From: Parapedobacter koreensis
GTDB lineage: Bacteria > Bacteroidota > Bacteroidia > Sphingobacteriales > Sphingobacteriaceae
Assembly: GCF_900109365.1 (NCBI RefSeq)
Contig: NZ_FNZR01000008.1
Coordinates: forward strand, 186,001 to 250,000
Length of the DNA stretch: 64,000 nucleotides
Reading direction: 5' to 3'
Of this stretch, positions 1 through 64,000 are shown one piece after another. A program made the position numbers and the translations under genes. The notes under the pieces were generated by a model. It was not told the origin of the DNA. It made no database searches and was given only the letters and a program-made list of their open reading frames with translations. The stretch's first letter is position 1; the number at the start of each line of letters is the position of its first letter.

Positions 1-1099
1 TAAATACGGTCATCGTCTCGGCCCAGCGCTCGTGGCCGTGCTTTGCATTCATGGATACCATGTAGCCATTTGGCCAGTCTGCTACCCGGTAGTGCGCATT
101 GCTCCATACACTCGCCTCGTCCTTGAAATGGTAGTAGTTGCTATTCAGGTAGGGCAGGCACCGTGGTTTCAGCACGATGTACAAGCTGAAGGATGATATG
201 GTATTTTCGGCCTCGCGGATACGGCTGGCATAGGATTTCCGTACCGGATAGTCGCCAATCAGGTTGAGGGTCTTTTTGGGATCGACGTTGGAGATAAACG
301 ATGCCGCACGGTAGGTGTTGCCATCCGCCGTAGAAACCGAGCGGAGCACCCCATTTTCCAGGTGGAATTGCACGACTTCCTGGCATTTGCGTGTCTCCCC
401 TCCATACCGGTGCAGTTCTTTGATAAGTAATTTGGCAATTTGTCCCCCGCCATTGACACATCGCCATGCACTGTCGATGTATGAGTTGATGGACAATGCA
501 TGCACATAAAATGGGGTTTTATTTTCAATTCCTGCATAAAGCAGGTTCGTGCCGCCAAGTATCGCCCGCAGTTTGGGATTGGAGGTGCAGCTATTGATGA
601 CATCGCTTACTTTAAGGCCGAGTGTCTCCTCGTTCCACTGGTACGTTTCAGTGGCATCGAGGCGATACAGGGGAAAACGTTGGCAGGTCGCTTTCATCGT
701 GGCATAAAACCGTTCGATGCCGTTGCGTTCTTCGGGAAAATATCGGCTAAGTTGTTCCACAAAATTGGAACCGCCCTGGGCATAGGGGTATTCGTTGGGA
801 TCATTGTCGAAGGTCACGATGTCAAAGCCATCCCGATCCATGCGTTTGAGGCGTAGCTTGTCGGCGATACCCAGGTAATGGAAGTATCGGTAGAGGTTTT
901 GCCCTTTGTCCAGTCCGCCGATGTAGTGCACGCCGGTGTCAAAGATGCATCGGTTACGCACAAATGTCTGCAAGTTGCCACCGTATTGGTTGTTTTTCTC
1001 CAGTACCAACACGGAGAGTCCTTCTTTGGCCAAGGTGGTGGCACATACGAGTCCACCTAAGCCGCTACCGATGACGATGACATCATATGATTCGCGCAT
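1..1099 (-). CDS. Phytoene-desaturase-like FAD oxidoreductase (partial)
   Basis: The minus-strand frame opens with ATG at 1099 and stays open to the window edge, giving 366 residues without a stop, so the C-terminus is missing. The N-terminus has a dinucleotide-binding Rossmann motif (GSGLGGL, residues about 11-17) followed by an acidic strand end (VLVLEKN), as in the phytoene desaturase / amine oxidase superfamily. Its start overlaps the end of the MMPL fusion gene by 17 bases, which indicates translational coupling within the pigment operon. In flexirubin-type clusters such proteins are presumed to modify the polyene or the resorcinol; the actual substrate cannot be read from the sequence. 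Confidence 0.85.
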   Translation of the reverse strand, partial: MRESYDVIVIGSGLGGLVCATTLAKEGLSVLVLEKNNQYGGNLQTFVRNRCIFDTGVHYIGGLDKGQNLYRYFHYLGIADKLRLKRMDRDGFDIVTFDNDPNEYPYAQGGSNFVEQLSRYFPEERNGIERFYATMKATCQRFPLYRLDATETYQWNEETLGLKVSDVINSCTSNPKLRAILGGTNLLYAGIENKTPFYVHALSINSYIDSAWRCVNGGGQIAKLLIKELHRYGGETRKCQEVVQFHLENGVLRSVSTADGNTYRAASFISNVDPKKTLNLIGDYPVRKSYASRIREAENTISSFSLYIVLKPRCLPYLNSNYYHFKDEASVWSNAHYRVADWPNGYMVSMNAKHGHERWAETMTVF

Positions 1100-4000
1100 T
1101 TTTTCGCAAGACTTTTATTCCTTCGTGATCAAAAATCCCTTCAAACCCTTGTTCGGCTAAGATACTTAATTCTATGGTTTCTACGTTTTCGAATACCAAC
1201 CATGTTGCGGCTTGTAGATAAGCTGTCCAGTCCAAAGCCACATGGCCAGATACCATCAGTACCTGGTAGTCGTCCACAGGCCGCGGATCTTCCAGGAACC
1301 GAAGCGGATACCTGTTTACCGTATACGTATGCTGTGCGGCATGTATTTTTTCCAAATCGGTATCCCATGCGGCTATATGGCGCTCAGCGCTGTCATATGC
1401 CAGCAAAAAATCCAGTACGCCATAGCCACAGCCCAAATGGAAAAAGCCGCCGTTGAGTGGAAGCAACCGTGCCAGCCGGTGGTAATTGGCCTTGCGGCTA
1501 TTAAAAATGGCCCGCACTTCCCGCTGGATAGCCTTTGGTTTGTAACGGTAATTGGCATAGAGTGCTGACCTGAAATAGTCGGCGGTTTCCCGTTCGTTGC
1601 GCAAGGCCCTAAACTCCTGCTTGAAATGCGCAGCAATGCGCTTGGCGCGTTCACGGTATGCCACCCCGAAGTCCGCATCGTCATGCCGGATGCGCGGGAG
1701 TATTTTCAACGTGATGGGGCCGGTCTTTAGCATGTTGTCGTTTTTCGGCAAGGCGAGGGCATTGCCGTGGATCAATACGGGCAGTATATCAGCCTTCAGC
1801 TGTTCCGCAAGAAAAAAAGCACCCTTATGGAAGCGTTGGATAGCGGTGGTCAGCGATCGCGTACCTTCGGGGAAGATGATGATGGAATAGCCCTGCTCCA
1901 CTTTTTTCCGAAGCTTTTCCAGGCTTCCCGGATTGTTTTCCGATGCCGGATGCGCGCCTACCATGCGCATCAGCCGCCCGAAAAAGGGAGAGCGCAATTG
2001 TCGGTCGTTCATCATGAAGATTTGCAAGGGATGCAGCAAACCCATCGTCGGGGTATCCAGGATGGATGTATGGTTGGCGATAACGATGGCTGGCCGTCCA
2101 TAAGCCGCCTTCCGGTCGCCGATGATGGTCATCCGCACGCCGGGGGTACGGAACATCAGGTTATGGAAAAACAGTTGTATGATGCGGTGGAGCAACCTGA
2201 ATTTTCTCTTTTTACGGATAGGGAGGATGGGAATCAGTACTTGTGCCAGCAGGCTTACCGCCAAACCGCCGAGGAAGAAATAACCGAAGGTGAAGCCGGT
2301 GAGTAGGAGATTGGTCACGCGCCAGGGCGTATTGCCCCGTTCTTGGGGGCGGCTGATGAAAATACGGAATAGCCAGGGCTGGATGGAAAAAGACATCAGT
2401 ACCACGACGAGCAACCCGATAAGCGGAATGAACGCGATCGATCGGATGGCTGGATGTTTGGCAAAGACCAGTATACCGAAGCATAGGATAGTGGCCAGGG
2501 CAGACATCACCACGCCCGACTTATACGCCGGCATATCCTCGCTGCCATAGGTATAGTGTTCCAGCAATCCTTTCGTCACGAAGATCGAATAATCTACCCC
2601 CAACCCAAAAATCAGCGTGGTAATGATGATGTTGAATGCGTTGAAGTGGATACCAAACGCTCCCATCAGTCCCAGTGTCACCAGCCATCCGAGGAAGATG
2701 GGAATGTTGGTCACCAAAGTGAGTTCCAGGCTGCCGAAAAACAGGAAGATGACAACAAATACGGCTACCGATGCAATAAAGAATAAGTTGTTGAAGTCGG
2801 TTTCGAGATTACTCAATAGCCTTTCCTGTAAATGCTTGCGGTCAATGGCCAGCAACCCCGCTTCGTTGTCGGTCAGTGATTGCACCAATTGGGCAGTGTG
2901 GTCGTCGCCGACTTTCACCAGGGTCGTGATGGTGGTCAGGTGCTCCCGCACGGCAATGAATTCATCCAGAAACAGGTTGTTTAGCAAGGCTTCGTCTTCC
3001 GTGTCCAGTGGCATGTAAGCTTGCGATAGGGTTTCAAAGAACGGTTCGAAGGCGTTTTCCTTGAAACCGACTTTCCGGCCTTCCGCAATGAGTCGCTGTG
3101 TGAGCTGCTCTTTTTTCCGGCCTGACCAAAATTGGTTCCAGCGGTTGATTTTATCCTGTTGCTGTGCCTTTGAAAAGGCGATGCTCCCTACCGATTGAAA
3201 ACCATGGATTGCCCCCTGGGTTTCCTGCTGTTCCAGTCGGCGGTACAGTGCACGATTCCTTTCCAGCGCTTCGTCATAGGTGTCGCCATAGGCTACGAAG
3301 TAGATGGATTTGGCCGCATAGTCATTGAGGGAGTCGAGGGCTTGCTCGGCCTGCTTCAACTGCTCGGGCTGATAGTTCAGTGCTGCTAAATCATCATTGA
3401 AACCCACCCGCTGAAAGGTAAATAGGCTGATGGCAGTTAGGATGAGCCCCATACCGAGCACCCACTTGTTGCGGCTGAAATCGTAGCGGGCGATGGCATC
3501 GATGAAGGTGTTGCGCCGCATCGTAATCGCCTCGCGTGGCGCATATACCTGCGGGATAAAGACTAAGGCAAACAATGCCGCCCCCAATACGCTGACGGCC
3601 GCGAAGATGCCCAGGTCTTTCAGCACATCCGAATGCAGGAACATCAGGCAGAGAAAGTCTACCGCCGTGAATATCGCACACATCAATAAGGGCTTTGTGG
3701 TGCTGTCGAATAGTTTTTTTACATCGCCCGTGCCACGGTAGTGGCTTAGGATGTGCAGCGAGTAGTCCAGCGTCAGGCCCAGCAGCACGGAGCCGATGCC
3801 AATGGAGATAGCGGATATCGTGCCCTTAAGCCAATAAAGCACAGCTATCCCCAGCAGGCTTCCGAAAGCAGCGGGTACCAGGATAATCAAGGGGATGTAT
3901 GCGCGCCGATAGAAATAGATAAAAAGCGCAACCAGTGCAACCAGTGCAATGGACAGCGTGACTTGGATATCGCGTTTGACCTGCTGCGCATTGGCTACGG

Positions 4001-4781
4001 CCATTGCCGCTGCGCCAAAATACGATGCCGTGGCCTGCCCTTCAAACCGGGTGTTCAGTGTCTGGATGGTGCGGTCGAGGATTTGGATGAGCCGGGTATT
4101 TTGCGCGGTCTCACTGCTGCCCATGGACGGGGTGATGAAGGCCAGCAGGTTTTTGCCGCCTTCGGCTATCAGGTAGCCATCTTGCAAGGTAAACTGCTCA
4201 CCGGATTGCAGGCGCTGGAACTTCCGAAGCCCCATGTAGGACATCCCCAGTGGATCTTGCCTGGCCAGCGATGCCGTGATGAGCCCTTGGGGAGCGGTGA
4301 CTGTCCGGTATGTTTCCTGTACCCTGGCTGCTACCGAATCGGGCACCAGCAGCGAATCGATCCGTTGGTAGTCGCTTTCCTCCAAAAAGAGCGGTAAATT
4401 ATGCCTGACGACATCCATCAGATCCAGCAGTTGATCGTCTTCCAGTTGTACCTGCAAGCGCTGGATATACGATGAGGCATCGTTTTCCAGGGCTTCGGTG
4501 AAGGCATCGGCATAGGCTTGCAGTACAGCGACATGGTCTGCATGCGGTGTCGTGATGTTGACGACAATTTTATCGGCAAATTTCACCGATTGCATGACAT
4601 TGGCTAATTGCTCAGCATCTTCGCTTGCCGGAATGAGCTTCATGATGTCTTCTTCAAAGCGTATCCGGCTGCCCCAATAACCTACCAAGGCAAAGCACAA
4701 TAGGACGGAAAGAAAGAACGCGGTTCGGTGCTTTTGAAAGTAGCGGAATATCGTATAGAAAAAGGAAGCCAATTCATCCAT
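1083..4781 (-). CDS. Trifunctional MMPL transporter / lysophospholipid acyltransferase / SAM methyltransferase-like protein
   Basis: This 1232-residue protein has three parts. Residues 1 to about 800 form an RND/MMPL-type permease with an N-terminal membrane helix, two large periplasmic loops and two bundles of membrane helices. Residues about 850-1080 form a PlsC-like acyltransferase with the HX4D motif (NHTSILD, near 903-909) and PEGTRS (near 970). Residues about 1107-1232 resemble a class I methyltransferase, with a glycine-rich motif (LGCGYG) and an acidic motif II (WDTD). The fusion suggests that lipidic pigment is acylated or methylated at the membrane and then exported. It lies in the pigment operon between the GT2 gene and the oxidoreductase. 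The methyltransferase end is short for the family, so its activity is less certain. Confidence 0.9.
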   Translation of the reverse strand: MDELASFFYTIFRYFQKHRTAFFLSVLLCFALVGYWGSRIRFEEDIMKLIPASEDAEQLANVMQSVKFADKIVVNITTPHADHVAVLQAYADAFTEALENDASSYIQRLQVQLEDDQLLDLMDVVRHNLPLFLEESDYQRIDSLLVPDSVAARVQETYRTVTAPQGLITASLARQDPLGMSYMGLRKFQRLQSGEQFTLQDGYLIAEGGKNLLAFITPSMGSSETAQNTRLIQILDRTIQTLNTRFEGQATASYFGAAAMAVANAQQVKRDIQVTLSIALVALVALFIYFYRRAYIPLIILVPAAFGSLLGIAVLYWLKGTISAISIGIGSVLLGLTLDYSLHILSHYRGTGDVKKLFDSTTKPLLMCAIFTAVDFLCLMFLHSDVLKDLGIFAAVSVLGAALFALVFIPQVYAPREAITMRRNTFIDAIARYDFSRNKWVLGMGLILTAISLFTFQRVGFNDDLAALNYQPEQLKQAEQALDSLNDYAAKSIYFVAYGDTYDEALERNRALYRRLEQQETQGAIHGFQSVGSIAFSKAQQQDKINRWNQFWSGRKKEQLTQRLIAEGRKVGFKENAFEPFFETLSQAYMPLDTEDEALLNNLFLDEFIAVREHLTTITTLVKVGDDHTAQLVQSLTDNEAGLLAIDRKHLQERLLSNLETDFNNLFFIASVAVFVVIFLFFGSLELTLVTNIPIFLGWLVTLGLMGAFGIHFNAFNIIITTLIFGLGVDYSIFVTKGLLEHYTYGSEDMPAYKSGVVMSALATILCFGILVFAKHPAIRSIAFIPLIGLLVVVLMSFSIQPWLFRIFISRPQERGNTPWRVTNLLLTGFTFGYFFLGGLAVSLLAQVLIPILPIRKKRKFRLLHRIIQLFFHNLMFRTPGVRMTIIGDRKAAYGRPAIVIANHTSILDTPTMGLLHPLQIFMMNDRQLRSPFFGRLMRMVGAHPASENNPGSLEKLRKKVEQGYSIIIFPEGTRSLTTAIQRFHKGAFFLAEQLKADILPVLIHGNALALPKNDNMLKTGPITLKILPRIRHDDADFGVAYRERAKRIAAHFKQEFRALRNERETADYFRSALYANYRYKPKAIQREVRAIFNSRKANYHRLARLLPLNGGFFHLGCGYGVLDFLLAYDSAERHIAAWDTDLEKIHAAQHTYTVNRYPLRFLEDPRPVDDYQVLMVSGHVALDWTAYLQAATWLVFENVETIELSILAEQGFEGIFDHEGIKVLRKNARII

Positions 4782-4794
4782 TATATTAGGTAAG

Positions 4795-4802
4795 CAAAGG
4801 TA
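4795..4802 (-). promoter_or_regulatory. Candidate internal promoter -7 box
   Basis: TACCTTTG on the minus strand matches the Bacteroidota -7 consensus TAnnTTTG and lies 13 bases upstream of the MMPL fusion start at 4781. I see no clear TTTG -33 element about 20 bases upstream. It could drive the last two genes separately from the rest of the operon; the match alone is modest evidence. Confidence 0.35.
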
Positions 4803-4821
4803 ATAGAATTATAAATTGCTC

Positions 4822-6003
4822 CTACACCTTTTGCCTATCCTTTATGTTCAACAGTAAATAAGCGCCGAGGCCGAAGATGACGGCACTGACGGTAGCTAAT
4901 GCAAAACTGCCCACGACATATTCAGTCAGATGTTGTTGAATAAACGTCCCATATGTGCCAATTTCTGCCCACTGAAAAAGTAAACTTGAACCCGCGGGTT
5001 GCCCTGAAAGTAACGCGCCGATTTGCAGGCTGATATAAATGATAAAGGGGATGAGCGGTGGAAGACTGATATTCGAAAAAGCAAAGGCAATCAGTTTATT
5101 CAGCCGGAGCACCAGCGCGAGGAACAATACGGTAATCGTCTGGAATCCCCAAATCGGGGAGAGTCCCACGAGTACGCCCAGAGCCACAGACAAGGCTTTT
5201 TTCAAAATCGAATCATCGCTATGCAGCAGGTCTTCGAGGAAAAAACGCCTGAATCCCTTTTCCGTGAATGAACGGAAATACGCACGCGGGCGGATGTAAA
5301 GCAGCGTGACCAGCACAAGCCAGGTGTTGAGGATACTGATGCGGGTAAAGTCGCGAAACGGCCGGAAATGCGATACCCGCTCTGCGGGGTTGTACAATAC
5401 GTTTACGGGGATATTGCGCACGGGAATACACCGCCAGGCCGCTTTGACGATGACCTCCACCTCAAATTCGAATTTGGTGGAATAGAAGCGGATCCCCTGT
5501 ATCCGGTTAAGCGGGTAGAGCCGGAAACCCGATTGCGTATCGGCGAGCGCGATGCCCGTTTCAAACCGGAACCAAAAATTGGAAAACCGGTTGCCGAAGC
5601 TGCTCTTGCCGGGGATACCTTCCCGGTTCATGTTGCGGTCGCCGATAAGCAATGCTGATCCATGACGTTCGATTTCATCCACAAACCGCGGGATGTCCTC
5701 CGGGAAATGCTGGCCATCCGAGTCAATGGTAATGGCGTAGCTGAATCCTTGCCTGCCGGCCGCACGGAAACCGATGCGGAGTGCCCATCCTTTACCCTTA
5801 TTGCGTGGCAGGTGAATGATGGTCAGGTCCGAATAATGAGCCAGCAGGGATGCGGTGTCGTCCGTAGAACCATCATTGACCACGATGATATGCGACGTAT
5901 ATTGGCGCACACCGTCCAGCACCCGTCTGAGCGTTTTGGCATTGTTGTAGGTGGGGATGATTACACAAGCGTTGATAGTAGCCAATACCTCGTTGGAAGT
6001 CAT
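4822..6003 (-). CDS. Family 2 glycosyltransferase fused to a DUF2062 membrane domain
   Basis: The first 230 or so residues of this 393-residue protein form a GT-A glycosyltransferase. It has the early PTYNNAKTL segment, a nucleotide-contacting VVNDGSTDDT (about 41-50) and a DxD-type metal motif in TIDSDGQHF (about 93-100). The C-terminal part from about 260 is hydrophobic with several membrane helices, typical of DUF2062. GT2-DUF2062 proteins recur in aryl-polyene and flexirubin clusters; a dolichol-phosphate-mannose-synthase-like transfer to a lipid carrier is plausible. The product's sugar, if any, is unknown. A 13-base gap separates it from the upstream gene in the operon. Confidence 0.88.
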   Translation of the reverse strand: MTSNEVLATINACVIIPTYNNAKTLRRVLDGVRQYTSHIIVVNDGSTDDTASLLAHYSDLTIIHLPRNKGKGWALRIGFRAAGRQGFSYAITIDSDGQHFPEDIPRFVDEIERHGSALLIGDRNMNREGIPGKSSFGNRFSNFWFRFETGIALADTQSGFRLYPLNRIQGIRFYSTKFEFEVEVIVKAAWRCIPVRNIPVNVLYNPAERVSHFRPFRDFTRISILNTWLVLVTLLYIRPRAYFRSFTEKGFRRFFLEDLLHSDDSILKKALSVALGVLVGLSPIWGFQTITVLFLALVLRLNKLIAFAFSNISLPPLIPFIIYISLQIGALLSGQPAGSSLLFQWAEIGTYGTFIQQHLTEYVVGSFALATVSAVIFGLGAYLLLNIKDRQKV

Positions 6004-6016
6004 TTAGGTTCGTGGT

Positions 6017-6484
6017 TCATTTTTTTGAAAACTCGTCGAAATAACCATTGATCATGGCTTTTAATCCCTCATCTTCCAACGACGGGAGCGCTTGTTGCAC
6101 AAACTTGCGGTCGTCTTCGATATCTTGGTTATACCGGAGGAATTTTGGAAGGTGTTCCTGCACGCTGAGGCGGATAAGCCGGATTTCAGGGTTATTCGGT
6201 TCGGCAGCCACCGCCTGCTCAATCCATTGTGCTGCTTCTTTGACTTTTGCACGCCGTTCCGACAGTTTTTCATACCGGGCCAGCAGCATGAGCCCCGATC
6301 CCTTGTAAGCCACCAATACCGGTTTAGCTGACTTGGATACCGCTTTTAGCGGTTCGTAGAACGCTTGGGCTTGTTCCTCAGATCGGGTAGCATCTTTATA
6401 CAAGAGCCGGATGTTAGTTAGATCCTGTGCCCGTACGAGCACCGCGCATACTAATGCCGCAAGGAAAAAAAATAAGTTCTTCAT
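6017..6484 (-). CDS. Secreted alpha-helical protein of the pigment operon
   Basis: A 155-residue protein with a Sec signal peptide (hydrophobic residues 4-17, probable cleavage after VRA near residue 19). The rest is charged and helical, with a stretch around AAQWIEQAVAAEPNNPEIR that looks like one TPR-type helical pair. I recognise no enzymatic motif. It sits 3 bases after a dehydratase gene and 13 bases before the GT2 gene, so it is co-transcribed with pigment genes and probably acts in the periplasm. The function is unknown. Confidence 0.75.
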   Translation of the reverse strand: MKNLFFFLAALVCAVLVRAQDLTNIRLLYKDATRSEEQAQAFYEPLKAVSKSAKPVLVAYKGSGLMLLARYEKLSERRAKVKEAAQWIEQAVAAEPNNPEIRLIRLSVQEHLPKFLRYNQDIEDDRKFVQQALPSLEDEGLKAMINGYFDEFSKK

Positions 6485-6487
6485 AGT

Positions 6488-6856
6488 CTAAACTTTTTGG
6501 AAGACGCCGCTGAATTTGAGTGCCACCGTATCTTCGAAGGAGGTGGTACTCTTGATAGCCAGCAGGCCGTCTTCTTCTTCAACATCCAACTCCACCTGAA
6601 TGTTTGGATGGTCTTCCGGGTTGATAATGGCCATGAATTTTACATTCCTTGCCGTCTTCAGTACCAAGGCGCAATCCGCCCATTTTTCTGCCAGCTCCTT
6701 GATGATTTGCATCATGCAGACTCCCGGTGTCACTGGGTGGTTCGGAAAGTGGCCCTGGAATACCGGATGTGCCTTGTTTATGGCAATCGAGGCCGATACC
6801 TTTTGGCCATGAGCCGTGAACGCTACTAACGAATAAAAATTGGGTAAAAGGGACAT
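6488..6856 (-). CDS. FabZ/ApeP-like 3-hydroxyacyl-ACP dehydratase (hotdog fold)
   Basis: A short hotdog protein (122 residues from the chosen start) with the FabA/FabZ active-site-type segment GHFPNHPVTPGV at about residues 33-44. It should dehydrate 3-hydroxyacyl-ACP intermediates during polyene or fatty-chain extension. A longer frame begins at 6880, but a promoter-like box (TACTTTTG at 6870-6863) overlaps that region, and the downstream ATG at 6856 gives a normal family N-terminus. It is the third dehydratase of the cluster and lacks most of the central-helix acidic segment of full FabZ, so it could also be a partner or thioesterase-like subunit. Confidence 0.82.
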   Translation of the reverse strand: MSLLPNFYSLVAFTAHGQKVSASIAINKAHPVFQGHFPNHPVTPGVCMMQIIKELAEKWADCALVLKTARNVKFMAIINPEDHPNIQVELDVEEEDGLLAIKSTTSFEDTVALKFSGVFQKV

Positions 6857-6862
6857 AGCAAG

Positions 6863-6897
6863 CAAAAGTAAAAAATCCACCGCATATCGGTGACAAA
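6863..6897 (-). promoter_or_regulatory. Candidate internal promoter
   Basis: On the minus strand TTTG (6897-6894) is followed after 23 bases by TACTTTTG (6870-6863), matching the Bacteroidota -33/-7 pattern. Transcription would begin within a few bases of the ATG at 6856, giving an almost leaderless message. This also argues for 6856 rather than 6880 as the start of the dehydratase. Confidence 0.42.
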
Positions 6898-6902
6898 CTG
6901 GG

Positions 6903-7544
6903 CTATTTGATCATGAACTTATCTTCGGGTATCGCCGCATTTTTCCGCTGGTTTTCGAAATCAATTAACGTATAATCCTGTGTGGGATCGGTGATTTTGA
7001 CGCGCGTTAATAGAAAATTGTTGCCATTTAATGTCAATTCCACTTGTTTGATATAGCGCTGGAGTGCTTTTTCTTTCGGTATCAATGTCGCTACATACCC
7101 TATGCCCTCTCGGTAGTACGTGATGGCAAAGCGGCTATCATCAAATAGATCCCCTCCTTGGACGGTACCCACCAACAAGTCGCTTAAGCCCTTTAACCGC
7201 TTGTTGGAAGCCATATCAAGGTGCCTTTGCTTTCCACCGCCTTCGTCCACATGCATGGTTTGGTTGTCAAAAACCACCGCATATCCCGTTGGTTGAAGGT
7301 ATTCCCACCGGATTTTCCGGGGAGCCTTGAAATACAGCTTGCCGGATGCGTTGATGGCATCATCCATGTAGCTCAACTGCTTGGACTGGGTAAAGTCGCT
7401 TTCCAGCGATTGCAGGCTTTTGGTGTTGGCGGCTACCTTTGCCTTGAGTGCTGCCACTTCTGCGGGTGTCAGCGCTTTCCGTTGGGCAAACCCCGCCGAG
7501 AAGGTCATCAATAATGCAATTGTGGCAATAACGTATTTATGCAT
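6903..7544 (-). CDS. LolA-like outer-membrane lipoprotein carrier
   Basis: A 213-residue secreted protein with a signal peptide (cleavage near SAGFAQ, about residue 20) and the LolA-type pattern: a helix with LQSLESDFTQSKQLSYMDD, then GKLYFKAPRKIRWEY, VVFDNQTMHVDEGG and later FENQRKN. LolA-family proteins hold lipids in a half-barrel in the periplasm. Here a dedicated copy inside the pigment cluster probably chaperones the lipophilic pigment or its precursor between the inner and outer membrane, in partnership with the MMPL exporter. It overlaps the deacetylase gene by 8 bases. This is unlikely to be the housekeeping LolA. Confidence 0.88.
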   Translation of the reverse strand: MHKYVIATIALLMTFSAGFAQRKALTPAEVAALKAKVAANTKSLQSLESDFTQSKQLSYMDDAINASGKLYFKAPRKIRWEYLQPTGYAVVFDNQTMHVDEGGGKQRHLDMASNKRLKGLSDLLVGTVQGGDLFDDSRFAITYYREGIGYVATLIPKEKALQRYIKQVELTLNGNNFLLTRVKITDPTQDYTLIDFENQRKNAAIPEDKFMIK

Positions 7545-8325
7545 AAGCCTGTTGTTGGGTCAATGTTTCTACGGTCACCAAAAAGAATCCGCGTCTTTTC
7601 AGTTCGGGCAACAACTGTTCCAAAACGGGGACAATGCGGTCGTGCGTATCGTGCAGCAGGATGATATCACCCGGCTTGGTTTTTCTCAGGATGGTCTGCA
7701 CGATGCGTTCAGGGGAGCGCTGCACGGTATCGTAAGGGCGCACGCGCCAGCCAATCACGGAATGGCCGCTTTTTTTTAGGGCGCCTGCCAGATGAGGGGT
7801 AGTCACCCCATACGGCGGTCGGAAAAAACGTGGCCTGCGGCCCACGCAATTCGTGATAGCGGTGTCGGTACGCTGGATTTCTTCCAGCCATTGGGCTTTC
7901 GTGTTGAAATCGATGGCCGCTCCATGGGTGTAGGAATGGTTGCCGACGGTATGCCCCTGTTTGTGGAGTTCCCTGGCCACCGCCGGGTGTTGATCTACCT
8001 GTCTGCCAATGCAGAAAAATGTGGCTTGGATAGCATGTTTTTCCAATAGGGTAAGCACCTGGGGGGTGTATACCGGATGCGGGCCATCGTCAAACGTAAG
8101 GGCGATTTGCCGGTGGGAAGCATCGCCGTTATGGATGGCTTTGATAAAGAAGTTCCATTGGATGTTGAATGCGCCGATGGCGATGCAGATTAAGCCAACT
8201 GCCAATGGGAGCAATATCGTTTGCCACGGTAAATCGGCAGATAAGATAAGTGTTGTCACAATGATAAGTAACATCGCGAGTGGAAGAAATATGCTTGTGA
8301 AAGACTTGCACGAAAGAGGAGACAT
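7537..8325 (-). CDS. Polysaccharide deacetylase family protein (NodB homology)
   Basis: A 262-residue protein with two N-terminal membrane helices (about 12-30 and 37-60) followed by a carbohydrate esterase 4 domain. The metal and catalytic motifs are present: LTFDDGPHP (Asp79, Asp80), HTVGNHSYTH (His130, His134) and RPPYG near 168. The catalytic part should face the periplasm or cell surface. CE4 members are frequent passengers of aryl-polyene and flexirubin clusters, where an N- or O-deacylation step on a lipid intermediate is suspected. Its ATG shares one base with the toxin stop codon (TAATG), so translation may be coupled to the toxin gene. Confidence 0.88.
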   Translation of the reverse strand: MSPLSCKSFTSIFLPLAMLLIIVTTLILSADLPWQTILLPLAVGLICIAIGAFNIQWNFFIKAIHNGDASHRQIALTFDDGPHPVYTPQVLTLLEKHAIQATFFCIGRQVDQHPAVARELHKQGHTVGNHSYTHGAAIDFNTKAQWLEEIQRTDTAITNCVGRRPRFFRPPYGVTTPHLAGALKKSGHSVIGWRVRPYDTVQRSPERIVQTILRKTKPGDIILLHDTHDRIVPVLEQLLPELKRRGFFLVTVETLTQQQAYA

Positions 8326-8624
8326 TAGTGATCGTTGTGCTCGTAGAAAGGTTCCTGCCGGTTATCCCAGAAGAAATGGAGAATGATTTTATCGTCGGTT
8401 ATCTCGTACAAAAATGAAGTTTGCCTGGCTATCAAACCTAATCTGATATGCTGCTCACCAAATTCACTTTTTTTGAAAATATAGGGCTGTTCTCCGACTA
8501 AAAATATAGTCTTTTCTGCATTTTGCAGGAACTTATCCGCATGTGGTTTCCCCGAATTTATGTTCAATGAAAGCGTATAAAAACTTAAGTGACTTTTTTG
8601 CTTTAGGCGTATAATGTATTTCAA
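8325..8624 (-). CDS. RelE/ParE-family toxin-like protein
   Basis: A 99-residue protein resembling ParE/RelE toxins of Bacteroidota. The pattern includes an N-terminal helical pair ending in ADKFLQNAEKTI, a strand with EQPYIFKKSEFGEQHIR, then TSFLYEITDDKIILHFFWDNRQEP, which is the characteristic C-terminal strand with the DNRQ signature. ParE members poison gyrase and RelE members cut mRNA; this sequence does not say which. It follows the antitoxin by 3 bases. It is out of place in a pigment operon, and its stop overlaps the deacetylase start. Confidence 0.72.
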   Translation of the reverse strand: MKYIIRLKQKSHLSFYTLSLNINSGKPHADKFLQNAEKTIFLVGEQPYIFKKSEFGEQHIRLGLIARQTSFLYEITDDKIILHFFWDNRQEPFYEHNDH

Positions 8625-8627
8625 GGC

Positions 8628-8834
8628 TCATTCTAAATCAAGCATTTCCCGAATACTCTTAAAAGGGGTAAGTTCACCCGCTTTCGCTTCCTGCATAGAT
8701 TCCGTTACGCCATCTATCACATAAGCAGGTAGTGTATCTTCTTGTATGATAAAGTTCACCTTTAGCAGTTTTAGAACGGACTCCACCGCCCTAAGCTGTT
8801 CTTTATTCTGTGGTTGGACGATTAATGTTTGCAT
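8628..8834 (-). CDS. Small antitoxin-like protein
   Basis: A 68-residue acidic protein just upstream of the RelE/ParE-like gene. The N-terminal half (MQTLIVQPQNKEQLRAVESV) forms a strand-helix typical of short Bacteroidota antitoxins. The C-terminus has the recurring pattern TPFKSIREMLDLE, which would wrap the toxin. Order (antitoxin first), size and spacing fit a type II module. A promoter-like element lies directly upstream, so the pair may be expressed independently of the pigment operon. Confidence 0.72.
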   Translation of the reverse strand: MQTLIVQPQNKEQLRAVESVLKLLKVNFIIQEDTLPAYVIDGVTESMQEAKAGELTPFKSIREMLDLE

Positions 8835-8857
8835 TTCTCCAGATGCTCCAGTTTATG

Positions 8858-8889
8858 TAAAGATAGCAAAAGCCGTGTTTAAATGCAAA
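8858..8889 (-). promoter_or_regulatory. Candidate promoter of the toxin-antitoxin pair
   Basis: The minus strand has TTTG (8889-8886), 20 bases, then TATCTTTA (8865-8858), one mismatch from TAnnTTTG, placed 23 bases before the antitoxin ATG. The 92-base gap is one of the two largest in this arm of the cluster, in keeping with a separately promoted inserted module. Confidence 0.4.
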
Positions 8890-8926
8890 ATTAATATAGA
8901 CTGTAACTATTGCTGTATATTCGACT

Positions 8927-9991
8927 TCATTTTTTTTCCACCAGAATCAATCCATGGTTTTTCCCGCGCCGTTGGGTATAGATGAGGATCCGCTGCAACG
9001 AACGGGGTTGGGTGCCATTAAGCAGGAGCGATTGTGGGATATCCTGCCGCTTGAATAAGCGCAATGCCAGGAAAAGCGCACTGGCCATCACCGTATCGTA
9101 TTCACCCAGGACATGCTTGAATCCGATCTGTGGTATTCCAGCCAACAACGTGTGTTCAACCGTCGCATACGCCTGGTCGTAGCGGTCATCGCCGTTATAG
9201 CCCAGTAGCACCGCATCAATGGCGCTGGCATCCAGATTGTGGCGTTGCAGGAAGTGGCTGATGAATACGGATGCATCAGTCGCATCGAAGTAGGTCTCCA
9301 CGGCGGTAACTTTTCCCAGGGCTTCATGTCCTGGCTGATGGGACGCGACGAAAAAGGACGCACCTTCGCCGGCGATTTCGCCGGGCGATGGCATGGCCCC
9401 CAACGGGGTGGGAATGGCAGGGGTGTCGTGCTTTAGGTAACCCGCGATGTCCCAGAATTGCACCGTCCTTACGCCCAGTTCATCGACGCCACCCACCAGT
9501 ACCGCCTGTTCGGGGTGCTCAGCCAAATAAATTTGGGCATCCAGCAAGGCCGATTCAAACGAATTGGCATTAGCTACATACGTCATGTTATACCCCTTGC
9601 ACCCGAGCGAGAGGGCGATGGCCGCAGCCGCCATGTTGTGGGTCGATTGGATAAACGGTGTTGGATTCAGCGACTGGCCTTCTTCAGCCAGCAAGGTTTC
9701 CACAAAACGCTCAGAATCGTGCAAGCAGCCCAACCCGGTGCCGGCGATGACCGCATCTGCGGTGTCTTTCCCGGCTTCTTGTAAGGCGCTGCGGGCAGCA
9801 AAGATGGCCATGCGCATGCTTTTGTTCATGCGCCGCAATTGCATGGGCGGGATGTAGGTTTTATAGTCGGGATCAAACGCAGGTACGGTGTTTTGGGCAT
9901 ACGCCCGAAGGGTTTCAAAGTGATAACCCGATTCAAAGGTAGGCTGGATGGATACGCAGCCACTGCCGTGGATGTAAATGGGCCTAATCAT
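8927..9991 (-). CDS. Ketosynthase chain-length-factor-like protein (ApeC-type, no active-site Cys)
   Basis: A 354-residue thiolase-fold protein counted from the ATG at 9991 (an upstream ATG at 10054 lies inside the neighbouring gene). It aligns by eye with beta-ketoacyl-ACP synthases. However, the nucleophile position reads TYVANANSFESAL instead of TACSS, and the second His region reads FKHVLGEYDT instead of KGxxGHTLGA. Loss of these residues is the mark of a chain length factor, as in the ApeO-ApeC heterodimer of aryl polyene synthesis. It overlaps the active ketosynthase gene at 9984 by 8 bases, which fits tight co-expression as a heterodimer. Confidence 0.82.
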   Translation of the reverse strand: MIRPIYIHGSGCVSIQPTFESGYHFETLRAYAQNTVPAFDPDYKTYIPPMQLRRMNKSMRMAIFAARSALQEAGKDTADAVIAGTGLGCLHDSERFVETLLAEEGQSLNPTPFIQSTHNMAAAAIALSLGCKGYNMTYVANANSFESALLDAQIYLAEHPEQAVLVGGVDELGVRTVQFWDIAGYLKHDTPAIPTPLGAMPSPGEIAGEGASFFVASHQPGHEALGKVTAVETYFDATDASVFISHFLQRHNLDASAIDAVLLGYNGDDRYDQAYATVEHTLLAGIPQIGFKHVLGEYDTVMASALFLALRLFKRQDIPQSLLLNGTQPRSLQRILIYTQRRGKNHGLILVEKK

Positions 9992-11198
9992 CTGCTTTTG
10001 AAAATAACAGGGCGCTGCTATTCCCTCCGAAACCGAGCGAATTGGACAGCACATGGTTAATCTGTTTCGTTTCCAGACGGGTCTGCGGCCGGATGCCCAA
10101 CGATGCGATGGGTTGTGAGCAGTTCAGGTTGGCAAAAACCACCTGGTGTTGTAGCGCCAGTACGGAAAAAATCGCCTCAATAGCGCCCGCCGCTGCCAGG
10201 GTATGCCCGGTAAAGGCTTTGGTCGAGCTGAATGGTGGCAAGGCGTCCGGAGATTCGAATACACGGAGCAGGGCGTGGCCTTCCGTCAAGTCATTGTTGG
10301 GTGTGGCGGTGCCATGTGCATTGATGTAATCGATGTCGGAGGGTTTTAGTGCCGCTAATTCGAGGGCCGTTTTCATTGCCAAGAAAGCCCCCTCGCCGTT
10401 GTCGGATGAGGCCGTCTGGTGGAATGCATCGTTGGCATTGCCGTAGCCTGTTAGGTAGGCCAGCGGCTTTTTTGATTGCCGGGCAGCCAAATCCGGTGCT
10501 TCCAGTACCAAGTATGCAGCTGCTTCGCCCAGGTTCAGCCCGTCGCGGTTTTCGTCGAAAGGCCGGCAATGGGTAGGAGAATAGATCATCAGCGAATTGA
10601 AGCCGTTGATGGTAAACCTTGATAGGCAATCCGTGCCACCCACGATAGCACGGTCGAGCAGCCCGGCCCGGATCATCCGGGCACCCAGCATGATGGCGTT
10701 TGCCGCAGAGGAGCAGGCCGTACTGATGGTGGTAATAAAGCCATTCACCCCCAGGTAACGGGCCATTTGTTCGGTGCCATACCCACAAGGGTGCGTGGGG
10801 ATAAAATGCCGGTTTGTTTCAGCGGCAAGGTAGTCGTCGTAATAGCGCTCCGTGGCATCCATGCCGCCTACCGTAGTCGCCGAGATAAGCCCCGTCCGGT
10901 AATCGTCGTTGGTATCGATACCCGCCATGGCCATCGCTTCCCTTGCAGCGGCCATGGCCAGCAGCGTGCTGCGGGTATAAGCCTCGTGACGAGGGATGGC
11001 CAGCCGGTCGTATAATTCCGTATTGGTGATGTTGATTTCACCGACCATCAATTTATCCCGGTGGTAGGTGTCCAGCAGTGTGATAGGCCCGATGCCATGG
11101 CGTGATTGTACGAGGGAACGGAAGTTGGCAGCCACATCTTCCCCGATGGCAGAGATGGCGCCCATTCCGGTGATGGCTATCGGGCTTGGCGGATTCAT
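9984..11198 (-). CDS. Beta-ketoacyl-ACP synthase, FabF-like (ApeO-type)
   Basis: A 404-residue ketosynthase with a complete catalytic triad: Cys162 in TISTACSSAAN, a first His in NAHGTATPNND (about residue 298) and a second His in FTGHTLAAAGA (about 331). It should condense malonyl-ACP with the growing aryl or fatty acyl chain. Directly downstream is a Cys-less partner gene, so an active-plus-CLF heterodimer is likely. Its start overlaps the ACP stop by 4 bases (ATGA). Confidence 0.93.
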   Translation of the reverse strand: MNPPSPIAITGMGAISAIGEDVAANFRSLVQSRHGIGPITLLDTYHRDKLMVGEINITNTELYDRLAIPRHEAYTRSTLLAMAAAREAMAMAGIDTNDDYRTGLISATTVGGMDATERYYDDYLAAETNRHFIPTHPCGYGTEQMARYLGVNGFITTISTACSSAANAIMLGARMIRAGLLDRAIVGGTDCLSRFTINGFNSLMIYSPTHCRPFDENRDGLNLGEAAAYLVLEAPDLAARQSKKPLAYLTGYGNANDAFHQTASSDNGEGAFLAMKTALELAALKPSDIDYINAHGTATPNNDLTEGHALLRVFESPDALPPFSSTKAFTGHTLAAAGAIEAIFSVLALQHQVVFANLNCSQPIASLGIRPQTRLETKQINHVLSNSLGFGGNSSALLFSKADD

Positions 11199-11449
11199 TT
11201 GCGGTTTGCCTCGATATAGTCGGCCATGGTCTGGATGGTTTCAAACACCTTCCGGCCCTCCTTGGGATCGGCCAGCTTGATGCCATAGCCCTTGTCAAGC
11301 ATGACGATGAGCTCCAGCGCATCGATGGAGTCCAACCCCAGCCCATCACCGAACAACGGGGTATTGTCGTCCAGATCATCCACGGTGAGGTCTTCCAAAT
11401 TCAGTTGGGTAATGATTTTTGCTTTCAGCTCTTGGGTCAATTCACTCAT
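11195..11449 (-). CDS. Acyl carrier protein
   Basis: An 84-residue acidic helical protein with the phosphopantetheine site LGLDSIDALEL (Ser41). It carries intermediates of the pigment pathway. It overlaps the following ketosynthase by 4 bases and is one of two ACPs in the cluster; two ACPs fit separate handling of the aryl-polyene and resorcinol chains. Confidence 0.93.
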   Translation of the reverse strand: MSELTQELKAKIITQLNLEDLTVDDLDDNTPLFGDGLGLDSIDALELIVMLDKGYGIKLADPKEGRKVFETIQTMADYIEANRK

Positions 11450-11457
11450 TTTCTTCC

Positions 11458-12072
11458 TTATCCTTGATATAATCGTTTCAAATGCTCAATAGTATGTGGC
11501 ATACCGCCTGTTTTGCCAATATGGTACAAAAATACGTCGCATCGCGTATCCGTTACTTCCGTCCATCCACTGAGGATACCGCTGGTTTTCCCGTCGTCCA
11601 GCATTGCCGTGCCATAAGGTACGAGAAATTCCGGCAAATAGCTGTCAAAAATAAAGAAAACATTCTCGCTATGCAATTGATGGCGGATGCTGATTTCGCC
11701 CATCGCAATATTGGGCAGCGTATAAACAAATGTCGCAGGACTTGCCATGGGGTGCGTCCCATTGAAAATGTCCATGGCATGGCGGCTATCGGCAAGGTAG
11801 CTGGACGAATAGTTGGAAAAAACCAGCGCCGTATCGTCGTTATAAGGCCCGGATTCCCGTGCTATCAGTTCCACGGCAATGAAAATGGCCTTGCTGAGTC
11901 CATCCATTTTATGGAACTTGGGGTAGTCGATATCCAATTGGCGATAAGCCGTCTTGAGGAAATCAAGAAGCGCCGCTGTAGGTTCCACGTCCAGGTAGCG
12001 CTGCCCATTTACGGTAATGGTACGGTCGCGGATGAGGCAATACGACTGGATGGAATGGCGATGTTTGTCCAT
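11458..12072 (-). CDS. Half-ketosynthase-like protein without active site
   Basis: This 204-residue protein resembles only the N-terminal half of a ketosynthase. It has a helix with SKAIFIAVELI, a strand (TALVFSNYSSS), a segment PATFVYTLPNIAMGEISIRH, and then SENVFFIFDS, where a ketosynthase would have its nucleophile region; there is no Cys. It ends before any C-terminal ketosynthase half. It sits 2 bases after one ketosynthase and 8 bases before an ACP. A scaffold or regulatory subunit is possible; the function is unknown. Confidence 0.7.
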   Translation of the reverse strand: MDKHRHSIQSYCLIRDRTITVNGQRYLDVEPTAALLDFLKTAYRQLDIDYPKFHKMDGLSKAIFIAVELIARESGPYNDDTALVFSNYSSSYLADSRHAMDIFNGTHPMASPATFVYTLPNIAMGEISIRHQLHSENVFFIFDSYLPEFLVPYGTAMLDDGKTSGILSGWTEVTDTRCDVFLYHIGKTGGMPHTIEHLKRLYQG

Positions 12073-12074
12073 GG

Positions 12075-13217
12075 CTATATTTTTTGGAATACCGTAGCGA
12101 TGTTGCAGCCGCCAAACCCCGAGGCTGTTTTCAGGAAGGTCCCCAGCGTCGTGTTTCGCTCCGTACCTTGGTTCTCCGGCGTGATGATATTCAGCGCGTG
12201 ATTGGTGCCTTGCTGTGCATATCCCATCGATGGGATCAGTTGGTCGTGTTTGAGCGATTGGATACCCAGTACGGTTTCCAGCAGTCCGCTTGCGCCCAAG
12301 GTATGCCCATAATACCCCTTGAGGCTGTGTACGGGAACGGCAGTCAAGCCACAGCGCTGCAATGCGATGGCTTCCATCTCATCGTTATAGGCCGTAGCAG
12401 TGCCATGCGCCGAGATAAAATCAAGCGCGGGATCGCCAGCTTGGCGCATGGCTTCCCGGATACTGCGGTACAGTCCCTCGCCCGTACGGGAAGGACCCGA
12501 GATGTGGTTGGCATCGTTGTAGGAGCCTATCCCCATGATGTTGATGGCTCCTATCGTTGGGGTCTTTGACAGGTAGACCGCCGCAATGGCCTCGCCGAGG
12601 TTCAGGCCCTTCCTGTCGCGGTCGAAAGGGCGGCACGGCTCATCGGCCAAGGCTTGGAACGCATCAAAACCCGAGACAATGAACCGGGAGATTTCATCAC
12701 CACCGATGACAATCGCTTGCTGGTACTTATCGTTGTGCTGCAGCAACTGCCGTGCCACCGAAATGGCCAGCGAACCCGATATGCAGGCGTTGGAAAGGGT
12801 GATAAAGCGGTTTTCGAAGCCGAAGTAATGTTGGAGCGCATCGGCCATCACAGGGAGGAACACCCGTTCTGCCGGAATAGCCGTTTGGGAGCGATGCAGC
12901 AACGTGATATTGCCTTTGGTCGTCGATAGCACGACCAACGTACTGTGGTCTACCGGAATGCGGTATGCATCAATCATGGCCTGTAAGGCCAGGATAATGA
13001 GTTGCTCCAAGCGCGTATAGCGTTGCGGGTGGTGGATGTTATCCAACCAAACGTTTTCATCAATCCGCGCGGCATGGATGCGGTGATCCGAAAGGTCGGT
13101 ATCTTCAATGGGTTGGATGGCCACATCCCCGGCCAGGATTCGCCCGAAGTTGGCGGCGCTTCCCAAGCCCAATGGGGTAATCAAATGATCTCCGGCGATA
13201 AACACAGCTGCTTTCAT
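12075..13217 (-). CDS. Beta-ketoacyl-ACP synthase family protein
   Basis: A 380-residue ketosynthase counted from ATG 13217, which shares one base with the thioesterase stop codon (TGATG); an upstream ATG at 13241 lies inside that neighbour. Catalytic residues are present: Cys145 in LSNACISGS, His in SAHGTATAYND and His in KGYYGHTLGASG. The nucleophile context ACISGS differs from the FabF consensus ACASG/ACSS, which may reflect unusual substrates. It probably extends one of the two chains of the pigment. Confidence 0.9.
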   Translation of the reverse strand: MKAAVFIAGDHLITPLGLGSAANFGRILAGDVAIQPIEDTDLSDHRIHAARIDENVWLDNIHHPQRYTRLEQLIILALQAMIDAYRIPVDHSTLVVLSTTKGNITLLHRSQTAIPAERVFLPVMADALQHYFGFENRFITLSNACISGSLAISVARQLLQHNDKYQQAIVIGGDEISRFIVSGFDAFQALADEPCRPFDRDRKGLNLGEAIAAVYLSKTPTIGAINIMGIGSYNDANHISGPSRTGEGLYRSIREAMRQAGDPALDFISAHGTATAYNDEMEAIALQRCGLTAVPVHSLKGYYGHTLGASGLLETVLGIQSLKHDQLIPSMGYAQQGTNHALNIITPENQGTERNTTLGTFLKTASGFGGCNIATVFQKI

Positions 13218-13633
13218 CACAATCCGTATGTTGCTTTCCATTCCGCAAAGAATGGTGGGTTGGTGAGTATCAACTCACCTTTCATGTCCGTAAACACCTG
13301 GATGGTCTCCCCGGTGGCCACCACTTGCCGTGCCCGGTTGAATATGGTATAGCGGAAAACCATCTTTGCTGCGGGATTGGGCACAAATACGGTTTCCACC
13401 TCGGCCCAGTCGCCATGGCGTAAAGGTGATTTGTACTCGCACACACATTTGACCACCGGTGCAAGGAAACCCTGATCCCGGATATGGCGATAAGAGATAC
13501 CAAAAGTTTCCCCGAAGGCCTCGCGCCCATCTTCAAAATACGTGACGTAGTGGCCATGCCAAACGATGCCTAATGGGTCTGTTTCATTGAAGCGTACGCG
13601 GAAACTGGTCGTATGTTGGAGTTGTTGAGTCAT
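13217..13633 (-). CDS. Acyl-CoA/ACP thioesterase (4HBT hotdog)
   Basis: A 138-residue hotdog protein beginning at ATG 13633, which overlaps the stop codon of the ABC permease by one base. The family signature FNETDPLGIVWHGHYVTYFE (about residues 14-33) contains the Asp and the HGHY motif of YbgC/4-hydroxybenzoyl-CoA thioesterases. It may release a finished polyene or fatty acyl chain from ACP, or proofread stalled intermediates. Confidence 0.9.
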   Translation of the reverse strand: MTQQLQHTTSFRVRFNETDPLGIVWHGHYVTYFEDGREAFGETFGISYRHIRDQGFLAPVVKCVCEYKSPLRHGDWAEVETVFVPNPAAKMVFRYTIFNRARQVVATGETIQVFTDMKGELILTNPPFFAEWKATYGL

Positions 13634-14922
13634 CAATTCGATTGGTGTCGTTTGTCGTAAAGAATGGCAGCCAATAAGGTGGCAGCGAAAAACAGCAGCA
13701 GAAAGCTTAGCGGTTGGGCGATGTCGGCAGCGGTACCATGGCGCAGGATCACATCGTAGAATGCCGAGATGCCCCAGTTCATCGGCGAGAAGGCAGACAC
13801 CTTTTGCATCACCTCCGGCATGATGAACGTCGGTACCCATACACCGCCAAGTGCGGCAAGGATGATGACGAAGATGGCCCCGAAGGGGGCCGACTGCTCC
13901 TGCGTTTCGGCAATGGTACCGATAAGGATACCGAGTCCAATGGCGGCAAGGCCCGAAATGAAGGCAATCAGTATCATCAGGGGCAACTGCGTACCGGGTT
14001 CAAAGGGTATTAGCCCAATGAGCGGGAAAACATACCGGGCGATGAGCAGCATCAGCGCGAACTGGATAAGGCAAATCACCGTGTACGTGAGGATTTTCCC
14101 GCCGAGGATGACCAGGTAAGAAACCGGGCTCGTCCGCAGGCGGATGTATGTTCCCAGATTTTTTTCTTTCACGAGGTTGATGCCCAGTGGCACCACGATG
14201 AAAAAAATACCAAACAGGATCCAGGCCGGTACATTATGCTGCACGGCGTTGGGAATGATGCCATCATTACCCTTTTGCGCAATGGTTTCTTTAAACGCAA
14301 TGATTTCATTATCCAGCAGACCCGGGTCTTCTTCGAGCTCCATCTGGTCAATGAATACCGCGTAGATTTTTTCCACCTCCACTTTGGAAAGCATCTTTTC
14401 GATGTTGTTTTTCGTAGCATTGCGGAAAGCCTGTCCCGCTGCGGGATCGAAATAAATGATGACCTCTTTCGGATCCCATTGTTCATTGCGCTGCAGTTGT
14501 TTGGTGCTATCTGCCTCGGTCAAAGCAAATTCCCCCAATATCTTATCCACGTTGTGCGCCACTTTCTCATTCAGTTCATCGCTGAGCCCTTCGGGGATGA
14601 CGATGGCGATTTGGTATTGTCCATCACCCACCAATGTGCTGGCGGCCGTTTGGGAAAGCGGCTTGCCATCCACCGCGGTAATCAATTGCACGTTGGGTGC
14701 CTCCGCAAGGTTTTGAGCCACCAGCCGGCCGATTTCTCCCCGATCTTCATCGACCAAGAGGATGGGTAGCGTAGATTCGCCCACGGCTTTGAAGGTGCTT
14801 TCCTGGATGAGGGTGATGGTAATGATCAGCACCGATGGCATAAAAAACAGGATGGCCAGCCCGCCCCAGTCGCGCAGCAGGAGCAATACTTCTTTATACG
14901 CCGATACGGATAGTTTATGCAT
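13633..14922 (-). CDS. ABC-2 type transporter permease
   Basis: A 429-residue membrane protein counted from the ATG at 14922, which overlaps the ATPase gene by 8 bases. There is one N-terminal helix (about 18-38), a periplasmic segment of roughly 180 residues, and five C-terminal helices starting near 205 (WILFGIFFIVVPLGINLV). This is the usual ABC-2 layout of lipid, drug and polyketide exporters. With the preceding ATPase it forms a one-permease exporter that may move the pigment or its precursor. Confidence 0.92.
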   Translation of the reverse strand: MHKLSVSAYKEVLLLLRDWGGLAILFFMPSVLIITITLIQESTFKAVGESTLPILLVDEDRGEIGRLVAQNLAEAPNVQLITAVDGKPLSQTAASTLVGDGQYQIAIVIPEGLSDELNEKVAHNVDKILGEFALTEADSTKQLQRNEQWDPKEVIIYFDPAAGQAFRNATKNNIEKMLSKVEVEKIYAVFIDQMELEEDPGLLDNEIIAFKETIAQKGNDGIIPNAVQHNVPAWILFGIFFIVVPLGINLVKEKNLGTYIRLRTSPVSYLVILGGKILTYTVICLIQFALMLLIARYVFPLIGLIPFEPGTQLPLMILIAFISGLAAIGLGILIGTIAETQEQSAPFGAIFVIILAALGGVWVPTFIMPEVMQKVSAFSPMNWGISAFYDVILRHGTAADIAQPLSFLLLFFAATLLAAILYDKRHQSN

Positions 14923-15667
14923 AGTCCCTAAGTTGGCTTCCGGTAAGATGGATGAATACATTTTCAAGGGTTGTCGCCCCGTTTACGGATGCAATGAGCT
15001 GCTGTGGCTCGCCTTCCACCACGATTTTCCCTGCGTCGATGATGGCGATTTTAGTGCAGAAGTGCTGGGCTTCATTCAGGTGGTGCGAGCTATAGATGAT
15101 GGTGGTGCCTTGCGCATTGAGTTCATGGAGCAGGGCCATGATGACTTCCTTTGAATGGACATCCACTCCTACCGTGGGTTCATCCAGGAAGAGCACGCTG
15201 GGCCGGTGCAGGATGCCTGCCAATAGGTTGACCCGCCGTTGCATGCCGCCGGAGAACGTCTTGATGGGTTTCTTTGCAAAGTCCGTCAGTCCGACGCGAT
15301 GCAGCCCATCGCTGATGCGGCGCTTCAATTCCGACGAAGGCAAACCATACAGGCTTCCAAAGTAATAAAGGTTTTCCACAGCGGTAAGGGTAGGGTAGAG
15401 TGCGTACTCCTGCGGGACAATCCCGATTTGCTGTTGTATTTTTCTGCGGTTTTGCCGATAGCTGAGCCCGTTGAAACGCAATTCGCCTGATGTGGGTTTA
15501 ATCATGCCGCACAGCGTGGAAATCAAAGTTGTTTTCCCCGCCCCATTGGGGCCAAGTAAGCCAAAAATCTCATTTTTCTTAATCGAAAGCGACAGGTCTT
15601 TCAATGCGTACCGCTCACTGCCCGCATAATGTTTGGACAATTGGTGTATGCGGATGATTTCCTCCAT
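14915..15667 (-). CDS. ABC transporter ATP-binding protein
   Basis: A 250-residue ATPase counted from ATG 15667. It has Walker A (GPNGAGKTT), a Q-loop (GIVPQEYALYP), the signature TFSGGMQRR and Walker B (VLFLDEPTVGVD). It partners the permease just downstream. It is the first gene of the left half of the cluster, after the hexosaminidase interruption, so it needs its own promoter; a TACTTTTG box lies at 15699-15692. Confidence 0.94.
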   Translation of the reverse strand: MEEIIRIHQLSKHYAGSERYALKDLSLSIKKNEIFGLLGPNGAGKTTLISTLCGMIKPTSGELRFNGLSYRQNRRKIQQQIGIVPQEYALYPTLTAVENLYYFGSLYGLPSSELKRRISDGLHRVGLTDFAKKPIKTFSGGMQRRVNLLAGILHRPSVLFLDEPTVGVDVHSKEVIMALLHELNAQGTTIIYSSHHLNEAQHFCTKIAIIDAGKIVVEGEPQQLIASVNGATTLENVFIHLTGSQLRDYA

Positions 15668-15691
15668 GGGACGAAAATAAGGTAAAAAATC

Positions 15692-15699
15692 CAAAAGTA
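15692..15699 (-). promoter_or_regulatory. Candidate promoter -7 box of the left pigment arm
   Basis: TACTTTTG on the minus strand, 24 bases before the ATPase start, matches TAnnTTTG. No convincing -33 TTTG is seen. Since the upstream neighbour is a plus-strand gene, some promoter must lie in this 80-base gap. Confidence 0.4.
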
Positions 15700-15747
15700 A
15701 CAGGCCGTTGCAGCGGTGGATATCACCGTGCTATCAAAAAACGGGAA

Positions 15748-18300
15748 ATGTTGTATATTGCAAAAAAAATGTTGCGTAAGAATGCTATGAAATGCTGCAT
15801 CGTATCCTATAGCCGCCTTTTCCAGTTCGTGGTCCTGTGCGGCCTCGTTGGCTGTGCCTCGTCGCCAACGGCGGTAGTAGCGGATAAGGCACCCCTGTCG
15901 CTGCAATGGGAAATTGTGGCCTCGCCTTATTCGGGTACCAATCAAACCCTGTCGTTATTGACCATTAGCAACCAGGCTACGGACACGTTGGATGCAACCG
16001 GGTGGACGATTTATTTCAACAATGTCGGCACTGCGGAAATAACCGGGCCAGATACTGCGTTGGCCGGTATCGGTTTTATTAATGGCGACTTTTTCTCCTT
16101 ATCCCCACGGCAGGGATGGAAGCCGCTGGCTCCCGGTGATTCGGTACAGCTCCGTGTATTGTCACGGCGGCTCAAGAACATGACGGATTTGCCCAAAGGC
16201 TTTTACCTCGTGGATGATGGCCATCCGGAGGGTACCGCCCTGCCCCTGGTGATCAAACCATTTGCGCAGGCCGACAGCCTCGAAATCGGCCTTGCGGCAC
16301 GCATATATGCTCAAAATGAAACCATCACGGATGTATCTGTATCGGCCTTGCTACCGGTACTTCCTACACCCGTGGCTTATGCGTATACGACCGGTGTATT
16401 CAAACTAGATCCCACGGTGCCGATTATCACGGATGCAGCTTTTGAGCCCGAGGCATCGTACCTGCAAAGCGAATTGGCCAAGGTGCTTGACCGTGTGCCC
16501 GAAATAGCTAAAGCAAAGCAAGGCAAGGCCTTGGTGCTTCGGCAAAAAGCAGGCGGAAACGCCGAAGGGTATTCGCTCACGGTAGATACCACCGGTGTAG
16601 TGATAGAGGCGGCGACGCGTGCAGGGGCTTTTTATGGCATCCAGACACTGAAAAATCTCCTGCCTCCCACTTCATGGGCGGATAAGCAGCCTGCCATTGC
16701 TATTCCCGGAATCACGCTGACAGATGCGCCGCAGTTTGCCCATCGTGCCGTGATGCTGGATGTAGCACGCAACTTCCAGACCAAGGAGCAGGTGATGAAG
16801 ATCCTGGATTTGCTGGCGCTGTATAAGGTCAACATCATGCATTTCCACCTCACCGAAGATGAGGCGTGGCGGCTGGAAATACCGGGATTGCCGGAGCTGA
16901 CCGATGTAGGGGCTAAGCGCGGGCACACGCTGGACGATGCGCGGCGCCTCATGCCGTCGTATGGCTCGGGACCTGATGCGGACAATGCCACCGGAAGTGG
17001 ATTTTATAGCCGGGCTGACTACATCGAATTGCTCCAGTACGCTGCGGCACGCCACATCCGCGTCATCCCTGAAATCGAGACCCCGGGCCACGCACGGGCC
17101 GCCATCAAGTCCATGGATGCTCGATACGCCAGCTACCTGGCCAAGGGCGATAGTGCCGCAGCATCGCAATACTTGCTGCGCGATTTGGAAGACCAGTCGG
17201 CGTACCGTTCGGTGCAACATTGGAACGACAACGTCATCAACGTTGCGGTGCCGAGTGCTTATGTGTTTCTGGAAAAGGTGGTGGATGAGCTCATCGCCAT
17301 ATACAAGGAAGCGGGGGCACCCTTGGAAACCATCCATTTCGGTGGCGACGAGGTACCCAATGGCGTGTGGGAGCGCTCACCCGCCGTTCGCCGCCTGTTG
17401 GCTGCGGATCGCAGCGTCCCGCACACTGATGATTTGTGGCACTACTATTTCAATCGTATCAACAAGCTGCTCAGCGCACGGGGGCTTTACCTTTCAGGAT
17501 GGGAAGAAATCGGCATGAAGAAGGCCGTGGTAAACGGCCGCCCCCGCATGGTCGTGGAACCGCGCTTTGCACGTGAAAATTTCCATACGGATGTATGGGC
17601 CAACCAAGGGGCAAACGTTGATCTGGCTTACCGGCTGGCCAATGCGGGTTACAAGGTGGTACTTACCAACGTGACGAATTTTTATATTGACCTGGCCTAC
17701 AACGAGAGCTTCTACGAGCCCGGCCAGTACTGGGGCGGTTATGTGGACATTGAAAAGCTGTTCCGCTTCGTCCCGTACGACTACTACCGGAGCTTGGAGG
17801 AAAAAGCGAGCGGTGAACGGCTGACCGCTGCCGGAAGGGCTAACATCGTCGGGTTGCAAGCCCCTTTATGGAGCGAAATCATCACGTCGCCCGAGCGGAT
17901 GGAATACCTGCTGCTGCCCAAGCTGCTCGGTTTTGCCGAGCGGGCATGGGCGGCTGACCCTGCTTGGGCCAGCGAATCCAATGAACGTAAGACCAAGGCG
18001 CTGTATGCCGCTGATTGGTCGGCATTTTTGAATGCCTTGGGCAAACGCGAGCTGTCCCGTTTGGATCACTATGGCGGTGGTTATCAATACCGCATACCTA
18101 CGGCAGGCGTCGCCCAGCGCGACAGTAAGCTGGCTGCCAATGTGCAGTTTCCGGGTTTCGTAATCCGCTATACGACAGACGGCAGCGAACCTACGGCGCA
18201 GAGCGCGGTGTATACGGAGCCGCTGCCTGCAACGGGTACCGTGGCCTTCCGCGTGTTCAACGCCGCGGGGCGAGGGGGGCGTACGGTATATTGGAAATAA
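15748..18300 (+). CDS. GH20 beta-N-acetylhexosaminidase lipoprotein
   Basis: An 850-residue family 20 glycoside hydrolase. An N-terminal signal with lipobox LCGLVGC is followed by a CHB_HEX-like beta domain (about 45-180), a GH20b domain (about 205-315) and the catalytic barrel (about 325-750) with VMLDVARNF, HFHLTEDEAWRLEI and the catalytic pair Asp534-Glu535 in HFGGDEVP. A short chitobiase C-terminal-type domain (TTDGSEPTAQSA) closes the protein. It removes terminal GlcNAc or GalNAc, probably at the cell surface. ATGs at 15769 and 15787 are equally good starts; the last puts the lipobox at a typical distance. It runs against, and splits, the pigment genes, and has no evident role in pigment synthesis. 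Confidence 0.93.
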   Translation: MLYIAKKMLRKNAMKCCIVSYSRLFQFVVLCGLVGCASSPTAVVADKAPLSLQWEIVASPYSGTNQTLSLLTISNQATDTLDATGWTIYFNNVGTAEITGPDTALAGIGFINGDFFSLSPRQGWKPLAPGDSVQLRVLSRRLKNMTDLPKGFYLVDDGHPEGTALPLVIKPFAQADSLEIGLAARIYAQNETITDVSVSALLPVLPTPVAYAYTTGVFKLDPTVPIITDAAFEPEASYLQSELAKVLDRVPEIAKAKQGKALVLRQKAGGNAEGYSLTVDTTGVVIEAATRAGAFYGIQTLKNLLPPTSWADKQPAIAIPGITLTDAPQFAHRAVMLDVARNFQTKEQVMKILDLLALYKVNIMHFHLTEDEAWRLEIPGLPELTDVGAKRGHTLDDARRLMPSYGSGPDADNATGSGFYSRADYIELLQYAAARHIRVIPEIETPGHARAAIKSMDARYASYLAKGDSAAASQYLLRDLEDQSAYRSVQHWNDNVINVAVPSAYVFLEKVVDELIAIYKEAGAPLETIHFGGDEVPNGVWERSPAVRRLLAADRSVPHTDDLWHYYFNRINKLLSARGLYLSGWEEIGMKKAVVNGRPRMVVEPRFARENFHTDVWANQGANVDLAYRLANAGYKVVLTNVTNFYIDLAYNESFYEPGQYWGGYVDIEKLFRFVPYDYYRSLEEKASGERLTAAGRANIVGLQAPLWSEIITSPERMEYLLLPKLLGFAERAWAADPAWASESNERKTKALYAADWSAFLNALGKRELSRLDHYGGGYQYRIPTAGVAQRDSKLAANVQFPGFVIRYTTDGSEPTAQSAVYTEPLPATGTVAFRVFNAAGRGGRTVYWK

Positions 18301-18359
18301 TTTTTAACGGTTTTATTTTACGATATACAGGGTTATCGCATTAAAAAAAACGAAGGTTT

Positions 18360-18715
18360 TGTTTATGCACATGAGGCTGTGCAGGCCTTTGTCGCTGGAA
18401 GCGACCCCCTTTGCGCGCTATGCCGCGCAGGCATGTTACTTTGTCGCGCCAAAGTAACCAAAGCGCTTCGGCTGGCCGCTCTGGCCACGAATTTATTCCC
18501 GCACGGCTTTCAGCAGCAACCCTCCGTACACCATTAAATGCCACATAGGGGATTTGCGGCAAGCAGGTTGATGCACTACCAGCCGTAGCAAAGACCCAAG
18601 TGGCGAGTCTTTGCCTACTTTCTGCGGAAGAAAGTAGGAGCCCCCGCGGCTTGAGCGGAGAAAAGCCCTGTCGCGGCAGCGACGAAAAGCCCTGCGGGCA
18701 AACGCAAAAGAAGCT
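18360..18715. repeat. Hairpin-rich dispersed-type repeat in the hexosaminidase/BtrH gap
   Basis: The 444 bases between the two convergent genes are packed with perfect inverted repeats: GTCGCT/AGCGAC (18391-18405), GTTACTTTG/CAAAGTAAC with a 6-base loop (18435-18458) and CCTACTTTCT/AGAAAGTAGG with a 5-base loop (18614-18638). GAAAAGCCCTG also occurs twice as a direct repeat (around 18659 and 18685). A 128-codon open frame on the minus strand spans it but has low-complexity, Arg/Pro-rich content and no recognisable domain, so I regard it as non-coding. It looks like a non-autonomous mobile or REP-like element. No second copy is visible in this window. Confidence 0.6.
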
Positions 18716-18744
18716 CCTGCGGCCCATTTTGGCTATACTAATTT

Positions 18745-19740
18745 TTAAATGTCCTGTTTCAACTGCGTGAAAAACTGTTTTTCCCGTTCGGCTATCGCGG
18801 TGAGCTGCTCAGCGAGCTGGTCATACCGGTCGTTGCCGGATTTACGGTTTTTATAGATGCGGGAGATATTCAGCGCGAAGTCACGCCAGGCATCACCGAT
18901 GGACGTCATTTCTGCTGCCCGCTGCCGGAGTATCGGTTTATCCAGCAGCGTAGCCGCTTCCTGGAGAAAGGCAGCGTAGATAAAGCGGAATCCACCACCG
19001 CCCGTGCCGATTTCTTCCTGCATGCGCACGAGCTGGCCGAGGTAATGATTCGTTTTCTTGATGCCGATGGTCTTCGGCCATTTGCGGATATTGCGGGCCA
19101 CCCATTTCATGGCCCTTACCCCTACAATGGGTACGGGGGCCAGCATATCGTTGCAGGTCTGCCGGATGCCTTTTTTCACAGCCCGCTGGAGGTCGTAGTG
19201 GTCTGGAAGCCGTTCTAAGTAGTAGAGGTGTCCTTTCGGAGCTAAAGCCCCCTTGGCAAAGCGCACCTGTTCAAGCTCCCGTTCACTGAGCTGGGTGGTA
19301 TAATCCATTACCGGATCACTGATGAGGTATTCCCCGGCTTCTTTTCCATACACCACGAGGTTGTGGGCGTTGAAATGGAAGCGGTATTCATCGGGGAAGT
19401 ACGTGAGGTGGTATACACCCACCTGCAGGCCTACCGGAATGCCTTGCCGGAGTTTTTCATCCAAGGCAGCCTTTGCCTTTTCGGTCGACGAAAACCGCTG
19501 GTGCTTTACCTTGATCCCCAGCCGCTTGGCCAGCTTCCTGAAGATATAACCCGGCATGGGGCGGTAGCTGAAGCCCGGGGCGAAGTTGACCTTGATAAAC
19601 GGTAGGTAGGTGAAAAACAGGCCACTGCCGATGCCGAAGGCTAATGGTTCTGAAATAGGAACGCCACGATGGTTCAACAGGTTCGAAATCACCCCATTCT
19701 CGCAATGGGCAGATTGGCGGTGCTCAAAAGGTATCTTCAT
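18745..19740 (-). CDS. BtrH-like acyltransferase/peptidase-fold protein (BtrH N-terminal + DUF4872)
   Basis: A 331-residue protein with a cysteine-peptidase-like N-terminal domain as in the butirosin protein BtrH. Candidate catalytic residues are Cys13 (SAHCENG), a His in FHFNAHNLVVYG (near 125) and an Asp in LISDP (near 140). The second half (from about 185) is the helical DUF4872-type domain. BtrH moves an acyl group from an ACP to an amine, so this homologue could hand an ACP-bound acyl or aryl chain to a pigment acceptor. It is the last gene of the right half of the minus-strand arm and overlaps the preceding gene by 4 bases. Confidence 0.85.
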   Translation of the reverse strand: MKIPFEHRQSAHCENGVISNLLNHRGVPISEPLAFGIGSGLFFTYLPFIKVNFAPGFSYRPMPGYIFRKLAKRLGIKVKHQRFSSTEKAKAALDEKLRQGIPVGLQVGVYHLTYFPDEYRFHFNAHNLVVYGKEAGEYLISDPVMDYTTQLSERELEQVRFAKGALAPKGHLYYLERLPDHYDLQRAVKKGIRQTCNDMLAPVPIVGVRAMKWVARNIRKWPKTIGIKKTNHYLGQLVRMQEEIGTGGGGFRFIYAAFLQEAATLLDKPILRQRAAEMTSIGDAWRDFALNISRIYKNRKSGNDRYDQLAEQLTAIAEREKQFFTQLKQDI

Positions 19741-20150
19741 GTGTTCGGATGGGGAAAGGGCGATTGCAATTGCTCAATGGTGATGCCAAAGGTATCGGCA
19801 TATTTTCGGAGCGTTTTGTCGCTTAGCTTGGCAAAGCGCTTCGGCTGGAAATGCCGCTTCACAAACCAACGGTGTATGCCCACATAGCTGGCCAATAGCG
19901 ATACATCCATGCGGTGCAGCTCCATGTAGTACGCGATGGGGCTGGCTTCGCCGGCCAGGACGGCCTGCCTTGTGGCAGCTATCCGTTCGTCGATGAGTTC
20001 AAGCGATTCATTCAAGGCCAATGTCTTCGCCTCCCACCCGGTACTCGGTACGGTGGTATAGCGGCCGTTTTCGTCCACCGCGTAGCACAGTTCGTGCACA
20101 TTCTTTTTGGCCAGGCTCCCGTTGTCTTGCGGTACTTCTTCTTTCTTCAT
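19737..20150 (-). CDS. Small conserved-type pigment-cluster protein with HTH-like C-terminus
   Basis: A 137-residue protein with no clear family. The C-terminal half (LLASYVGIHRWFVKRHF, then LSDKTLRKYADTFGITIEQL) resembles an XRE-type helix-turn-helix in which a short helix pair precedes a dimerisation tail, but the match is weak. It overlaps the BtrH-like gene by 4 bases, suggesting that the two products work together. A regulatory or an accessory role are both possible. Confidence 0.65.
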   Translation of the reverse strand: MKKEEVPQDNGSLAKKNVHELCYAVDENGRYTTVPSTGWEAKTLALNESLELIDERIAATRQAVLAGEASPIAYYMELHRMDVSLLASYVGIHRWFVKRHFQPKRFAKLSDKTLRKYADTFGITIEQLQSPFPHPNT

Positions 20151-20156
20151 ACCTCA

Positions 20157-20618
20157 TTAGTCATTGGTTTGCAACAGCATTTTCATGGTTGCTGTGAGGG
20201 CCATCGTTCCATTGACGGACACTTGGCCTTGAATGTTGCAAATTTTCAAAAAATCCGAGGTAAAAACAAGCTCGGTATGGGTGGAGGTCAGCAATCGGTC
20301 GCCCACCTTAGGCAATGTAACGACCTCCAGGTCAAGGATCGTGCTGATGACTCCCAAATTGTCTTTCTCCTTATCCCATAGGGCCTCGTTGGGTCGGATA
20401 AAAAAATAGTTGAGAAAGATAAAACTCGTCTGCGCAAGATTTTCAAGCATTCCCATTTCCGAGAGGGTACCCCGGTGCACAAATAAGCACTCCGATTTCA
20501 CGAGGAAAGATGTTTCCGTCTTGAGTCCGTCCACGGATACCACACGGTCTACCATGACCATGGGCGGCCTATGGGGGATAAGCTCTTCAATATCGGGGAA
20601 TGGCCTACGGTTATCCAA
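20157..20618 (-). CDS. FabZ-like beta-hydroxyacyl-ACP dehydratase
   Basis: A 153-residue hotdog protein with the FabZ start motif LIPHRPPMVMVDRV (about 13-26) and a central helix MLENLAQT. FabZ enzymes carry an active-site Glu in this helix and Glu59 of MLEN fits. It would dehydrate 3-hydroxyacyl-ACP to the trans-2-enoyl product, one per double bond of the polyene. It overlaps the next dehydratase gene by 8 bases, and paired dehydratases such as ApeI/ApeP are a feature of aryl polyene clusters. Confidence 0.88.
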   Translation of the reverse strand: MDNRRPFPDIEELIPHRPPMVMVDRVVSVDGLKTETSFLVKSECLFVHRGTLSEMGMLENLAQTSFIFLNYFFIRPNEALWDKEKDNLGVISTILDLEVVTLPKVGDRLLTSTHTELVFTSDFLKICNIQGQVSVNGTMALTATMKMLLQTND

Positions 20619-21048
20619 GTTCTTTAGCTATGACGGTTCGCATTTCGCCGATGGCGATGAGTTGTTCCCTGCATGTGACCTCGCCGCTCACCATGGTGAC
20701 GCCAAATAGTCGCTGGAGTATCTTGATGGTAGTGCGGAGTTCATCCCCCACTCGGGGCAGCTGGTAGATTTCGAAATTTTTGATGGATCCGATATACCCC
20801 GTCGGTGGGGTTAAGTTGCGCAAGAAATAGTCATACCCTTGGTGTAAGGCAATGGTCTGTGCAAAATGCTCGATGACCCCCGCCTCCGTGAGTCGGCCGT
20901 CGCTAGCTACCAGCACATGCTGTGCCGGGACTTCAAAACCGGAAATAATATGGTCGGTTCCGTGTTCAATAAGCTTATCGACCAGCACAAAGGGCAGCTG
21001 TTGGGGGATGAGCTTCCCGATAGCTTCTTTTGATGAAACAAGGCTCAT
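20611..21048 (-). CDS. ApeP-like 3-hydroxyacyl-ACP dehydratase
   Basis: A 145-residue hotdog protein from ATG 21048 (a longer upstream frame lies within darB). The pattern LIPQQLPFVLVDKL is close to that of FabZ but with Gln-Gln in place of His-Arg at the first catalytic motif. The central helix reads VIEHFAQTIALHQGYDYF, keeping the acidic residue (Glu60). ApeP-type dehydratases vary in the same way. It sits 4 bases after darB and overlaps the next dehydratase. Confidence 0.85.
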   Translation of the reverse strand: MSLVSSKEAIGKLIPQQLPFVLVDKLIEHGTDHIISGFEVPAQHVLVASDGRLTEAGVIEHFAQTIALHQGYDYFLRNLTPPTGYIGSIKNFEIYQLPRVGDELRTTIKILQRLFGVTMVSGEVTCREQLIAIGEMRTVIAKELG

Positions 21049-21052
21049 ATCG

Positions 21053-22189
21053 TTAGGTGACTTCCAATAGCGCATAAACATAAGAAAATCTTCCGCTTTC
21101 CGGGACGGAAAGCAAAATTTTTTCACCCGGTTGGAGTTTGCCTGAATTAAACAGCTCCTCCAACTGGATATAGCTTGATGCCGCGCCCATGTTGCCCACT
21201 TTATGGAGGTTGATGAACCATTTTTCTTCAGGAATGTCAACCCCTGCCTTTTTGAACGCTTCACACAGCCGATCCTTAAAGAAGTAAGACGAGATGTGGG
21301 GAAGAAAGTGGTCGATGTCGCTTGCTTGTACCCCGTGCCTGCGCAGCACCGCTTGGATGCTTTGTACCCCTTTGGGAATGATGTGTGCCTCCAGCAACCT
21401 GATGTCCTGTTTGATGGCAAATATCGATTGGTCGAGCCAAGCTTCCGGTGCGGTATCACTCCAGGGGATCAATGTTCCGTCGGCTTTGACCGCTCCGGCA
21501 TACATGCAGGGCTCCAGCTCGTGGGCATAGGAGATCCCATCAATCCAATGGATGGCCAATGAGCGGCCCGGATGAGTGGGCTGCGCGCCCAGCAGCATGG
21601 CACCTGCGCCATCGGACAGCATCCAGCGGAGAAAATCCTTTTCAAAGGCAATGATGGCGTTTTGCTCAAGCGCGGCAAGCCGCTCGGACTCGTTGTTGAA
21701 TTTATCCGCGCGTAGCCAGGATGATACCCGTTCGGAGCCCGTGCACACCGCTTGCCTGGTACTTCCCGTGGCCACGGCCATGTATGCATATTTGAGCGCG
21801 TTCATCCCCGAAGTGCAGATGCCCGAAGCGGAATTGATTTCCATGGGGCCATTTTGCCACAGTCCATGTACCATGCTGGCATGTGAAGGTAGCAGTTGGT
21901 CGGGCGTGGAGGTGCCACAGGAAAGCACATCGATTTGCCGCTTGTCGGCTCCCGATTGTTCCAGCAGCCTATTGATGGCCTCGATGGTCAGCTCGGCATT
22001 GCTATGCGTTGGCTGCCCGTCGGCACCAATGGCATAATAACGCGCCGTGATCCGGTTGTTTCGCAGCACGATGGCGCGTGCACGGGAGGGTGTGCCATTG
22101 ATGACACCCAATACGTGCTCCATGCGGTCGTTGGAAACGGGATCATTAGGTAGGAACTTCGCTATTGCATTGATGTATACCGTTGGCAT
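21053..22189 (-). CDS. darB: DarB-type ketosynthase III for dialkylresorcinol formation
   Basis: A 378-residue KAS III-like enzyme. The catalytic triad is seen as Cys125 (SASGICTSG), a His in LPHISSYF and an Asn in KVGNMGAAS. In dialkylresorcinol pathways DarB condenses two beta-keto acyl chains and, with DarA, yields the resorcinol ring. Its ATG overlaps the stop codon of the preceding darA by one base (TAATG), supporting the pair. This gene is what makes the cluster flexirubin-like rather than a plain aryl polyene cluster. Confidence 0.9.
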   Translation of the reverse strand: MPTVYINAIAKFLPNDPVSNDRMEHVLGVINGTPSRARAIVLRNNRITARYYAIGADGQPTHSNAELTIEAINRLLEQSGADKRQIDVLSCGTSTPDQLLPSHASMVHGLWQNGPMEINSASGICTSGMNALKYAYMAVATGSTRQAVCTGSERVSSWLRADKFNNESERLAALEQNAIIAFEKDFLRWMLSDGAGAMLLGAQPTHPGRSLAIHWIDGISYAHELEPCMYAGAVKADGTLIPWSDTAPEAWLDQSIFAIKQDIRLLEAHIIPKGVQSIQAVLRRHGVQASDIDHFLPHISSYFFKDRLCEAFKKAGVDIPEEKWFINLHKVGNMGAASSYIQLEELFNSGKLQPGEKILLSVPESGRFSYVYALLEVT

Positions 22190-23124
22190 TACCGGGATTC
22201 TTTGATATTAACAGATTGAAAGTACCGCGTCTCCTTCCGGATAAGGGGAAGGAAGGGCAAATGTAGTATTAAAAATAATAAACTGACGATAGGTGCTAAT
22301 ACCCATATGGCAAAAATCAGGTAATAGTTGAAAGCCTTCAGCCACGGTTTGCGGGCTGGATCCCCCGGTATCCCCTTGCTTCGGATGAGGCTGGCCCATT
22401 TGGCAAATAACGAATTGGCCCTTCTATCAGTAAATACCAACAAAGGTTTTACATGGACAGCCCCCAGCTGCACCAGTGCCCGCTGGAGGGTATCATAGTT
22501 GCCGTTTTTCAAATGAGTACGTATCGGTACGCCAAATTTCTCGGACGCATGGATCGCTTCTTCAGCGACCCCCGGCTTGGGGAATATTCCGAGGTACGAA
22601 TCTTTTTTGCCAGTCATCATCCAGTGCACGATGGTAATGACGCTGATATGGTTGAGGTGCCGGTCTACCAAGACCACGTTGCCCACGTGGTTGGCGCCGA
22701 TGCCATGGAGTGCCCACTTCACTTTTTCCTGTGCCATTGCCCACATGTTGCGGCAGTTGATGATGGTAACGACGGGCTTATTCTTCAGAAGGGCCCTTGC
22801 CTCCTCACTTTTCAAAAATGAATTGAACGGGATGGACGGCGAGAGGTACCACACTTGGTAACCAAGGATGATGAGATCGTAATCCTCCCGGAGGATGTCC
22901 GCTCCCATCGGTTCGAGGGCACAGGGAATCTGTAAGAATGACTCTGGAAAAGCATCGAAGAAACTGTAGCCATCCCAGGGGAAAGGATAGTCTTGGACAG
23001 GTTGTATCCGATGAAAGGTAAGTGCTATATCGCTATCGGCCGCCAATGGCTTAAGGATATTGTCCAGGATCTCCTTCTGTTGGCCCGTTTGGGTGTAGTA
23101 TACGATAAGAACTTTTTTAGACAT
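22189..23124 (-). CDS. darA: Dialkylresorcinol condensing protein DarA
   Basis: A 311-residue protein with a flavodoxin-like first half (VLIVYYTQTGQQKEIL at 4-19, DYDLIILGYQVWYLSPSIPF near 80-100) and two hydrophobic helices near the C-terminus (about 265-295). This is the layout of DarA, which acts with the ketosynthase DarB and completes resorcinol formation, with the aromatising step usually assigned to it. The membrane tail fits the very lipophilic product. Confidence 0.9.
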   Translation of the reverse strand: MSKKVLIVYYTQTGQQKEILDNILKPLAADSDIALTFHRIQPVQDYPFPWDGYSFFDAFPESFLQIPCALEPMGADILREDYDLIILGYQVWYLSPSIPFNSFLKSEEARALLKNKPVVTIINCRNMWAMAQEKVKWALHGIGANHVGNVVLVDRHLNHISVITIVHWMMTGKKDSYLGIFPKPGVAEEAIHASEKFGVPIRTHLKNGNYDTLQRALVQLGAVHVKPLLVFTDRRANSLFAKWASLIRSKGIPGDPARKPWLKAFNYYLIFAIWVLAPIVSLLFLILHLPFLPLIRKETRYFQSVNIKESR

Positions 23125-23193
23125 TAGACATTAGAAAATAGACATTAGACAACAGACTCCTGACCATCGATCACCCGTCACCGATCACCAACG
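23125..23193. repeat. Short degenerate direct repeats in the darA 5' gap
   Basis: The plus strand has GACATTAGACATTAGAAAAT then GACATTAGACAACAGA, followed by GATCACCCGTCACCGATCACC, where CACC-spaced GATCACC units repeat. This is the second-largest intergenic gap of the operon (69 bases) and sits immediately upstream of darA. GATCACC units recur at 50060-50090, so this may be a family of short intergenic repeats. Confidence 0.5.
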
Positions 23194-24060
23194 TTAAGCA
23201 CCCCAAAAATCATAATAATTAAACCATTGCAACGGATATTTTACCAAAATTTGTTCGATGCTGCGCGTATAAGCATGGAGCAGCGATTGGGCATCGCGAT
23301 GATCAAATACGGCCGTCCGCGCATACAGGTGATAATGTTTATGCCGTTCGCGCATCACATAAACGAAAAGCACCGGTGTGCTCAGGCGTGAGCTGATGAG
23401 GAAAGGGCCTGCTGGAAAACGCGCCGGCTGGCCAAGAAAATTGGCTGTCAATGTCTTGGCCCCACCCACGAAACGATCCCCGGTGAAGCATATCATGTCC
23501 TTTTGGTCGATGACCCGGTTGATTTCAAAGACGTGCGACAGGTCGTCCTTGACGACGATGAATCCGGTTTTCGGTTTGGCCATGATACTGGCCAGGTAGG
23601 ATTTAATGGCCCGTTGCTCCTCGTCGGTGGTCACCAGATGGATTGGCTTGTCAAATTCGCCCATGAAATACTGCGATACTTCGAAATTGCCTACATGAGC
23701 GCTGATAAGGATACCTGCGCTATTGTCCTTGGCCAATTGACGGATGTGCTCGATGCCATCAAATTCGTAGGTGTATCGGTGGGCAAGACCAGCGGTAATG
23801 GCCACCTTGTCGATGATGGTCTGCCCGAAGACAAAATAATTGCGGTACGTATTGATTAGGCTTATCAGGAAGCCATGACGGCGATGATTGCGAAAATATC
23901 GGTAGATGGCACTGGTTTGACGGCGGGAAAACAAGAAGTAATAAAGGGAGACAAATACCAGCAGGAGATAGGCAACATTTATCCCCGCATGTTTAATCAG
24001 GAAAATAAATATTTTGTATCCGGAAACCGTTCCTTTTGATTTTCCTTCCCATTCAGCCAT
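23194..24060 (-). CDS. LpxL/HtrB-type acyltransferase
   Basis: A 288-residue LPLAT protein with an N-terminal membrane helix (about 28-45) and the lipid A acyltransferase signature HX4E (HVGNFE, His122 and Glu127), then FTGDRFVGG and AGPFLISS. In aryl polyene and flexirubin clusters such enzymes use acyl-ACP donors to attach a chain to a lipid or resorcinol acceptor. This is a good candidate for joining the aryl polyene acid to the dialkylresorcinol or to another head group. It lies 9 bases after an ACP gene, the likely donor. Confidence 0.87.
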   Translation of the reverse strand: MAEWEGKSKGTVSGYKIFIFLIKHAGINVAYLLLVFVSLYYFLFSRRQTSAIYRYFRNHRRHGFLISLINTYRNYFVFGQTIIDKVAITAGLAHRYTYEFDGIEHIRQLAKDNSAGILISAHVGNFEVSQYFMGEFDKPIHLVTTDEEQRAIKSYLASIMAKPKTGFIVVKDDLSHVFEINRVIDQKDMICFTGDRFVGGAKTLTANFLGQPARFPAGPFLISSRLSTPVLFVYVMRERHKHYHLYARTAVFDHRDAQSLLHAYTRSIEQILVKYPLQWFNYYDFWGA

Positions 24061-24069
24061 TGGATTTGA

Positions 24070-24321
24070 TTAGGCGATGGCATGCAGCTTACTGCCGATT
24101 AAATCATAGAGGTCGTTAAACGTGTTGACGTCGGTAAAATCCTTGCTTTCCAGTTTGATGCCAAAATTTGATTCGATGATGACCACTAAGTCCACGTAAT
24201 CCAGGCTATCCAAATCAAGCGAATCCTTTAGATTTGCCTCGGGTTGGACAACCTCGGATTCTACTTCAAACTCTTCAATTAAAAACTTATTGGTAATGTC
24301 AATTATCTCGTCCCTACTCAT
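24070..24321 (-). CDS. Acyl carrier protein
   Basis: An 83-residue ACP with the phosphopantetheine site LDLDSLDYVDL (Ser39) and the usual acidic helical composition. It lies between a ketosynthase and an acyltransferase, an arrangement common for dedicated pigment ACPs. It is distinct from the ACP at 11195-11449, which has DSID at its site. Confidence 0.93.
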   Translation of the reverse strand: MSRDEIIDITNKFLIEEFEVESEVVQPEANLKDSLDLDSLDYVDLVVIIESNFGIKLESKDFTDVNTFNDLYDLIGSKLHAIA

Positions 24322-24333
24322 GGTTAAGCTACA

Positions 24334-25554
24334 CTATTCCAGTTTTTTTACAATTAATGCGGAGTTTGTTCCGCCAAATCCAAAAGAATTTGACAAAAAT
24401 ACATTAAATTTTTGGTTTATGGTATTTTTTACCAAACTCAGGTTTCTGGCGGTTTCGTCCACTTCCTCCAGGTTGATATTAGGGGCGATAAAGCCATGTT
24501 GTGCCATGAGGAGCGAATAGACGACCTCACTGGTTCCGGCCATCCAGCATTCATGCCCGGTCATGGATTTCGTGGAACTGATGTAAGGGCCTGCGCCAAA
24601 TAGCTGGGATAATGCACGGGCTTCGTTGGCGTCGCCCATGGGCGTGGATGTCGCATGGGCGTTGATGTATTCGATATCGGCAGGGGAGAGGCCTGCTTGT
24701 TGGATTGCCATTTCCATTGCCCGTGTCGGCCCTTCTACGTTGGGGGTGGAAATGTGGTCGCCGTTGGACGAAAATCCATAGCTCAGCACTTCCGCCAATA
24801 TGGGTGCCCCGCGGCGTATGGCCGACTCGTATTCCTCCAGGATGATGGTGGCTGCACCGCCTCCCGGTACCAAGCCGTTGCGGCTCTTGTCAAACGGGCG
24901 GGAAGCTTTTGTGGGCTCGTCTTCCCGATCGGAAAATACCCCCAATCCATCGAAGCTGGCCATGGCATATTTGTTGGTTTCCTGTGCGCCACCGCAGATG
25001 ATGCAATCCTGCAACCCCTGCTTAATAAACAGGTAGGCCAGCCCGATGGCGTGCGAGCCGCTTGCGCATGCCGCGCTGATGGTCATGTTGATGCCCCGGA
25101 TGCGGTAGATGGTAGCAAGGTTCATGGTCACCGATGAGTTCATCGATTTGAAGATGGCACCCGACCCGACCAGCATGGTATCTTTTTTCTGGCGTACGAT
25201 ATCGATGGATTCCATCACTGCTTGCGATACACTGTCATTGCCATATACCAAGCCCACGATGTGCTCGTCAAAAAAGCCCTCGCCAATCCCCGCGTTATGC
25301 AGGGCCTCCCGAGTGGCTACATAGGCATATTCACTTTCTTCGCCCATGCTGATGCGCTGCCTGCGCGAAAGGATTTTCGTCAGGTCGGGCTTTTCCACCA
25401 ATCCCGTGAGCGCAGAACGGTAGCCGAAATCCTTGCGCTCCGGCGAAAAGACAATGCCCGAACGGCCATGGTATAACGAATCCTTTACTTCATCGAGGTT
25501 TTTCCCCAACGAAGAATAGATGCCCATTCCGGTGATGACGACCCTGCGTTGCAT
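24334..25554 (-). CDS. Beta-ketoacyl-ACP synthase II-like protein
   Basis: A 406-residue FabF-type ketosynthase. The catalytic residues are Cys163 (SAACASGSH), His in NAHATSTPMGD and His in MTGHECWMAG. The last motif is CW-rich, unlike the TLGA of FabF, a variation seen in aryl-polyene ketosynthases. It precedes an ACP by 12 bases and follows the ketoreductase by 3, so together they form an elongation core. Confidence 0.92.
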   Translation of the reverse strand: MQRRVVITGMGIYSSLGKNLDEVKDSLYHGRSGIVFSPERKDFGYRSALTGLVEKPDLTKILSRRQRISMGEESEYAYVATREALHNAGIGEGFFDEHIVGLVYGNDSVSQAVMESIDIVRQKKDTMLVGSGAIFKSMNSSVTMNLATIYRIRGINMTISAACASGSHAIGLAYLFIKQGLQDCIICGGAQETNKYAMASFDGLGVFSDREDEPTKASRPFDKSRNGLVPGGGAATIILEEYESAIRRGAPILAEVLSYGFSSNGDHISTPNVEGPTRAMEMAIQQAGLSPADIEYINAHATSTPMGDANEARALSQLFGAGPYISSTKSMTGHECWMAGTSEVVYSLLMAQHGFIAPNINLEEVDETARNLSLVKNTINQKFNVFLSNSFGFGGTNSALIVKKLE

Positions 25555-25557
25555 GTT

Positions 25558-26298
25558 TTACGAATAAATTCCCCCATTGATGTTAATTACCTCTCCGGTA
25601 ATGTATGAAGCTTTCTTTGAAGCCAGAAAACAAACCAGGTCAGCTACTTCTTCGGCTTTCCCAAACCGGTTTAACGGTATCAATTTTTTGAGTTCCTTTT
25701 CGTCCAGTGTGTGGGTCATATCCGTCTCGATAAAACCCGGTGCCACCGCGTTGACGGTGACATTGCGCTTGGCTATTTCCTGTGCCAGTGCCTTGGTGGC
25801 CCCGATAAGGCCAGCTTTGGCGGCGGAATAATTCGTTTGGCCTGGGGTGCCTTTTACACCCGATACGGAGACGATGTTGATGATCCGGCCGTAACGTTGG
25901 CGCAGGACGTCCTGCATGAGCGGCTTTGTCACGTGGTAAAAACCGTTCAGGCTGGTATTGATTACCGTAGTCCAGTCGTCGTTTTCCATCCATAGAAATA
26001 AACCATCGCGCGCCACACCGGCATTGTTGACAATGACCTCAATGATGCTTTCCGGATGCTGGTCTTTCCAATTGGCCAGCGCAGCATGGGTTTCTGCTCC
26101 ATTACTTACATCAAACTGGATCAGTTCGGCTTCGCCGCCGCCTGCCACGATGATATCCCTGGTTTCTTCTGCCGCCTGTATGTTGGACTGGTAGTTGATC
26201 AAGACTGGGTAGTTCAGCTCGCTGGCCAATGCAATGCAGATTGCCCGGCCAATGCCGCGGGAACCGCCGGTCACCAGTGCGTATTTCTTATCTGCCAT
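25558..26298 (-). CDS. fabG: 3-oxoacyl-ACP reductase FabG
   Basis: A 246-residue short-chain dehydrogenase. TGGSRGIGRAI (about 10-20) binds NADPH; NNAG, a Ser near 140 (IVSVSGV) and the YSAAKAG motif (Tyr152/Lys156 region) form the catalytic set. It reduces beta-ketoacyl-ACP in chain extension. Its start overlaps the stop codon of the WG-repeat gene by one base. The housekeeping copy is presumably elsewhere; this one belongs to the pigment pathway. Confidence 0.93.
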   Translation of the reverse strand: MADKKYALVTGGSRGIGRAICIALASELNYPVLINYQSNIQAAEETRDIIVAGGGEAELIQFDVSNGAETHAALANWKDQHPESIIEVIVNNAGVARDGLFLWMENDDWTTVINTSLNGFYHVTKPLMQDVLRQRYGRIINIVSVSGVKGTPGQTNYSAAKAGLIGATKALAQEIAKRNVTVNAVAPGFIETDMTHTLDEKELKKLIPLNRFGKAEEVADLVCFLASKKASYITGEVININGGIYS

Positions 26299-27428
26299 TA
26301 ATTCGCTTTTTCAAAAGGCTCCGCGTTGTCAAACCATTCGTTGCCCAGCACCTTCCCGCTGGTGTCGATAAAGCCCCATTTGCCGTTATGTTTGACACGG
26401 GCGAGGCCGTTGATGAAGCCTTTTTCGTCACCACCGGTCAGGAAACCGATCAGCGCCACCGATATGCCGTATTCAGCAGGGATCACCAGTTGGCCAGTGG
26501 CGTTGATGAAACCCCATTCTTTGCCCACCTTTACAGGCGCAAGGCCGTCCGGGCTGAAAATCTCCGCATCGGGGTACTGGGGTTGGATTGCCAATTCGCC
26601 CTGCGCATTGATATAGCCCCATTTTTTGTCCACATATACCGGAGCCAAGCCATTCCGGAAAGCCCGTGCCTTGTCATATTGTGGCTCGATTACCCATTCG
26701 CCTTGTTGGTTGATGAATCCCAGCTTGTCATTTTTCCGTGCGTAGGTCAGCGGCTCATCGCCAAGGAATGTCCATATTTTGTCTGCCCCATCCACCGGCG
26801 TGAAGGGCCCACCCTTGCTGATAAGGCCAAATGTCGTGCCTTCGCGGGCGATGACGATGCCATTGTCCGAAATATCAATTTCATCATAACGGGGCTCCAC
26901 TACGGCTGAGCCGCCGACATCGATGACACCCCATTTGCCGTTCTGCCGCACCTTGGCCAGCCCATTCGTGAAGGATTGGATTTCGGCATAGGAGGGTTTC
27001 AGGATGACATGACCTTTATTGTCTATCAAACCTACCAAATCGCCCGATCGGAGAAACGCCACACCTTCATTGAAGTCATACAATTTGTCGGACGCTGGCA
27101 TTTCAACCGCAGTGCCTGTTTTGTCAATGTATTGCCACAGCTTGTCCTTTTCCACGATGGCCAGGCCGCTGTTGAATGCCTTCGCGGCATCAAATTGCGG
27201 CTCAATGACCGTTTCACCACGGGCATTGATATAGCCCCACTTTCCATTGACGAACACAGCGGCGAGGCCATCGGAAAACGAACCAGCCTTGTCGAATTGT
27301 GGCGCAATGGTTAGGTTGCCCTGGGTGTCGATGTAGCCGATTTTTTTGTTCGTTTTGACCAGTGCCAGCTCTTGGGCGTACGAGAGGCAAACAGCGAATG
27401 CCAGTAAACAGGTAAATAGCGGTTTCAT
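26298..27428 (-). CDS. Secreted WG-repeat protein
   Basis: A 376-residue protein with a signal peptide (residues 1-18) and about ten WG-type repeats such as KWGYINARGETVIEPQFD, KWGYINAQGELAIQPQY and KWGFIDTSGKVL. WG repeats form beta-propeller-like modules. The gene is nested in the pigment operon, overlapping the ammonia-lyase by 4 bases (ATGA) and sharing a TAATG with fabG. I know of no catalytic role; surface binding or pigment display is speculative. Confidence 0.88.
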   Translation of the reverse strand: MKPLFTCLLAFAVCLSYAQELALVKTNKKIGYIDTQGNLTIAPQFDKAGSFSDGLAAVFVNGKWGYINARGETVIEPQFDAAKAFNSGLAIVEKDKLWQYIDKTGTAVEMPASDKLYDFNEGVAFLRSGDLVGLIDNKGHVILKPSYAEIQSFTNGLAKVRQNGKWGVIDVGGSAVVEPRYDEIDISDNGIVIAREGTTFGLISKGGPFTPVDGADKIWTFLGDEPLTYARKNDKLGFINQQGEWVIEPQYDKARAFRNGLAPVYVDKKWGYINAQGELAIQPQYPDAEIFSPDGLAPVKVGKEWGFINATGQLVIPAEYGISVALIGFLTGGDEKGFINGLARVKHNGKWGFIDTSGKVLGNEWFDNAEPFEKAN

Positions 27429-28981
27429 GACGTAAACGTGTTTAAATTTAAATGAATAGCATCATGTGCTTTGATATAATCTTTTACCCTTGCCAGGTAA
27501 GGCGACAAGGTGATATCCTCTTTAAAGGTAGGGACAATTGACCGTATATTCGTATAAACTTCTCCACTTTTTGAGGAAAGTTTATCCCGGCAATCCAGCG
27601 CGTCCACGGCTTGCACCAGCGTGACCAATTGGATGGCGAGCACTTCATACGCATTGTCGATGACTTTCTTGGTGAGCCACGCCGCATTGGTGCCCATGCT
27701 TACGATATCCTGGTTATCCTTATTGTTTGGGATGCTGTGTGTGTATATGGGCGTTGCCAGCGTTTGGTTTTCTGCGGTCGTAGATGTCGCGGTAAACTGT
27801 GCGCCTTGCATGCCGAAGTTGAGCCCAAGCTTGCCCAAGTTGACAAACGAAGGCAGGATTTCGTTCAGCGAGACGTTGAGCAAGTAGTTGAGCTGCCGTT
27901 CCATCAGCATGGTCAGTTTGGCTGTGGCAATGCGCAGTTTATCCATCTCAAAGGCGATGTAGTCGCCGTGGAAATTGCCACCATGGAAGACATTTTGTGA
28001 AGCAACGTCGATGATGGGGTTGTCGTTTGCCGAATTGACCTCTTCGACAAGTGTGGTCGTGCAATGGTGCAGGGCATCCCATATTGGCCCGAGGATTTGC
28101 GGTACGCAGCGGATGGAATAATATTCCTGCAATTTGTCCTTGAAGATGGTTTCTTCTACCCGGCGGTCATACAGGTGTTCGTGCCGTTTGCGGATCAGGC
28201 TGCTATCGGCGATAATTTCCCGCATCAATGCGGCTACCTGCTGTTGGCCATGGTGTTTCTTCGTACCGTTGAGCGTTTCGGAGAGGTGATCATCATAAGC
28301 CCTTACCAGTTCGTTTATCCAGGCCGAGCAAGTGATTGACCAATACAGCAACCGTTGCGCATAGATGGTGTTTACGATACCGATTCCGGTCATCACCGAC
28401 GTGCCGTTGATGAGGGCAAGCCCTTCGCGGATGTGGATTTGCAAGGGTTCCAACCCTTCGCTGGCGAGCGCTTGCGCCGCAGCGGTTTCTTTGCCTTGAT
28501 ACCAGACGTTCCCTTCGCCGATCATGTTCAATGCCAGGTGGGCCAGCTGCACCAGGTCGCCACTGGCACCTACGCCACCATGCTGGTGGATGACGGGCAC
28601 GATGTCACGGTTTAACATTTCCGTCATCAGTGCCACGGCATTGGGGTGCACACCCGAATAGCCCAAAGACAAGGTATGCAAGCGGGCTAAAAGTGCAGAT
28701 TTGGCGTAGATGGGATCCAACACCTCGCCCATACCGGTCGCATGGCTACGGATGAGGTTGTATTGCAGTTGGATTTGGTCTGCTTCAGCTATCCGGTACT
28801 GTGCCATGGGGCCAAATCCCGTGTTTACGCCATAGATAATTTTATCCTTGGCGAAATTTTTCAGGAAATGATGGCTTTGGTTTATCCTATCCGATGTGCT
28901 TTGGGTCAACTTGATTTTTTGGTTTTCGAAGAGCACCGCGTAAAAATCGGCCAACGCTATCGGGTTCGTTAGTTCTATCAT
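27425..28981 (-). CDS. Aromatic amino acid ammonia-lyase (probable tyrosine ammonia-lyase)
   Basis: A 518-residue MIO enzyme of the HAL/PAL/TAL family. The Ala-Ser-Gly that cyclises to MIO is at 139-141 (GGVGASGDL) and the catalytic Tyr at 50 (IYGVNTGFG). The specificity pair after NLIR is Ser79-His80. That pair is typical of histidine ammonia-lyases, but as I recall it also occurs in the characterised Flavobacterium johnsoniae tyrosine ammonia-lyase, which this sequence resembles along its length. It would deaminate tyrosine to 4-coumarate, the starter of the aryl polyene. As first gene of the minus arm it has a good upstream promoter candidate. Confidence 0.9.
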   Translation of the reverse strand: MIELTNPIALADFYAVLFENQKIKLTQSTSDRINQSHHFLKNFAKDKIIYGVNTGFGPMAQYRIAEADQIQLQYNLIRSHATGMGEVLDPIYAKSALLARLHTLSLGYSGVHPNAVALMTEMLNRDIVPVIHQHGGVGASGDLVQLAHLALNMIGEGNVWYQGKETAAAQALASEGLEPLQIHIREGLALINGTSVMTGIGIVNTIYAQRLLYWSITCSAWINELVRAYDDHLSETLNGTKKHHGQQQVAALMREIIADSSLIRKRHEHLYDRRVEETIFKDKLQEYYSIRCVPQILGPIWDALHHCTTTLVEEVNSANDNPIIDVASQNVFHGGNFHGDYIAFEMDKLRIATAKLTMLMERQLNYLLNVSLNEILPSFVNLGKLGLNFGMQGAQFTATSTTAENQTLATPIYTHSIPNNKDNQDIVSMGTNAAWLTKKVIDNAYEVLAIQLVTLVQAVDALDCRDKLSSKSGEVYTNIRSIVPTFKEDITLSPYLARVKDYIKAHDAIHLNLNTFTS

Positions 28982-29014
28982 TTAATTCGAGAAATACGTC
29001 AATTAAAGTGGTTG

Positions 29015-29045
29015 CAAACTTAGCTAAATTGGCTTTGATATCCAA
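29015..29045 (-). promoter_or_regulatory. Candidate promoter of the main pigment operon
   Basis: On the minus strand TTG (29045-29043) and TAAGTTTG (29022-29015) are 20 bases apart, as in the Bacteroidota TTTG/TAnnTTTG promoters. Transcription would begin near 29008 and give a leader of about 27 bases before the ammonia-lyase. The same TAAGTTTG occurs at the opposite arm (29365). Confidence 0.55.
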
Positions 29046-29188
29046 CTGTCTATGGGCATATGCAATGCGACGTCAGGCACCAAGCCGGCAACGCCCTGGC
29101 TATTTACTTTTTCCTGGATAAAACTTATATAAAGATTTATAAATTACGGAATGACATTTACTAATTATGATATATTGAACCATATTTT

Positions 29189-29249
29189 ATCGTAAATTCA
29201 TCGTATATAATACGATAAAAATACGATGAATTTACGATTAAAATACGAT
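29189..29249. promoter_or_regulatory. Phased TACGAT array with an 18-bp inverted repeat (operator-like)
   Basis: Direct reading shows ATCGTA(T/A) at 29189 and 29200, then ATACGAT at 29210 and 29221, TTACGAT at 29232 and ATACGAT at 29243. Within each orientation the spacing is 11 bases, about one helical turn. The outer sites form a perfect 18-base inverted repeat (29189-29206 with 29221-29238) around a 14-base loop, and TCGTAT/ATACGA (29201-29215) forms a smaller one. It lies centrally between the two divergent promoters. Cooperative binding of a regulator is the natural reading; a hairpin role is the alternative. Confidence 0.65.
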
Positions 29250-29340
29250 GGTATATAAAAGTTTACTCTATTTAAATTAATCATTTATAAAAATTTAGTT
29301 GGGAAACAGTTGCTGAGCACTACCGTGACAGGGAATAAAC

Positions 29341-29372
29341 CTTGCTTTTATAGGCAACTTTGTCTAAGTTTG
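29341..29372 (+). promoter_or_regulatory. Candidate promoter of the plus-strand pigment arm
   Basis: CTTG (29341-29344), 20 bases, then TAAGTTTG (29365-29372) lie 21 bases before the start at 29394. The -7 box is identical to that of the opposite arm. Its position also argues that the upstream ATG at 29310 is not the real start. Confidence 0.5.
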
Positions 29373-29393
29373 GCGCGTCCATTCGCTATTTAC

Positions 29394-30617
29394 ATGATTT
29401 CAGAGCACGTTGATGTTTTAGTAATTGGAGCGGGCCCTTCCGGGGCTGTAGCGGCTTCCATCTTGCACCAGAAAGGCGTTAAGGTAAAAGTCATTGAACG
29501 GGAGCATTTCCCCCGTTTTGTCATTGGCGAAAGCCTGATTCCCCGTTGTATGGATCACTTCGATGAGGCTGGATTCATCGAGGCTGTCGAAGCCAAGCGG
29601 TTTGAAAAGAAATTCGGCGCCCGTTTTTTACGGGGCGAAGATGTATGCTGGTTTGACTTCAGCCAGAAGTTTTCCCCCGGCTGGGACTGGACGTGGCAAT
29701 TGCCACGCGCGGAGTTTGATCAGACGCTTACGGACACCTTGCAGCACAGGGGTGTTGATATCGCTTTTGGTACCACAGTGGAAAATGTGGTGTTTGCTGG
29801 TACCGATTCTTTGACTACGGTACGCGATGAGCAGGGAAACCGGAAAGAAATCCATGCACGCTACCTTATCGATGCCAGCGGCTACGGCCGCGTACTGCCA
29901 CGGTTGCTGGATCTGGACAAGCCTTCTACGTTTGCGCCCATGGCCGCCACATTTGTGCATGTCCATGATCTTCGTCGCCCCATAGGGATAGAAGGCACAC
30001 GCATCACATTTGACGTATTGGAACAACGGATATGGTTTTGGGTCATTCCGTTTTCGGATGGGCGGACGTCCTTGGGGCTGGTATGTCCCAAGGAGCATTT
30101 GGAAGCCATCAATCAGGGCGATAATTCCAAGACTTTCCAGCGTATCATCCAGCAATCCGACTATTACCGCCAGCGGTTTGATGGTTTGGATTTTCTTTTC
30201 GAGCCTAAGCAAATCGTATCCTATGCTAAGGCGGTGAAAAAGTTATACGGCAATGGCTTTGCGCTCACGGGCAACAGTGCGGAGTTTTTGGATCCCGTAT
30301 TCTCATCGGGCGTTTGTTTTGCGACCGAATCAGGCGCATTGGCGGCCAACTTGGCCGCTAAGCAACTGGCTGGTGGGCAAGTGGATTGGGAGCATGAATA
30401 TGAAGAACACATGCTATGGGGAGTCAATGTGTTCCGTTCCTACATACGGGATTGGTATTCGGGCGATTTGCAGAAGTTTTTCTTCCATAAGGAGGTGAAT
30501 GAAGACGTGCGCCGCAAAGTGTGTTCGGTATTGGCGGGCTATGTATGGGACAAGGAAAACCCATTTGTGAAGAAGCACGACCGCGCGGTGAAGGCCGTGA
30601 CCCATTTGCTACCGTAA
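29394..30617 (+). CDS. Flavin-dependent halogenase-like oxidoreductase
   Basis: A 407-residue flavoprotein from ATG 29394. The FAD motif is GAGPSG (12-17). Two halogenase signatures are present: a lysine in KKFGARF (Lys72/Lys73), as in phenol-type halogenases with KxGxxF, and a WxWxIP motif (WFWVIP at 214-219), which blocks monooxygenase chemistry in halogenases. FADH2-dependent halogenases chlorinate aromatic substrates; some flexirubins are chlorinated on the aryl ring, so this enzyme could act on the 4-hydroxyphenyl end. It may alternatively be a non-halogenating relative. It begins the plus-strand arm. Confidence 0.82.
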   Translation: MISEHVDVLVIGAGPSGAVAASILHQKGVKVKVIEREHFPRFVIGESLIPRCMDHFDEAGFIEAVEAKRFEKKFGARFLRGEDVCWFDFSQKFSPGWDWTWQLPRAEFDQTLTDTLQHRGVDIAFGTTVENVVFAGTDSLTTVRDEQGNRKEIHARYLIDASGYGRVLPRLLDLDKPSTFAPMAATFVHVHDLRRPIGIEGTRITFDVLEQRIWFWVIPFSDGRTSLGLVCPKEHLEAINQGDNSKTFQRIIQQSDYYRQRFDGLDFLFEPKQIVSYAKAVKKLYGNGFALTGNSAEFLDPVFSSGVCFATESGALAANLAAKQLAGGQVDWEHEYEEHMLWGVNVFRSYIRDWYSGDLQKFFFHKEVNEDVRRKVCSVLAGYVWDKENPFVKKHDRAVKAVTHLLP

Positions 30618-30658
30618 GAAGCCGGAAGTCCGGGATTCGAAGCCGAAAGTCGAAGTTA
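30618..30658. repeat. Degenerate repeat GAAGCCGGAAGTC / GAAGCCGAAAGTC
   Basis: In the 41-base gap before the C45 gene, GAAGCCGGAAGTC and GAAGCCGAAAGTC occur 20 bases apart, differing at one position. Similar short, imperfect repeats occupy other gaps of this window (23125, 37281, 50058), with different sequences. Confidence 0.45.
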
Positions 30659-32338
30659 ATGCATATGGCAAAACCATTTCGATATCAAACTTGCATCGTT
30701 ATCGGGTGTTGTGTAATGCTGATGGTGGCTGCTTGTGCTGGTATCAGGCAATTGCCTCCTATGGCGCAGTACCATAGCCAAGTGGGGCAACGGGAAACAC
30801 CTTCACCGGACTTTTATGTGATGCCGCATGGCAAGCTCCGTAAAAATGACCAAGGGCTATGGGAGCTCTATGTATCGGGCAATGCACTGGAACGTGGGCT
30901 GACCAACGGTATCCTCACGGAAGAGCTGCTCCATCAACAAGAATCGGCATTTGTCTCACAGGTGCAGGATCTCGTGCCATCACGGTTCCGCCAACGCCTG
31001 CTGCGCGGCTTCCTCAGCTTTTTCAACCGACAGCTCGCTGATCACGTACCCGAAGAATATCAAGTGGAAATCTATGGCCTTTCCCATTCGGCCTCAGATA
31101 CCTTCAATTTCATTGCTCCGCCTTACCAGCGGTTGCTGTATTTCCACGGTGCCCATGATATTGGGCACGCGTTGCAGGATCTGGCATTGGTTGGATGCAC
31201 CTCTTTCGCCGCCTGGGGTCGGCATACCGCAGACGGGAAGCTGCTGATTGGGCGCAATTTTGATTTTTACGTCGGGGATGATTTTTCCAAGGAGAAGATG
31301 GTTGCCTTTATCCGGCCCGACAGCGGATACAACCATGCCATGGTTACCTGGGCGGGTATGGTTGGTGCGGTTTCCGGTATGAACGAAAAAGGGCTTACCG
31401 TCACCATCAATGCGGGCAAATCAGCAATGCCGCTAAAGGCCAAAACACCCATTTCACTGCTCACCCGGGAAATCCTTCAATATGCGGCCACGCTTGATGA
31501 AGCTATCGACATTGCCAGGCGACGCGATGTCTTCGTTTCGGAATCCATTCTTGTAGGTAGCGCCGTAGATGGGAAAGCTGTGATTATCGAAGTATCACCA
31601 AAGAAGTTCGGTGTATTCGAGGTGAAAAATGGAGCTGACTTATTGGTCTGTGCCAATCATTTCCAAAGCGAATCCTACCAATCGGACAAGAACAACCTGC
31701 GGCAATTGGCCGAAAGCCATTCGAAATACCGTTTTGACCGCATGCATGAGCTTATTGCAGCTACGCCGCGGCTTACACCATCGGCGGCAGCTGACATGCT
31801 GCGCAACCGTGAGGGAAAAGGGGATACACCTTTGGGTTATGGCAATGAAATGGCCATCAACCAGTTGCTGGCGCACCATGGGGTCATCTTCCAGCCCGCA
31901 GATCGTATCATGTGGGTATCGGCAAATCCCTACCAATTGGGTGAGTTTGTAGCTTACCAGCTGGACGAGGTCTTCCAGCGGGCGTCATTGGCCGATAGTG
32001 ATACGATATGGGCTACAAATGCCTTGAACATTCCGGAAGATCCCTTTGTCCATTCGGCCGATTTTGAAAACTATCAGTCCTTTAGGATGCAAATGCAGGA
32101 ATTGGAGGTTGCTATTGCTGCCGGCATGCAGGTGCCGGATAGCGCAATCGCTGCGTTGTTGCGGCTCAACCCGGAGTTTTGGAAAACCAGCTTCCTCATC
32201 GGTGAATATCATTTCAAGCAAAAGCATTATGCCGAAGCGCTGTCTTATTTCCGGCAGGCCGCGAGTAAGGAAGTGACCACCGCGCCGGACAGGCGGCTGA
32301 TTGAAAAGCGGATTAAAATGTGTGAAAAAAAATCATGA
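30659..32338 (+). CDS. C45-family autoproteolytic acyltransferase/hydrolase lipoprotein
   Basis: A 559-residue protein with a lipobox (VAAC, Cys26). The Ntn-hydrolase fold of the isopenicillin N acyltransferase family begins at Cys180 in LVGCTSFAAW, followed by GKLLIGRNFDFY. The family normally activates by cleaving just before this Cys. The C-terminal 120 residues contain helix pairs resembling TPRs (EFWKTSFLIGEYHFKQKHYAEALSYFRQA). Such enzymes recur near flexirubin genes, possibly as amide- or ester-forming acyltransferases on the envelope. A second ATG at 30665 is equally possible. It overlaps the ligase gene by 4 bases. Confidence 0.88.
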   Translation: MHMAKPFRYQTCIVIGCCVMLMVAACAGIRQLPPMAQYHSQVGQRETPSPDFYVMPHGKLRKNDQGLWELYVSGNALERGLTNGILTEELLHQQESAFVSQVQDLVPSRFRQRLLRGFLSFFNRQLADHVPEEYQVEIYGLSHSASDTFNFIAPPYQRLLYFHGAHDIGHALQDLALVGCTSFAAWGRHTADGKLLIGRNFDFYVGDDFSKEKMVAFIRPDSGYNHAMVTWAGMVGAVSGMNEKGLTVTINAGKSAMPLKAKTPISLLTREILQYAATLDEAIDIARRRDVFVSESILVGSAVDGKAVIIEVSPKKFGVFEVKNGADLLVCANHFQSESYQSDKNNLRQLAESHSKYRFDRMHELIAATPRLTPSAAADMLRNREGKGDTPLGYGNEMAINQLLAHHGVIFQPADRIMWVSANPYQLGEFVAYQLDEVFQRASLADSDTIWATNALNIPEDPFVHSADFENYQSFRMQMQELEVAIAAGMQVPDSAIAALLRLNPEFWKTSFLIGEYHFKQKHYAEALSYFRQAASKEVTTAPDRRLIEKRIKMCEKKS

Positions 32339-33627
32339 TACCCATACCAGCAATCGAAAAAGCCAATCGGGAGACGATCAAACGGTTCCAGGAGGAAAAG
32401 TTACGGGAGTTGATGGCCTATCTCCGACGGCATTCCGCTTATTACCAGCGGCTATTCAGCGCCCATGGTATCGCATGGGACGCTATTCGTTCTTTGGAAG
32501 ATCTGGCACAGGTACCCGTGACCACCAAAGACGACCTGCACCGTGAGAACCAAGCGTTCCGTTGTGTGGATAGTTCGCAGGTGGCGGATTATGTGACCAC
32601 CTCGGGTACCTCCGGCGACCCGGTGCTGCTGGCACTTACCGATAGCGATCTGAATCGGCTCGCTTACAATGAAAGCCTGTCCTATCAATGCATGGGCATG
32701 AGTGCCGGAGAAACTATCCAACTCACCACGACGATGGATCGGCGTTTCATGGCGGGTTTGGCCTATTTCCTCGGTGCGCGTATGGCGGGTATAGGCATCG
32801 TGCGCGTGGGATCGGGTGTGCCGGAATTGCAATGGGATACCGTTGCGCGTGTTCGGCCGGATGCCGTCGTCTGTGTGCCATCCTTTTTGCTTAAGATGAT
32901 TGAATATGCTGAGGCCAATGGTATCGACTACCAGCAGAGCAGCATCAAGAAGGCGCTTTGTATCGGTGAACCCTTGCGTACACCGGATTTTGCGCTCAAC
33001 CCCCTTGCACGACGGATACGAAGTAAATGGGATATCCAATTGTTTTCTACCTATGCCTCTACCGAGATGGCCACGGCGTTTACGGAATGCGCGCATGGGG
33101 TGGGAGGGCACCATCACCCGGAATTGATCATCGCGGAATTTTTGGACGAGGACAACAATCCCGTGCCGGAGGGCGAACCTGGGGAATTGGTGATCACCAC
33201 CTTGGGCGTAGCCGGGATGCCGCTGCTCCGTTTCAAGACGGGAGACATTGTGCAACCGCATTATGAACCTTGTGCCTGCGGTCGCACGACCATGCGGCTG
33301 GGGCCGGTCATTGGGCGTAAAAACCAGATGGTCAAATACAAAGGAACCACGCTCTATCCCCCTGCACTGTTCGATTTACTGAACGATGTGGAGGAAGTAG
33401 AAAACTACCTCATCGAAATTTCATTGGATGAATTTGGCGAAGATGAAATCACGGTGAAGGTCGGAAGCCATGCCATTTCCGATGAACTCCTGCTTCGGAT
33501 CAAAGATCGCTTTCGGGCCAAACTGCGCGTCAGCCCGAAGATTGTCTTCGTTTCCGTCCAGGAAATCAACCGGATCAAGTTCCCGGAGAACTCGCGGAAA
33601 GCCATTACGTTTATCGACTACCGTTGA
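32335..33627 (+). CDS. Phenylacetate-CoA-ligase-like adenylating enzyme (aryl acid activation)
   Basis: A 430-residue adenylate-forming enzyme with the phosphate loop TTSGTSGDPV (about 84-93), STYASTEMA (about 237-245), LRFKTGDIV (near 300) and a C-terminal subdomain with KVGSHAI. PaaK-like proteins of this length activate aromatic acids. Here it probably converts 4-coumarate from the ammonia-lyase to the CoA or ACP thioester that starts the polyene, the role of ApeH-like enzymes. Its end overlaps the convergent aldolase gene by 10 bases. Confidence 0.88.
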   Translation: MIPIPAIEKANRETIKRFQEEKLRELMAYLRRHSAYYQRLFSAHGIAWDAIRSLEDLAQVPVTTKDDLHRENQAFRCVDSSQVADYVTTSGTSGDPVLLALTDSDLNRLAYNESLSYQCMGMSAGETIQLTTTMDRRFMAGLAYFLGARMAGIGIVRVGSGVPELQWDTVARVRPDAVVCVPSFLLKMIEYAEANGIDYQQSSIKKALCIGEPLRTPDFALNPLARRIRSKWDIQLFSTYASTEMATAFTECAHGVGGHHHPELIIAEFLDEDNNPVPEGEPGELVITTLGVAGMPLLRFKTGDIVQPHYEPCACGRTTMRLGPVIGRKNQMVKYKGTTLYPPALFDLLNDVEEVENYLIEISLDEFGEDEITVKVGSHAISDELLLRIKDRFRAKLRVSPKIVFVSVQEINRIKFPENSRKAITFIDYR

Positions 33628-34670
33628 TAAGTTTGTGTCAATTGCTCCAAATCGTCGATAAACCGATCACATGCAGCGGCCGGTGTAGCCCAAGAAGTGA
33701 CCAGACGTATTGCCGTGTGCCGCTCGTCTACCGCTTGCCAGCGATGGAATAAGTAGGTTTTTGCCAGTTCTTGGATGATGGGCTCCGGCAATACCGGAAA
33801 CAGCTGGTTGGAAGCGGGGGGCACCATAAATGTATATCCCAGGCTTTCAATGGCCGCCACCATGGCCAACGCACGGGCGTTTGCATGGGCAGCAAGGTCA
33901 AAGATGAGGTTGTCGCGAAACAGCTCACGGAATTGCAAGCCCAATACCCTACCTTTAGCCAGCATGGCCCCTTTCTGCTTCAGGTAATGTTTGAATCCGG
34001 TTTTTAGCTCGGGATTTGTGATGACGATGGCTTCGCCCAGCAGCGCGCCGTTTTTGGTGCCGCCGATGTAAAAAGCGTCCGTCAGTTCGGCCACGTCTGC
34101 CAGTGTCAGGTCGTTGCCCGGTGCGGTAAGCGCTGCGGGGAGGCGGGCGCCATCAAGGTAGAGGTACCAACCCTGCGCACGACAAAATTCAGACAGCGCT
34201 GCCAGTTCGGCCTTGCTGTATACCGTGCCCAACTCCGTCGTGTTGGAAATGTAAACCATCTTGGGCTGGGTGCTGCCTACTACGTCCAGTTGGGTGAGCA
34301 ATGGCGAAAGCTGTGCTACGCGCAGTTTGCCATCGATTGTGGTGATGGCTTCCACGCGGTGTCCGGAAGCTTCGATAGCGCCTCCCTCATGGCCGTTGAT
34401 GTGGCCAGTTTGCGCGGATACGACCGACTCGTACGACCGCAGTGCGGCGGCGATGACGATGAGGTTGGCCTGTGTGCCGCCGGAAACGAAGTGGATATCG
34501 GCCTCATGGCCGGGGAGTAGTTGCTTGATCAGGTTTTTTGCTTCGGCGGAGTAGTCATCATTGCCGTAGCCGATTTGTTGCGATAAAGCAGTTTCCTGAA
34601 GTGCCTTTAAAATATTGGGGTGGCATCCCTCGCTGTAGTCATCCCGGAAATAATAGTGATATGTGCTCAT
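33618..34670 (-). CDS. ltaE: Low-specificity threonine aldolase / beta-eliminating lyase
   Basis: A 350-residue PLP enzyme. The Schiff-base lysine is Lys206 (IGGTKNGA), the PLP-contacting Asp is Asp173 (YLDGARL), and the nucleotide-cup motif SGGTQAN is near 63-69. It splits threonine or allo-threonine to glycine and acetaldehyde. It is not obviously part of the pigment cluster and marks its right edge. Convergent with the ligase; 17 bases separate it from the MBL gene. Confidence 0.9.
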   Translation of the reverse strand: MSTYHYYFRDDYSEGCHPNILKALQETALSQQIGYGNDDYSAEAKNLIKQLLPGHEADIHFVSGGTQANLIVIAAALRSYESVVSAQTGHINGHEGGAIEASGHRVEAITTIDGKLRVAQLSPLLTQLDVVGSTQPKMVYISNTTELGTVYSKAELAALSEFCRAQGWYLYLDGARLPAALTAPGNDLTLADVAELTDAFYIGGTKNGALLGEAIVITNPELKTGFKHYLKQKGAMLAKGRVLGLQFRELFRDNLIFDLAAHANARALAMVAAIESLGYTFMVPPASNQLFPVLPEPIIQELAKTYLFHRWQAVDERHTAIRLVTSWATPAAACDRFIDDLEQLTQTYQR

Positions 34671-34687
34671 GTTGATTTATCGTTTTT

Positions 34688-35467
34688 TTAATCTGCGGCA
34701 TCCACCAGCCGGTAATCGCCGTTTTCTTTCAGTTGGGGCCGGCCGATGGCAATGTTGGTAGAGTGGTACATCAGGAATACCCACCCTTCAACGCTCCCTT
34801 GCTCCCAGTATTGCTGGCGCAAAGCCATGGACTTGCGTCCGTCATAATCGTATTTAGCGGCAAACTGCCGGAAAAATTGCTCGGGTTCGGGCGCTTCGTC
34901 GCCGCCGAAAAAGAAATGTTCGCCCCCAGTATGGATATGGAATACCTGGTGATGGGGTGTATGGCCGCCCGATACTTCATAGCTGACTTCATTATTCAGC
35001 ACGCCATTGCCCGCCACGAGCAGCAGGTTGCCACTGCGCTGCAACACGTCGAAAATCTCGGTCTTGTACGAGTCGGATTTGCCGCTGTACGCATCTTCCC
35101 ACTCCCCTTCTTGCACCACATATTCGGCATCAGGAAAGGCCAGCCGGAATGCACCGTCCTGCTCCGCCACCATTCCGCTTGCGTGATCCTTGTGGAGGTG
35201 CGACAGCAGCACGTACCGCACGTCGCTGGGGTCGAAGCCTGCCTTACGGATGTTGTCATGGAGCTGTAGCCCTCCATTGGCGTTGGTATGGCCGATGCCG
35301 GTATCCAGCAGGAGCAACCCGTTTGCCGATTCGATCAGGAACGGATGCACATGGATAAACAACGATCCCGGGCGATCTTTCTTGCTGTCTTTACTTGCAT
35401 CAAATGGAATGAATTTTTTGGATGAATCTACGGAAAATGAACCTTCGAATAAGGAATGTGCTTGCAT
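34688..35467 (-). CDS. MBL-fold metallo-hydrolase
   Basis: A 259-residue metallo-beta-lactamase-fold protein with the zinc motif HLHKDH (His90, His92, Asp94, His95), plus DTGIGH near 55-60 and SGGHTPHHQVFHI near 165-178. The overall pattern is of quorum-quenching or N-acyl hydrolase-like members, but the substrate cannot be assigned. It starts 112 bases from recJ in a divergent pair, and an excellent promoter lies in that gap. Confidence 0.88.
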   Translation of the reverse strand: MQAHSLFEGSFSVDSSKKFIPFDASKDSKKDRPGSLFIHVHPFLIESANGLLLLDTGIGHTNANGGLQLHDNIRKAGFDPSDVRYVLLSHLHKDHASGMVAEQDGAFRLAFPDAEYVVQEGEWEDAYSGKSDSYKTEIFDVLQRSGNLLLVAGNGVLNNEVSYEVSGGHTPHHQVFHIHTGGEHFFFGGDEAPEPEQFFRQFAAKYDYDGRKSMALRQQYWEQGSVEGWVFLMYHSTNIAIGRPQLKENGDYRLVDAAD

Positions 35468-35495
35468 GTTTTTATCTTTACCGCTTCGTAGTGCA

Positions 35496-35526
35496 CAAAC
35501 TTAGATAAATTTGCCCTTTTTACAAA
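35496..35526 (-). promoter_or_regulatory. Promoter of the MBL/aldolase unit
   Basis: On the minus strand TTTG (35526-35523), 19 bases, then TAAGTTTG (35503-35496), 28 bases before the MBL start. This is a near-perfect Bacteroidota promoter. Confidence 0.6.
35506..35513 (+). promoter_or_regulatory. Candidate -7 box of recJ
   Basis: TAAATTTG on the plus strand, 66 bases before the recJ start, matches TAnnTTTG. The upstream -33 is weak. It overlaps the opposing promoter, so the two may compete. Confidence 0.4.
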
Positions 35527-35579
35527 TTTATCGATCTACTCGGCTGCCATTGGGAGACAAATTATTATAGAGGAAACAT

Positions 35580-37280
35580 ATGCAAAAAAGATGGGCAATC
35601 ACTTCTTGCCGCGACCGGGCAACATCGCAAAAGCTCCGCGAGGAACTCGGCGTAAGTGCGGTATTAGCTGATTTGCTGGTGAATAGGGGAATAGCGCATT
35701 TTGAGGAAGCCCGCCAGTTTTTCCGTCCGGATTTGTCTTTGCTGCACGATCCGTTTCTCATGCGGGATATGGACAAGGCCATTGCGCGCATCGAACAGGC
35801 TATTGGCAATAAGGAAAAGGTGCTTGTCTACGGCGACTACGACGTAGACGGTACCACTGCGGTAGCCGTGGTATACAGTTTTTTCAGGCAGTTTCATTCG
35901 CGGCTGGAGTTTTATCTGCCGGATCGTTATGCCGAAGGGTATGGCATATCCTTCCAAGGGATTGATTATGCGGCCGAAAACGGTTTTACGCTCATCATCG
36001 CGCTGGATTGCGGCATCAAGGCGTTGGACAAAGTTGCTCATGCGCGCGAGCGGGGCATTGATTTTATCATCGGCGACCACCACTTGCCGGGCGAACACTT
36101 GCCCGATGCGGTAGCTGTGCTCGACCCTAAGCGCCCGGATTGTCCGTATCCGTATAAGGAATTGCCCGGATGTGGCATTGGCTTCAAGATCATCCAAGCC
36201 TTTATCCAGAAAAACAACATGGATATCAACCAATGCTACCAATACCTGGATTTGGTGGCTGTGGGCATTGCCTCGGATATCGTACCCATTACCGGCGAAA
36301 ACCGGATACTCACCCACTTCGGCCTCCAGAAACTCAATAGCAATCCGTGCTGCGGGCTGCAATCGCTGATTGACTTGTCTACCCATCGGAGCGGCCAGTT
36401 TACTGTCAATGACATTATTTTCCAAATCGGCCCACGCATCAATGCTGCAGGCCGGATAGACCATGCCAAGGACGCGGTGAAGCTGCTCACTTGCAAATCC
36501 CAGCAGGAGGCTGCGGTATACAGCAGCAGCATCGACGAGCAAAATTCCCAGCGGAAAGATTTTGATCTGCGCATCACGGAAGAGGCGCTCGCCATCATTG
36601 ATGGTGATGAAGGGCTGAAGCAACGGAAGACCACCGTGGTATTCCGGCCCGACTGGCATAAAGGGGTCATCGGCATCGTGGCCACCCGCCTGACGGAAAA
36701 GTACTACCGGCCCACGGTGGTGCTCACGCAAACGAACGGGCATGTATCCGGCTCGGCACGTTCGGTGGTGGGCTTCGACCTTTATGAGGCGCTGAACGCG
36801 TGCAGCGACCTGCTCGACCAGTTTGGCGGGCACAAATACGCTGCGGGGCTTACCATGAAATCCGAAAATATTCCGCTATTTGAACAACGTTTCGAAGCGG
36901 TGGTATCGGCCAGTATCCTGCCGGGTATGCTCCAGCGCGAACTGCTCATCGATGCAATATTGGACTTATCGGACATCGATGCGAAATTTTTCCGTATTTT
37001 GCGGCAATTCGAGCCGTTCGGGCCGCATAATGAAGCGCCGCTTTTTGTGAGCAAAAAGGTGCAGGTCTGTGGGATGGCGGCGGTAGTTGGTGGGAGCCAC
37101 CTGAAGATGACCGTCATGCAGAAAAATACGGTGGCATTTGACTGCATCGGATTTGGATTGGGAGCATATGCGGATGCGATTAATGCAGACAGACCATTTG
37201 ACATTTGCTACACGGTGGAAGAAAACGTATGGCGCGACAAACGGAGCATCCAATTGAATTTAAAAGACATCAAGTGTTGA
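35580..37280 (+). CDS. recJ: Single-stranded-DNA-specific exonuclease RecJ
   Basis: A 566-residue DHH-family nuclease. The metal motifs are YGDYDVDGTTA (about 82-92), LDCGIK (about 142-147) and GDHHLPG (about 165-171), followed by the DHHA1 domain with GSARSVVGFDLYEAL and FGGHKYAAGL, and an OB-like C-terminus. It degrades single-stranded DNA 5' to 3' in recombination and mismatch repair. The length is typical. Confidence 0.96.
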   Translation: MQKRWAITSCRDRATSQKLREELGVSAVLADLLVNRGIAHFEEARQFFRPDLSLLHDPFLMRDMDKAIARIEQAIGNKEKVLVYGDYDVDGTTAVAVVYSFFRQFHSRLEFYLPDRYAEGYGISFQGIDYAAENGFTLIIALDCGIKALDKVAHARERGIDFIIGDHHLPGEHLPDAVAVLDPKRPDCPYPYKELPGCGIGFKIIQAFIQKNNMDINQCYQYLDLVAVGIASDIVPITGENRILTHFGLQKLNSNPCCGLQSLIDLSTHRSGQFTVNDIIFQIGPRINAAGRIDHAKDAVKLLTCKSQQEAAVYSSSIDEQNSQRKDFDLRITEEALAIIDGDEGLKQRKTTVVFRPDWHKGVIGIVATRLTEKYYRPTVVLTQTNGHVSGSARSVVGFDLYEALNACSDLLDQFGGHKYAAGLTMKSENIPLFEQRFEAVVSASILPGMLQRELLIDAILDLSDIDAKFFRILRQFEPFGPHNEAPLFVSKKVQVCGMAAVVGGSHLKMTVMQKNTVAFDCIGFGLGAYADAINADRPFDICYTVEENVWRDKRSIQLNLKDIKC

Positions 37281-37317
37281 ATTGGCAGCTGATAGTCAAA
37301 GCCGATAGCTGAATAAC
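37281..37317. repeat. Short AGCTGATAG-type repeat
   Basis: In the 37-base gap between recJ and lptB the units GCAGCTGATAG and GATAGCTGA occur in tandem-like order. Degenerate repeats of this kind also fill other gaps in the window. Confidence 0.35.
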
Positions 37318-38052
37318 ATGATTTTAAAAGCAGAACACCTCATCAAAAAATACCGGCAGCGTACGGTGGTAAACGATGTGTCGTTTGAGGTATCACAAGG
37401 GGAGATTGTGGGGTTGCTCGGGCCGAATGGCGCAGGCAAAACCACGTCGTTTTACATGATTGTGGGACTCATTAAGCCCAATGAGGGCCACGTGTACCTG
37501 GATGGGGAAGAAATCACCGAAGATCCGATGTACCGCAGGGCACAGAAGGGCATCGGCTACCTTGCCCAGGAAGCGTCGGTATTCCGCAAATTGTCGGTGG
37601 AAGACAACATCATGGCGGTATTGGAAATCAACCATAAAGACAAGGCTGTACGCAAGGAAAAGCTGGAGGAGTTGCTGGCTGAATTCAGCCTCAATAGGGT
37701 GCGGAAAAACAGGGGGGATCTGTTGTCCGGTGGCGAACGCCGCCGTACCGAGATCGCTAGGGCACTGGCTGCCAGCCCGAATTTCATTCTGCTGGATGAA
37801 CCGTTTGCTGGCGTAGATCCCATCGCTGTGGAAGAAATACAGACCATCGTTTCCAAGCTCAAACACCGCAACATCGGCATCTTAATCACCGACCACAATG
37901 TACAGGAAACGTTGTCCATTACGGATCGTGCCTATTTGCTCACCGAAGGTAAAATTATGCTGGCGGGTACACCGGAAGAAATAGCCGTCAATGAGATGGC
38001 CCGCAAATTTTACCTGGGCAGGAATTTTGAGCTACGGAGGAAAAAACTTTAA
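37318..38052 (+). CDS. lptB: LPS export ABC transporter ATPase LptB
   Basis: A 244-residue ATPase with Walker A ([11 protein letters not shown], about 36-46), a Q-loop (YLAQEASVF), the signature LSGGERRR and Walker B ([13 protein letters not shown]), all as in LptB. It powers extraction of lipopolysaccharide from the inner membrane. Typical length; 3 bases from the next gene. Confidence 0.95.
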
Positions 38053-38055
38053 TTC

Positions 38056-39567
38056 ATGGCCTTTATCAATTCGATATTTACCTGGATTATGAAAAAGCGC
38101 ATCCACCAGATTGAGCTTTTCATGAAATATCCGCATGAGGTGCAGGACGAATGGTTCCAAAGCCTCATCGCTACCGCCGAAGCCACGGAATGGGGGAGAA
38201 AATACGGCTACAATTCCATTCTCACCCCGGAAACCTACAAGGAGCGTGTGCCCATACAGGACTACAACAGCCTGAAACCGTATATTGACCGCATGATCAA
38301 AGGCGAACAAAATATCCTGTGGCCCTCGGATATCAAATGGTTTGCCAAGTCATCCGGCACCACGGCCGACCGCAGTAAATTCATCCCCGTGAGTGAAGAA
38401 GCCTTGGAAGACTGCCATTTTCAAGGCGGCAAAGATATGTACTCGGTCTATTGCCACAACCGGCCGGATACCAAAATCCTGACGGGCAAGGCGGTGGTAT
38501 TGGGTGGCAGCTCGCAAATCAACAGCTTCAATTCCGATTCCTATTACGGCGATCTCTCTTCTATCCTTATCCGGAATCTTCCCTTTTGGGCAGAGTTTAA
38601 CCGGATACCGGACGTGGAAACCACACTAAACCCTAATTTTGAAGAAAAAATAGAAAACGTAGCCCAGATTACGATTCATGAAAACGTAACAAATTTGTCG
38701 GGTGTACCCACGTGGAATGTGGTGCTGGCCAAGCGCATCCTCGAGATCACCGGTAAAGATAACCTGCTGGACGTATGGCCCAACCTCGAATTTTACAGCC
38801 ATGGGGGCGTAAGTTTCAAGCCTTATCGGGAGCAGTTCAAGAAACTCATTCCCGCCGATACCATGTATTACCTGGAAAACTACAATGCATCGGAAGGATA
38901 CTTTGCATTGCAAGATCAATCGGATTCGGAAGATTTGCTGCTCATGCTTGACTATGGGATTTATTATGAATTTCTTCCCATGGAAAACCTATTTGATGAA
39001 CATCCGAAGACATTGGCACTCCATGAAGTGGAATTGGGAAAAAACTATGCACTCATTATTTCCACAAATGCTGGATTATGGCGTTACATGCTGGGTGATA
39101 CGGTTAAATTCGTGAACCTGCATCCCTATCGTATCCAGATTACGGGGCGTACGAAGCAATACATCAATACATTTGGTGAAGAAGTCATCGTCGACAACGC
39201 GGATGATGCGGTGAAGCAGGCATGCACGGAGACAGGGGCTTCCATCCGGGACTATACGGCAGGGCCTGTTTACTTCAATGCCGGCGAAGCCGGGGCACAC
39301 GAATGGATCATCGAATTTGAAGAACAACCCGATGATTTTGATAACTTCTGCAAGGTGCTGGACACTACGCTACGTGAAATCAATTCGGATTACGATGCCA
39401 AGCGGTTCAACGATATGGCTCTGCGCTTCCCCATCATCCACAATGCACCCAAAGGTACGTTTTACCGATGGATGAAATCGCGGGGCAAACTTGGCGGGCA
39501 AAACAAGGTGCCCCGACTGGCCAATGAACGCTCTTATCTTGATGATATCTTAAAGCTTATCCGCTGA
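38056..39567 (+). CDS. GH3 auxin-responsive-promoter family protein (acyl-adenylate type)
   Basis: A 503-residue member of the plant-like GH3 family common in Bacteroidota. The adenylate motif is KSSGTTADRSKFIPV (about 96-110), followed by YNASEGYFALQD (about 276-287) and an ATP-contacting region with LGDTVKFVNLHPYRI and TGRTKQYINTFGEE. Family members ligate amino acids to small acids; the bacterial role is unknown. It follows lptB by 3 bases and is probably co-transcribed. Confidence 0.92.
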   Translation: MAFINSIFTWIMKKRIHQIELFMKYPHEVQDEWFQSLIATAEATEWGRKYGYNSILTPETYKERVPIQDYNSLKPYIDRMIKGEQNILWPSDIKWFAKSSGTTADRSKFIPVSEEALEDCHFQGGKDMYSVYCHNRPDTKILTGKAVVLGGSSQINSFNSDSYYGDLSSILIRNLPFWAEFNRIPDVETTLNPNFEEKIENVAQITIHENVTNLSGVPTWNVVLAKRILEITGKDNLLDVWPNLEFYSHGGVSFKPYREQFKKLIPADTMYYLENYNASEGYFALQDQSDSEDLLLMLDYGIYYEFLPMENLFDEHPKTLALHEVELGKNYALIISTNAGLWRYMLGDTVKFVNLHPYRIQITGRTKQYINTFGEEVIVDNADDAVKQACTETGASIRDYTAGPVYFNAGEAGAHEWIIEFEEQPDDFDNFCKVLDTTLREINSDYDAKRFNDMALRFPIIHNAPKGTFYRWMKSRGKLGGQNKVPRLANERSYLDDILKLIR

Positions 39568-39576
39568 ATATACGTT

Positions 39577-39584
39577 TACTTTTG
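39577..39584 (+). promoter_or_regulatory. Candidate -7 box of the histidine kinase
   Basis: TACTTTTG, 22 bases before the kinase start, matches TAnnTTTG. No clear -33 element is seen. Confidence 0.35.
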
Positions 39585-39605
39585 TCCCGCTAACCGCCGT
39601 CTGTC

Positions 39606-40970
39606 ATGAGCAATAACCGGTTTGCGAACATATGGAAAATACTAAAAGGGTCGCCGAAGGATTTTTCTTTGCAGGGGCGGATATTCCATTCACTGTGCGT
39701 ATTCGGGATGGCGGGATTGCTCATTTCTGTACCCATCAATCTTTTCATGGGGCAATATGAAGCGACGTACATCTTATTTGCATCCATCACGTTGTTGCTT
39801 GCGTTTTACCTGCTTTCGCGCCTTGCAAGGCGGCTGTCGCTGGCTACGTGGATGTTCGGCATCTCCTGCAACCTTTTCTTTGTGCTGATTTTTTTGTTTG
39901 CCGGCGGGATAGATGGGCCCAACCTGCTCAGCTTCCTCATCGCGCTGTTCCTCATGATCATCATATCCCCCAGCAATCGGGCAAAGATAGGTTGGAGCAT
40001 AGTCAATGTAGGATTATTGGCTGCGCTGCTCTATGCACAGTATACCTACCCCGATTTGGTATCCTTTGAGTACGTCCGGCGTGCCGATAGGTTTGTGGAT
40101 CATTTGCTGCAATACATGATTTTGTCAGCCGTATTGTACTACGGCACCTCGTACCTGATCGAAAACTACGAATACGAACGCGTGTCGGCCGCCAACCGTG
40201 CAGAATCGATACGCAGGCAGAACCTGGAAATCAATGCGCAGAAAGAAGAGCTGGAACGCCTGAATAGCGAGAAGGACAAGCTGTTTTCCATCATTGCACA
40301 TGACCTGCGCACCCCCTTGAGTGGCATCTACAATTACATGAATATCCTCTTCAAGTCCAACTTGGATCCGGATAAACGGTACCTTATCGAAGAGGAATTG
40401 CTTCGGCAGATGGGCGGCACCTCCGATATGCTGGCCAATCTGTTGCTATGGGCCCAGCAACAGCTACAAGGTGTCAACATCACGTTAAAATCGGTAAGCC
40501 TGAACACGTGTATCTGCAACGCGCTGGAGATGGAGATAAGCGCGGCCCAACGCAAGTCCGTCGCGCTGGAATTGCCCGCAAACGATGTCATCGTCATGAC
40601 GGATGAAGCGGTAGTCCAGATAGTCGTCCGCAATTTGGTCAACAATGCCTTGAAATTCACGCCGTCAGGCGGTAAGGTGGCCGTGACCCTGCAGGAAAGC
40701 GATGGCCATGTCTCCATTGCGGTGGCTGACACGGGCGTGGGGATACCGGTATCGCAGCAGCAGTTTATTTTCAAGCTCAAGGCGCATACAACAGTGGGCA
40801 CAGCGAATGAAAAAGGGATCGGGCTGGGGCTATTGCTGTGCAAAGAACTGGCGGAAACGTTGGGCGGAACGCTTACGTTTGACAGCCGTGAGGGTGTCGG
40901 TACCACATTTGTGTTGCGCCTGCCCATAGAAAAATCATTGGACTCCCGTTCCTTATCCGTAACTTTGTAG
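39606..40970 (+). CDS. Membrane sensor histidine kinase (orphan)
   Basis: A 454-residue kinase with about six membrane helices (residues 30-185), a coiled segment (about 190-225) and a HisKA-type domain whose phosphoacceptor lies in [11 protein letters not shown] (near 236). An HATPase domain follows with [13 protein letters not shown] (N box), VADTGVGIP (G1) and KGIGLGLLL (G2). No response regulator gene is adjacent. The signal is unknown; the hydrophobic sensor suggests a membrane cue. Confidence 0.92.
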
Positions 40971-40974
40971 CCTT

Positions 40975-42276
40975 ATGGCAAATATTATTGCAATTGTAGG
41001 ACGGCCTAACGTTGGAAAATCCACGCTGTACAACCGCTTGACGGAAAGCCGCAAGGCTATCGTGGACGACTTTAGCGGCGTGACCCGTGATCGCCATTAC
41101 GGGCAAGGTGAGTGGGTCGGAAAGAAATTTACCGTTGTGGATACCGGCGGGTATGTACATGGATCCGAAGACGTGTTCGAGTCGGCCATACGGGAGCAGG
41201 TACTTATTGCCATAGAGGAGGCGTCTGTCATCCTGTTTATGGTGGATGTGACCACCGGCATTACGGACTTGGATGATGCGATTGCCGACATGCTGAGACG
41301 CAGCAAGAAACCGGTATTTGTCGTGGTCAACAAGGTAGACCATCCGCTCCTGCAGCAGGAGGCAACTATCTTCTACAGCTTTGGACTGGGTGAGATTTAT
41401 CCGGTTTCGTCCATCACGGGATCCGGCACCGGTGAATTGCTGGACGAAGTGGTGACACATTTTGAGCAAGAAGAGGAGGAAGAGGACGAACGCCCGAAAT
41501 ACACCATCGTAGGCAGGCCCAATGTGGGCAAGTCTTCTTTAATCAACGCATTGGTGGGCAAGGAGCGCAACATCGTGACACCCATCGCAGGCACCACGCG
41601 TGACTCCATACGCATCCACTACAACCAATACGGGCACGATTTTATCCTCATCGATACAGCCGGATTACGGCGCAAGACCAAGGTGAAAGAGAATATCGAG
41701 TTTTACTCCGTGATGCGTAGCATTAAGGCTCTTGAAGAATCGGATGTAGTGGTCCTCATGCTGGATGCCACAGAAGGCATCGAAGCACAGGACATCAATA
41801 TTTTCCACCTGGCCGAAAAAAACCGTAAGGGGATAGTCATCTTGGTCAACAAATGGGATCTCATCGAGAAAAACCACAAGACCACCAAGGTGTTTGAGGA
41901 TCTCATCCGGGAGAAAATTGCACCGTTTACGGATGTACCCATTGTTTTTACGTCGGTCACCGAAAAGCAGCGGATTTTCAAAGCCATCGAGGCGGCATCG
42001 AAGGTCTATCAAAATAAGGTGAAGAAAATATCCACCTCGAAGCTGAATGACGTGATGCTGCCCATCATCGAAAGCTACCCACCGCCAGCTACCAAGGGCA
42101 AATACATTAAAATCAAGTATGCGACGCAGATAATGGGCAGATCCCCGATGTTTGCCTTTTTCTGCAACCTTCCTCAATACATTAAGGAGCCTTATAGGCG
42201 CTTCGTAGAAAATAAGTTGCGCGAAAACTTCGATTTTGAGGGGGTTCCCGTGCAAGTCTATTTCCGGCAGAAATAA
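40975..42276 (+). CDS. der: Ribosome biogenesis GTPase Der (EngA)
   Basis: A 433-residue protein with two tandem GTPase domains, [10 protein letters not shown] (residues 8-17) and [10 protein letters not shown] (near 180-189), each with its DxxG (DTGG, DTAG) and NKxD (NKVD, NKWD) motifs, and a C-terminal KH-like domain. It acts in assembly of the large ribosomal subunit. It starts 4 bases after the kinase. Confidence 0.97.
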
Positions 42277-42294
42277 ATTCGTATTTTCGCGGCC

Positions 42295-43758
42295 ATGGAC
42301 AACCAATTGGTGCTGTATAATACATTAACAAGGAAGAAAGAAAAATTTGAGCCGCTGCATCCGCCCTTTGTGGGGATGTATGTCTGCGGGCCTACCGTAT
42401 ATAGCGATGTACACCTGGGCAACTGCCGTACATTTGTCTCTTTTGACCTGATCTTCCGTTACCTGCTGCATCTCGGCTATAAAGTCCGGTATGTGCGCAA
42501 TATTACCGATGCGGGCCACCTGGAAGGGGATCACGACGAGGGCGATGACAAATTTGCCAAGAAGGCCAAGCTGGAAAAGCTGGAGCCCATGGAAATCGTA
42601 CAGAAATATACCTTGGGATTCCATGAAGTACTGCGGCTTTTCAATACCTTACCACCGAGCATCGAGCCTACTGCTACCGGCCATATTTCCGAGCAGATTG
42701 AGATGGTCAAAAAAATTATTGAGCAAGGCTATGCATATGAGGTGAACGGCACGGTGTACTTTGATGTGGAGAAGTATGTAAAGGAATATGACTATACCAC
42801 CCTCACCAACCGCAAGCTGGATGACATGCTCAACAATACACGTGAGCTGAACGGACAGGACGAGAAGCGTGGCAGGCTTGATTTTGCGCTGTGGATCAAG
42901 GCGAAACCCGAACACATCATGCGTTGGCCTTCGCCTTGGGGGGTAGGTTTTCCGGGATGGCATATCGAGTGCTCTGCCATGAGCAGCAAATACCTCGGCG
43001 AACAATTCGATATACACGGTGGCGGGATGGATCTGGCCGCCACGCACCATACGAATGAAATCGCCCAATCGCAGGCCTGCAACCATACCCAGCCCGCTAA
43101 ATACTGGATGCATACGAATATGTTGACGGTAAACGGTGCGCGGATGTCAAAATCTGCCGGCAACGGATTCCTCCCGCATGAACTGTTCAGCGGGAACCAT
43201 TCGCTGCTTAGCCGCGGATACTCGCCGATGGCCGTGCGGTTTTTCATGCTGCAAGCGCATTACCGGAGTACGCTCGACTTTTCAAATGAAGCACTTGATG
43301 CTGCCGATAAGGGATTCAAGCGGCTCATGAATGCCATGGCGCTGCTACCCAAGCTGAAGGCAACAGCCAAAAAAGCGGAATTCAAGGTAGACGAGCTTCA
43401 ACAGCGTTGCTATGCGGCCATGGATGATGATTTCAACAGTCCGGTGCTCATCGCTGAATTGTTTGAGGCTGTGCGCATTGTAAATAGTGTATACGACGGT
43501 AAACTGGCTATTGACGAACCGTCACTTGCTGGACTGAAAACGTTGATGCAGCATTTTGTGCATGATGTGCTGGGCCTCATCGATGACAATACCGGCTCTG
43601 ATGATTTTGAGCAATTGATGGAGATGATCATTGCCCTGCGGAACGGTGCCAAACAGAATAAAGATTATGCAACCTCGGATCGAATCCGGGAGGGGCTCAG
43701 TGCCATCGGCATCCAGCTTAAAGATAGCAAAGAAGGTACACTTTGGAATAAGATTTGA
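42295..43758 (+). CDS. cysS: Cysteinyl-tRNA synthetase
   Basis: A 487-residue class I synthetase. The HIGH-type motif is VHLGN (about 40-44), KMSKS is present as ARMSKSAGN and zinc ligands are in MYVCGPT, HIECSAMS and the His-rich HGGGMDLAATHH. It charges tRNA-Cys. Of usual length, with 18 bases between it and der. Confidence 0.97.
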   Translation: MDNQLVLYNTLTRKKEKFEPLHPPFVGMYVCGPTVYSDVHLGNCRTFVSFDLIFRYLLHLGYKVRYVRNITDAGHLEGDHDEGDDKFAKKAKLEKLEPMEIVQKYTLGFHEVLRLFNTLPPSIEPTATGHISEQIEMVKKIIEQGYAYEVNGTVYFDVEKYVKEYDYTTLTNRKLDDMLNNTRELNGQDEKRGRLDFALWIKAKPEHIMRWPSPWGVGFPGWHIECSAMSSKYLGEQFDIHGGGMDLAATHHTNEIAQSQACNHTQPAKYWMHTNMLTVNGARMSKSAGNGFLPHELFSGNHSLLSRGYSPMAVRFFMLQAHYRSTLDFSNEALDAADKGFKRLMNAMALLPKLKATAKKAEFKVDELQQRCYAAMDDDFNSPVLIAELFEAVRIVNSVYDGKLAIDEPSLAGLKTLMQHFVHDVLGLIDDNTGSDDFEQLMEMIIALRNGAKQNKDYATSDRIREGLSAIGIQLKDSKEGTLWNKI

Positions 43759-43774
43759 TATCAGTCCACCATTG

Positions 43775-44641
43775 ATGAAGTATATTGTCCGATTAAGTAT
43801 CCTTATTTTCTTCCTGACCATCGTTTCCTTCCATACCTATGCACAGGTATTGGGCAAAGTGGGTAGCCTGTTGTCGGCAGATCGCGCGGCCGCGCGGCTG
43901 TCAGCCACGGAGAGCCCGCATGCCGCGCTGTTGTCTATCGTAGATCGCAACTCCATTTTCTTTACCCCTGCACCTACACCGGCACAGGAGTACCTGAATA
44001 ATCGACCGAATATTCCTGACGTGCTGACGTGGAAACCTACCTTTGCTGCCGTAGCCAAGAGCATGGAATGGGGGGTGACTGCGGGATCGATGACATTCCA
44101 GCGGGTAGGCGCTATACAACGGTATGGGGAATACCTCGCCGTATGGCGCCGCGACCGTAAAGGCAATTGGAAGATTGACCTTCGTGCACAGGTGGAGCAC
44201 CATGGCGGGAGTACCGAACCCGAACTGCAGTACATCGAGCCGGATGACAAAGACTATACAAAGTTTCGTACCAAAGAGCGGATACAGCAACGGAAGGAAA
44301 TCGTCAGCAGCAATGACCAGCTGCTTTCCGCCGTACTGAAATCAAATGCGGGTGTTGCCTACGAGGAATTTTTAGCAGACGACGCCCGGTTTTATTTTCC
44401 TTGGAAAACACCGATTGTGGGAAAAAGTGACATTATTGCCTTTGCGAAGAAGCAGGATTTGGCGATACAGGCGGAGTCCTTGGTTTCCAGCCGTTCGTAT
44501 AGCGGCGAGCTTGCTTATTCGTACGGTAGGGCTACGGTAGCGACAGCCGATGGGCAGTTCAAATGCAATTATGTGCGCATTTGGCAGCTACAGCCAGATT
44601 TCCAATGGCGTGTCATCATTGAAATGCTGTTTGAGTCTTAG
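43775..44641 (+). CDS. Secreted SnoaL/NTF2-like protein of unknown function
   Basis: A 288-residue protein from the ATG at 43775 (an earlier frame begins inside cysS). It has a signal peptide (cleavage near SFHTYAQ) and two cone-fold halves of the NTF2/SnoaL (DUF4440-like) type; the first includes KSMEWGVTAGSMTF and YLAVWRRDRKGNWKIDL, the second YEEFLADDARFYFP and CNYVRIWQLQPDFQWR. No catalytic set is recognisable. The doubling suggests an internal dimer. Confidence 0.8.
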   Translation: MKYIVRLSILIFFLTIVSFHTYAQVLGKVGSLLSADRAAARLSATESPHAALLSIVDRNSIFFTPAPTPAQEYLNNRPNIPDVLTWKPTFAAVAKSMEWGVTAGSMTFQRVGAIQRYGEYLAVWRRDRKGNWKIDLRAQVEHHGGSTEPELQYIEPDDKDYTKFRTKERIQQRKEIVSSNDQLLSAVLKSNAGVAYEEFLADDARFYFPWKTPIVGKSDIIAFAKKQDLAIQAESLVSSRSYSGELAYSYGRATVATADGQFKCNYVRIWQLQPDFQWRVIIEMLFES

Positions 44642-44662
44642 ATTCAAGCGGTTGCTCTTACC

Positions 44663-46048
44663 TCATTGTTGGGCTACCGCTTCTCCACCGCTATCCTTCA
44701 GCCAGATTTTCAGATCATCGCAGTCGTAGTATGCATCATTGATGTTGATGAAGGTCACTTTCCGGCGGCCTTCAAACCACTCGCTGAGCTTGCGGTTGAT
44801 TTTGTCATCAAGGGCGGCTTCCTTGATCTTGGCGAAATCCTGTTCAAGGTTTGCCTGGTGCGGTGCGGTGCGCGATTTGAGGTAGGTAAACCGGTAACCG
44901 GTTTTGTTCGTTTGATCCGTAAACGATGCGGGCCTTGAATATTGGCCGGGCTGCAAGGTGTCTATGGCTGTAAAAACGGACGCATCGAGCTTGTCTGCCG
45001 GGATCAAGGTCGTCCGGCTTTGCTGATTTTCCATATTCAGCAGCATGCCGCCATTGTACTTGGTTTCCTTATTGTCGGAATACAGCGTAGCGGCCGTATA
45101 AAAGTCAAGCTTTTTGGCTGCTACGTTTTCATAAATACTGTCAATGTGTTTTTTTGCCCGATCCAAGCTGGCTTGGGTCGGTTTGATTTGGATGAGTATA
45201 TGCCGTACCCGCGCTTCCTCACCCCGCCGTTCGAGCACCTCCAGGAAGTGGAAGCCATGCTCGGACTCGAATACCTGGGAAAGTTCGCCGGGCTTGAGCC
45301 GGAAGGCGACGGCAGAAAATTCCTTGACATACCGATCACGCGTGCTGAATCCGAGATCGCCGCCATATGGGGCCGAACCGCCGTCCTGCGAATAAAGGCG
45401 CGCTATGGTGGCAAAGTCGGCACCGTCAGCAATTTGCTTGCGCAATTCTTCGGCACGGTCGCGGTATTGCTGTTTTTCTTCACGGGTGAGCTGCGGGTAT
45501 ACCACCAACTCGCCTACTTCCACTTCGGTATTGAAATAGGGGAGGCTGTCTTTCTCCAGCGATTCAAAATAACGTTTGACCTCCAGTGGGGTCACATCGA
45601 TGCCGGACACAATGTTTTGCTGCATCTTATTGGCCTTCAGCTGCTCGTATACGCTGGGCCGCATCTCCTCTTTGTATTGGAGCAGGGAGCGATTGAGGAA
45701 GCGCTCAAGCCGTTCCTGCCCACCAGCCTGGCTCGACATGTAGCGCAGGCGTGAATTGATGTTGTCATCCACCTCGCTTTCGCCCACATCAATGGAATCA
45801 ATGGCGGCCTGCTGGGCCAGCAGCTTCTGTGTCAGCTGCTGCTGGAGGATATAGCATTTGAAATCTTCGTCGGCCTTATTGCCTTGGGCAAGGTACTGGG
45901 CATATTGCATTTCGATCTCCGATTGCAGGATGATGTTTGATCCCACCATCGCAGCGACCTTATCGATGACCTGGGCTTGCTGGGCCATGGACAAATTGGA
46001 CGCACCCACTATTGCCAGAATAAGAAAAATGCAGCTATGTCTACTCAT
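44663..46048 (-). CDS. SurA-type periplasmic peptidyl-prolyl isomerase/chaperone
   Basis: A 461-residue secreted protein: signal peptide (residues 1-22), a SurA N-terminal chaperone segment (VIDKVAAMVGSNIILQSEIE) and two parvulin-like domains, the first with PYGGDLGF...FSAVAFRLKPGELSQVFESEHGFHFLEVLE and a second, more divergent one (ARVRHILIQIKP). It helps outer-membrane proteins fold. It abuts the following gene with no gap. Confidence 0.92.
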   Translation of the reverse strand: MSRHSCIFLILAIVGASNLSMAQQAQVIDKVAAMVGSNIILQSEIEMQYAQYLAQGNKADEDFKCYILQQQLTQKLLAQQAAIDSIDVGESEVDDNINSRLRYMSSQAGGQERLERFLNRSLLQYKEEMRPSVYEQLKANKMQQNIVSGIDVTPLEVKRYFESLEKDSLPYFNTEVEVGELVVYPQLTREEKQQYRDRAEELRKQIADGADFATIARLYSQDGGSAPYGGDLGFSTRDRYVKEFSAVAFRLKPGELSQVFESEHGFHFLEVLERRGEEARVRHILIQIKPTQASLDRAKKHIDSIYENVAAKKLDFYTAATLYSDNKETKYNGGMLLNMENQQSRTTLIPADKLDASVFTAIDTLQPGQYSRPASFTDQTNKTGYRFTYLKSRTAPHQANLEQDFAKIKEAALDDKINRKLSEWFEGRRKVTFININDAYYDCDDLKIWLKDSGGEAVAQQ

Positions 46049-46891
46049 TTAGTTATATATTTCAATGTTATTTTTTTCGCGGGCATCATCCATGATGCGC
46101 CTTTGCATCTGATCAATCAAATCAATTTTGCGTTTATTCAAAATCAGGTTACGGATATTGTTTTGCACCAACGATAGCGGTGAACGGGTATCCCTGAATT
46201 TAGAATCCTGCAAAATTATCAGATATAATTCATTATTTTCAATTATTTCAAAAATTCGCCCCGTTTTGCCGTAATCGTCTTCGTTGATTTTGGCAATCGG
46301 AAATTTCCTGATCAAATCATTCACGTAGTACCATGCCGTATCGTGCAGGGCATATTGCGACGCATACATCGCACAATATTTTTCCAGGAGATCCTGCTCT
46401 TCGAAATCTGTGGATTGAAACAACCGTTTTACCCTATCCAGTTCGGGCGCATCCCTTTTTAGCCGGATATAAGAAGTCTTAAGGATAGGCTGCTTGAGGG
46501 TGAATAGCTCCTCCCGCGAGTCATAATATGCACTTATTTCTTCATCGGAGACCAATGTGTCCAATTTTTGGTTGATCAATGCCTGCTCATATTCATAGAC
46601 AATGAGGCCATTTTGGTATTCTTCCACTTGCCTTTGGAGGCGCTCCGTATTCATGCTCACATTTCGCTGTGCATGGTGCAGCAAAGCTTGCTGGCGTGTC
46701 CATTGCTCGATATATGCCCGCACAAGCTGGATGCTGTCATCACCGGTGACCCCATTGGGCACCACACCTTGCAGATCTTCCGGGAAGAGGTATTGGTCAA
46801 ACGACCGCGCTACGGGTACCGGTTTTCCGCGCTGGCAAGACACAAATAACGACGTAAGGAGGATGATTACCAATATGTATACCCTAATCAT
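46049..46891 (-). CDS. SurA-N-like periplasmic lipoprotein
   Basis: A 280-residue lipoprotein (lipobox LFVSC). The helical segments around EEISAYYDSREELFTLKQP and the final basic helix (LILNKRKIDLIDQM) resemble the SurA-N/PPIC chaperone region, without a full parvulin domain. It directly precedes the SurA-like gene with no gap, so the two probably form one transcript and act together on outer-membrane protein folding. Confidence 0.78.
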   Translation of the reverse strand: MIRVYILVIILLTSLFVSCQRGKPVPVARSFDQYLFPEDLQGVVPNGVTGDDSIQLVRAYIEQWTRQQALLHHAQRNVSMNTERLQRQVEEYQNGLIVYEYEQALINQKLDTLVSDEEISAYYDSREELFTLKQPILKTSYIRLKRDAPELDRVKRLFQSTDFEEQDLLEKYCAMYASQYALHDTAWYYVNDLIRKFPIAKINEDDYGKTGRIFEIIENNELYLIILQDSKFRDTRSPLSLVQNNIRNLILNKRKIDLIDQMQRRIMDDAREKNNIEIYN

Positions 46892-47028
46892 TAGTTTTTC
46901 TGTGCTTGCCCAAAACCAACCTGCTTGTTTTCAAAAGGCTAAAATACGTATTTGTGGCCAATGTGGCATGGATTTAACCAATTTTAACACATTTTATATA
47001 ACACGATTAAATATTAAATTTTAATGAT

Positions 47029-47036
47029 TACCTTTG
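47029..47036 (+). promoter_or_regulatory. Candidate promoter of the sigma factor gene
   Basis: TACCTTTG lies 20 bases before the ATG at 47057. It falls inside the longer open frame that begins at 47024, which argues for 47057 as the true start. The upstream -33 is AT-rich but unclear. Confidence 0.45.
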
Positions 47037-47056
47037 GCTTAACCAATTATAAAACC

Positions 47057-47623
47057 ATGTCGATGAAACCAGCGGAACTAAAGGCTTTGGTTGACGAAAT
47101 GGCCGCCTCGAATTCGGAAAGTGCTTATAGGCAGGTGTTTGACCAGCTATTCCTTCCCATCCGGAAGTTTTCATACGGCATTGTCAAATCCTGGGAAGCG
47201 GCCGAAGAAATAGCGAGCGACGTACTCTTTATGCTTTGGCAGCAACGCGAACGGCTCGCGGAGGTAAACAATATCCAGTATTATGCCTATGTAGCAGCCC
47301 GCAATCAGGCATTGAACCTACTTAAAAGGCAAATCGGCAGGGAAATCATCTCGCTGAATGACGTGGAAGTAGATATCCGGCTCGTTGCCTTGTCACCCGA
47401 AGCGATTTTTCTACAGGGCGAATTGCGGGATAAGCTGGAGGGGGCCATCGCGTCGTTGCCCAAGCAGTGCAAGCTGGTGTTCAAATTGATAAAAGAAGAT
47501 GGATTCTCCTATAAAGAAGTGGCCGACATGCTCGGCGTTTCTCCCAAAACCGTAGATGCCCATTTGGTGAATGCCATGAAGAAATTAGCCACGATCCTGA
47601 AAGCCGAGTTTAAACTGGCTTAA
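47057..47623 (+). CDS. ECF RNA polymerase sigma-70 factor
   Basis: A 188-residue sigma factor with region 2 (FSYGIVKSWEAAEEIASDVLFMLWQQRERL) and region 4 (ASLPKQCKLVFKLIKEDGFSYKEVADMLGVSPKTVDAHL). It fits the Bacteroidota ECF subgroup that pairs with FecR and a SusC receptor. The usual partner fecR is not adjacent but 2.5 kb downstream, behind two metabolic genes. Confidence 0.94.
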   Translation: MSMKPAELKALVDEMAASNSESAYRQVFDQLFLPIRKFSYGIVKSWEAAEEIASDVLFMLWQQRERLAEVNNIQYYAYVAARNQALNLLKRQIGREIISLNDVEVDIRLVALSPEAIFLQGELRDKLEGAIASLPKQCKLVFKLIKEDGFSYKEVADMLGVSPKTVDAHLVNAMKKLATILKAEFKLA

Positions 47624-47664
47624 AATAATTGGTACAATCCCATACATTTTTACCACATTAATAA

Positions 47665-47672
47665 TATTTTTG
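47665..47672 (+). promoter_or_regulatory. Candidate -7 box of the oxidoreductase operon
   Basis: TATTTTTG, 64 bases before the Gfo/Idh/MocA gene, matches TAnnTTTG. A -33 element is not clear. Confidence 0.33.
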
Positions 47673-47735
47673 CGAAGCTGGTATTGGCAGTGCCAACGAT
47701 AGCATTCCTTAGAAAACTTATAAAATCAAATAATT

Positions 47736-48908
47736 ATGGTCGACAAGAGCATCAATCGTAAACTCAGGATGGGTATGGTAGGCGGGGGGCAAGGCGCCTT
47801 CATCGGCGAAGTACACCGCATAGCGGCACAATTGGACAATCAAATCGAGCTGGTCTGCGGGGCGTTCAGTTCGGATGCGGAAAAGTCCAAGACAAGCGGG
47901 GAATCGCTTTTCCTGCCCAGCAATCGCGTGTATGGGAGTTACCAAGAGATGATTGAGCAAGAAAAGCAATTACCCGAAGGCGAACGCATGGATTTCGTGA
48001 GTATCGTCACCCCCAACCATGTCCATTTCGGGCCGGCAATGCTGGCGTTGGAGCATGGATTCCATGTGGTATTGGACAAGCCCATGACGTTTGATCTGGC
48101 TGAAGCCAAGCAGCTCAAGGAGAAGGTGGACGAAACCGGGCTGCTATTTTTGCTCACGCATACGTACGTGGGCTACCCGATGGTACGGCAGGCTCGGAAG
48201 TTGGTGCGCGACGGTGCATTGGGAAAGATCCGCAAGATCTATGTGGAGTATCCACAAGGCTGGCTGAGCCGGGAGCAGGACGACAGCAACAAACAGGCGT
48301 CATGGCGTACGGACCCTGCGAAATCAGGCAAGGCCGGTTGCATGGGCGACATCGGTACGCACGCGTTGCACCTCGCTGAGTTTATCTCGGGCCTGCGGAC
48401 TACCCACCTTTGCGCCGCACTGTACACCTACGTGGAGGGACGCAAGCTGGAAGACGACGGCAATGTACTGTTGCGCTTCGAAGGTGGAGCGAGTGGCGTG
48501 CTGATTGCATCGCAGGTGGCCGCAGGCGAGGAAAACGCCTTGAAAATCCGCGTCTATGGAGAAAACGGTGGCTTGGAATGGCACCAACAGGAACCCAATA
48601 CCTTGCTGGTGAAATGGCTTGATCAGCCCACGCAGATCTACCGGTCGAACAACGGCGGGTGGATTTCGGCAGAAGCGGCGTCGCTGTGCCGGACACCGGC
48701 AGGACATCCGGAAGGCTATCTGGAAGCGTTTGCCAACCTGTATAAAATCTTTGGCGGCGCATTGCGCGCTAAGCTGGGGGGCGGGCAGCCCGAAGCTGGT
48801 GGGCACGACTTCCCTTCCGTGGAGGATGGCGTGCGCGGGATGGCTTTCCTGGACAATGTCGTCCGCAGCAATGAAAGCAATGAGAAATGGACACCCTTTA
48901 CGGTCTAA
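47736..48908 (+). CDS. Gfo/Idh/MocA family oxidoreductase
   Basis: A 390-residue NAD(P)-dependent dehydrogenase. The Rossmann segment [16 protein letters not shown] (about 12-27) and the EKP-like motif VVLDKPM (about 111-117) fit the family; the C-terminal domain supplies the substrate pocket, with a candidate catalytic His in [13 protein letters not shown]. It oxidises or reduces a sugar or inositol-like hydroxyl. No export signal is present, so it is cytoplasmic. The TIM-barrel isomerase 27 bases downstream is the usual partner. Confidence 0.93.
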
Positions 48909-48935
48909 TGATTATTTTATTTTAATGACATAACC

Positions 48936-49991
48936 ATGCAAACAATAAAAGGACCAGGCATCTTCCTGGCGCAATTTTTAGGCGATCAACCGCCATTCGA
49001 CACATTTGAGTCCATCTGCCGGTGGGCCAAAGATTTGGGATTTAAAGGGATACAAATCCCTACATGGGCAACCTCCTATTTTGACCTCCAGCAAGCGGCG
49101 GAGAGCAAGACCTACGCCGACGAAATCAAGGGGCTCGCGAATGAAATCGGGCTGGAAATCACCGAGCTATCCACGCACCTGCAGGGCCAGCTGGTGGCCG
49201 TACACCCGGCCTATGACCAATTGTTCGACGGCTTTGCCCCTGCGGCATATCACAACAACCCGAAGGCACGGACGGAATGGGCTGTACAGCAACTGAAATA
49301 TGCCGCCAAAGCTTCGGCCAACCTGGGATTGAACGCACATGCCACGTTCAGCGGTGCCCTGTTGTGGCATACCGTCTATCCGTGGCCGCAGCGCCCACAA
49401 GGGTTGGTAGACACAGGCTTTACGGAACTGGCCAAGCGCTGGCGCCCGATACTGGATGTGTTTGACGAAAACGGCGTGGATGTATGCTACGAGATCCACC
49501 CCGGCGAGGACCTGCACGATGGCGTCAGCTATGAACGTTTCCTGGAGAAGGTAGACAACCACCCGCGGGCATGCCTGCTGTATGACCCATCGCATTTCGT
49601 ATTACAGTGCCTGGATTACCTGGCTTATATCGATTATTACCACGAGCGTATCCGGATGTTCCATGTGAAGGATGCTGAGTTTAATCCTACAGGCAAGCAG
49701 GGCGTCTATGGCGGCTACTCCGGCTGGGTAGAACGTGCAGGCCGTTTCCGTTCGCTGGGCGATGGGCAGGTGGATTTCGGAGCGGTATTCAGCAAGCTCA
49801 CGGCCTATGACTTCAAGGGCTGGGCGGTGATGGAATGGGAGTGCGCGCTGAAGCATCCGGAAGATGGGGCCCGCGAAGGCGCGGTATTCATCAAGGATCA
49901 CATCATCCGCGTCACGGAGAAGACCTTCGATGATTTTGCAGGCGGAAAGGCAGACGAAGCCAGCAACAGGCGGCTACTGGGGCTTGATTAG
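48936..49991 (+). CDS. Sugar phosphate isomerase/epimerase-type TIM barrel
   Basis: A 351-residue AP-endonuclease-2-like barrel. Metal ligands lie in CYEIHPGEDLH (Glu/His near 190), LLYDPSHFVLQ (Asp/His near 220), FHVKDAEF (His/Asp near 248) and MEWECAL (Glu near 305). These enzymes isomerise or epimerise keto sugars. Paired with the Gfo/Idh/MocA gene, as in many sugar-catabolic loci. No signal peptide. Confidence 0.92.
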   Translation: MQTIKGPGIFLAQFLGDQPPFDTFESICRWAKDLGFKGIQIPTWATSYFDLQQAAESKTYADEIKGLANEIGLEITELSTHLQGQLVAVHPAYDQLFDGFAPAAYHNNPKARTEWAVQQLKYAAKASANLGLNAHATFSGALLWHTVYPWPQRPQGLVDTGFTELAKRWRPILDVFDENGVDVCYEIHPGEDLHDGVSYERFLEKVDNHPRACLLYDPSHFVLQCLDYLAYIDYYHERIRMFHVKDAEFNPTGKQGVYGGYSGWVERAGRFRSLGDGQVDFGAVFSKLTAYDFKGWAVMEWECALKHPEDGAREGAVFIKDHIIRVTEKTFDDFAGGKADEASNRRLLGLD

Positions 49992-50009
49992 CCACCACCC
50001 TAACTAACG

Positions 50010-50059
50010 GGCCAGTGGGGCGCAACGTTTGAATTCGAGCGTTGCACCACTGGCCTTTT
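50010..50059 (+). terminator. Rho-independent terminator after the isomerase
   Basis: GGCCAGTGG (50010-50018) pairs with CCACTGGCC (50047-50055), and GCAACG (50022-50027) with CGTTGC (50040-50045), followed by TTTT. The stem begins 19 bases after the stop codon and separates the oxidoreductase pair from fecR. Confidence 0.85.
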
Positions 50060-50090
50060 ATCACCGATCACCCACCACTAATCACCCCCC
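50058..50090. repeat. Short GATCACC-type repeat
   Basis: ATCACCGATCACCCACCACTA has GATCACC units close to those at 23160-23191. It lies just after the terminator. The function is unknown. Confidence 0.4.
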
Positions 50091-50188
50091 GTAAAAAAAA
50101 TTCATTTCCCATTAGGGAGATTCCTGAAAATTATTGTCTATACGATCAAAGACTACAGTTATAAACCAATAAAGTCTTTTCGATTTTT

Positions 50189-51277
50189 ATGGATGGTAAG
50201 CGAATCATCGTGTTGTTGGCACGTAGGGCAGCTGGCGAAATCAGCGTTAGTGAGTCAGCGGAATTGGATAATTTGTTGGCAAATCATCCAGACACCGTAT
50301 ACTATGAGGAATTTGTCCAGGAACTGTGGAAAGCGCCCGAACAGGAAACAGACGTCGAACAGTTTTTCGATTGGCATAAGCAACGGCACGGCAAAGCCTT
50401 ATTTTTTGAAGAAGAAGAGGCTGTGGCCCAGCCGCTATCCGGTACCTCAACAGGAGCGTTCTGGAGACGCCTCGGCAGGCAACAGCTGGTGCTTTATGCG
50501 CTGGTGCTGGTGATAGGTGCCACAGGCCTTTGGTTATTCATCGGCAACAAGGCTGAGGTACTGCCCGATAGGATAGAAATCGTGGCTGAAAAAGGCGTGC
50601 GCAAGCAATTTCAATTGCCGGATGGCACGAAGGTGTGGCTCAATGCAGACAGCAGGCTATGGTACGACAGCAAGATGCAGACCAACGGGACAAGGGCCGT
50701 GGAGCTACAAGGGGAGGGTTATTTCGATGTCGAAAAAGATAGTAAACGGCCATTTATCATCTCCACGGAAAAGATTTCCATCCGGGTGTTGGGTACGGCG
50801 TTCAACGTGAAAGCCTATCCGGATGACGATAAAACGGAGACCACGCTTATCCGGGGATCGATAGAACTGTCCGTCAATGATCGGCCGCATGAAAAAATCG
50901 TGATGAAGCCCAATGAGAAAGTCGCCATTTCCAACTATACGCCAGTTGATAACCCGGATGACGGCGACCAGAAGAGCGCCCTTACGCTGACTATCGGAAG
51001 CCTCTCCAAAGTGCAGGTGGCTGATGGGGAATATATCCAGGAAACTTCTTGGGTGGACGATAAACTGGTGTTTAGAAACGAAACCTTAGCGGAGCTGGTA
51101 CCGAAGATTGAGCGGTGGTACAATGTCAATGTCAACGTGACCAATCCCAATGTGATGGCTTACCGGTATACCTCTACCATCACCGAGGAAGATGACATCC
51201 ACCAATTATTGGAAGCCTTGCAATTCATTCATTCGTTTAACTATAAAATTGAAAACCATGACGTGACGATTTATTAA
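50189..51277 (+). CDS. FecR-family anti-sigma factor
   Basis: A 362-residue protein: an N-terminal cytoplasmic segment that would bind the sigma factor, one membrane helix (about 98-117), a FecR domain (WLNADSRLWYDSKM and GEGYFDVEKDSKRPFI, then VRVLGTAFNVKAYPDDD) and a C-terminal DUF4974-type domain. It conveys a signal from a SusC receptor to the ECF sigma factor. The sigma gene lies 2.5 kb upstream, separated by a terminator. Confidence 0.94.
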   Translation: MDGKRIIVLLARRAAGEISVSESAELDNLLANHPDTVYYEEFVQELWKAPEQETDVEQFFDWHKQRHGKALFFEEEEAVAQPLSGTSTGAFWRRLGRQQLVLYALVLVIGATGLWLFIGNKAEVLPDRIEIVAEKGVRKQFQLPDGTKVWLNADSRLWYDSKMQTNGTRAVELQGEGYFDVEKDSKRPFIISTEKISIRVLGTAFNVKAYPDDDKTETTLIRGSIELSVNDRPHEKIVMKPNEKVAISNYTPVDNPDDGDQKSALTLTIGSLSKVQVADGEYIQETSWVDDKLVFRNETLAELVPKIERWYNVNVNVTNPNVMAYRYTSTITEEDDIHQLLEALQFIHSFNYKIENHDVTIY

Positions 51278-51282
51278 AAAAA

Positions 51283-51308
51283 ATGAGAAGTGCGCCAACA
51301 CTTCTCAT
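51283..51308 (+). other. 10-bp stem-loop between fecR and susC
   Basis: ATGAGAAGTG (51283-51292) and CACTTCTCAT (51299-51308) are perfect inverted repeats with a CGCCAA loop, starting 6 bases after the fecR stop. No T-run follows on the plus strand, so attenuation or RNA protection is more likely than simple termination. Confidence 0.55.
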
Positions 51309-51321
51309 CCAAACCTTCAAT

Positions 51322-51353
51322 GAGCAGCAGCCACTGCTCGGGTCAGATTTTTT
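51322..51353 (+). terminator. Possible weak terminator or attenuator before susC
   Basis: GAGCAG (51322-51327) pairs with CTGCTC (51334-51339), followed after 8 bases by a run of six T (51348-51353). The stem is short, so partial termination between fecR and susC is only a possibility. Confidence 0.35.
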
Positions 51354-51372
51354 AACGATAAAAGCCAAAATT

Positions 51373-54300
51373 ATGAAAAAAAAGGAACTAAGCAAAAGAG
51401 TTCTTTATCATCATTTCTTTGTCCAATTAAAACCAATTTTCGCTCGCTTGAACTACACGGTCCTTTTGACGCTGATGCTGACGTTGAACGTCGCAGCCAA
51501 GACGTACTCCCAAGGCGAGAAAATCGATTTGGTTGTACAGGATGCTAAATTGAAGACGGTATTTCCCTTGTTGGAACAAAAGGGAAAAATCCGGCTGATG
51601 TACAGCGAAGATAGCCGTGCATTGGATAAACTCGTGAGCATTAAAGTGCGGAATACTCCCGTACTGGAAGTACTCGAAATGCTGCTTGCAAATACCAGCT
51701 TGGAATACAGGGCATTGGATAATAACTTGGTGGTTGTGCGCAATAAAGTCGTGCAGCAAGACATCACCATCAATGGGCGGGTGACCAGCGCGGGCGGGCA
51801 GCCGCTAAGCGGTGTAAGTGTATCCGTAAAAGGGTCATCCACAGGGGGCTCAACCAATGAGGCCGGGCAATTTGTGATTGTAGCGCCGCCGAATGCGGTG
51901 TTGGTATTTTCCTATGTCGGTTACCTCCCCTTGGAAATCCCCGTCAATTCGCGCAGCACCATCAATGCCGTATTGCAGGAAGATACCAAGGAATTGGGCG
52001 AAGTGATTGTGACGGCCCTCGGTATCCGGCGTGAAAACCGGAAGCTGGGCTATTCGGCATCTGCCGTAAATACCGACCAGCTGACCGAAAGCCGCACCAC
52101 CAACGTGGGCAACAGCCTCGTGGGCAAGGTGGCGGGTCTGAATGTATCCGGCATTCCCAGCGGCCCCGGTGGTTCGTCCAAAATCAGGCTGCGTGGGCAA
52201 TCCTCGTTCGGTGGCAATAATTCCCCGCTGATAGTGGTCAATGGCATTCCCATCAACAATGCAGCCCAGGGCGGGGCGAATGCTTCGGGACAGGGTAATA
52301 CGGGGGAGATCAATACCGATTTGGGGGATGGCCTCCAAAGCATCAGCCCCGACGATATCGAGTCGTTGACGGTATTGAAAGGCGCGGCGGCCGCCGCGCT
52401 GTACGGCTTCCGGGCAAAGGACGGTGCCATCATCATCACCACCAAATCGGGAAGCCAGCAGGAGCGGGGCATCGGCATCAGCTACGGGCTGAGCTACCAG
52501 GGCGACCAACCGTTGGACTACACGGATTTCCAGTATGAATACGGGCAGGGCGAATACGGCATCCGCAACGAGACGGTAGCCGACGTGCGGCGGACGGGCG
52601 TGTGGAGCTTCGGCCCCCGCTTTGATGGCCTGCCGGTGATGCAGCACGACGGCGTGGAACGGCCTTACCTGCCCAATGAAGATCGGGTAAAAAACTTCTA
52701 CCGCACGGGCAACACGTTTACCCATACGGTGGCGATATCCGGAGCGAATGAAAAAGGGAATTTCAGGGTATCCTTTGCCAATACCGACGCCAATAGCATC
52801 GTGCCCAATTCGGATTTCGACAAGAAAATCCTCAACATGGGACTCAACTACGCGCTCACCGAAGGACTATCGGTACAGGTAAATGCCAACTATTCCAATG
52901 AGTTTAACGACAATCCCCCGGCGCTGAACCAGCAGGCGTATAACGTCAACCAAACGGTGTATACCATCGCCAATAGCGTAGACATCCGCTGGCTGGAAAA
53001 TGCCTACAAAGATCCCGAGACGGGCAATGAAATCAACCCGGCCCGCTTTACCGATAGGACAAACCCCTATTGGACGATCAACGAGCGGTTCGAGACGCAG
53101 AAGCGCGACCGCTTATTCGGCAATGTGACCCTGCGGTACGATATCGCTCCATGGCTGTGGGTACAAGGGCGCGTGGGCCAGGACTTCTTCACCAATGTGC
53201 GGCATGCCAATAGGCCTACCGGCACGGCGATGCTACCCGTGGCACCCAGCGGATTCAACGGTAATTATTTCCAGAATACCGGCACATTCCGCGAACGCAA
53301 CGTCGACTTCCTGCTGGGTGTAAACCATACCATGGGCGTCTTTGGTGTGGATGCCACCTTCGGTGCCAACTCCATGGATCAGAAATCCGAGCGGATGGGT
53401 ACCTCGGTGACCAACTTTTTTATCCGCGACCTGTATACCGTAGACAATGGCCAGATTAAAAACCCCAATTATTCCTTCTGGCATAAACGCGTCAATTCAG
53501 TGTTCGGTACGGTGGACTTTTCCCTCGGCGAATACCTGTACCTGAACCTGACCGGACGGAACGATTGGTTTTCCACGCTGAACCCCCAATCCAACAGCGC
53601 GTTCTACCCATCGGTGAGCACCAGTTTCGTATTTAGCCAGCTTTTCCAATCGCTGCCTGAATGGTTTGGCTTCGGCAAGCTGCGCGCATCCTATGCCGAA
53701 GTGGGCGGGGATACCGATCCCTATACCAACACGCTGTATTACAACATCGAAAACAACCAGTTCAATGGCGTGCCGCTGGGTATCATCACATCGGCCATCA
53801 GCCCGAACGCCAACTTGCGGCCACTGACGGTCAAGGAGACGGAAATCGGGATTGATTTCAAGCTGTTTGACAACCGGCTGTCCGTGGATGCCGCGGTATA
53901 CAATAAGCTCACCGAAGATGAAATCCTGAACGTGGATATTTCCAACGCATCCGGCTACAGCCAGACCTTGGTCAACGTGGGCAGGCTGCGTAACCGTGGG
54001 GTTGAGGTATTGCTGAATATCGTGCCCATCCGGAATGAGCATTTCCAATGGGAAACCGCATTTAACTATGCGCTGAATAAAAGCAAGGTGCTGCAATTGG
54101 CAGACAACCAGCAGCGGTTTGACGTCGGTACCGGCGAATACATCGGCATTGTATCCCATGAAGTGGGATCGCCCATGGCTTCCCTGCGGGGCGTAGATTA
54201 CCTGCGCAATGATCAGGGAGAAATCATCACGTCAAACGGCCTGTTCCTGCCGGGCAGCCTGGTGACGTACGGAAGTGCTATCCCCCCGCATACGGGCGGC

Positions 54301-54801
54301 TGGCTCAATACGGTGACCTATAAAGGCATCAAGTTTTTTGCCCAAGTAGATTTCAAAGCAGGGCACAAGATGATTTCCAACTCCAACTTCAACTTGATGA
54401 GGCATGGGCTACATCAAGGTAGCTTGGTGGGGAGGGAAAACGGAGTCGTCTTCCCCGGCGTGAATACCGATGGGACAGCCAACAGTACGGCCGTGGAAGC
54501 CGAGTTGTTTTACAGCCAATACCGTTCGGCCAACGTAGCCACCCCATTTGTCTACGATGCCGGTTTTATCCGGTGCCGGACACTTTCGGTGGGCTATGAT
54601 TTTTCAAGGTTCTTTGGCAAGACGTTCGTCAGGGGAGTCAATATGAATCTCTTTGTCAACAATCCATTTATCATCCGGAAATCCATTGACAACCTGGATC
54701 CCGAGGTGCAATATTCGGCGTCGGATCTGCGGTCGGGCCTCGAAACGCATGCCCTGCCGACAACCCGGACGTATGGCCTGAATTTAAACGTTAACTTTTA
54801 G
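51373..54801 (+). CDS. SusC/RagA-type TonB-dependent receptor with STN domain
   Basis: A 1142-residue outer-membrane receptor from ATG 51373. It has a signal region, an STN domain (LVVQDAKLKTVFPLLEQ and SLEYRALDNNLVVV), a carboxypeptidase-like repeat (INGRVTSAGGQPLSGVSVSV), a plug with IRLRGQSSFGGNNSPLIVVNG and DIESLTVLKGAAAAALYG, and a long barrel ending in NLNVNF. The STN domain links substrate binding to the FecR/ECF sigma pair. It should import an oligosaccharide or related nutrient; the ligand is unknown. Confidence 0.97.
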   Translation: MKKKELSKRVLYHHFFVQLKPIFARLNYTVLLTLMLTLNVAAKTYSQGEKIDLVVQDAKLKTVFPLLEQKGKIRLMYSEDSRALDKLVSIKVRNTPVLEVLEMLLANTSLEYRALDNNLVVVRNKVVQQDITINGRVTSAGGQPLSGVSVSVKGSSTGGSTNEAGQFVIVAPPNAVLVFSYVGYLPLEIPVNSRSTINAVLQEDTKELGEVIVTALGIRRENRKLGYSASAVNTDQLTESRTTNVGNSLVGKVAGLNVSGIPSGPGGSSKIRLRGQSSFGGNNSPLIVVNGIPINNAAQGGANASGQGNTGEINTDLGDGLQSISPDDIESLTVLKGAAAAALYGFRAKDGAIIITTKSGSQQERGIGISYGLSYQGDQPLDYTDFQYEYGQGEYGIRNETVADVRRTGVWSFGPRFDGLPVMQHDGVERPYLPNEDRVKNFYRTGNTFTHTVAISGANEKGNFRVSFANTDANSIVPNSDFDKKILNMGLNYALTEGLSVQVNANYSNEFNDNPPALNQQAYNVNQTVYTIANSVDIRWLENAYKDPETGNEINPARFTDRTNPYWTINERFETQKRDRLFGNVTLRYDIAPWLWVQGRVGQDFFTNVRHANRPTGTAMLPVAPSGFNGNYFQNTGTFRERNVDFLLGVNHTMGVFGVDATFGANSMDQKSERMGTSVTNFFIRDLYTVDNGQIKNPNYSFWHKRVNSVFGTVDFSLGEYLYLNLTGRNDWFSTLNPQSNSAFYPSVSTSFVFSQLFQSLPEWFGFGKLRASYAEVGGDTDPYTNTLYYNIENNQFNGVPLGIITSAISPNANLRPLTVKETEIGIDFKLFDNRLSVDAAVYNKLTEDEILNVDISNASGYSQTLVNVGRLRNRGVEVLLNIVPIRNEHFQWETAFNYALNKSKVLQLADNQQRFDVGTGEYIGIVSHEVGSPMASLRGVDYLRNDQGEIITSNGLFLPGSLVTYGSAIPPHTGGWLNTVTYKGIKFFAQVDFKAGHKMISNSNFNLMRHGLHQGSLVGRENGVVFPGVNTDGTANSTAVEAELFYSQYRSANVATPFVYDAGFIRCRTLSVGYDFSRFFGKTFVRGVNMNLFVNNPFIIRKSIDNLDPEVQYSASDLRSGLETHALPTTRTYGLNLNVNF

Positions 54802-54814
54802 CAACAAACCAGAC

Positions 54815-56362
54815 ATGAAACGAAATCTATTAATCGCCACAATGCTGATGCTGGTGTTTGCAATGAACAGTTGCGACAAGAATTTCGAGGACATCAACAT
54901 CAATCCATCGCTGGCCAACGACCTGAATCCGGTCTATTTATTTTCAAATGCCCAGCGGCTTTCGGCCATTCCGTCTTACCATTACCAAGGGGAGATTGTC
55001 CAGCAAATTAACACGCCGTATGGTGGTATACTTGCTGCTGGTAACCGCAACATCATCAACGATCAGCACGCCAATGCGGCGTTCAACACGTTGTTTAACG
55101 AGTCTATCCGGTACCTGATTGAGGTCATCAACAAGACGCAGGACAACCCGGACGAAAGCAACCTGCACAACATGGCGCGGATATGGAAAGCCTACTGTTT
55201 CCAAATATTAGTCGATACGTATGGCGATGTGCCGTACAGCGAAGCGGGACAGGGGTACATCAGCGGGATTTTCCTGCCCAAGTACGACCTGTCGGAGACG
55301 ATATACGACGCCATCATCCAGGAATATACCGATGCCACCAATGCATTGGATGCCAGTAAGGCTTCCATCGGTACGGCCGACTTGTTTTACGGCGGAGACA
55401 TTGCCAAGTGGAAACGCCTGGGCAATTCCCTGCTGCTGCGAGCGGGGATGCGCTATACCAAGATAGACGAAAGCAGGGCACGCACACTGGTCGCTCAGGC
55501 GGTAGACCCCGCCCGTGGCGGAGTGCTGCTCTCCAATGACGACAATGCGCTCATCCAGTTCAACGCCACCTATACCAACGCCACCTCGAATGCGTTGCTC
55601 GGCGGCGAACGCGCGAATTATTACATCGGGGCGGCGTTTGTCGATTTTCTCAAAACCCACAATGACCCACGGCTGCGGTATATCGCCGTCAAGTACGAAA
55701 ACCCTTCCAATCCGCTGGCCACGGCAGGCAGTGCCAACACCAATCCAGCTGATCAGCAGGGGATGCCCTATGGGTATGACGAAAGCTCCATCGAAGATGC
55801 CCCCGGTTTCCCGGGCAAGATAGGTTCGGCATTCCAGTATTCCCAGTTCAACCGGGCTACCGTGATGCGCATCGACGCCCCGGAGTACCTGGTCAGTTAT
55901 TCACAAACACAATTGCTGCTGGCCGAGGCACGTTACCGGGGATTCATCACCACCGGTACGGCGGCCGAATATTATGAAAGCGCTATCGTAGCCCACATGG
56001 AGCAGGCCAATACCTACGGGAGCATGCCCGCCATATCCGCCTCGGAGAAGACGGACTATTTGAGCGGGGCGGGCGTAGCCTTTGATGAGGCCAATGCGCT
56101 GCAGCAGATCAATGAGCAGTATTGGGTGAGCTCTTTCCGGAACTGGTCGGAAGGCTGGGCCAATTTCCGCCGGAGTGGCTATCCGCAGTTGTCGCCGATC
56201 AATTTCCCCTCGCAGGATCCGTCGGTCGCTGCAGGCGGTGGGTTTATCCGGCGCTTGGTATATCCCCTGCGTGAAGTCTCCGTCAACAGCGCCAACGTAA
56301 GCGAGGCCGCCAGCCGCATGGGGGGTGACAATTTGGGTGTACCAGTATTTTGGGATCGGTAA
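54815..56362 (+). CDS. SusD/RagB-type nutrient-binding lipoprotein
   Basis: A 515-residue lipoprotein (lipobox AMNSC, Cys near 20) of the SusD-like superfamily, with TPR-like helices (LYLFSNAQRL, MARIWKAYCFQILVDTYGDVPYSEA) and C-terminal YWVSSFRNWSEGWANFRRSGYP. It forms the lid of the SusC transporter and starts 13 bases after it. Confidence 0.96.
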   Translation: MKRNLLIATMLMLVFAMNSCDKNFEDININPSLANDLNPVYLFSNAQRLSAIPSYHYQGEIVQQINTPYGGILAAGNRNIINDQHANAAFNTLFNESIRYLIEVINKTQDNPDESNLHNMARIWKAYCFQILVDTYGDVPYSEAGQGYISGIFLPKYDLSETIYDAIIQEYTDATNALDASKASIGTADLFYGGDIAKWKRLGNSLLLRAGMRYTKIDESRARTLVAQAVDPARGGVLLSNDDNALIQFNATYTNATSNALLGGERANYYIGAAFVDFLKTHNDPRLRYIAVKYENPSNPLATAGSANTNPADQQGMPYGYDESSIEDAPGFPGKIGSAFQYSQFNRATVMRIDAPEYLVSYSQTQLLLAEARYRGFITTGTAAEYYESAIVAHMEQANTYGSMPAISASEKTDYLSGAGVAFDEANALQQINEQYWVSSFRNWSEGWANFRRSGYPQLSPINFPSQDPSVAAGGGFIRRLVYPLREVSVNSANVSEAASRMGGDNLGVPVFWDR

Positions 56363-56423
56363 AACGGTGGGAGAATGCAGTTTTTGAACCACAAACAGAT
56401 TATGCCATTAAATATTTATGCTA

Positions 56424-57350
56424 ATGAAAACGACCATTTTCTATTTCTTGTTGCTCTTTTCGGCCATCACGGTTTTCGGCCAGGAGGTATCGCCATCCCG
56501 TGAAACGATCATCGGCCTCACGCCTCTGTGGAAAGGCGAGCGGTTTCCCGATGGCCGCCCCAAAGTGCCTGACGAACTGCTGGAACGATTAAAAAAAGTG
56601 TCCATCGAAGAAGCCTGGGGCGGGCTGCGTGCCCGGGGCTATCACAACCAGTTCGAGGCCGACTGGATGATCGTCAACCCCGATGAGGTGATGACCGGCC
56701 GGGCAGTGACGGCCCAGTACATGCCATTGCGGCCCGATGTAGACAGCACCATCCGCGCTACGGGCATCAAGGAAGGCCGAAACAGTGCCGGGGGTACCAA
56801 TTCGTGGCCCATCGATGTGCTGCAAGACGGGGATGTCTACGTAGCCGACGGCTACGACAAAGTGGTGGATGGTACCTTGATCGGCGACATCCTGGCCAAT
56901 GCCATCTATACCAATTCCAAGCGGGGCGTGGTATTCTACGGGAGCGTACGCGATTTGAAAGGGATTCGGGAAGTAGAAGGGTTCAATGGCTGGGTCAAAG
57001 GTTATGATCCCTCCTACATCCAGCAGATGATGCTTACATCGATTAACCTGCCTATCCGCGTCGGCCGGGCCACGGTGATGCCCGGAGATGCCGTGCTGGC
57101 CAACCAGTACGGGACGATTTTCATCCCTGCTCACCTGCTCCATGACATTGTCCTCGGTGCAGAGTTCATCATGCTGCGCGACGAATTCGGGAAGCAGCGC
57201 ATCAAGGAGAAGAAGTATACCGCCGGTGATGTAGACAGCCGATGGACGGCCCCCATCCGGGAAGACTTCCTGGAATGGCTGCGAGCAAAAAAAGACCTCC
57301 CCATGAGCCGGGAAGAACTGGATAATTACATGAAACAGCGCAATTGGTAG
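56424..57350 (+). CDS. Secreted RraA-like aldolase-family protein
   Basis: A 308-residue protein from the second ATG (the first is at 56418). A signal peptide (cleavage near TVFGQ) precedes an RraA/HMG-aldolase fold with VADGYDKVVDGTLIGDILA and the catalytic GSVRD motif (about residue 174). RraA homologues cleave 4-hydroxy-4-methyl-2-oxoglutarate or other 2-keto acids and need a metal; secretion of one is unusual. It may split a dehydrated sugar acid in the periplasm. Confidence 0.88.
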   Translation: MKTTIFYFLLLFSAITVFGQEVSPSRETIIGLTPLWKGERFPDGRPKVPDELLERLKKVSIEEAWGGLRARGYHNQFEADWMIVNPDEVMTGRAVTAQYMPLRPDVDSTIRATGIKEGRNSAGGTNSWPIDVLQDGDVYVADGYDKVVDGTLIGDILANAIYTNSKRGVVFYGSVRDLKGIREVEGFNGWVKGYDPSYIQQMMLTSINLPIRVGRATVMPGDAVLANQYGTIFIPAHLLHDIVLGAEFIMLRDEFGKQRIKEKKYTAGDVDSRWTAPIREDFLEWLRAKKDLPMSREELDNYMKQRNW

Positions 57351-57393
57351 ACAACTAACTTTATCATTAAACATACGATAATCGACAGCAACG

Positions 57394-58890
57394 ATGAAAA
57401 CCATCATACAACAACTGAAAGCACAAAGCAGGAAAGCAGAACAACAACAACGCGCGGAAATGCAGGCCGAGCTGGCCAACCCGGCCACCTCCTCTGCGCG
57501 GCGTGATTTTTTGAAAAAAGCAGCATTCGGCGGCCTGGCATTGGGTGGGTTTATGAACCTGTCCATTGAAGACACGCTGGCACATACCACCTCGAAGGTC
57601 AATCGGCGGTCGGCCCCCTCTGATTTAAAAATCACGGACATGCGCTATTGCGTTACCCGCGTGCTGGGCCGTACGGCCATCATCCGCATCGATACCAACC
57701 AGGGTATCTACGGGTTGGGCGAGGTGCGCGATGGGGCTGATGAGCGCTACGCCCTGTTCCTGAAAAGCCGCATCATCGGCGAAAACCCCTGCAACGTGGA
57801 GAAAATATTCAAGATGCTCCGGCAGTACGGCGGACCAGCACGCCAGGCCGGTGGGGTCTGCGCCGTGGAAATGGCCCTGTGGGACATCTGCGGCAAGGCA
57901 TACGGTGTGCCCGCCTGGCAACTGCTCGGCGGCATGTACCGCGATAAAATCAGGCTCTACGCCGACACACCGGAAGGCGGATCGCCCGAAGAACAGAAAA
58001 AACGGATTGCCTACCGGGTAAACGATCAGGGGTATACCTGGCTGAAGATGGACGTCTCCATCGGGGAAGTGCTGGATGTGCCGGATGCCGTGGTGAATGC
58101 CGACTTCTGGAAAAACGAACAGGGCCGTCTGGCCCAGTGGGGCAACTATGGCTACATGTCTTATGCCAACCGGATGCATCCGTTTACCCAAATCCAGATC
58201 ACGGACAAAGGGCTGGAACACCTGGAGCAGATTGTGGCCAATATCCGGAGCCTCACGGGCTATGAGGTGCCGATCTCGACCGATCACTACGGCCACTTCG
58301 ATCTGAACAACGGCATACGCCTGGGCCGTGCACTGGAAAAATACCGGCTGGCCTGGCTGGAAGACATGGTGCCCTGGCAGTATACCGAGCAGTGGAAGAC
58401 CATCACAGCAGCACTGGAAACACCCACCATCACGGGCGAGGACATCTATTTGCTGAAGGATTTCAAACCGCTTATCCATGAGCGTGCGGTAGACATCATC
58501 CATCCGGATTTGTCGTCATCGGGCGGGCTGCTGGAGACCAAGCGTATCGGCGACTACGCCGAAGAGTTCGGCATCGCCATGGCCATGCACCAGGCAGGCA
58601 CGCCCGTATCCTTCATGGCCAACGTGCATTGCGCAGCAGCCACGGAGAACTTCCTTGCCCTTGAGCACCACTCCGTAGATCTGCCCTGGTGGGAAGATTT
58701 GGTGGTCACCACCGACGGGCGCAAGCTCATCGAGAAAGGATACGCCAATGTGCCGCTTACCGCTCCGGGGCTGGGTATTGAGTTGAACGATGACGTCGTG
58801 AAGAAATACCTCATCGACAAGGATAAGAGCTACTTTGAGCCCACCCCGCAATGGGACGACAAGCGTTCACACGACCGGACTTGGAGTTGA
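57394..58890 (+). CDS. Enolase-superfamily (mandelate racemase/sugar-acid dehydratase) protein with Tat-like signal
   Basis: A 498-residue protein. A twin-arginine-like signal (SARRDFLKKAAFGGLALGG, Arg36-Arg37) precedes an MR/MLE fold with YGLGEVRDGAD, metal-ligand regions STDHYGHFDL, LEDMVPW and ITGEDIY, and a His in AMHQAGTPV. Members dehydrate acid sugars such as galactonate or gluconate by removing a proton alpha to a carboxylate. Substrate unknown; the location appears periplasmic. Confidence 0.9.
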   Translation: MKTIIQQLKAQSRKAEQQQRAEMQAELANPATSSARRDFLKKAAFGGLALGGFMNLSIEDTLAHTTSKVNRRSAPSDLKITDMRYCVTRVLGRTAIIRIDTNQGIYGLGEVRDGADERYALFLKSRIIGENPCNVEKIFKMLRQYGGPARQAGGVCAVEMALWDICGKAYGVPAWQLLGGMYRDKIRLYADTPEGGSPEEQKKRIAYRVNDQGYTWLKMDVSIGEVLDVPDAVVNADFWKNEQGRLAQWGNYGYMSYANRMHPFTQIQITDKGLEHLEQIVANIRSLTGYEVPISTDHYGHFDLNNGIRLGRALEKYRLAWLEDMVPWQYTEQWKTITAALETPTITGEDIYLLKDFKPLIHERAVDIIHPDLSSSGGLLETKRIGDYAEEFGIAMAMHQAGTPVSFMANVHCAAATENFLALEHHSVDLPWWEDLVVTTDGRKLIEKGYANVPLTAPGLGIELNDDVVKKYLIDKDKSYFEPTPQWDDKRSHDRTWS

Positions 58891-58911
58891 TTTATATTAA
58901 ACTGGATATCA

Positions 58912-59349
58912 ATGCGTAATCTATTTATGCTTATCACGTGTATGATGATGGTAGCAGGATGCAATGAAAACGAACACGGGCCAAACGATGTAGCAGACGT
59001 GGAAGCCGCCGTGGAATTATTCCGGCAGACCATGGTCGCCCCCGACGAATCCGTGTTTTACAAACTGACGTCGCCCGAGCTGACCTACGGGCATTCCAAT
59101 GGGCTGATAGAAGACCGGGAAACCTGCATAGCTTCGATGGTGACGGGCAAATACAAGTTCCTGAGCCTGGAGCTGTCCGAACAGACGGTAGCCCTTTCGG
59201 GCAATACAGCGATTGTGCGGCACCGTTTTTTTGCCCACACCCACGATGAAGGAAAAGAACCCGGCACGGTGACCCTGCACGTGTTGCAGGTATGGCAGCA
59301 AGGTGACGAAGGCTGGCAGTTGCTTGCCCGCCAGGCGGTGAAAATATAA
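58912..59349 (+). CDS. NTF2/DUF4440-like lipoprotein
   Basis: A 145-residue lipoprotein (lipobox MVAGC, Cys near 17) with an NTF2-like cone fold: a helix with VEAAVELFRQTMVAPDES, strands with LTYGHSNGLIEDRETCIAS, TAIVRHRFFAHTHD and VTLHVLQVWQQGDEGWQLL. In this operon it probably acts in the periplasm, possibly on a sugar-acid intermediate. No catalytic residues are evident. Confidence 0.82.
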   Translation: MRNLFMLITCMMMVAGCNENEHGPNDVADVEAAVELFRQTMVAPDESVFYKLTSPELTYGHSNGLIEDRETCIASMVTGKYKFLSLELSEQTVALSGNTAIVRHRFFAHTHDEGKEPGTVTLHVLQVWQQGDEGWQLLARQAVKI

Positions 59350-59359
59350 TGGGGGCATC

Positions 59360-60634
59360 ATGGAGAGACAATTAGCCAAGTCGCGGTGGTACCGCATCAT
59401 TCCCATCGTTTTCATCACGTATAGCCTCGCCTACCTGGACCGGGCCAACTTCGGCTTTGCCGCCGCAGGCGGCATGGCCCGTGATTTGGACATCACGCCG
59501 GGCATGTCGTCGTTATTGGGATCGCTCTTCTTCCTGGGGTATTTCTTTTTCCAGATACCCGGTGCCCACTATGCTGCGCATAAAAGCGCCAAGCGGCTGA
59601 TATTCTGGTCGCTGGTGCTTTGGGGCGGATTGGCTACGGCCACGGGGATGGTGAGCAGTGTCGGGTGGCTCGTCGTCATCCGGTTCATGCTGGGCGTGGT
59701 GGAAAGTGCGGTGATGCCCGCCATGCTTATCCTGCTCAGCCAATGGTTTACCAAAGCCGAGCGGTCGCGGGCCAATACCTTTTTGATACTGGGCAATCCG
59801 GCCACGGTGCTCTGGATGTCGGTACTTTCCGGATACCTCATTGATGCCTTGGGCTGGCGCTGGATGTTTATCATCCAAGGGGCGCCGGCCATCCTGTGGG
59901 CTTTCATCTGGTGGAAGGTGGTAGACGAGCGGCCCAAGGAGGCAGGCTGGTTGAGCGGAGCGGAGAAGTCAGCCATTGAGGCTCAGTTGGAAGCAGAGCA
60001 GCGGGAGATCAAGCCCGTGAAAAACTATGCCCAGGCCTTCCGGTCGCGGGCCGTTATCCTCCTGTGCCTGCAATACCTGCTGTGGAGCCTGGGCCTGTAC
60101 GGCTTTGTGATGTGGCTGCCATCGATCATCAATGCCGCACCCGATATGGACATCGTGACTACTGGCTGGCTGGCGGCCGTACCGTACCTGCTGGCGATCA
60201 TCGGTATGCTCGGCGCTTCCTATTTTTCGGATAAAACACTCAATCGGAAAATCTTCATCTGGCCATTCCTGCTGCTGGGCGCACTGGCGCTGTATGGCTC
60301 CTACCTCGTAGGCTCCGACCATTTCTGGTGGTCGTTCATCCTGCTTGTAGTGGCTGGCGGCGCCATGTACGCACCATACGGGCCGTTCTTTGCCGTCATC
60401 ACGGAAGTCTTGCCCAAGAATGTGGCCGGAGGAGCCCTAGGGCTTATCAACAGCATGGGAGCGCTCGGGTCATTTGTCGGCGCGTATATCGTCGGTTACC
60501 TGAATGGTTCCACCGGCGGCTTCGGCGCTTCGTATCTCCTGATGGCATTTGCCTTGCTGGCTTCTGCCGTGCTTACCATCGTTGTAGTGAAGTCGCCCCA
60601 GCGGAAGCGACCCCAACCCGTACCGGTTTTATGA
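59360..60634 (+). CDS. MFS transporter, ACS-like (organic acid/sugar acid)
   Basis: A 424-residue 12-helix carrier. The N-terminal half has the pattern IVFITYSLAYLDRANFGFAAAGGMARDL and SLFFLGYFFFQIPGA typical of the anion:cation symporter family (galactonate/glucarate-type). It would import the carboxylate produced by the surrounding periplasmic enzymes. It overlaps the PQQ dehydrogenase start by 4 bases (ATGA). Confidence 0.93.
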   Translation: MERQLAKSRWYRIIPIVFITYSLAYLDRANFGFAAAGGMARDLDITPGMSSLLGSLFFLGYFFFQIPGAHYAAHKSAKRLIFWSLVLWGGLATATGMVSSVGWLVVIRFMLGVVESAVMPAMLILLSQWFTKAERSRANTFLILGNPATVLWMSVLSGYLIDALGWRWMFIIQGAPAILWAFIWWKVVDERPKEAGWLSGAEKSAIEAQLEAEQREIKPVKNYAQAFRSRAVILLCLQYLLWSLGLYGFVMWLPSIINAAPDMDIVTTGWLAAVPYLLAIIGMLGASYFSDKTLNRKIFIWPFLLLGALALYGSYLVGSDHFWWSFILLVVAGGAMYAPYGPFFAVITEVLPKNVAGGALGLINSMGALGSFVGAYIVGYLNGSTGGFGASYLLMAFALLASAVLTIVVVKSPQRKRPQPVPVL

Positions 60635-62832
60635 GGCGGTTGGTTTTGCCATACGGCTTGGTGGTTGTACTTGCCGGGATTGCTGCGGCATGCGCACCGC
60701 CTATCGAAAAACGTAACGACCGTACCGGCGCGGACTGGCCGGCATACGGGGGCAACAACGGGGGCAACCGCTATTCGCCGCTTATCCAGATCGATACCGG
60801 CAATGTGCATCGGCTGGAGGTAGCTTGGACGTACCATACGGGTGAGAATGCCGATCCGGCGGAGCGGGGTTATGAAATCCAGTGCCAACCCATCATCGTC
60901 GATGGCATCCTGTACGGCACCACACCGCAATTGAAAGCCTTTGCCGTGAAGGCCGATACGGGCGAAGAACTGTGGAAATTCGATCCATTCAGTGACATGG
61001 ACCCGCGGTACCATGTAAACCGTGGAGTCGCCTATTGGCGCAAGGGCGATGACCAGCGGATTTTCTACACAGCGGGGCCGTTTCTGTTTGCGCTGGATGC
61101 CCGTACCGGCCAATTGATTCCGGACTTTGGCGACGGCGGAAAGGTGAGTCTATACGTCGGGTTGGACAACAACCTCGACCACGACATCAGCAACCTGATG
61201 GTCACGGCCAGCACTCCGGGTATCGTCTATCAGGACGTGCTGATCATGGGATCGCGCGTGTCGGAGTTTGGCGATGCCGCCCCGGGACATGTCCGGGCAT
61301 TTGACGTGCATACGGGAGCATTGCGGTGGATGTTTCACACCATTCCCCAGCCCGGTGAATACGGCTACGACACCTGGCCCGAGGACGCCTACAAATACAT
61401 GGGCGGGGCCAACAACTGGTCGGGCATGACCTTGGACAGCAAGCGGGGCGTCGTGTACCTCGGCACCGGCTCGCCATCCACCGATTTTTATGGCGGGGGC
61501 AGGCACGGCCAAAACTTGTTCGGCAACTGCATCCTGGCGCTGGATGCACTTACCGGAGCGCGGAAATGGCATTTCCAGACCATCCACCACGACCTGTGGG
61601 ATCGGGATATCCCCAATCCGCCCAACCTCATCCAAGTACGGCATCAAGGAAAACTCATCGATGCCGTAGCGCAGGCCACCAAAGACGGCCTCATCTATGT
61701 GCTGGACCGCGATACCGGCGAGCCGCTGTTTCCCGTAGAGGAGCGCCCCGTACCGCTGGAGGGTGCTGTGCCCGGCGAAGCGCCGTGGCCCACGCAGCCC
61801 TACCCCGTGAAGCCCGCGCCGTTTGCCCGCCAATACTTTACCGAAGCGGATATCAACGACCTGGATTCCGTGTCGTATCACCATGTCCGAAAGCGCTTCT
61901 TGGAAACGCGTTCCGGCAATAAGTTTATCCCGCCCAGCATTGAAGGCACATTGGTCTTCCACATCGGCGGCGGTGCGGAGTGGGGCGGTACGGCAGCAGA
62001 CCCGGAGGGGGTCTTCTACGTCAATTCCAACGAGATGCCGTGGGACTTGCGCATGATGGACTTGCAGACCAGCCTGCGGGAAGAGCGCCAGCGGCAGGTT
62101 TCATGGGGCGAGACCCTGTATCTGACACACTGCGCAGCATGCCATGGTGCCGATGGAAAAGGCAGCGGCGCAGCCTATCCAAGCTTGGTCGCCATCGAAA
62201 ACCGGATGGAAAGGCACGAAATCGGGACGCTGCTGCTTACGGGAAAAGGCATGATGCCCGCCTTTAAGCACATCTCCGAACGGCAGCGCGCAGCCATCGT
62301 CAGTTTTCTGCTCAAGTCGGAAAAACCGGACGACCCCCACAATGACCGTCCGGACAGCGGACAGGAAGAGCGCCAGCAGGATAGCGGCAATTTCCCCTAC
62401 GTAGCACCCTATGTAAACAATGGGCAGGTGCAGTTCCGCACGCCCGATGGCTATCCCGGTGTAAAGCCCCCCTGGGGTACGCTCAATGCCGTTGACCTCA
62501 ATACGGGCGAATACCTGTGGCAAGTGCCATTGGGTGAATTTCCCGAACTGAAAGCCAAGGGCATACCGCCTACAGGTACGGAAAACCACGGCGGCCCCAT
62601 TGTGACGGCGGGTGGGCTGCTGTTTATCGGGGCTACGCAGGACGAACTGTTCAGGGCATTTGATAAGCGCACGGGAGAAGTATTGTGGGCGTACCAGCTG
62701 CCCGCAGGAGGCTTCGCCACGCCAGCCACCTATGAGGTGAGTGGGCGGCAATACGTCGTCATCGCCGCCGGGGGCACCAAATACGGGCGCAAGTCGGGTG
62801 GGTCGTACATTGCCTTTGCCTTACCAGAGTAA
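60631..62832 (+). CDS. PQQ-type quinoprotein dehydrogenase with embedded cytochrome c domain
   Basis: A 733-residue protein from ATG 60631 with a lipoprotein-like signal (AAAC, Cys21). The beta-propeller begins with DWPAYGGNNGGNRYSPL and continues with GMTLDSKRGVVYLGTGSP and FQTIHHDLWDRDIPNPP, as in PQQ glucose/alcohol-type dehydrogenases. A c-type heme site CAACH (501-505) is inserted between propeller blades and is followed by a distal Met region (GKGMMPAF). It would oxidise a sugar or alcohol and pass electrons to heme and then the respiratory chain. Substrate and PQQ dependence are inferred. Confidence 0.9.
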   Translation: MRRLVLPYGLVVVLAGIAAACAPPIEKRNDRTGADWPAYGGNNGGNRYSPLIQIDTGNVHRLEVAWTYHTGENADPAERGYEIQCQPIIVDGILYGTTPQLKAFAVKADTGEELWKFDPFSDMDPRYHVNRGVAYWRKGDDQRIFYTAGPFLFALDARTGQLIPDFGDGGKVSLYVGLDNNLDHDISNLMVTASTPGIVYQDVLIMGSRVSEFGDAAPGHVRAFDVHTGALRWMFHTIPQPGEYGYDTWPEDAYKYMGGANNWSGMTLDSKRGVVYLGTGSPSTDFYGGGRHGQNLFGNCILALDALTGARKWHFQTIHHDLWDRDIPNPPNLIQVRHQGKLIDAVAQATKDGLIYVLDRDTGEPLFPVEERPVPLEGAVPGEAPWPTQPYPVKPAPFARQYFTEADINDLDSVSYHHVRKRFLETRSGNKFIPPSIEGTLVFHIGGGAEWGGTAADPEGVFYVNSNEMPWDLRMMDLQTSLREERQRQVSWGETLYLTHCAACHGADGKGSGAAYPSLVAIENRMERHEIGTLLLTGKGMMPAFKHISERQRAAIVSFLLKSEKPDDPHNDRPDSGQEERQQDSGNFPYVAPYVNNGQVQFRTPDGYPGVKPPWGTLNAVDLNTGEYLWQVPLGEFPELKAKGIPPTGTENHGGPIVTAGGLLFIGATQDELFRAFDKRTGEVLWAYQLPAGGFATPATYEVSGRQYVVIAAGGTKYGRKSGGSYIAFALPE

Positions 62833-62844
62833 ATCCGTTTTGTT

Positions 62845-63993
62845 ATGAAAGACAACCGTAGGAATTTTATTAAAAAAAGTACTGCCCTCGTTACCGCCAC
62901 GGCAGCGGGAATCGGCCTGCTCAAAACGGGAAGTGCTACCCGCCGCGAGCGGCAGCAGCTGGCCGAAACGGTGAAAGACGCCGGCATGGAAATGAGCGAA
63001 GCCTATTTCTGGGGGCCGGATGAGCGGCGGGTAGCGCTGGCCAAGCAACTGAACGTATTCGGGGCCGTGGCCGGGGTGAATCCGCGCGTGGCTGGCTTGG
63101 AGCAGGCCGTCCCCTGGAAGTACGAAACCATCAAAGCCGTCAAAGCTGCCTGGGCCAAGCTCGGGCTGAATTTCAACGTCGTCGAGGGGCCGCCCGCACT
63201 GGGCAACAAGACCAAGCTTGGCCTGGAGGGACGCGATGAAGAAATCGACAATTTCATCGCCTTCATGAAAAACCTGAAACGGACCGGTATCGACATCATC
63301 TGCTACAACTGGATGCCCGTGATCAGTTGGGCGCGGACACAAAATGACTGGCCCGGCCGGGGCGGCGCGCTGATGACGGCCTTTGATTACCAGGATGTGA
63401 AAGACCTGCCGCTGACCGAATTTGGTGAAGTCTCCAAGGACACGCTATGGAAAAACCTTGCGTATTTCCTCAAAGCCGTGGTGCCGGAAGCCGAAAAAAT
63501 CGAAATGAAGTTGGCCATGCACCCCGATGATCCCCAAGTGGATAGCATCCGGGGCATTTCGCGGATTATGAACAGCGTGGATAATTTCCGGAAGATGGCG
63601 GATATCGTGCAGAGCCCCTACAACGGCATTACGATGTGCCAGGGCAATTTTGCACTGATGGGCGTGGATATCCCGGCGCTGATACGGGAGTTCGGCCAGC
63701 GGGACCTCATCCACTTCGTACATTTCCGGAATGTGCAGGACCTCAGTGGCCAGGTGCCCAGCACCAAGTTCGTGGAGACGTTCCACGATGAGGGGATGAT
63801 CGATATGTATGCCGCCATGCAGGCCTACTATGACATCGGTTTCCGTGGCCCTATCCGCCCGGATCACGTACCTACCATGGCGGGCGATAGCAACGACCAT
63901 CCGGGGTACAGCACCATCGGTGCCCAATTTGCCTTTGGCTACATGCGGGGATTGATGGAGGGCGTGGTGAAATCAGCAGCACGGGTGGGTTAG
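62845..63993 (+). CDS. Mannonate-dehydratase-like enzyme with Tat-like signal
   Basis: A 382-residue UxuA-family protein with a twin-arginine-like signal (KDNRRNFIKKSTALV, Arg5-Arg6). The family pattern is clear: CYNWMPVISWART (near 153-165), a Cys in MCQGNFALMGVD, HFVHFRNVQ, FHDEGMIDM and RPDHVPTM, which supply the metal ligands. UxuA normally dehydrates mannonate in the cytoplasm; an exported version is unusual. It ends 7 bases before the window edge, so the operon may continue. Confidence 0.9.
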   Translation: MKDNRRNFIKKSTALVTATAAGIGLLKTGSATRRERQQLAETVKDAGMEMSEAYFWGPDERRVALAKQLNVFGAVAGVNPRVAGLEQAVPWKYETIKAVKAAWAKLGLNFNVVEGPPALGNKTKLGLEGRDEEIDNFIAFMKNLKRTGIDIICYNWMPVISWARTQNDWPGRGGALMTAFDYQDVKDLPLTEFGEVSKDTLWKNLAYFLKAVVPEAEKIEMKLAMHPDDPQVDSIRGISRIMNSVDNFRKMADIVQSPYNGITMCQGNFALMGVDIPALIREFGQRDLIHFVHFRNVQDLSGQVPSTKFVETFHDEGMIDMYAAMQAYYDIGFRGPIRPDHVPTMAGDSNDHPGYSTIGAQFAFGYMRGLMEGVVKSAARVG

Positions 63994-64000
63994 GCAATGT

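Follow-up and report, generated by a model that had tools for sequence, protein, structure and literature searches.

The flexirubin-type pigment locus of Parapedobacter koreensis raises the question of what a short and very regular stretch of DNA does between two divergent genes. The original prediction, made on the window analysed here (the whole stretch of 64,000 nucleotides), described six ATCGTA/TACGAT sites, mostly 11 bases apart, and proposed that one regulator could control both pigment arms through them. The six sites at the pigment promoter are real. The first two had been placed correctly, whereas each of the last four had been given one base too low, and every interval between sites is exactly 11 bp, not just most of them. 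This exact lattice bears out the proposed phasing of one site per helical turn. The perfect 18-bp inverted repeat (29189-29206 with 29221-29238) was found as described, and is enclosed in a longer one of 22 bp (95%). The longest chain of hexamers on an 11-bp lattice in the window has six members; of 200 dinucleotide-shuffled versions of the window, 199 had no chain longer than one and the remaining version reached two, and none of 2000 shuffles of the intergenic region went above one. The array is also the strongest period-11 stretch of the window, scoring 31 of 45 against 24 for the runner-up. The observation is confirmed, and is stronger than first stated. The features of the locus are collected in Table 1.

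Table 1. Features of the pigment locus, in window coordinates
Feature	Position	Strand	Basis
Flexirubin-type tyrosine ammonia-lyase FlxA, left arm	27425..28981	-	NF053541, 837.3 bits, cut-off 700
Match to Bacteroidota -7 box (TAAGTTTG), ammonia-lyase arm	29015..29022	-	consensus from PMC9723704
Array with AT-rich right flank	29184..29312	.	alignable at 76% over 131 columns to the C18 DUF6266 locus (its array plus the flank facing the OxyR-like gene)
22-bp inverted repeat, arms 29185-29206 / 29221-29242	29185..29242	.	from the flip of the array
11-bp phased array, six TACGAT/ATCGTA sites	29189..29249	.	motif positions, inverted repeat, shuffles
Left side, two ATCGTA sites at 29189 and 29200	29189..29205	-	hexamer positions
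Right side, four TACGAT sites at 29211, 29222, 29233 and 29244	29211..29249	+	hexamer positions
Match to Bacteroidota -7 box (TAAGTTTG), halogenase arm	29365..29372	+	consensus from PMC9723704
FAD-dependent halogenase-like gene, right arm	29394..30617	+	PF04820 above cut-off; orthologues in the genus

The two arms flanking the array are part of a flexirubin cluster, FlxA being above its curated cut-off; the halogenase-like gene of the right arm reached no equivalog cut-off among the NCBIfam matches listed. The distance from the array is 208 bp to the start of the ammonia-lyase gene (28981, minus strand) and 145 bp to that of the halogenase gene (29394, plus strand). Its proposed position between the promoters of the divergent genes was upheld: each gene has a match to the Bacteroidota -7 box, described as TAnnTTTG (PMC9723704), and both matches are kept together with the array in P. 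luteus. Around the array region, the two facing promoters (window 29015-29033 and 29354-29372) make up an inverted repeat of 79%.

The same motif occurs elsewhere in the chromosome. The pattern TACGAT-N5-TACGAT has 11 matches in the whole 5.5-Mb genome of P. koreensis, against none for the reversed control: four in the pigment array, six in arrays on contigs C10 and C18, and one within a coding ORF. Isolated single matches, such as the one inside a coding ORF at C18:195024, were left out of the array counts, giving three ATCGTA-type arrays in total. On contig C10 the array is flanked on one side by the start of carA and on the other by the 3' end of a TonB-dependent receptor gene. The array of contig C18 has as its neighbours an OxyR-like gene and a gene pair, each member of which matches PF19781 (DUF6266), so that an array of the same motif stands upstream of a DUF6266 gene in P. 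koreensis itself. The OxyR-like neighbour suggests a comparison with OxyR and other LysR-type operators, whose half-sites are likewise about one turn apart. The OxyR operator has four ATAG-type half-sites in alternating orientation, whereas the half-sites of the array point two to the left and then four to the right around a single flip, with the core ATCG/CGAT. On this orientation, OxyR was rejected as the binder.

A sequence model built from 17 arrays was run on the Parapedobacter and Olivibacter genomes, where it matched eight of nine and four of five genomes, respectively, with 20 and 14 arrays (34 in total, overlapping matches merged) and one to five copies per array-bearing genome. A scan of a named genome collection with the strict pattern returned 26 stretches, of which 11 are in these two genera and the others are scattered; two viral contigs (L090 and L091) also contain the strict pattern. 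When the copies are aligned, most of those in Parapedobacter show a single flip with four sites on one side and fewer on the other. Arrays of this type occupy up to eight lattice positions. The motif is ATCGTA-like in G000 (P. koreensis), G002 (P. composti), G004 (P. luteus), G005 (P. indicus), G008 (P. soli) and G067 (Olivibacter jilunii), and ATCGTC-like in the arrays of G003, G006 and G007, with ATCGTA and ACCGTA motifs mixed in G022, G057 and G120. About 19 of the 34 arrays lie between divergent ORFs and two (L047 and L057) between convergent ones, the others being co-directional or unclear; ORFs were called by simple scripts, and the L156 stretch contains masked bases. Among the neighbouring genes, alaS and ahcY each scored above the NCBIfam cut-off in one locus. 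The search of orthologous loci gave a divided answer: the array is present at the pigment locus of P. luteus and is thus not absent from all of them, but it is also found at unrelated gene ends. Because arrays of this type are found at numerous unrelated places in the genomes, the idea of a pigment-specific operator or switch was rejected as the full story.

The inverted repeat could act in RNA instead, as a hairpin in the leader transcript, and the single strand of the pigment array indeed folds well (-26.2 kcal/mol, z -5.9). This explanation is very improbable in our judgement. Over the 34 arrays, complementarity between partner spacers is 0.558 (90 pairs, s.e. 0.029), compared with 0.523 for off-register spacers (180 pairs, s.e. 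0.019); complementarity is thus no higher across the flip than out of register, and there is no sign of selection for a hairpin. Moreover, in several arrays (L053 and L054) the short side has just a single clear site, and the array matched no Rfam family at gathering score, the four weak matches (three miRNA families and one snoRNA family) all falling below it.

One neighbour of the arrays recurs. In genome after genome a two-gene DUF6266 unit adjoins one array, and the neighbours on the other side of that array vary, including OxyR-like genes and genes that we take, by inspection, to be DedA-like and HD-domain-like. The second gene of the pair has 14 close copies (at least 52% identity) in 11 genomes, and in each of the 14 close pairs the first gene is preceded by an array with an ATCGTA- or ATCGTC-like motif. 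Most of these arrays are clear; those of L115 and L118 are degenerate, and by the period-11 test alone those of L115 and L121 are not significant. Among 201 genomes of the family, the array model matches 12, namely 11 with an intact close DUF6266 pair and G120, a co-occurrence that rests on two genera whose genomes are not phylogenetically independent. In G120 the second DUF6266 gene survives only as a relic, a piece containing a stop (L153, about 5705-5857, minus strand), and two arrays are still there. G001 and G043, from the same two genera, have neither an array nor a close DUF6266 gene. Across genomes the motif type follows the matching DUF6266 type, with mixed results for the TTACC type described below (G002 and G006) and for the variants of P. 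indicus, where two orphan arrays are ATCGTA-like, yet both DUF6266 pairs carry ATCGTC-like arrays.

DUF6266 genes are numerous, with 19 matches in one Parapedobacter genome, and the 420 bp upstream of them were read in P. koreensis and its relatives. Other motifs are found there in 11-bp arrays: TTTACC/CTTACC, CGGACA, CGGAGA, TATAGGG, TTATTCGG and CCGAA. In 50 such upstream regions, a z above 3 was obtained in 24 at period 11, six at period 10, one each at periods 9 and 14, and none at periods 8, 12, 13 and 15. At period 11, 15 of 150 control regions also had z above 3, all 15 overlapping a known array by position, and the other periods gave zero or one. The remaining 26 of the 50 regions fall below the period-11 test line; by eye, those of L112, L124 and L127 have four weak repeats. 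Long intergenic 11-bp tandem arrays also occur in G098, a genome of another family (L063 and L191-L195), with units like GTAATACGATT, some of them changing orientation. Since G098 has no DUF6266 match, 11-bp arrays are not confined to the DUF6266 system.

The TTACC type likewise stands at places away from its DUF6266 gene. P. koreensis has TTACC arrays in four places, one at the L108 DUF6266 gene and three elsewhere (control 0), and six of the nine genomes of the genus have them, with 116 matches against two for the reversed control (one each in G002 and G008). In G000, G003, G004, G005 and G006 an orphan TTACC array separates ileS from a gene that we take, by inspection, to be iscA, and G000 and G003 also have one between prmC and ribD. 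Others occur once each, near rpsA (G000), glmS (G004), dnaK (G002) and a nagB-like gene (G004), and one in G006 (L177) lies between two convergent ORFs. The neighbours ileS, rpsA, prmC, ribD, glmS and dnaK are each above NCBIfam cut-offs in one locus; the iscA-like gene, and the YbeY-like neighbour of some ATCGTA-type arrays, had no NCBIfam match at 1e-30. G002 and G006 have TTACC arrays and no TTACC-type gene among the DUF6266 copies read. For TATAGGG we make no claim of orphan arrays, since its control equals its matches (seven and seven).

The pigment promoter of the genus links two of these array types. Halogenase orthologues were found in seven of the nine Parapedobacter genomes. In P. 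koreensis and P. luteus the pigment promoter carries the ATCGTA array in the same position, between identical -7 box matches, and G006 has a TTCGG-type array in its place. The intergenic regions between ammonia-lyase and halogenase in G003 and G007 (106 and 80 bp) are without an array; that of G003 (L167) is a near-perfect palindrome of two facing promoters. At the halogenase loci of G005 and G008 the ammonia-lyase start was not found by the script; no strong array was seen there, period 11 scoring at best 21 and 14 of 45, respectively. Overall, at most three of the seven halogenase loci carry any array (two of the ATCGTA type and one of the TTCGG type), and although the flanking arms belong to a flexirubin cluster with FlxA, the array is not a feature of such clusters. 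The TTCGG-type DUF6266 gene is present in G003, G005, G006 and G007 and was not detected in G000, G001, G002, G004 and G008 (E 1e-30). In G006 the array region of the pigment promoter aligns with the region upstream of its TTCGG-type DUF6266 gene over 150 columns (76%). In the three pigment loci that carry an array, therefore, its type corresponds to a DUF6266 type that the same genome possesses. In G003, G005 and G007 the TTCGG-type gene is present and the pigment promoter has no TTCGG array.

That one orthologous promoter carries different array types or none would also be expected if the arrays were functionless, non-autonomous mobile repeats of intergenic regions. The flanks are partly common to array copies within one genome, and copying or movement of the element is therefore likely to be part of the history of the arrays. 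As a full explanation, mobile repeats without function seem improbable, because the 11-bp lattice is exact while the spacers drift, and because the same places are kept across species: the pigment locus in P. koreensis and P. luteus, the OxyR locus in three species, a gene presumed to be ybeY in three Olivibacter, and the iscA-ileS interval in five species. This recurrence of positions indicates that some arrays have been kept.

The arrays could alternatively be sites of chromosome organisation or segregation, similar to parS or parC, rather than parts of promoters. Plasmid centromeres have iterons of 10-11 bp, and in the ParR-parC type these tandem repeats load a chain of protein. The low number of arrays per genome and the location of some between convergent ORFs (L047, L057 and L177) fit this explanation, which we nevertheless regard as having only a slight chance of being correct. 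In contrast to plasmid centromeres, the arrays are dispersed on the chromosome near gene starts, many of them 100-210 bp from start codons (distances that may be off by some codons), and no partition genes were seen in the neighbouring ORFs. In G057, a single contig of 6.1 Mb, the five arrays are at 0.66, 0.95, 1.47, 1.61 and 3.05 Mb and are not clustered.

Which protein would bind the arrays is suggested by their neighbourhood, and the candidates are DUF6266 itself and BldC-like HTH_17 proteins. What appears to be a recurring cassette of varying composition was observed at DUF6266 genes of the other types (L108, L113, L114, L123, L131 and L137), consisting of HTH_17 and LytTR-like genes, the array, and then another DUF6266 gene, a DUF5675 gene or a gene for a small membrane protein; L108 has a LytTR response regulator and a DUF5675 gene besides its HTH_17 gene. 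In the literature searched, DUF5675 is named in two phage papers. An origin of DUF6266 in phages or plasmids was discarded, as six DUF6266 proteins had no PHROG match and a search with one protein each found none in plasmids or phages.

It is possible, but on the whole unlikely, that a separate protein, a small winged-helix HTH_17 member similar to BldC or RdfS, binds the arrays and polymerises head to tail on direct repeats, and that DUF6266 genes are merely frequent targets. HTH_17 genes lie beside arrays of other types at L108, L114, L131, L137 and L185 (all five matched, L185 just below the cut-off), and at L185 the gene is 92 bp from a TTACC array, with no DUF6266 gene seen in that 5-kb stretch. 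BldC of Streptomyces, a MerR-like relative of HTH_17 proteins, is described as coating 9-bp direct repeats of variable number near promoters by cooperative head-to-tail binding (PMC5859096). RdfS is described as an oligomeric winged-helix factor that takes part in excising an integrative element and has no consensus motif, and factors of its type form head-to-tail chains along DNA, as proposed here for the arrays (PMC11963761). Both differ from what the arrays would require. The repeats of BldC are AT-rich units of 9 bp with a relaxed consensus (PMC5859096), whereas those of the arrays are 11 bp long, have a strict core, change orientation at a flip and differ in motif from one DUF6266 type to another; compared with RdfS, the motif is strict and no integrase was linked in the loci read. 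In addition, the many motifs would require equally many specific HTH_17 paralogues, and although HTH_17 genes accompany other array types, none resembling them or BldC was seen beside the ATCGTA-array DUF6266 pair when the neighbouring ORFs were read by eye. For this reason we provisionally favour DUF6266 as the binder of the ATCGTA array.

DUF6266 (PF19781) is mentioned nowhere in the literature searched. Its predicted structure (mean pLDDT 90.8) has short strands and a long helix in the N-terminal part and an FN3-like C-terminal part, the latter giving Z up to 7.6 and 2.5 A rmsd over 95 residues in the fold search; the whole model has weak matches to viral tail-fibre folds. The first 60 residues have a mean net charge of +8.8 (50 proteins). 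Modelled alone, the N-terminal part (pLDDT 85.8, pTM 0.57) had a best Foldseek E of 2.8 and one VIA row at Z 2.2, and the best sequence match in the PDB had an E of 0.14. Sequence and fold searches thus recognised no DNA-binding domain, and the FN3-like half alone matches known folds; poor matches of a predicted N-terminal part do not prove that its fold is new. We nevertheless advance, tentatively and as rather less than probable, that DUF6266 is an unrecognised family of sequence-specific DNA-binding proteins whose N-terminal fold is unlike known ones. Each paralogue would read, and be autoregulated by, its own 11-bp array, and would recruit the promoters of core genes and pigment genes at which copies of this array have come to lie, paralogues exchanging array types at the same promoter.

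Beyond the pigment locus, the wider outcome is a network of arrays, each with its specific motif, that is linked to the DUF6266 family. A cooperative operator is a plausible reading of the pigment array, and we infer from the foregoing that it is bound by protein. Put more fully, DUF6266 would mark a regulatory system, and the array would be one of its operators, with multiple sites in helical phase and a cognate factor that acts in trans; we see nearly, but not quite, an even chance that this is correct. Half-sites one helical turn apart would load a cooperative chain of a sequence-specific protein, on a cis-acting operator flanked by the divergent promoters of both pigment arms, where any effect on transcription would be exerted. 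The cognate factor would belong to the system marked by the DUF6266 pair at the OxyR-like locus. This pair probably regulates itself by way of its own array, and the system would act in trans on the orphan arrays at the pigment promoter and carA. The binder may be the DUF6266 product, with its basic N-terminal part and FN3-like domain, and the other DUF6266 paralogues would run parallel systems with different 11-bp motifs.

This proposal gives a first functional handle on DUF6266, and the paralogue-specific motifs make the match between protein and DNA directly testable. It predicts parallel regulatory circuits whose specificity can be read from the DNA. Because arrays stand near ileS, alaS, rpsA, glmS, dnaK and ahcY, these circuits could touch growth control.
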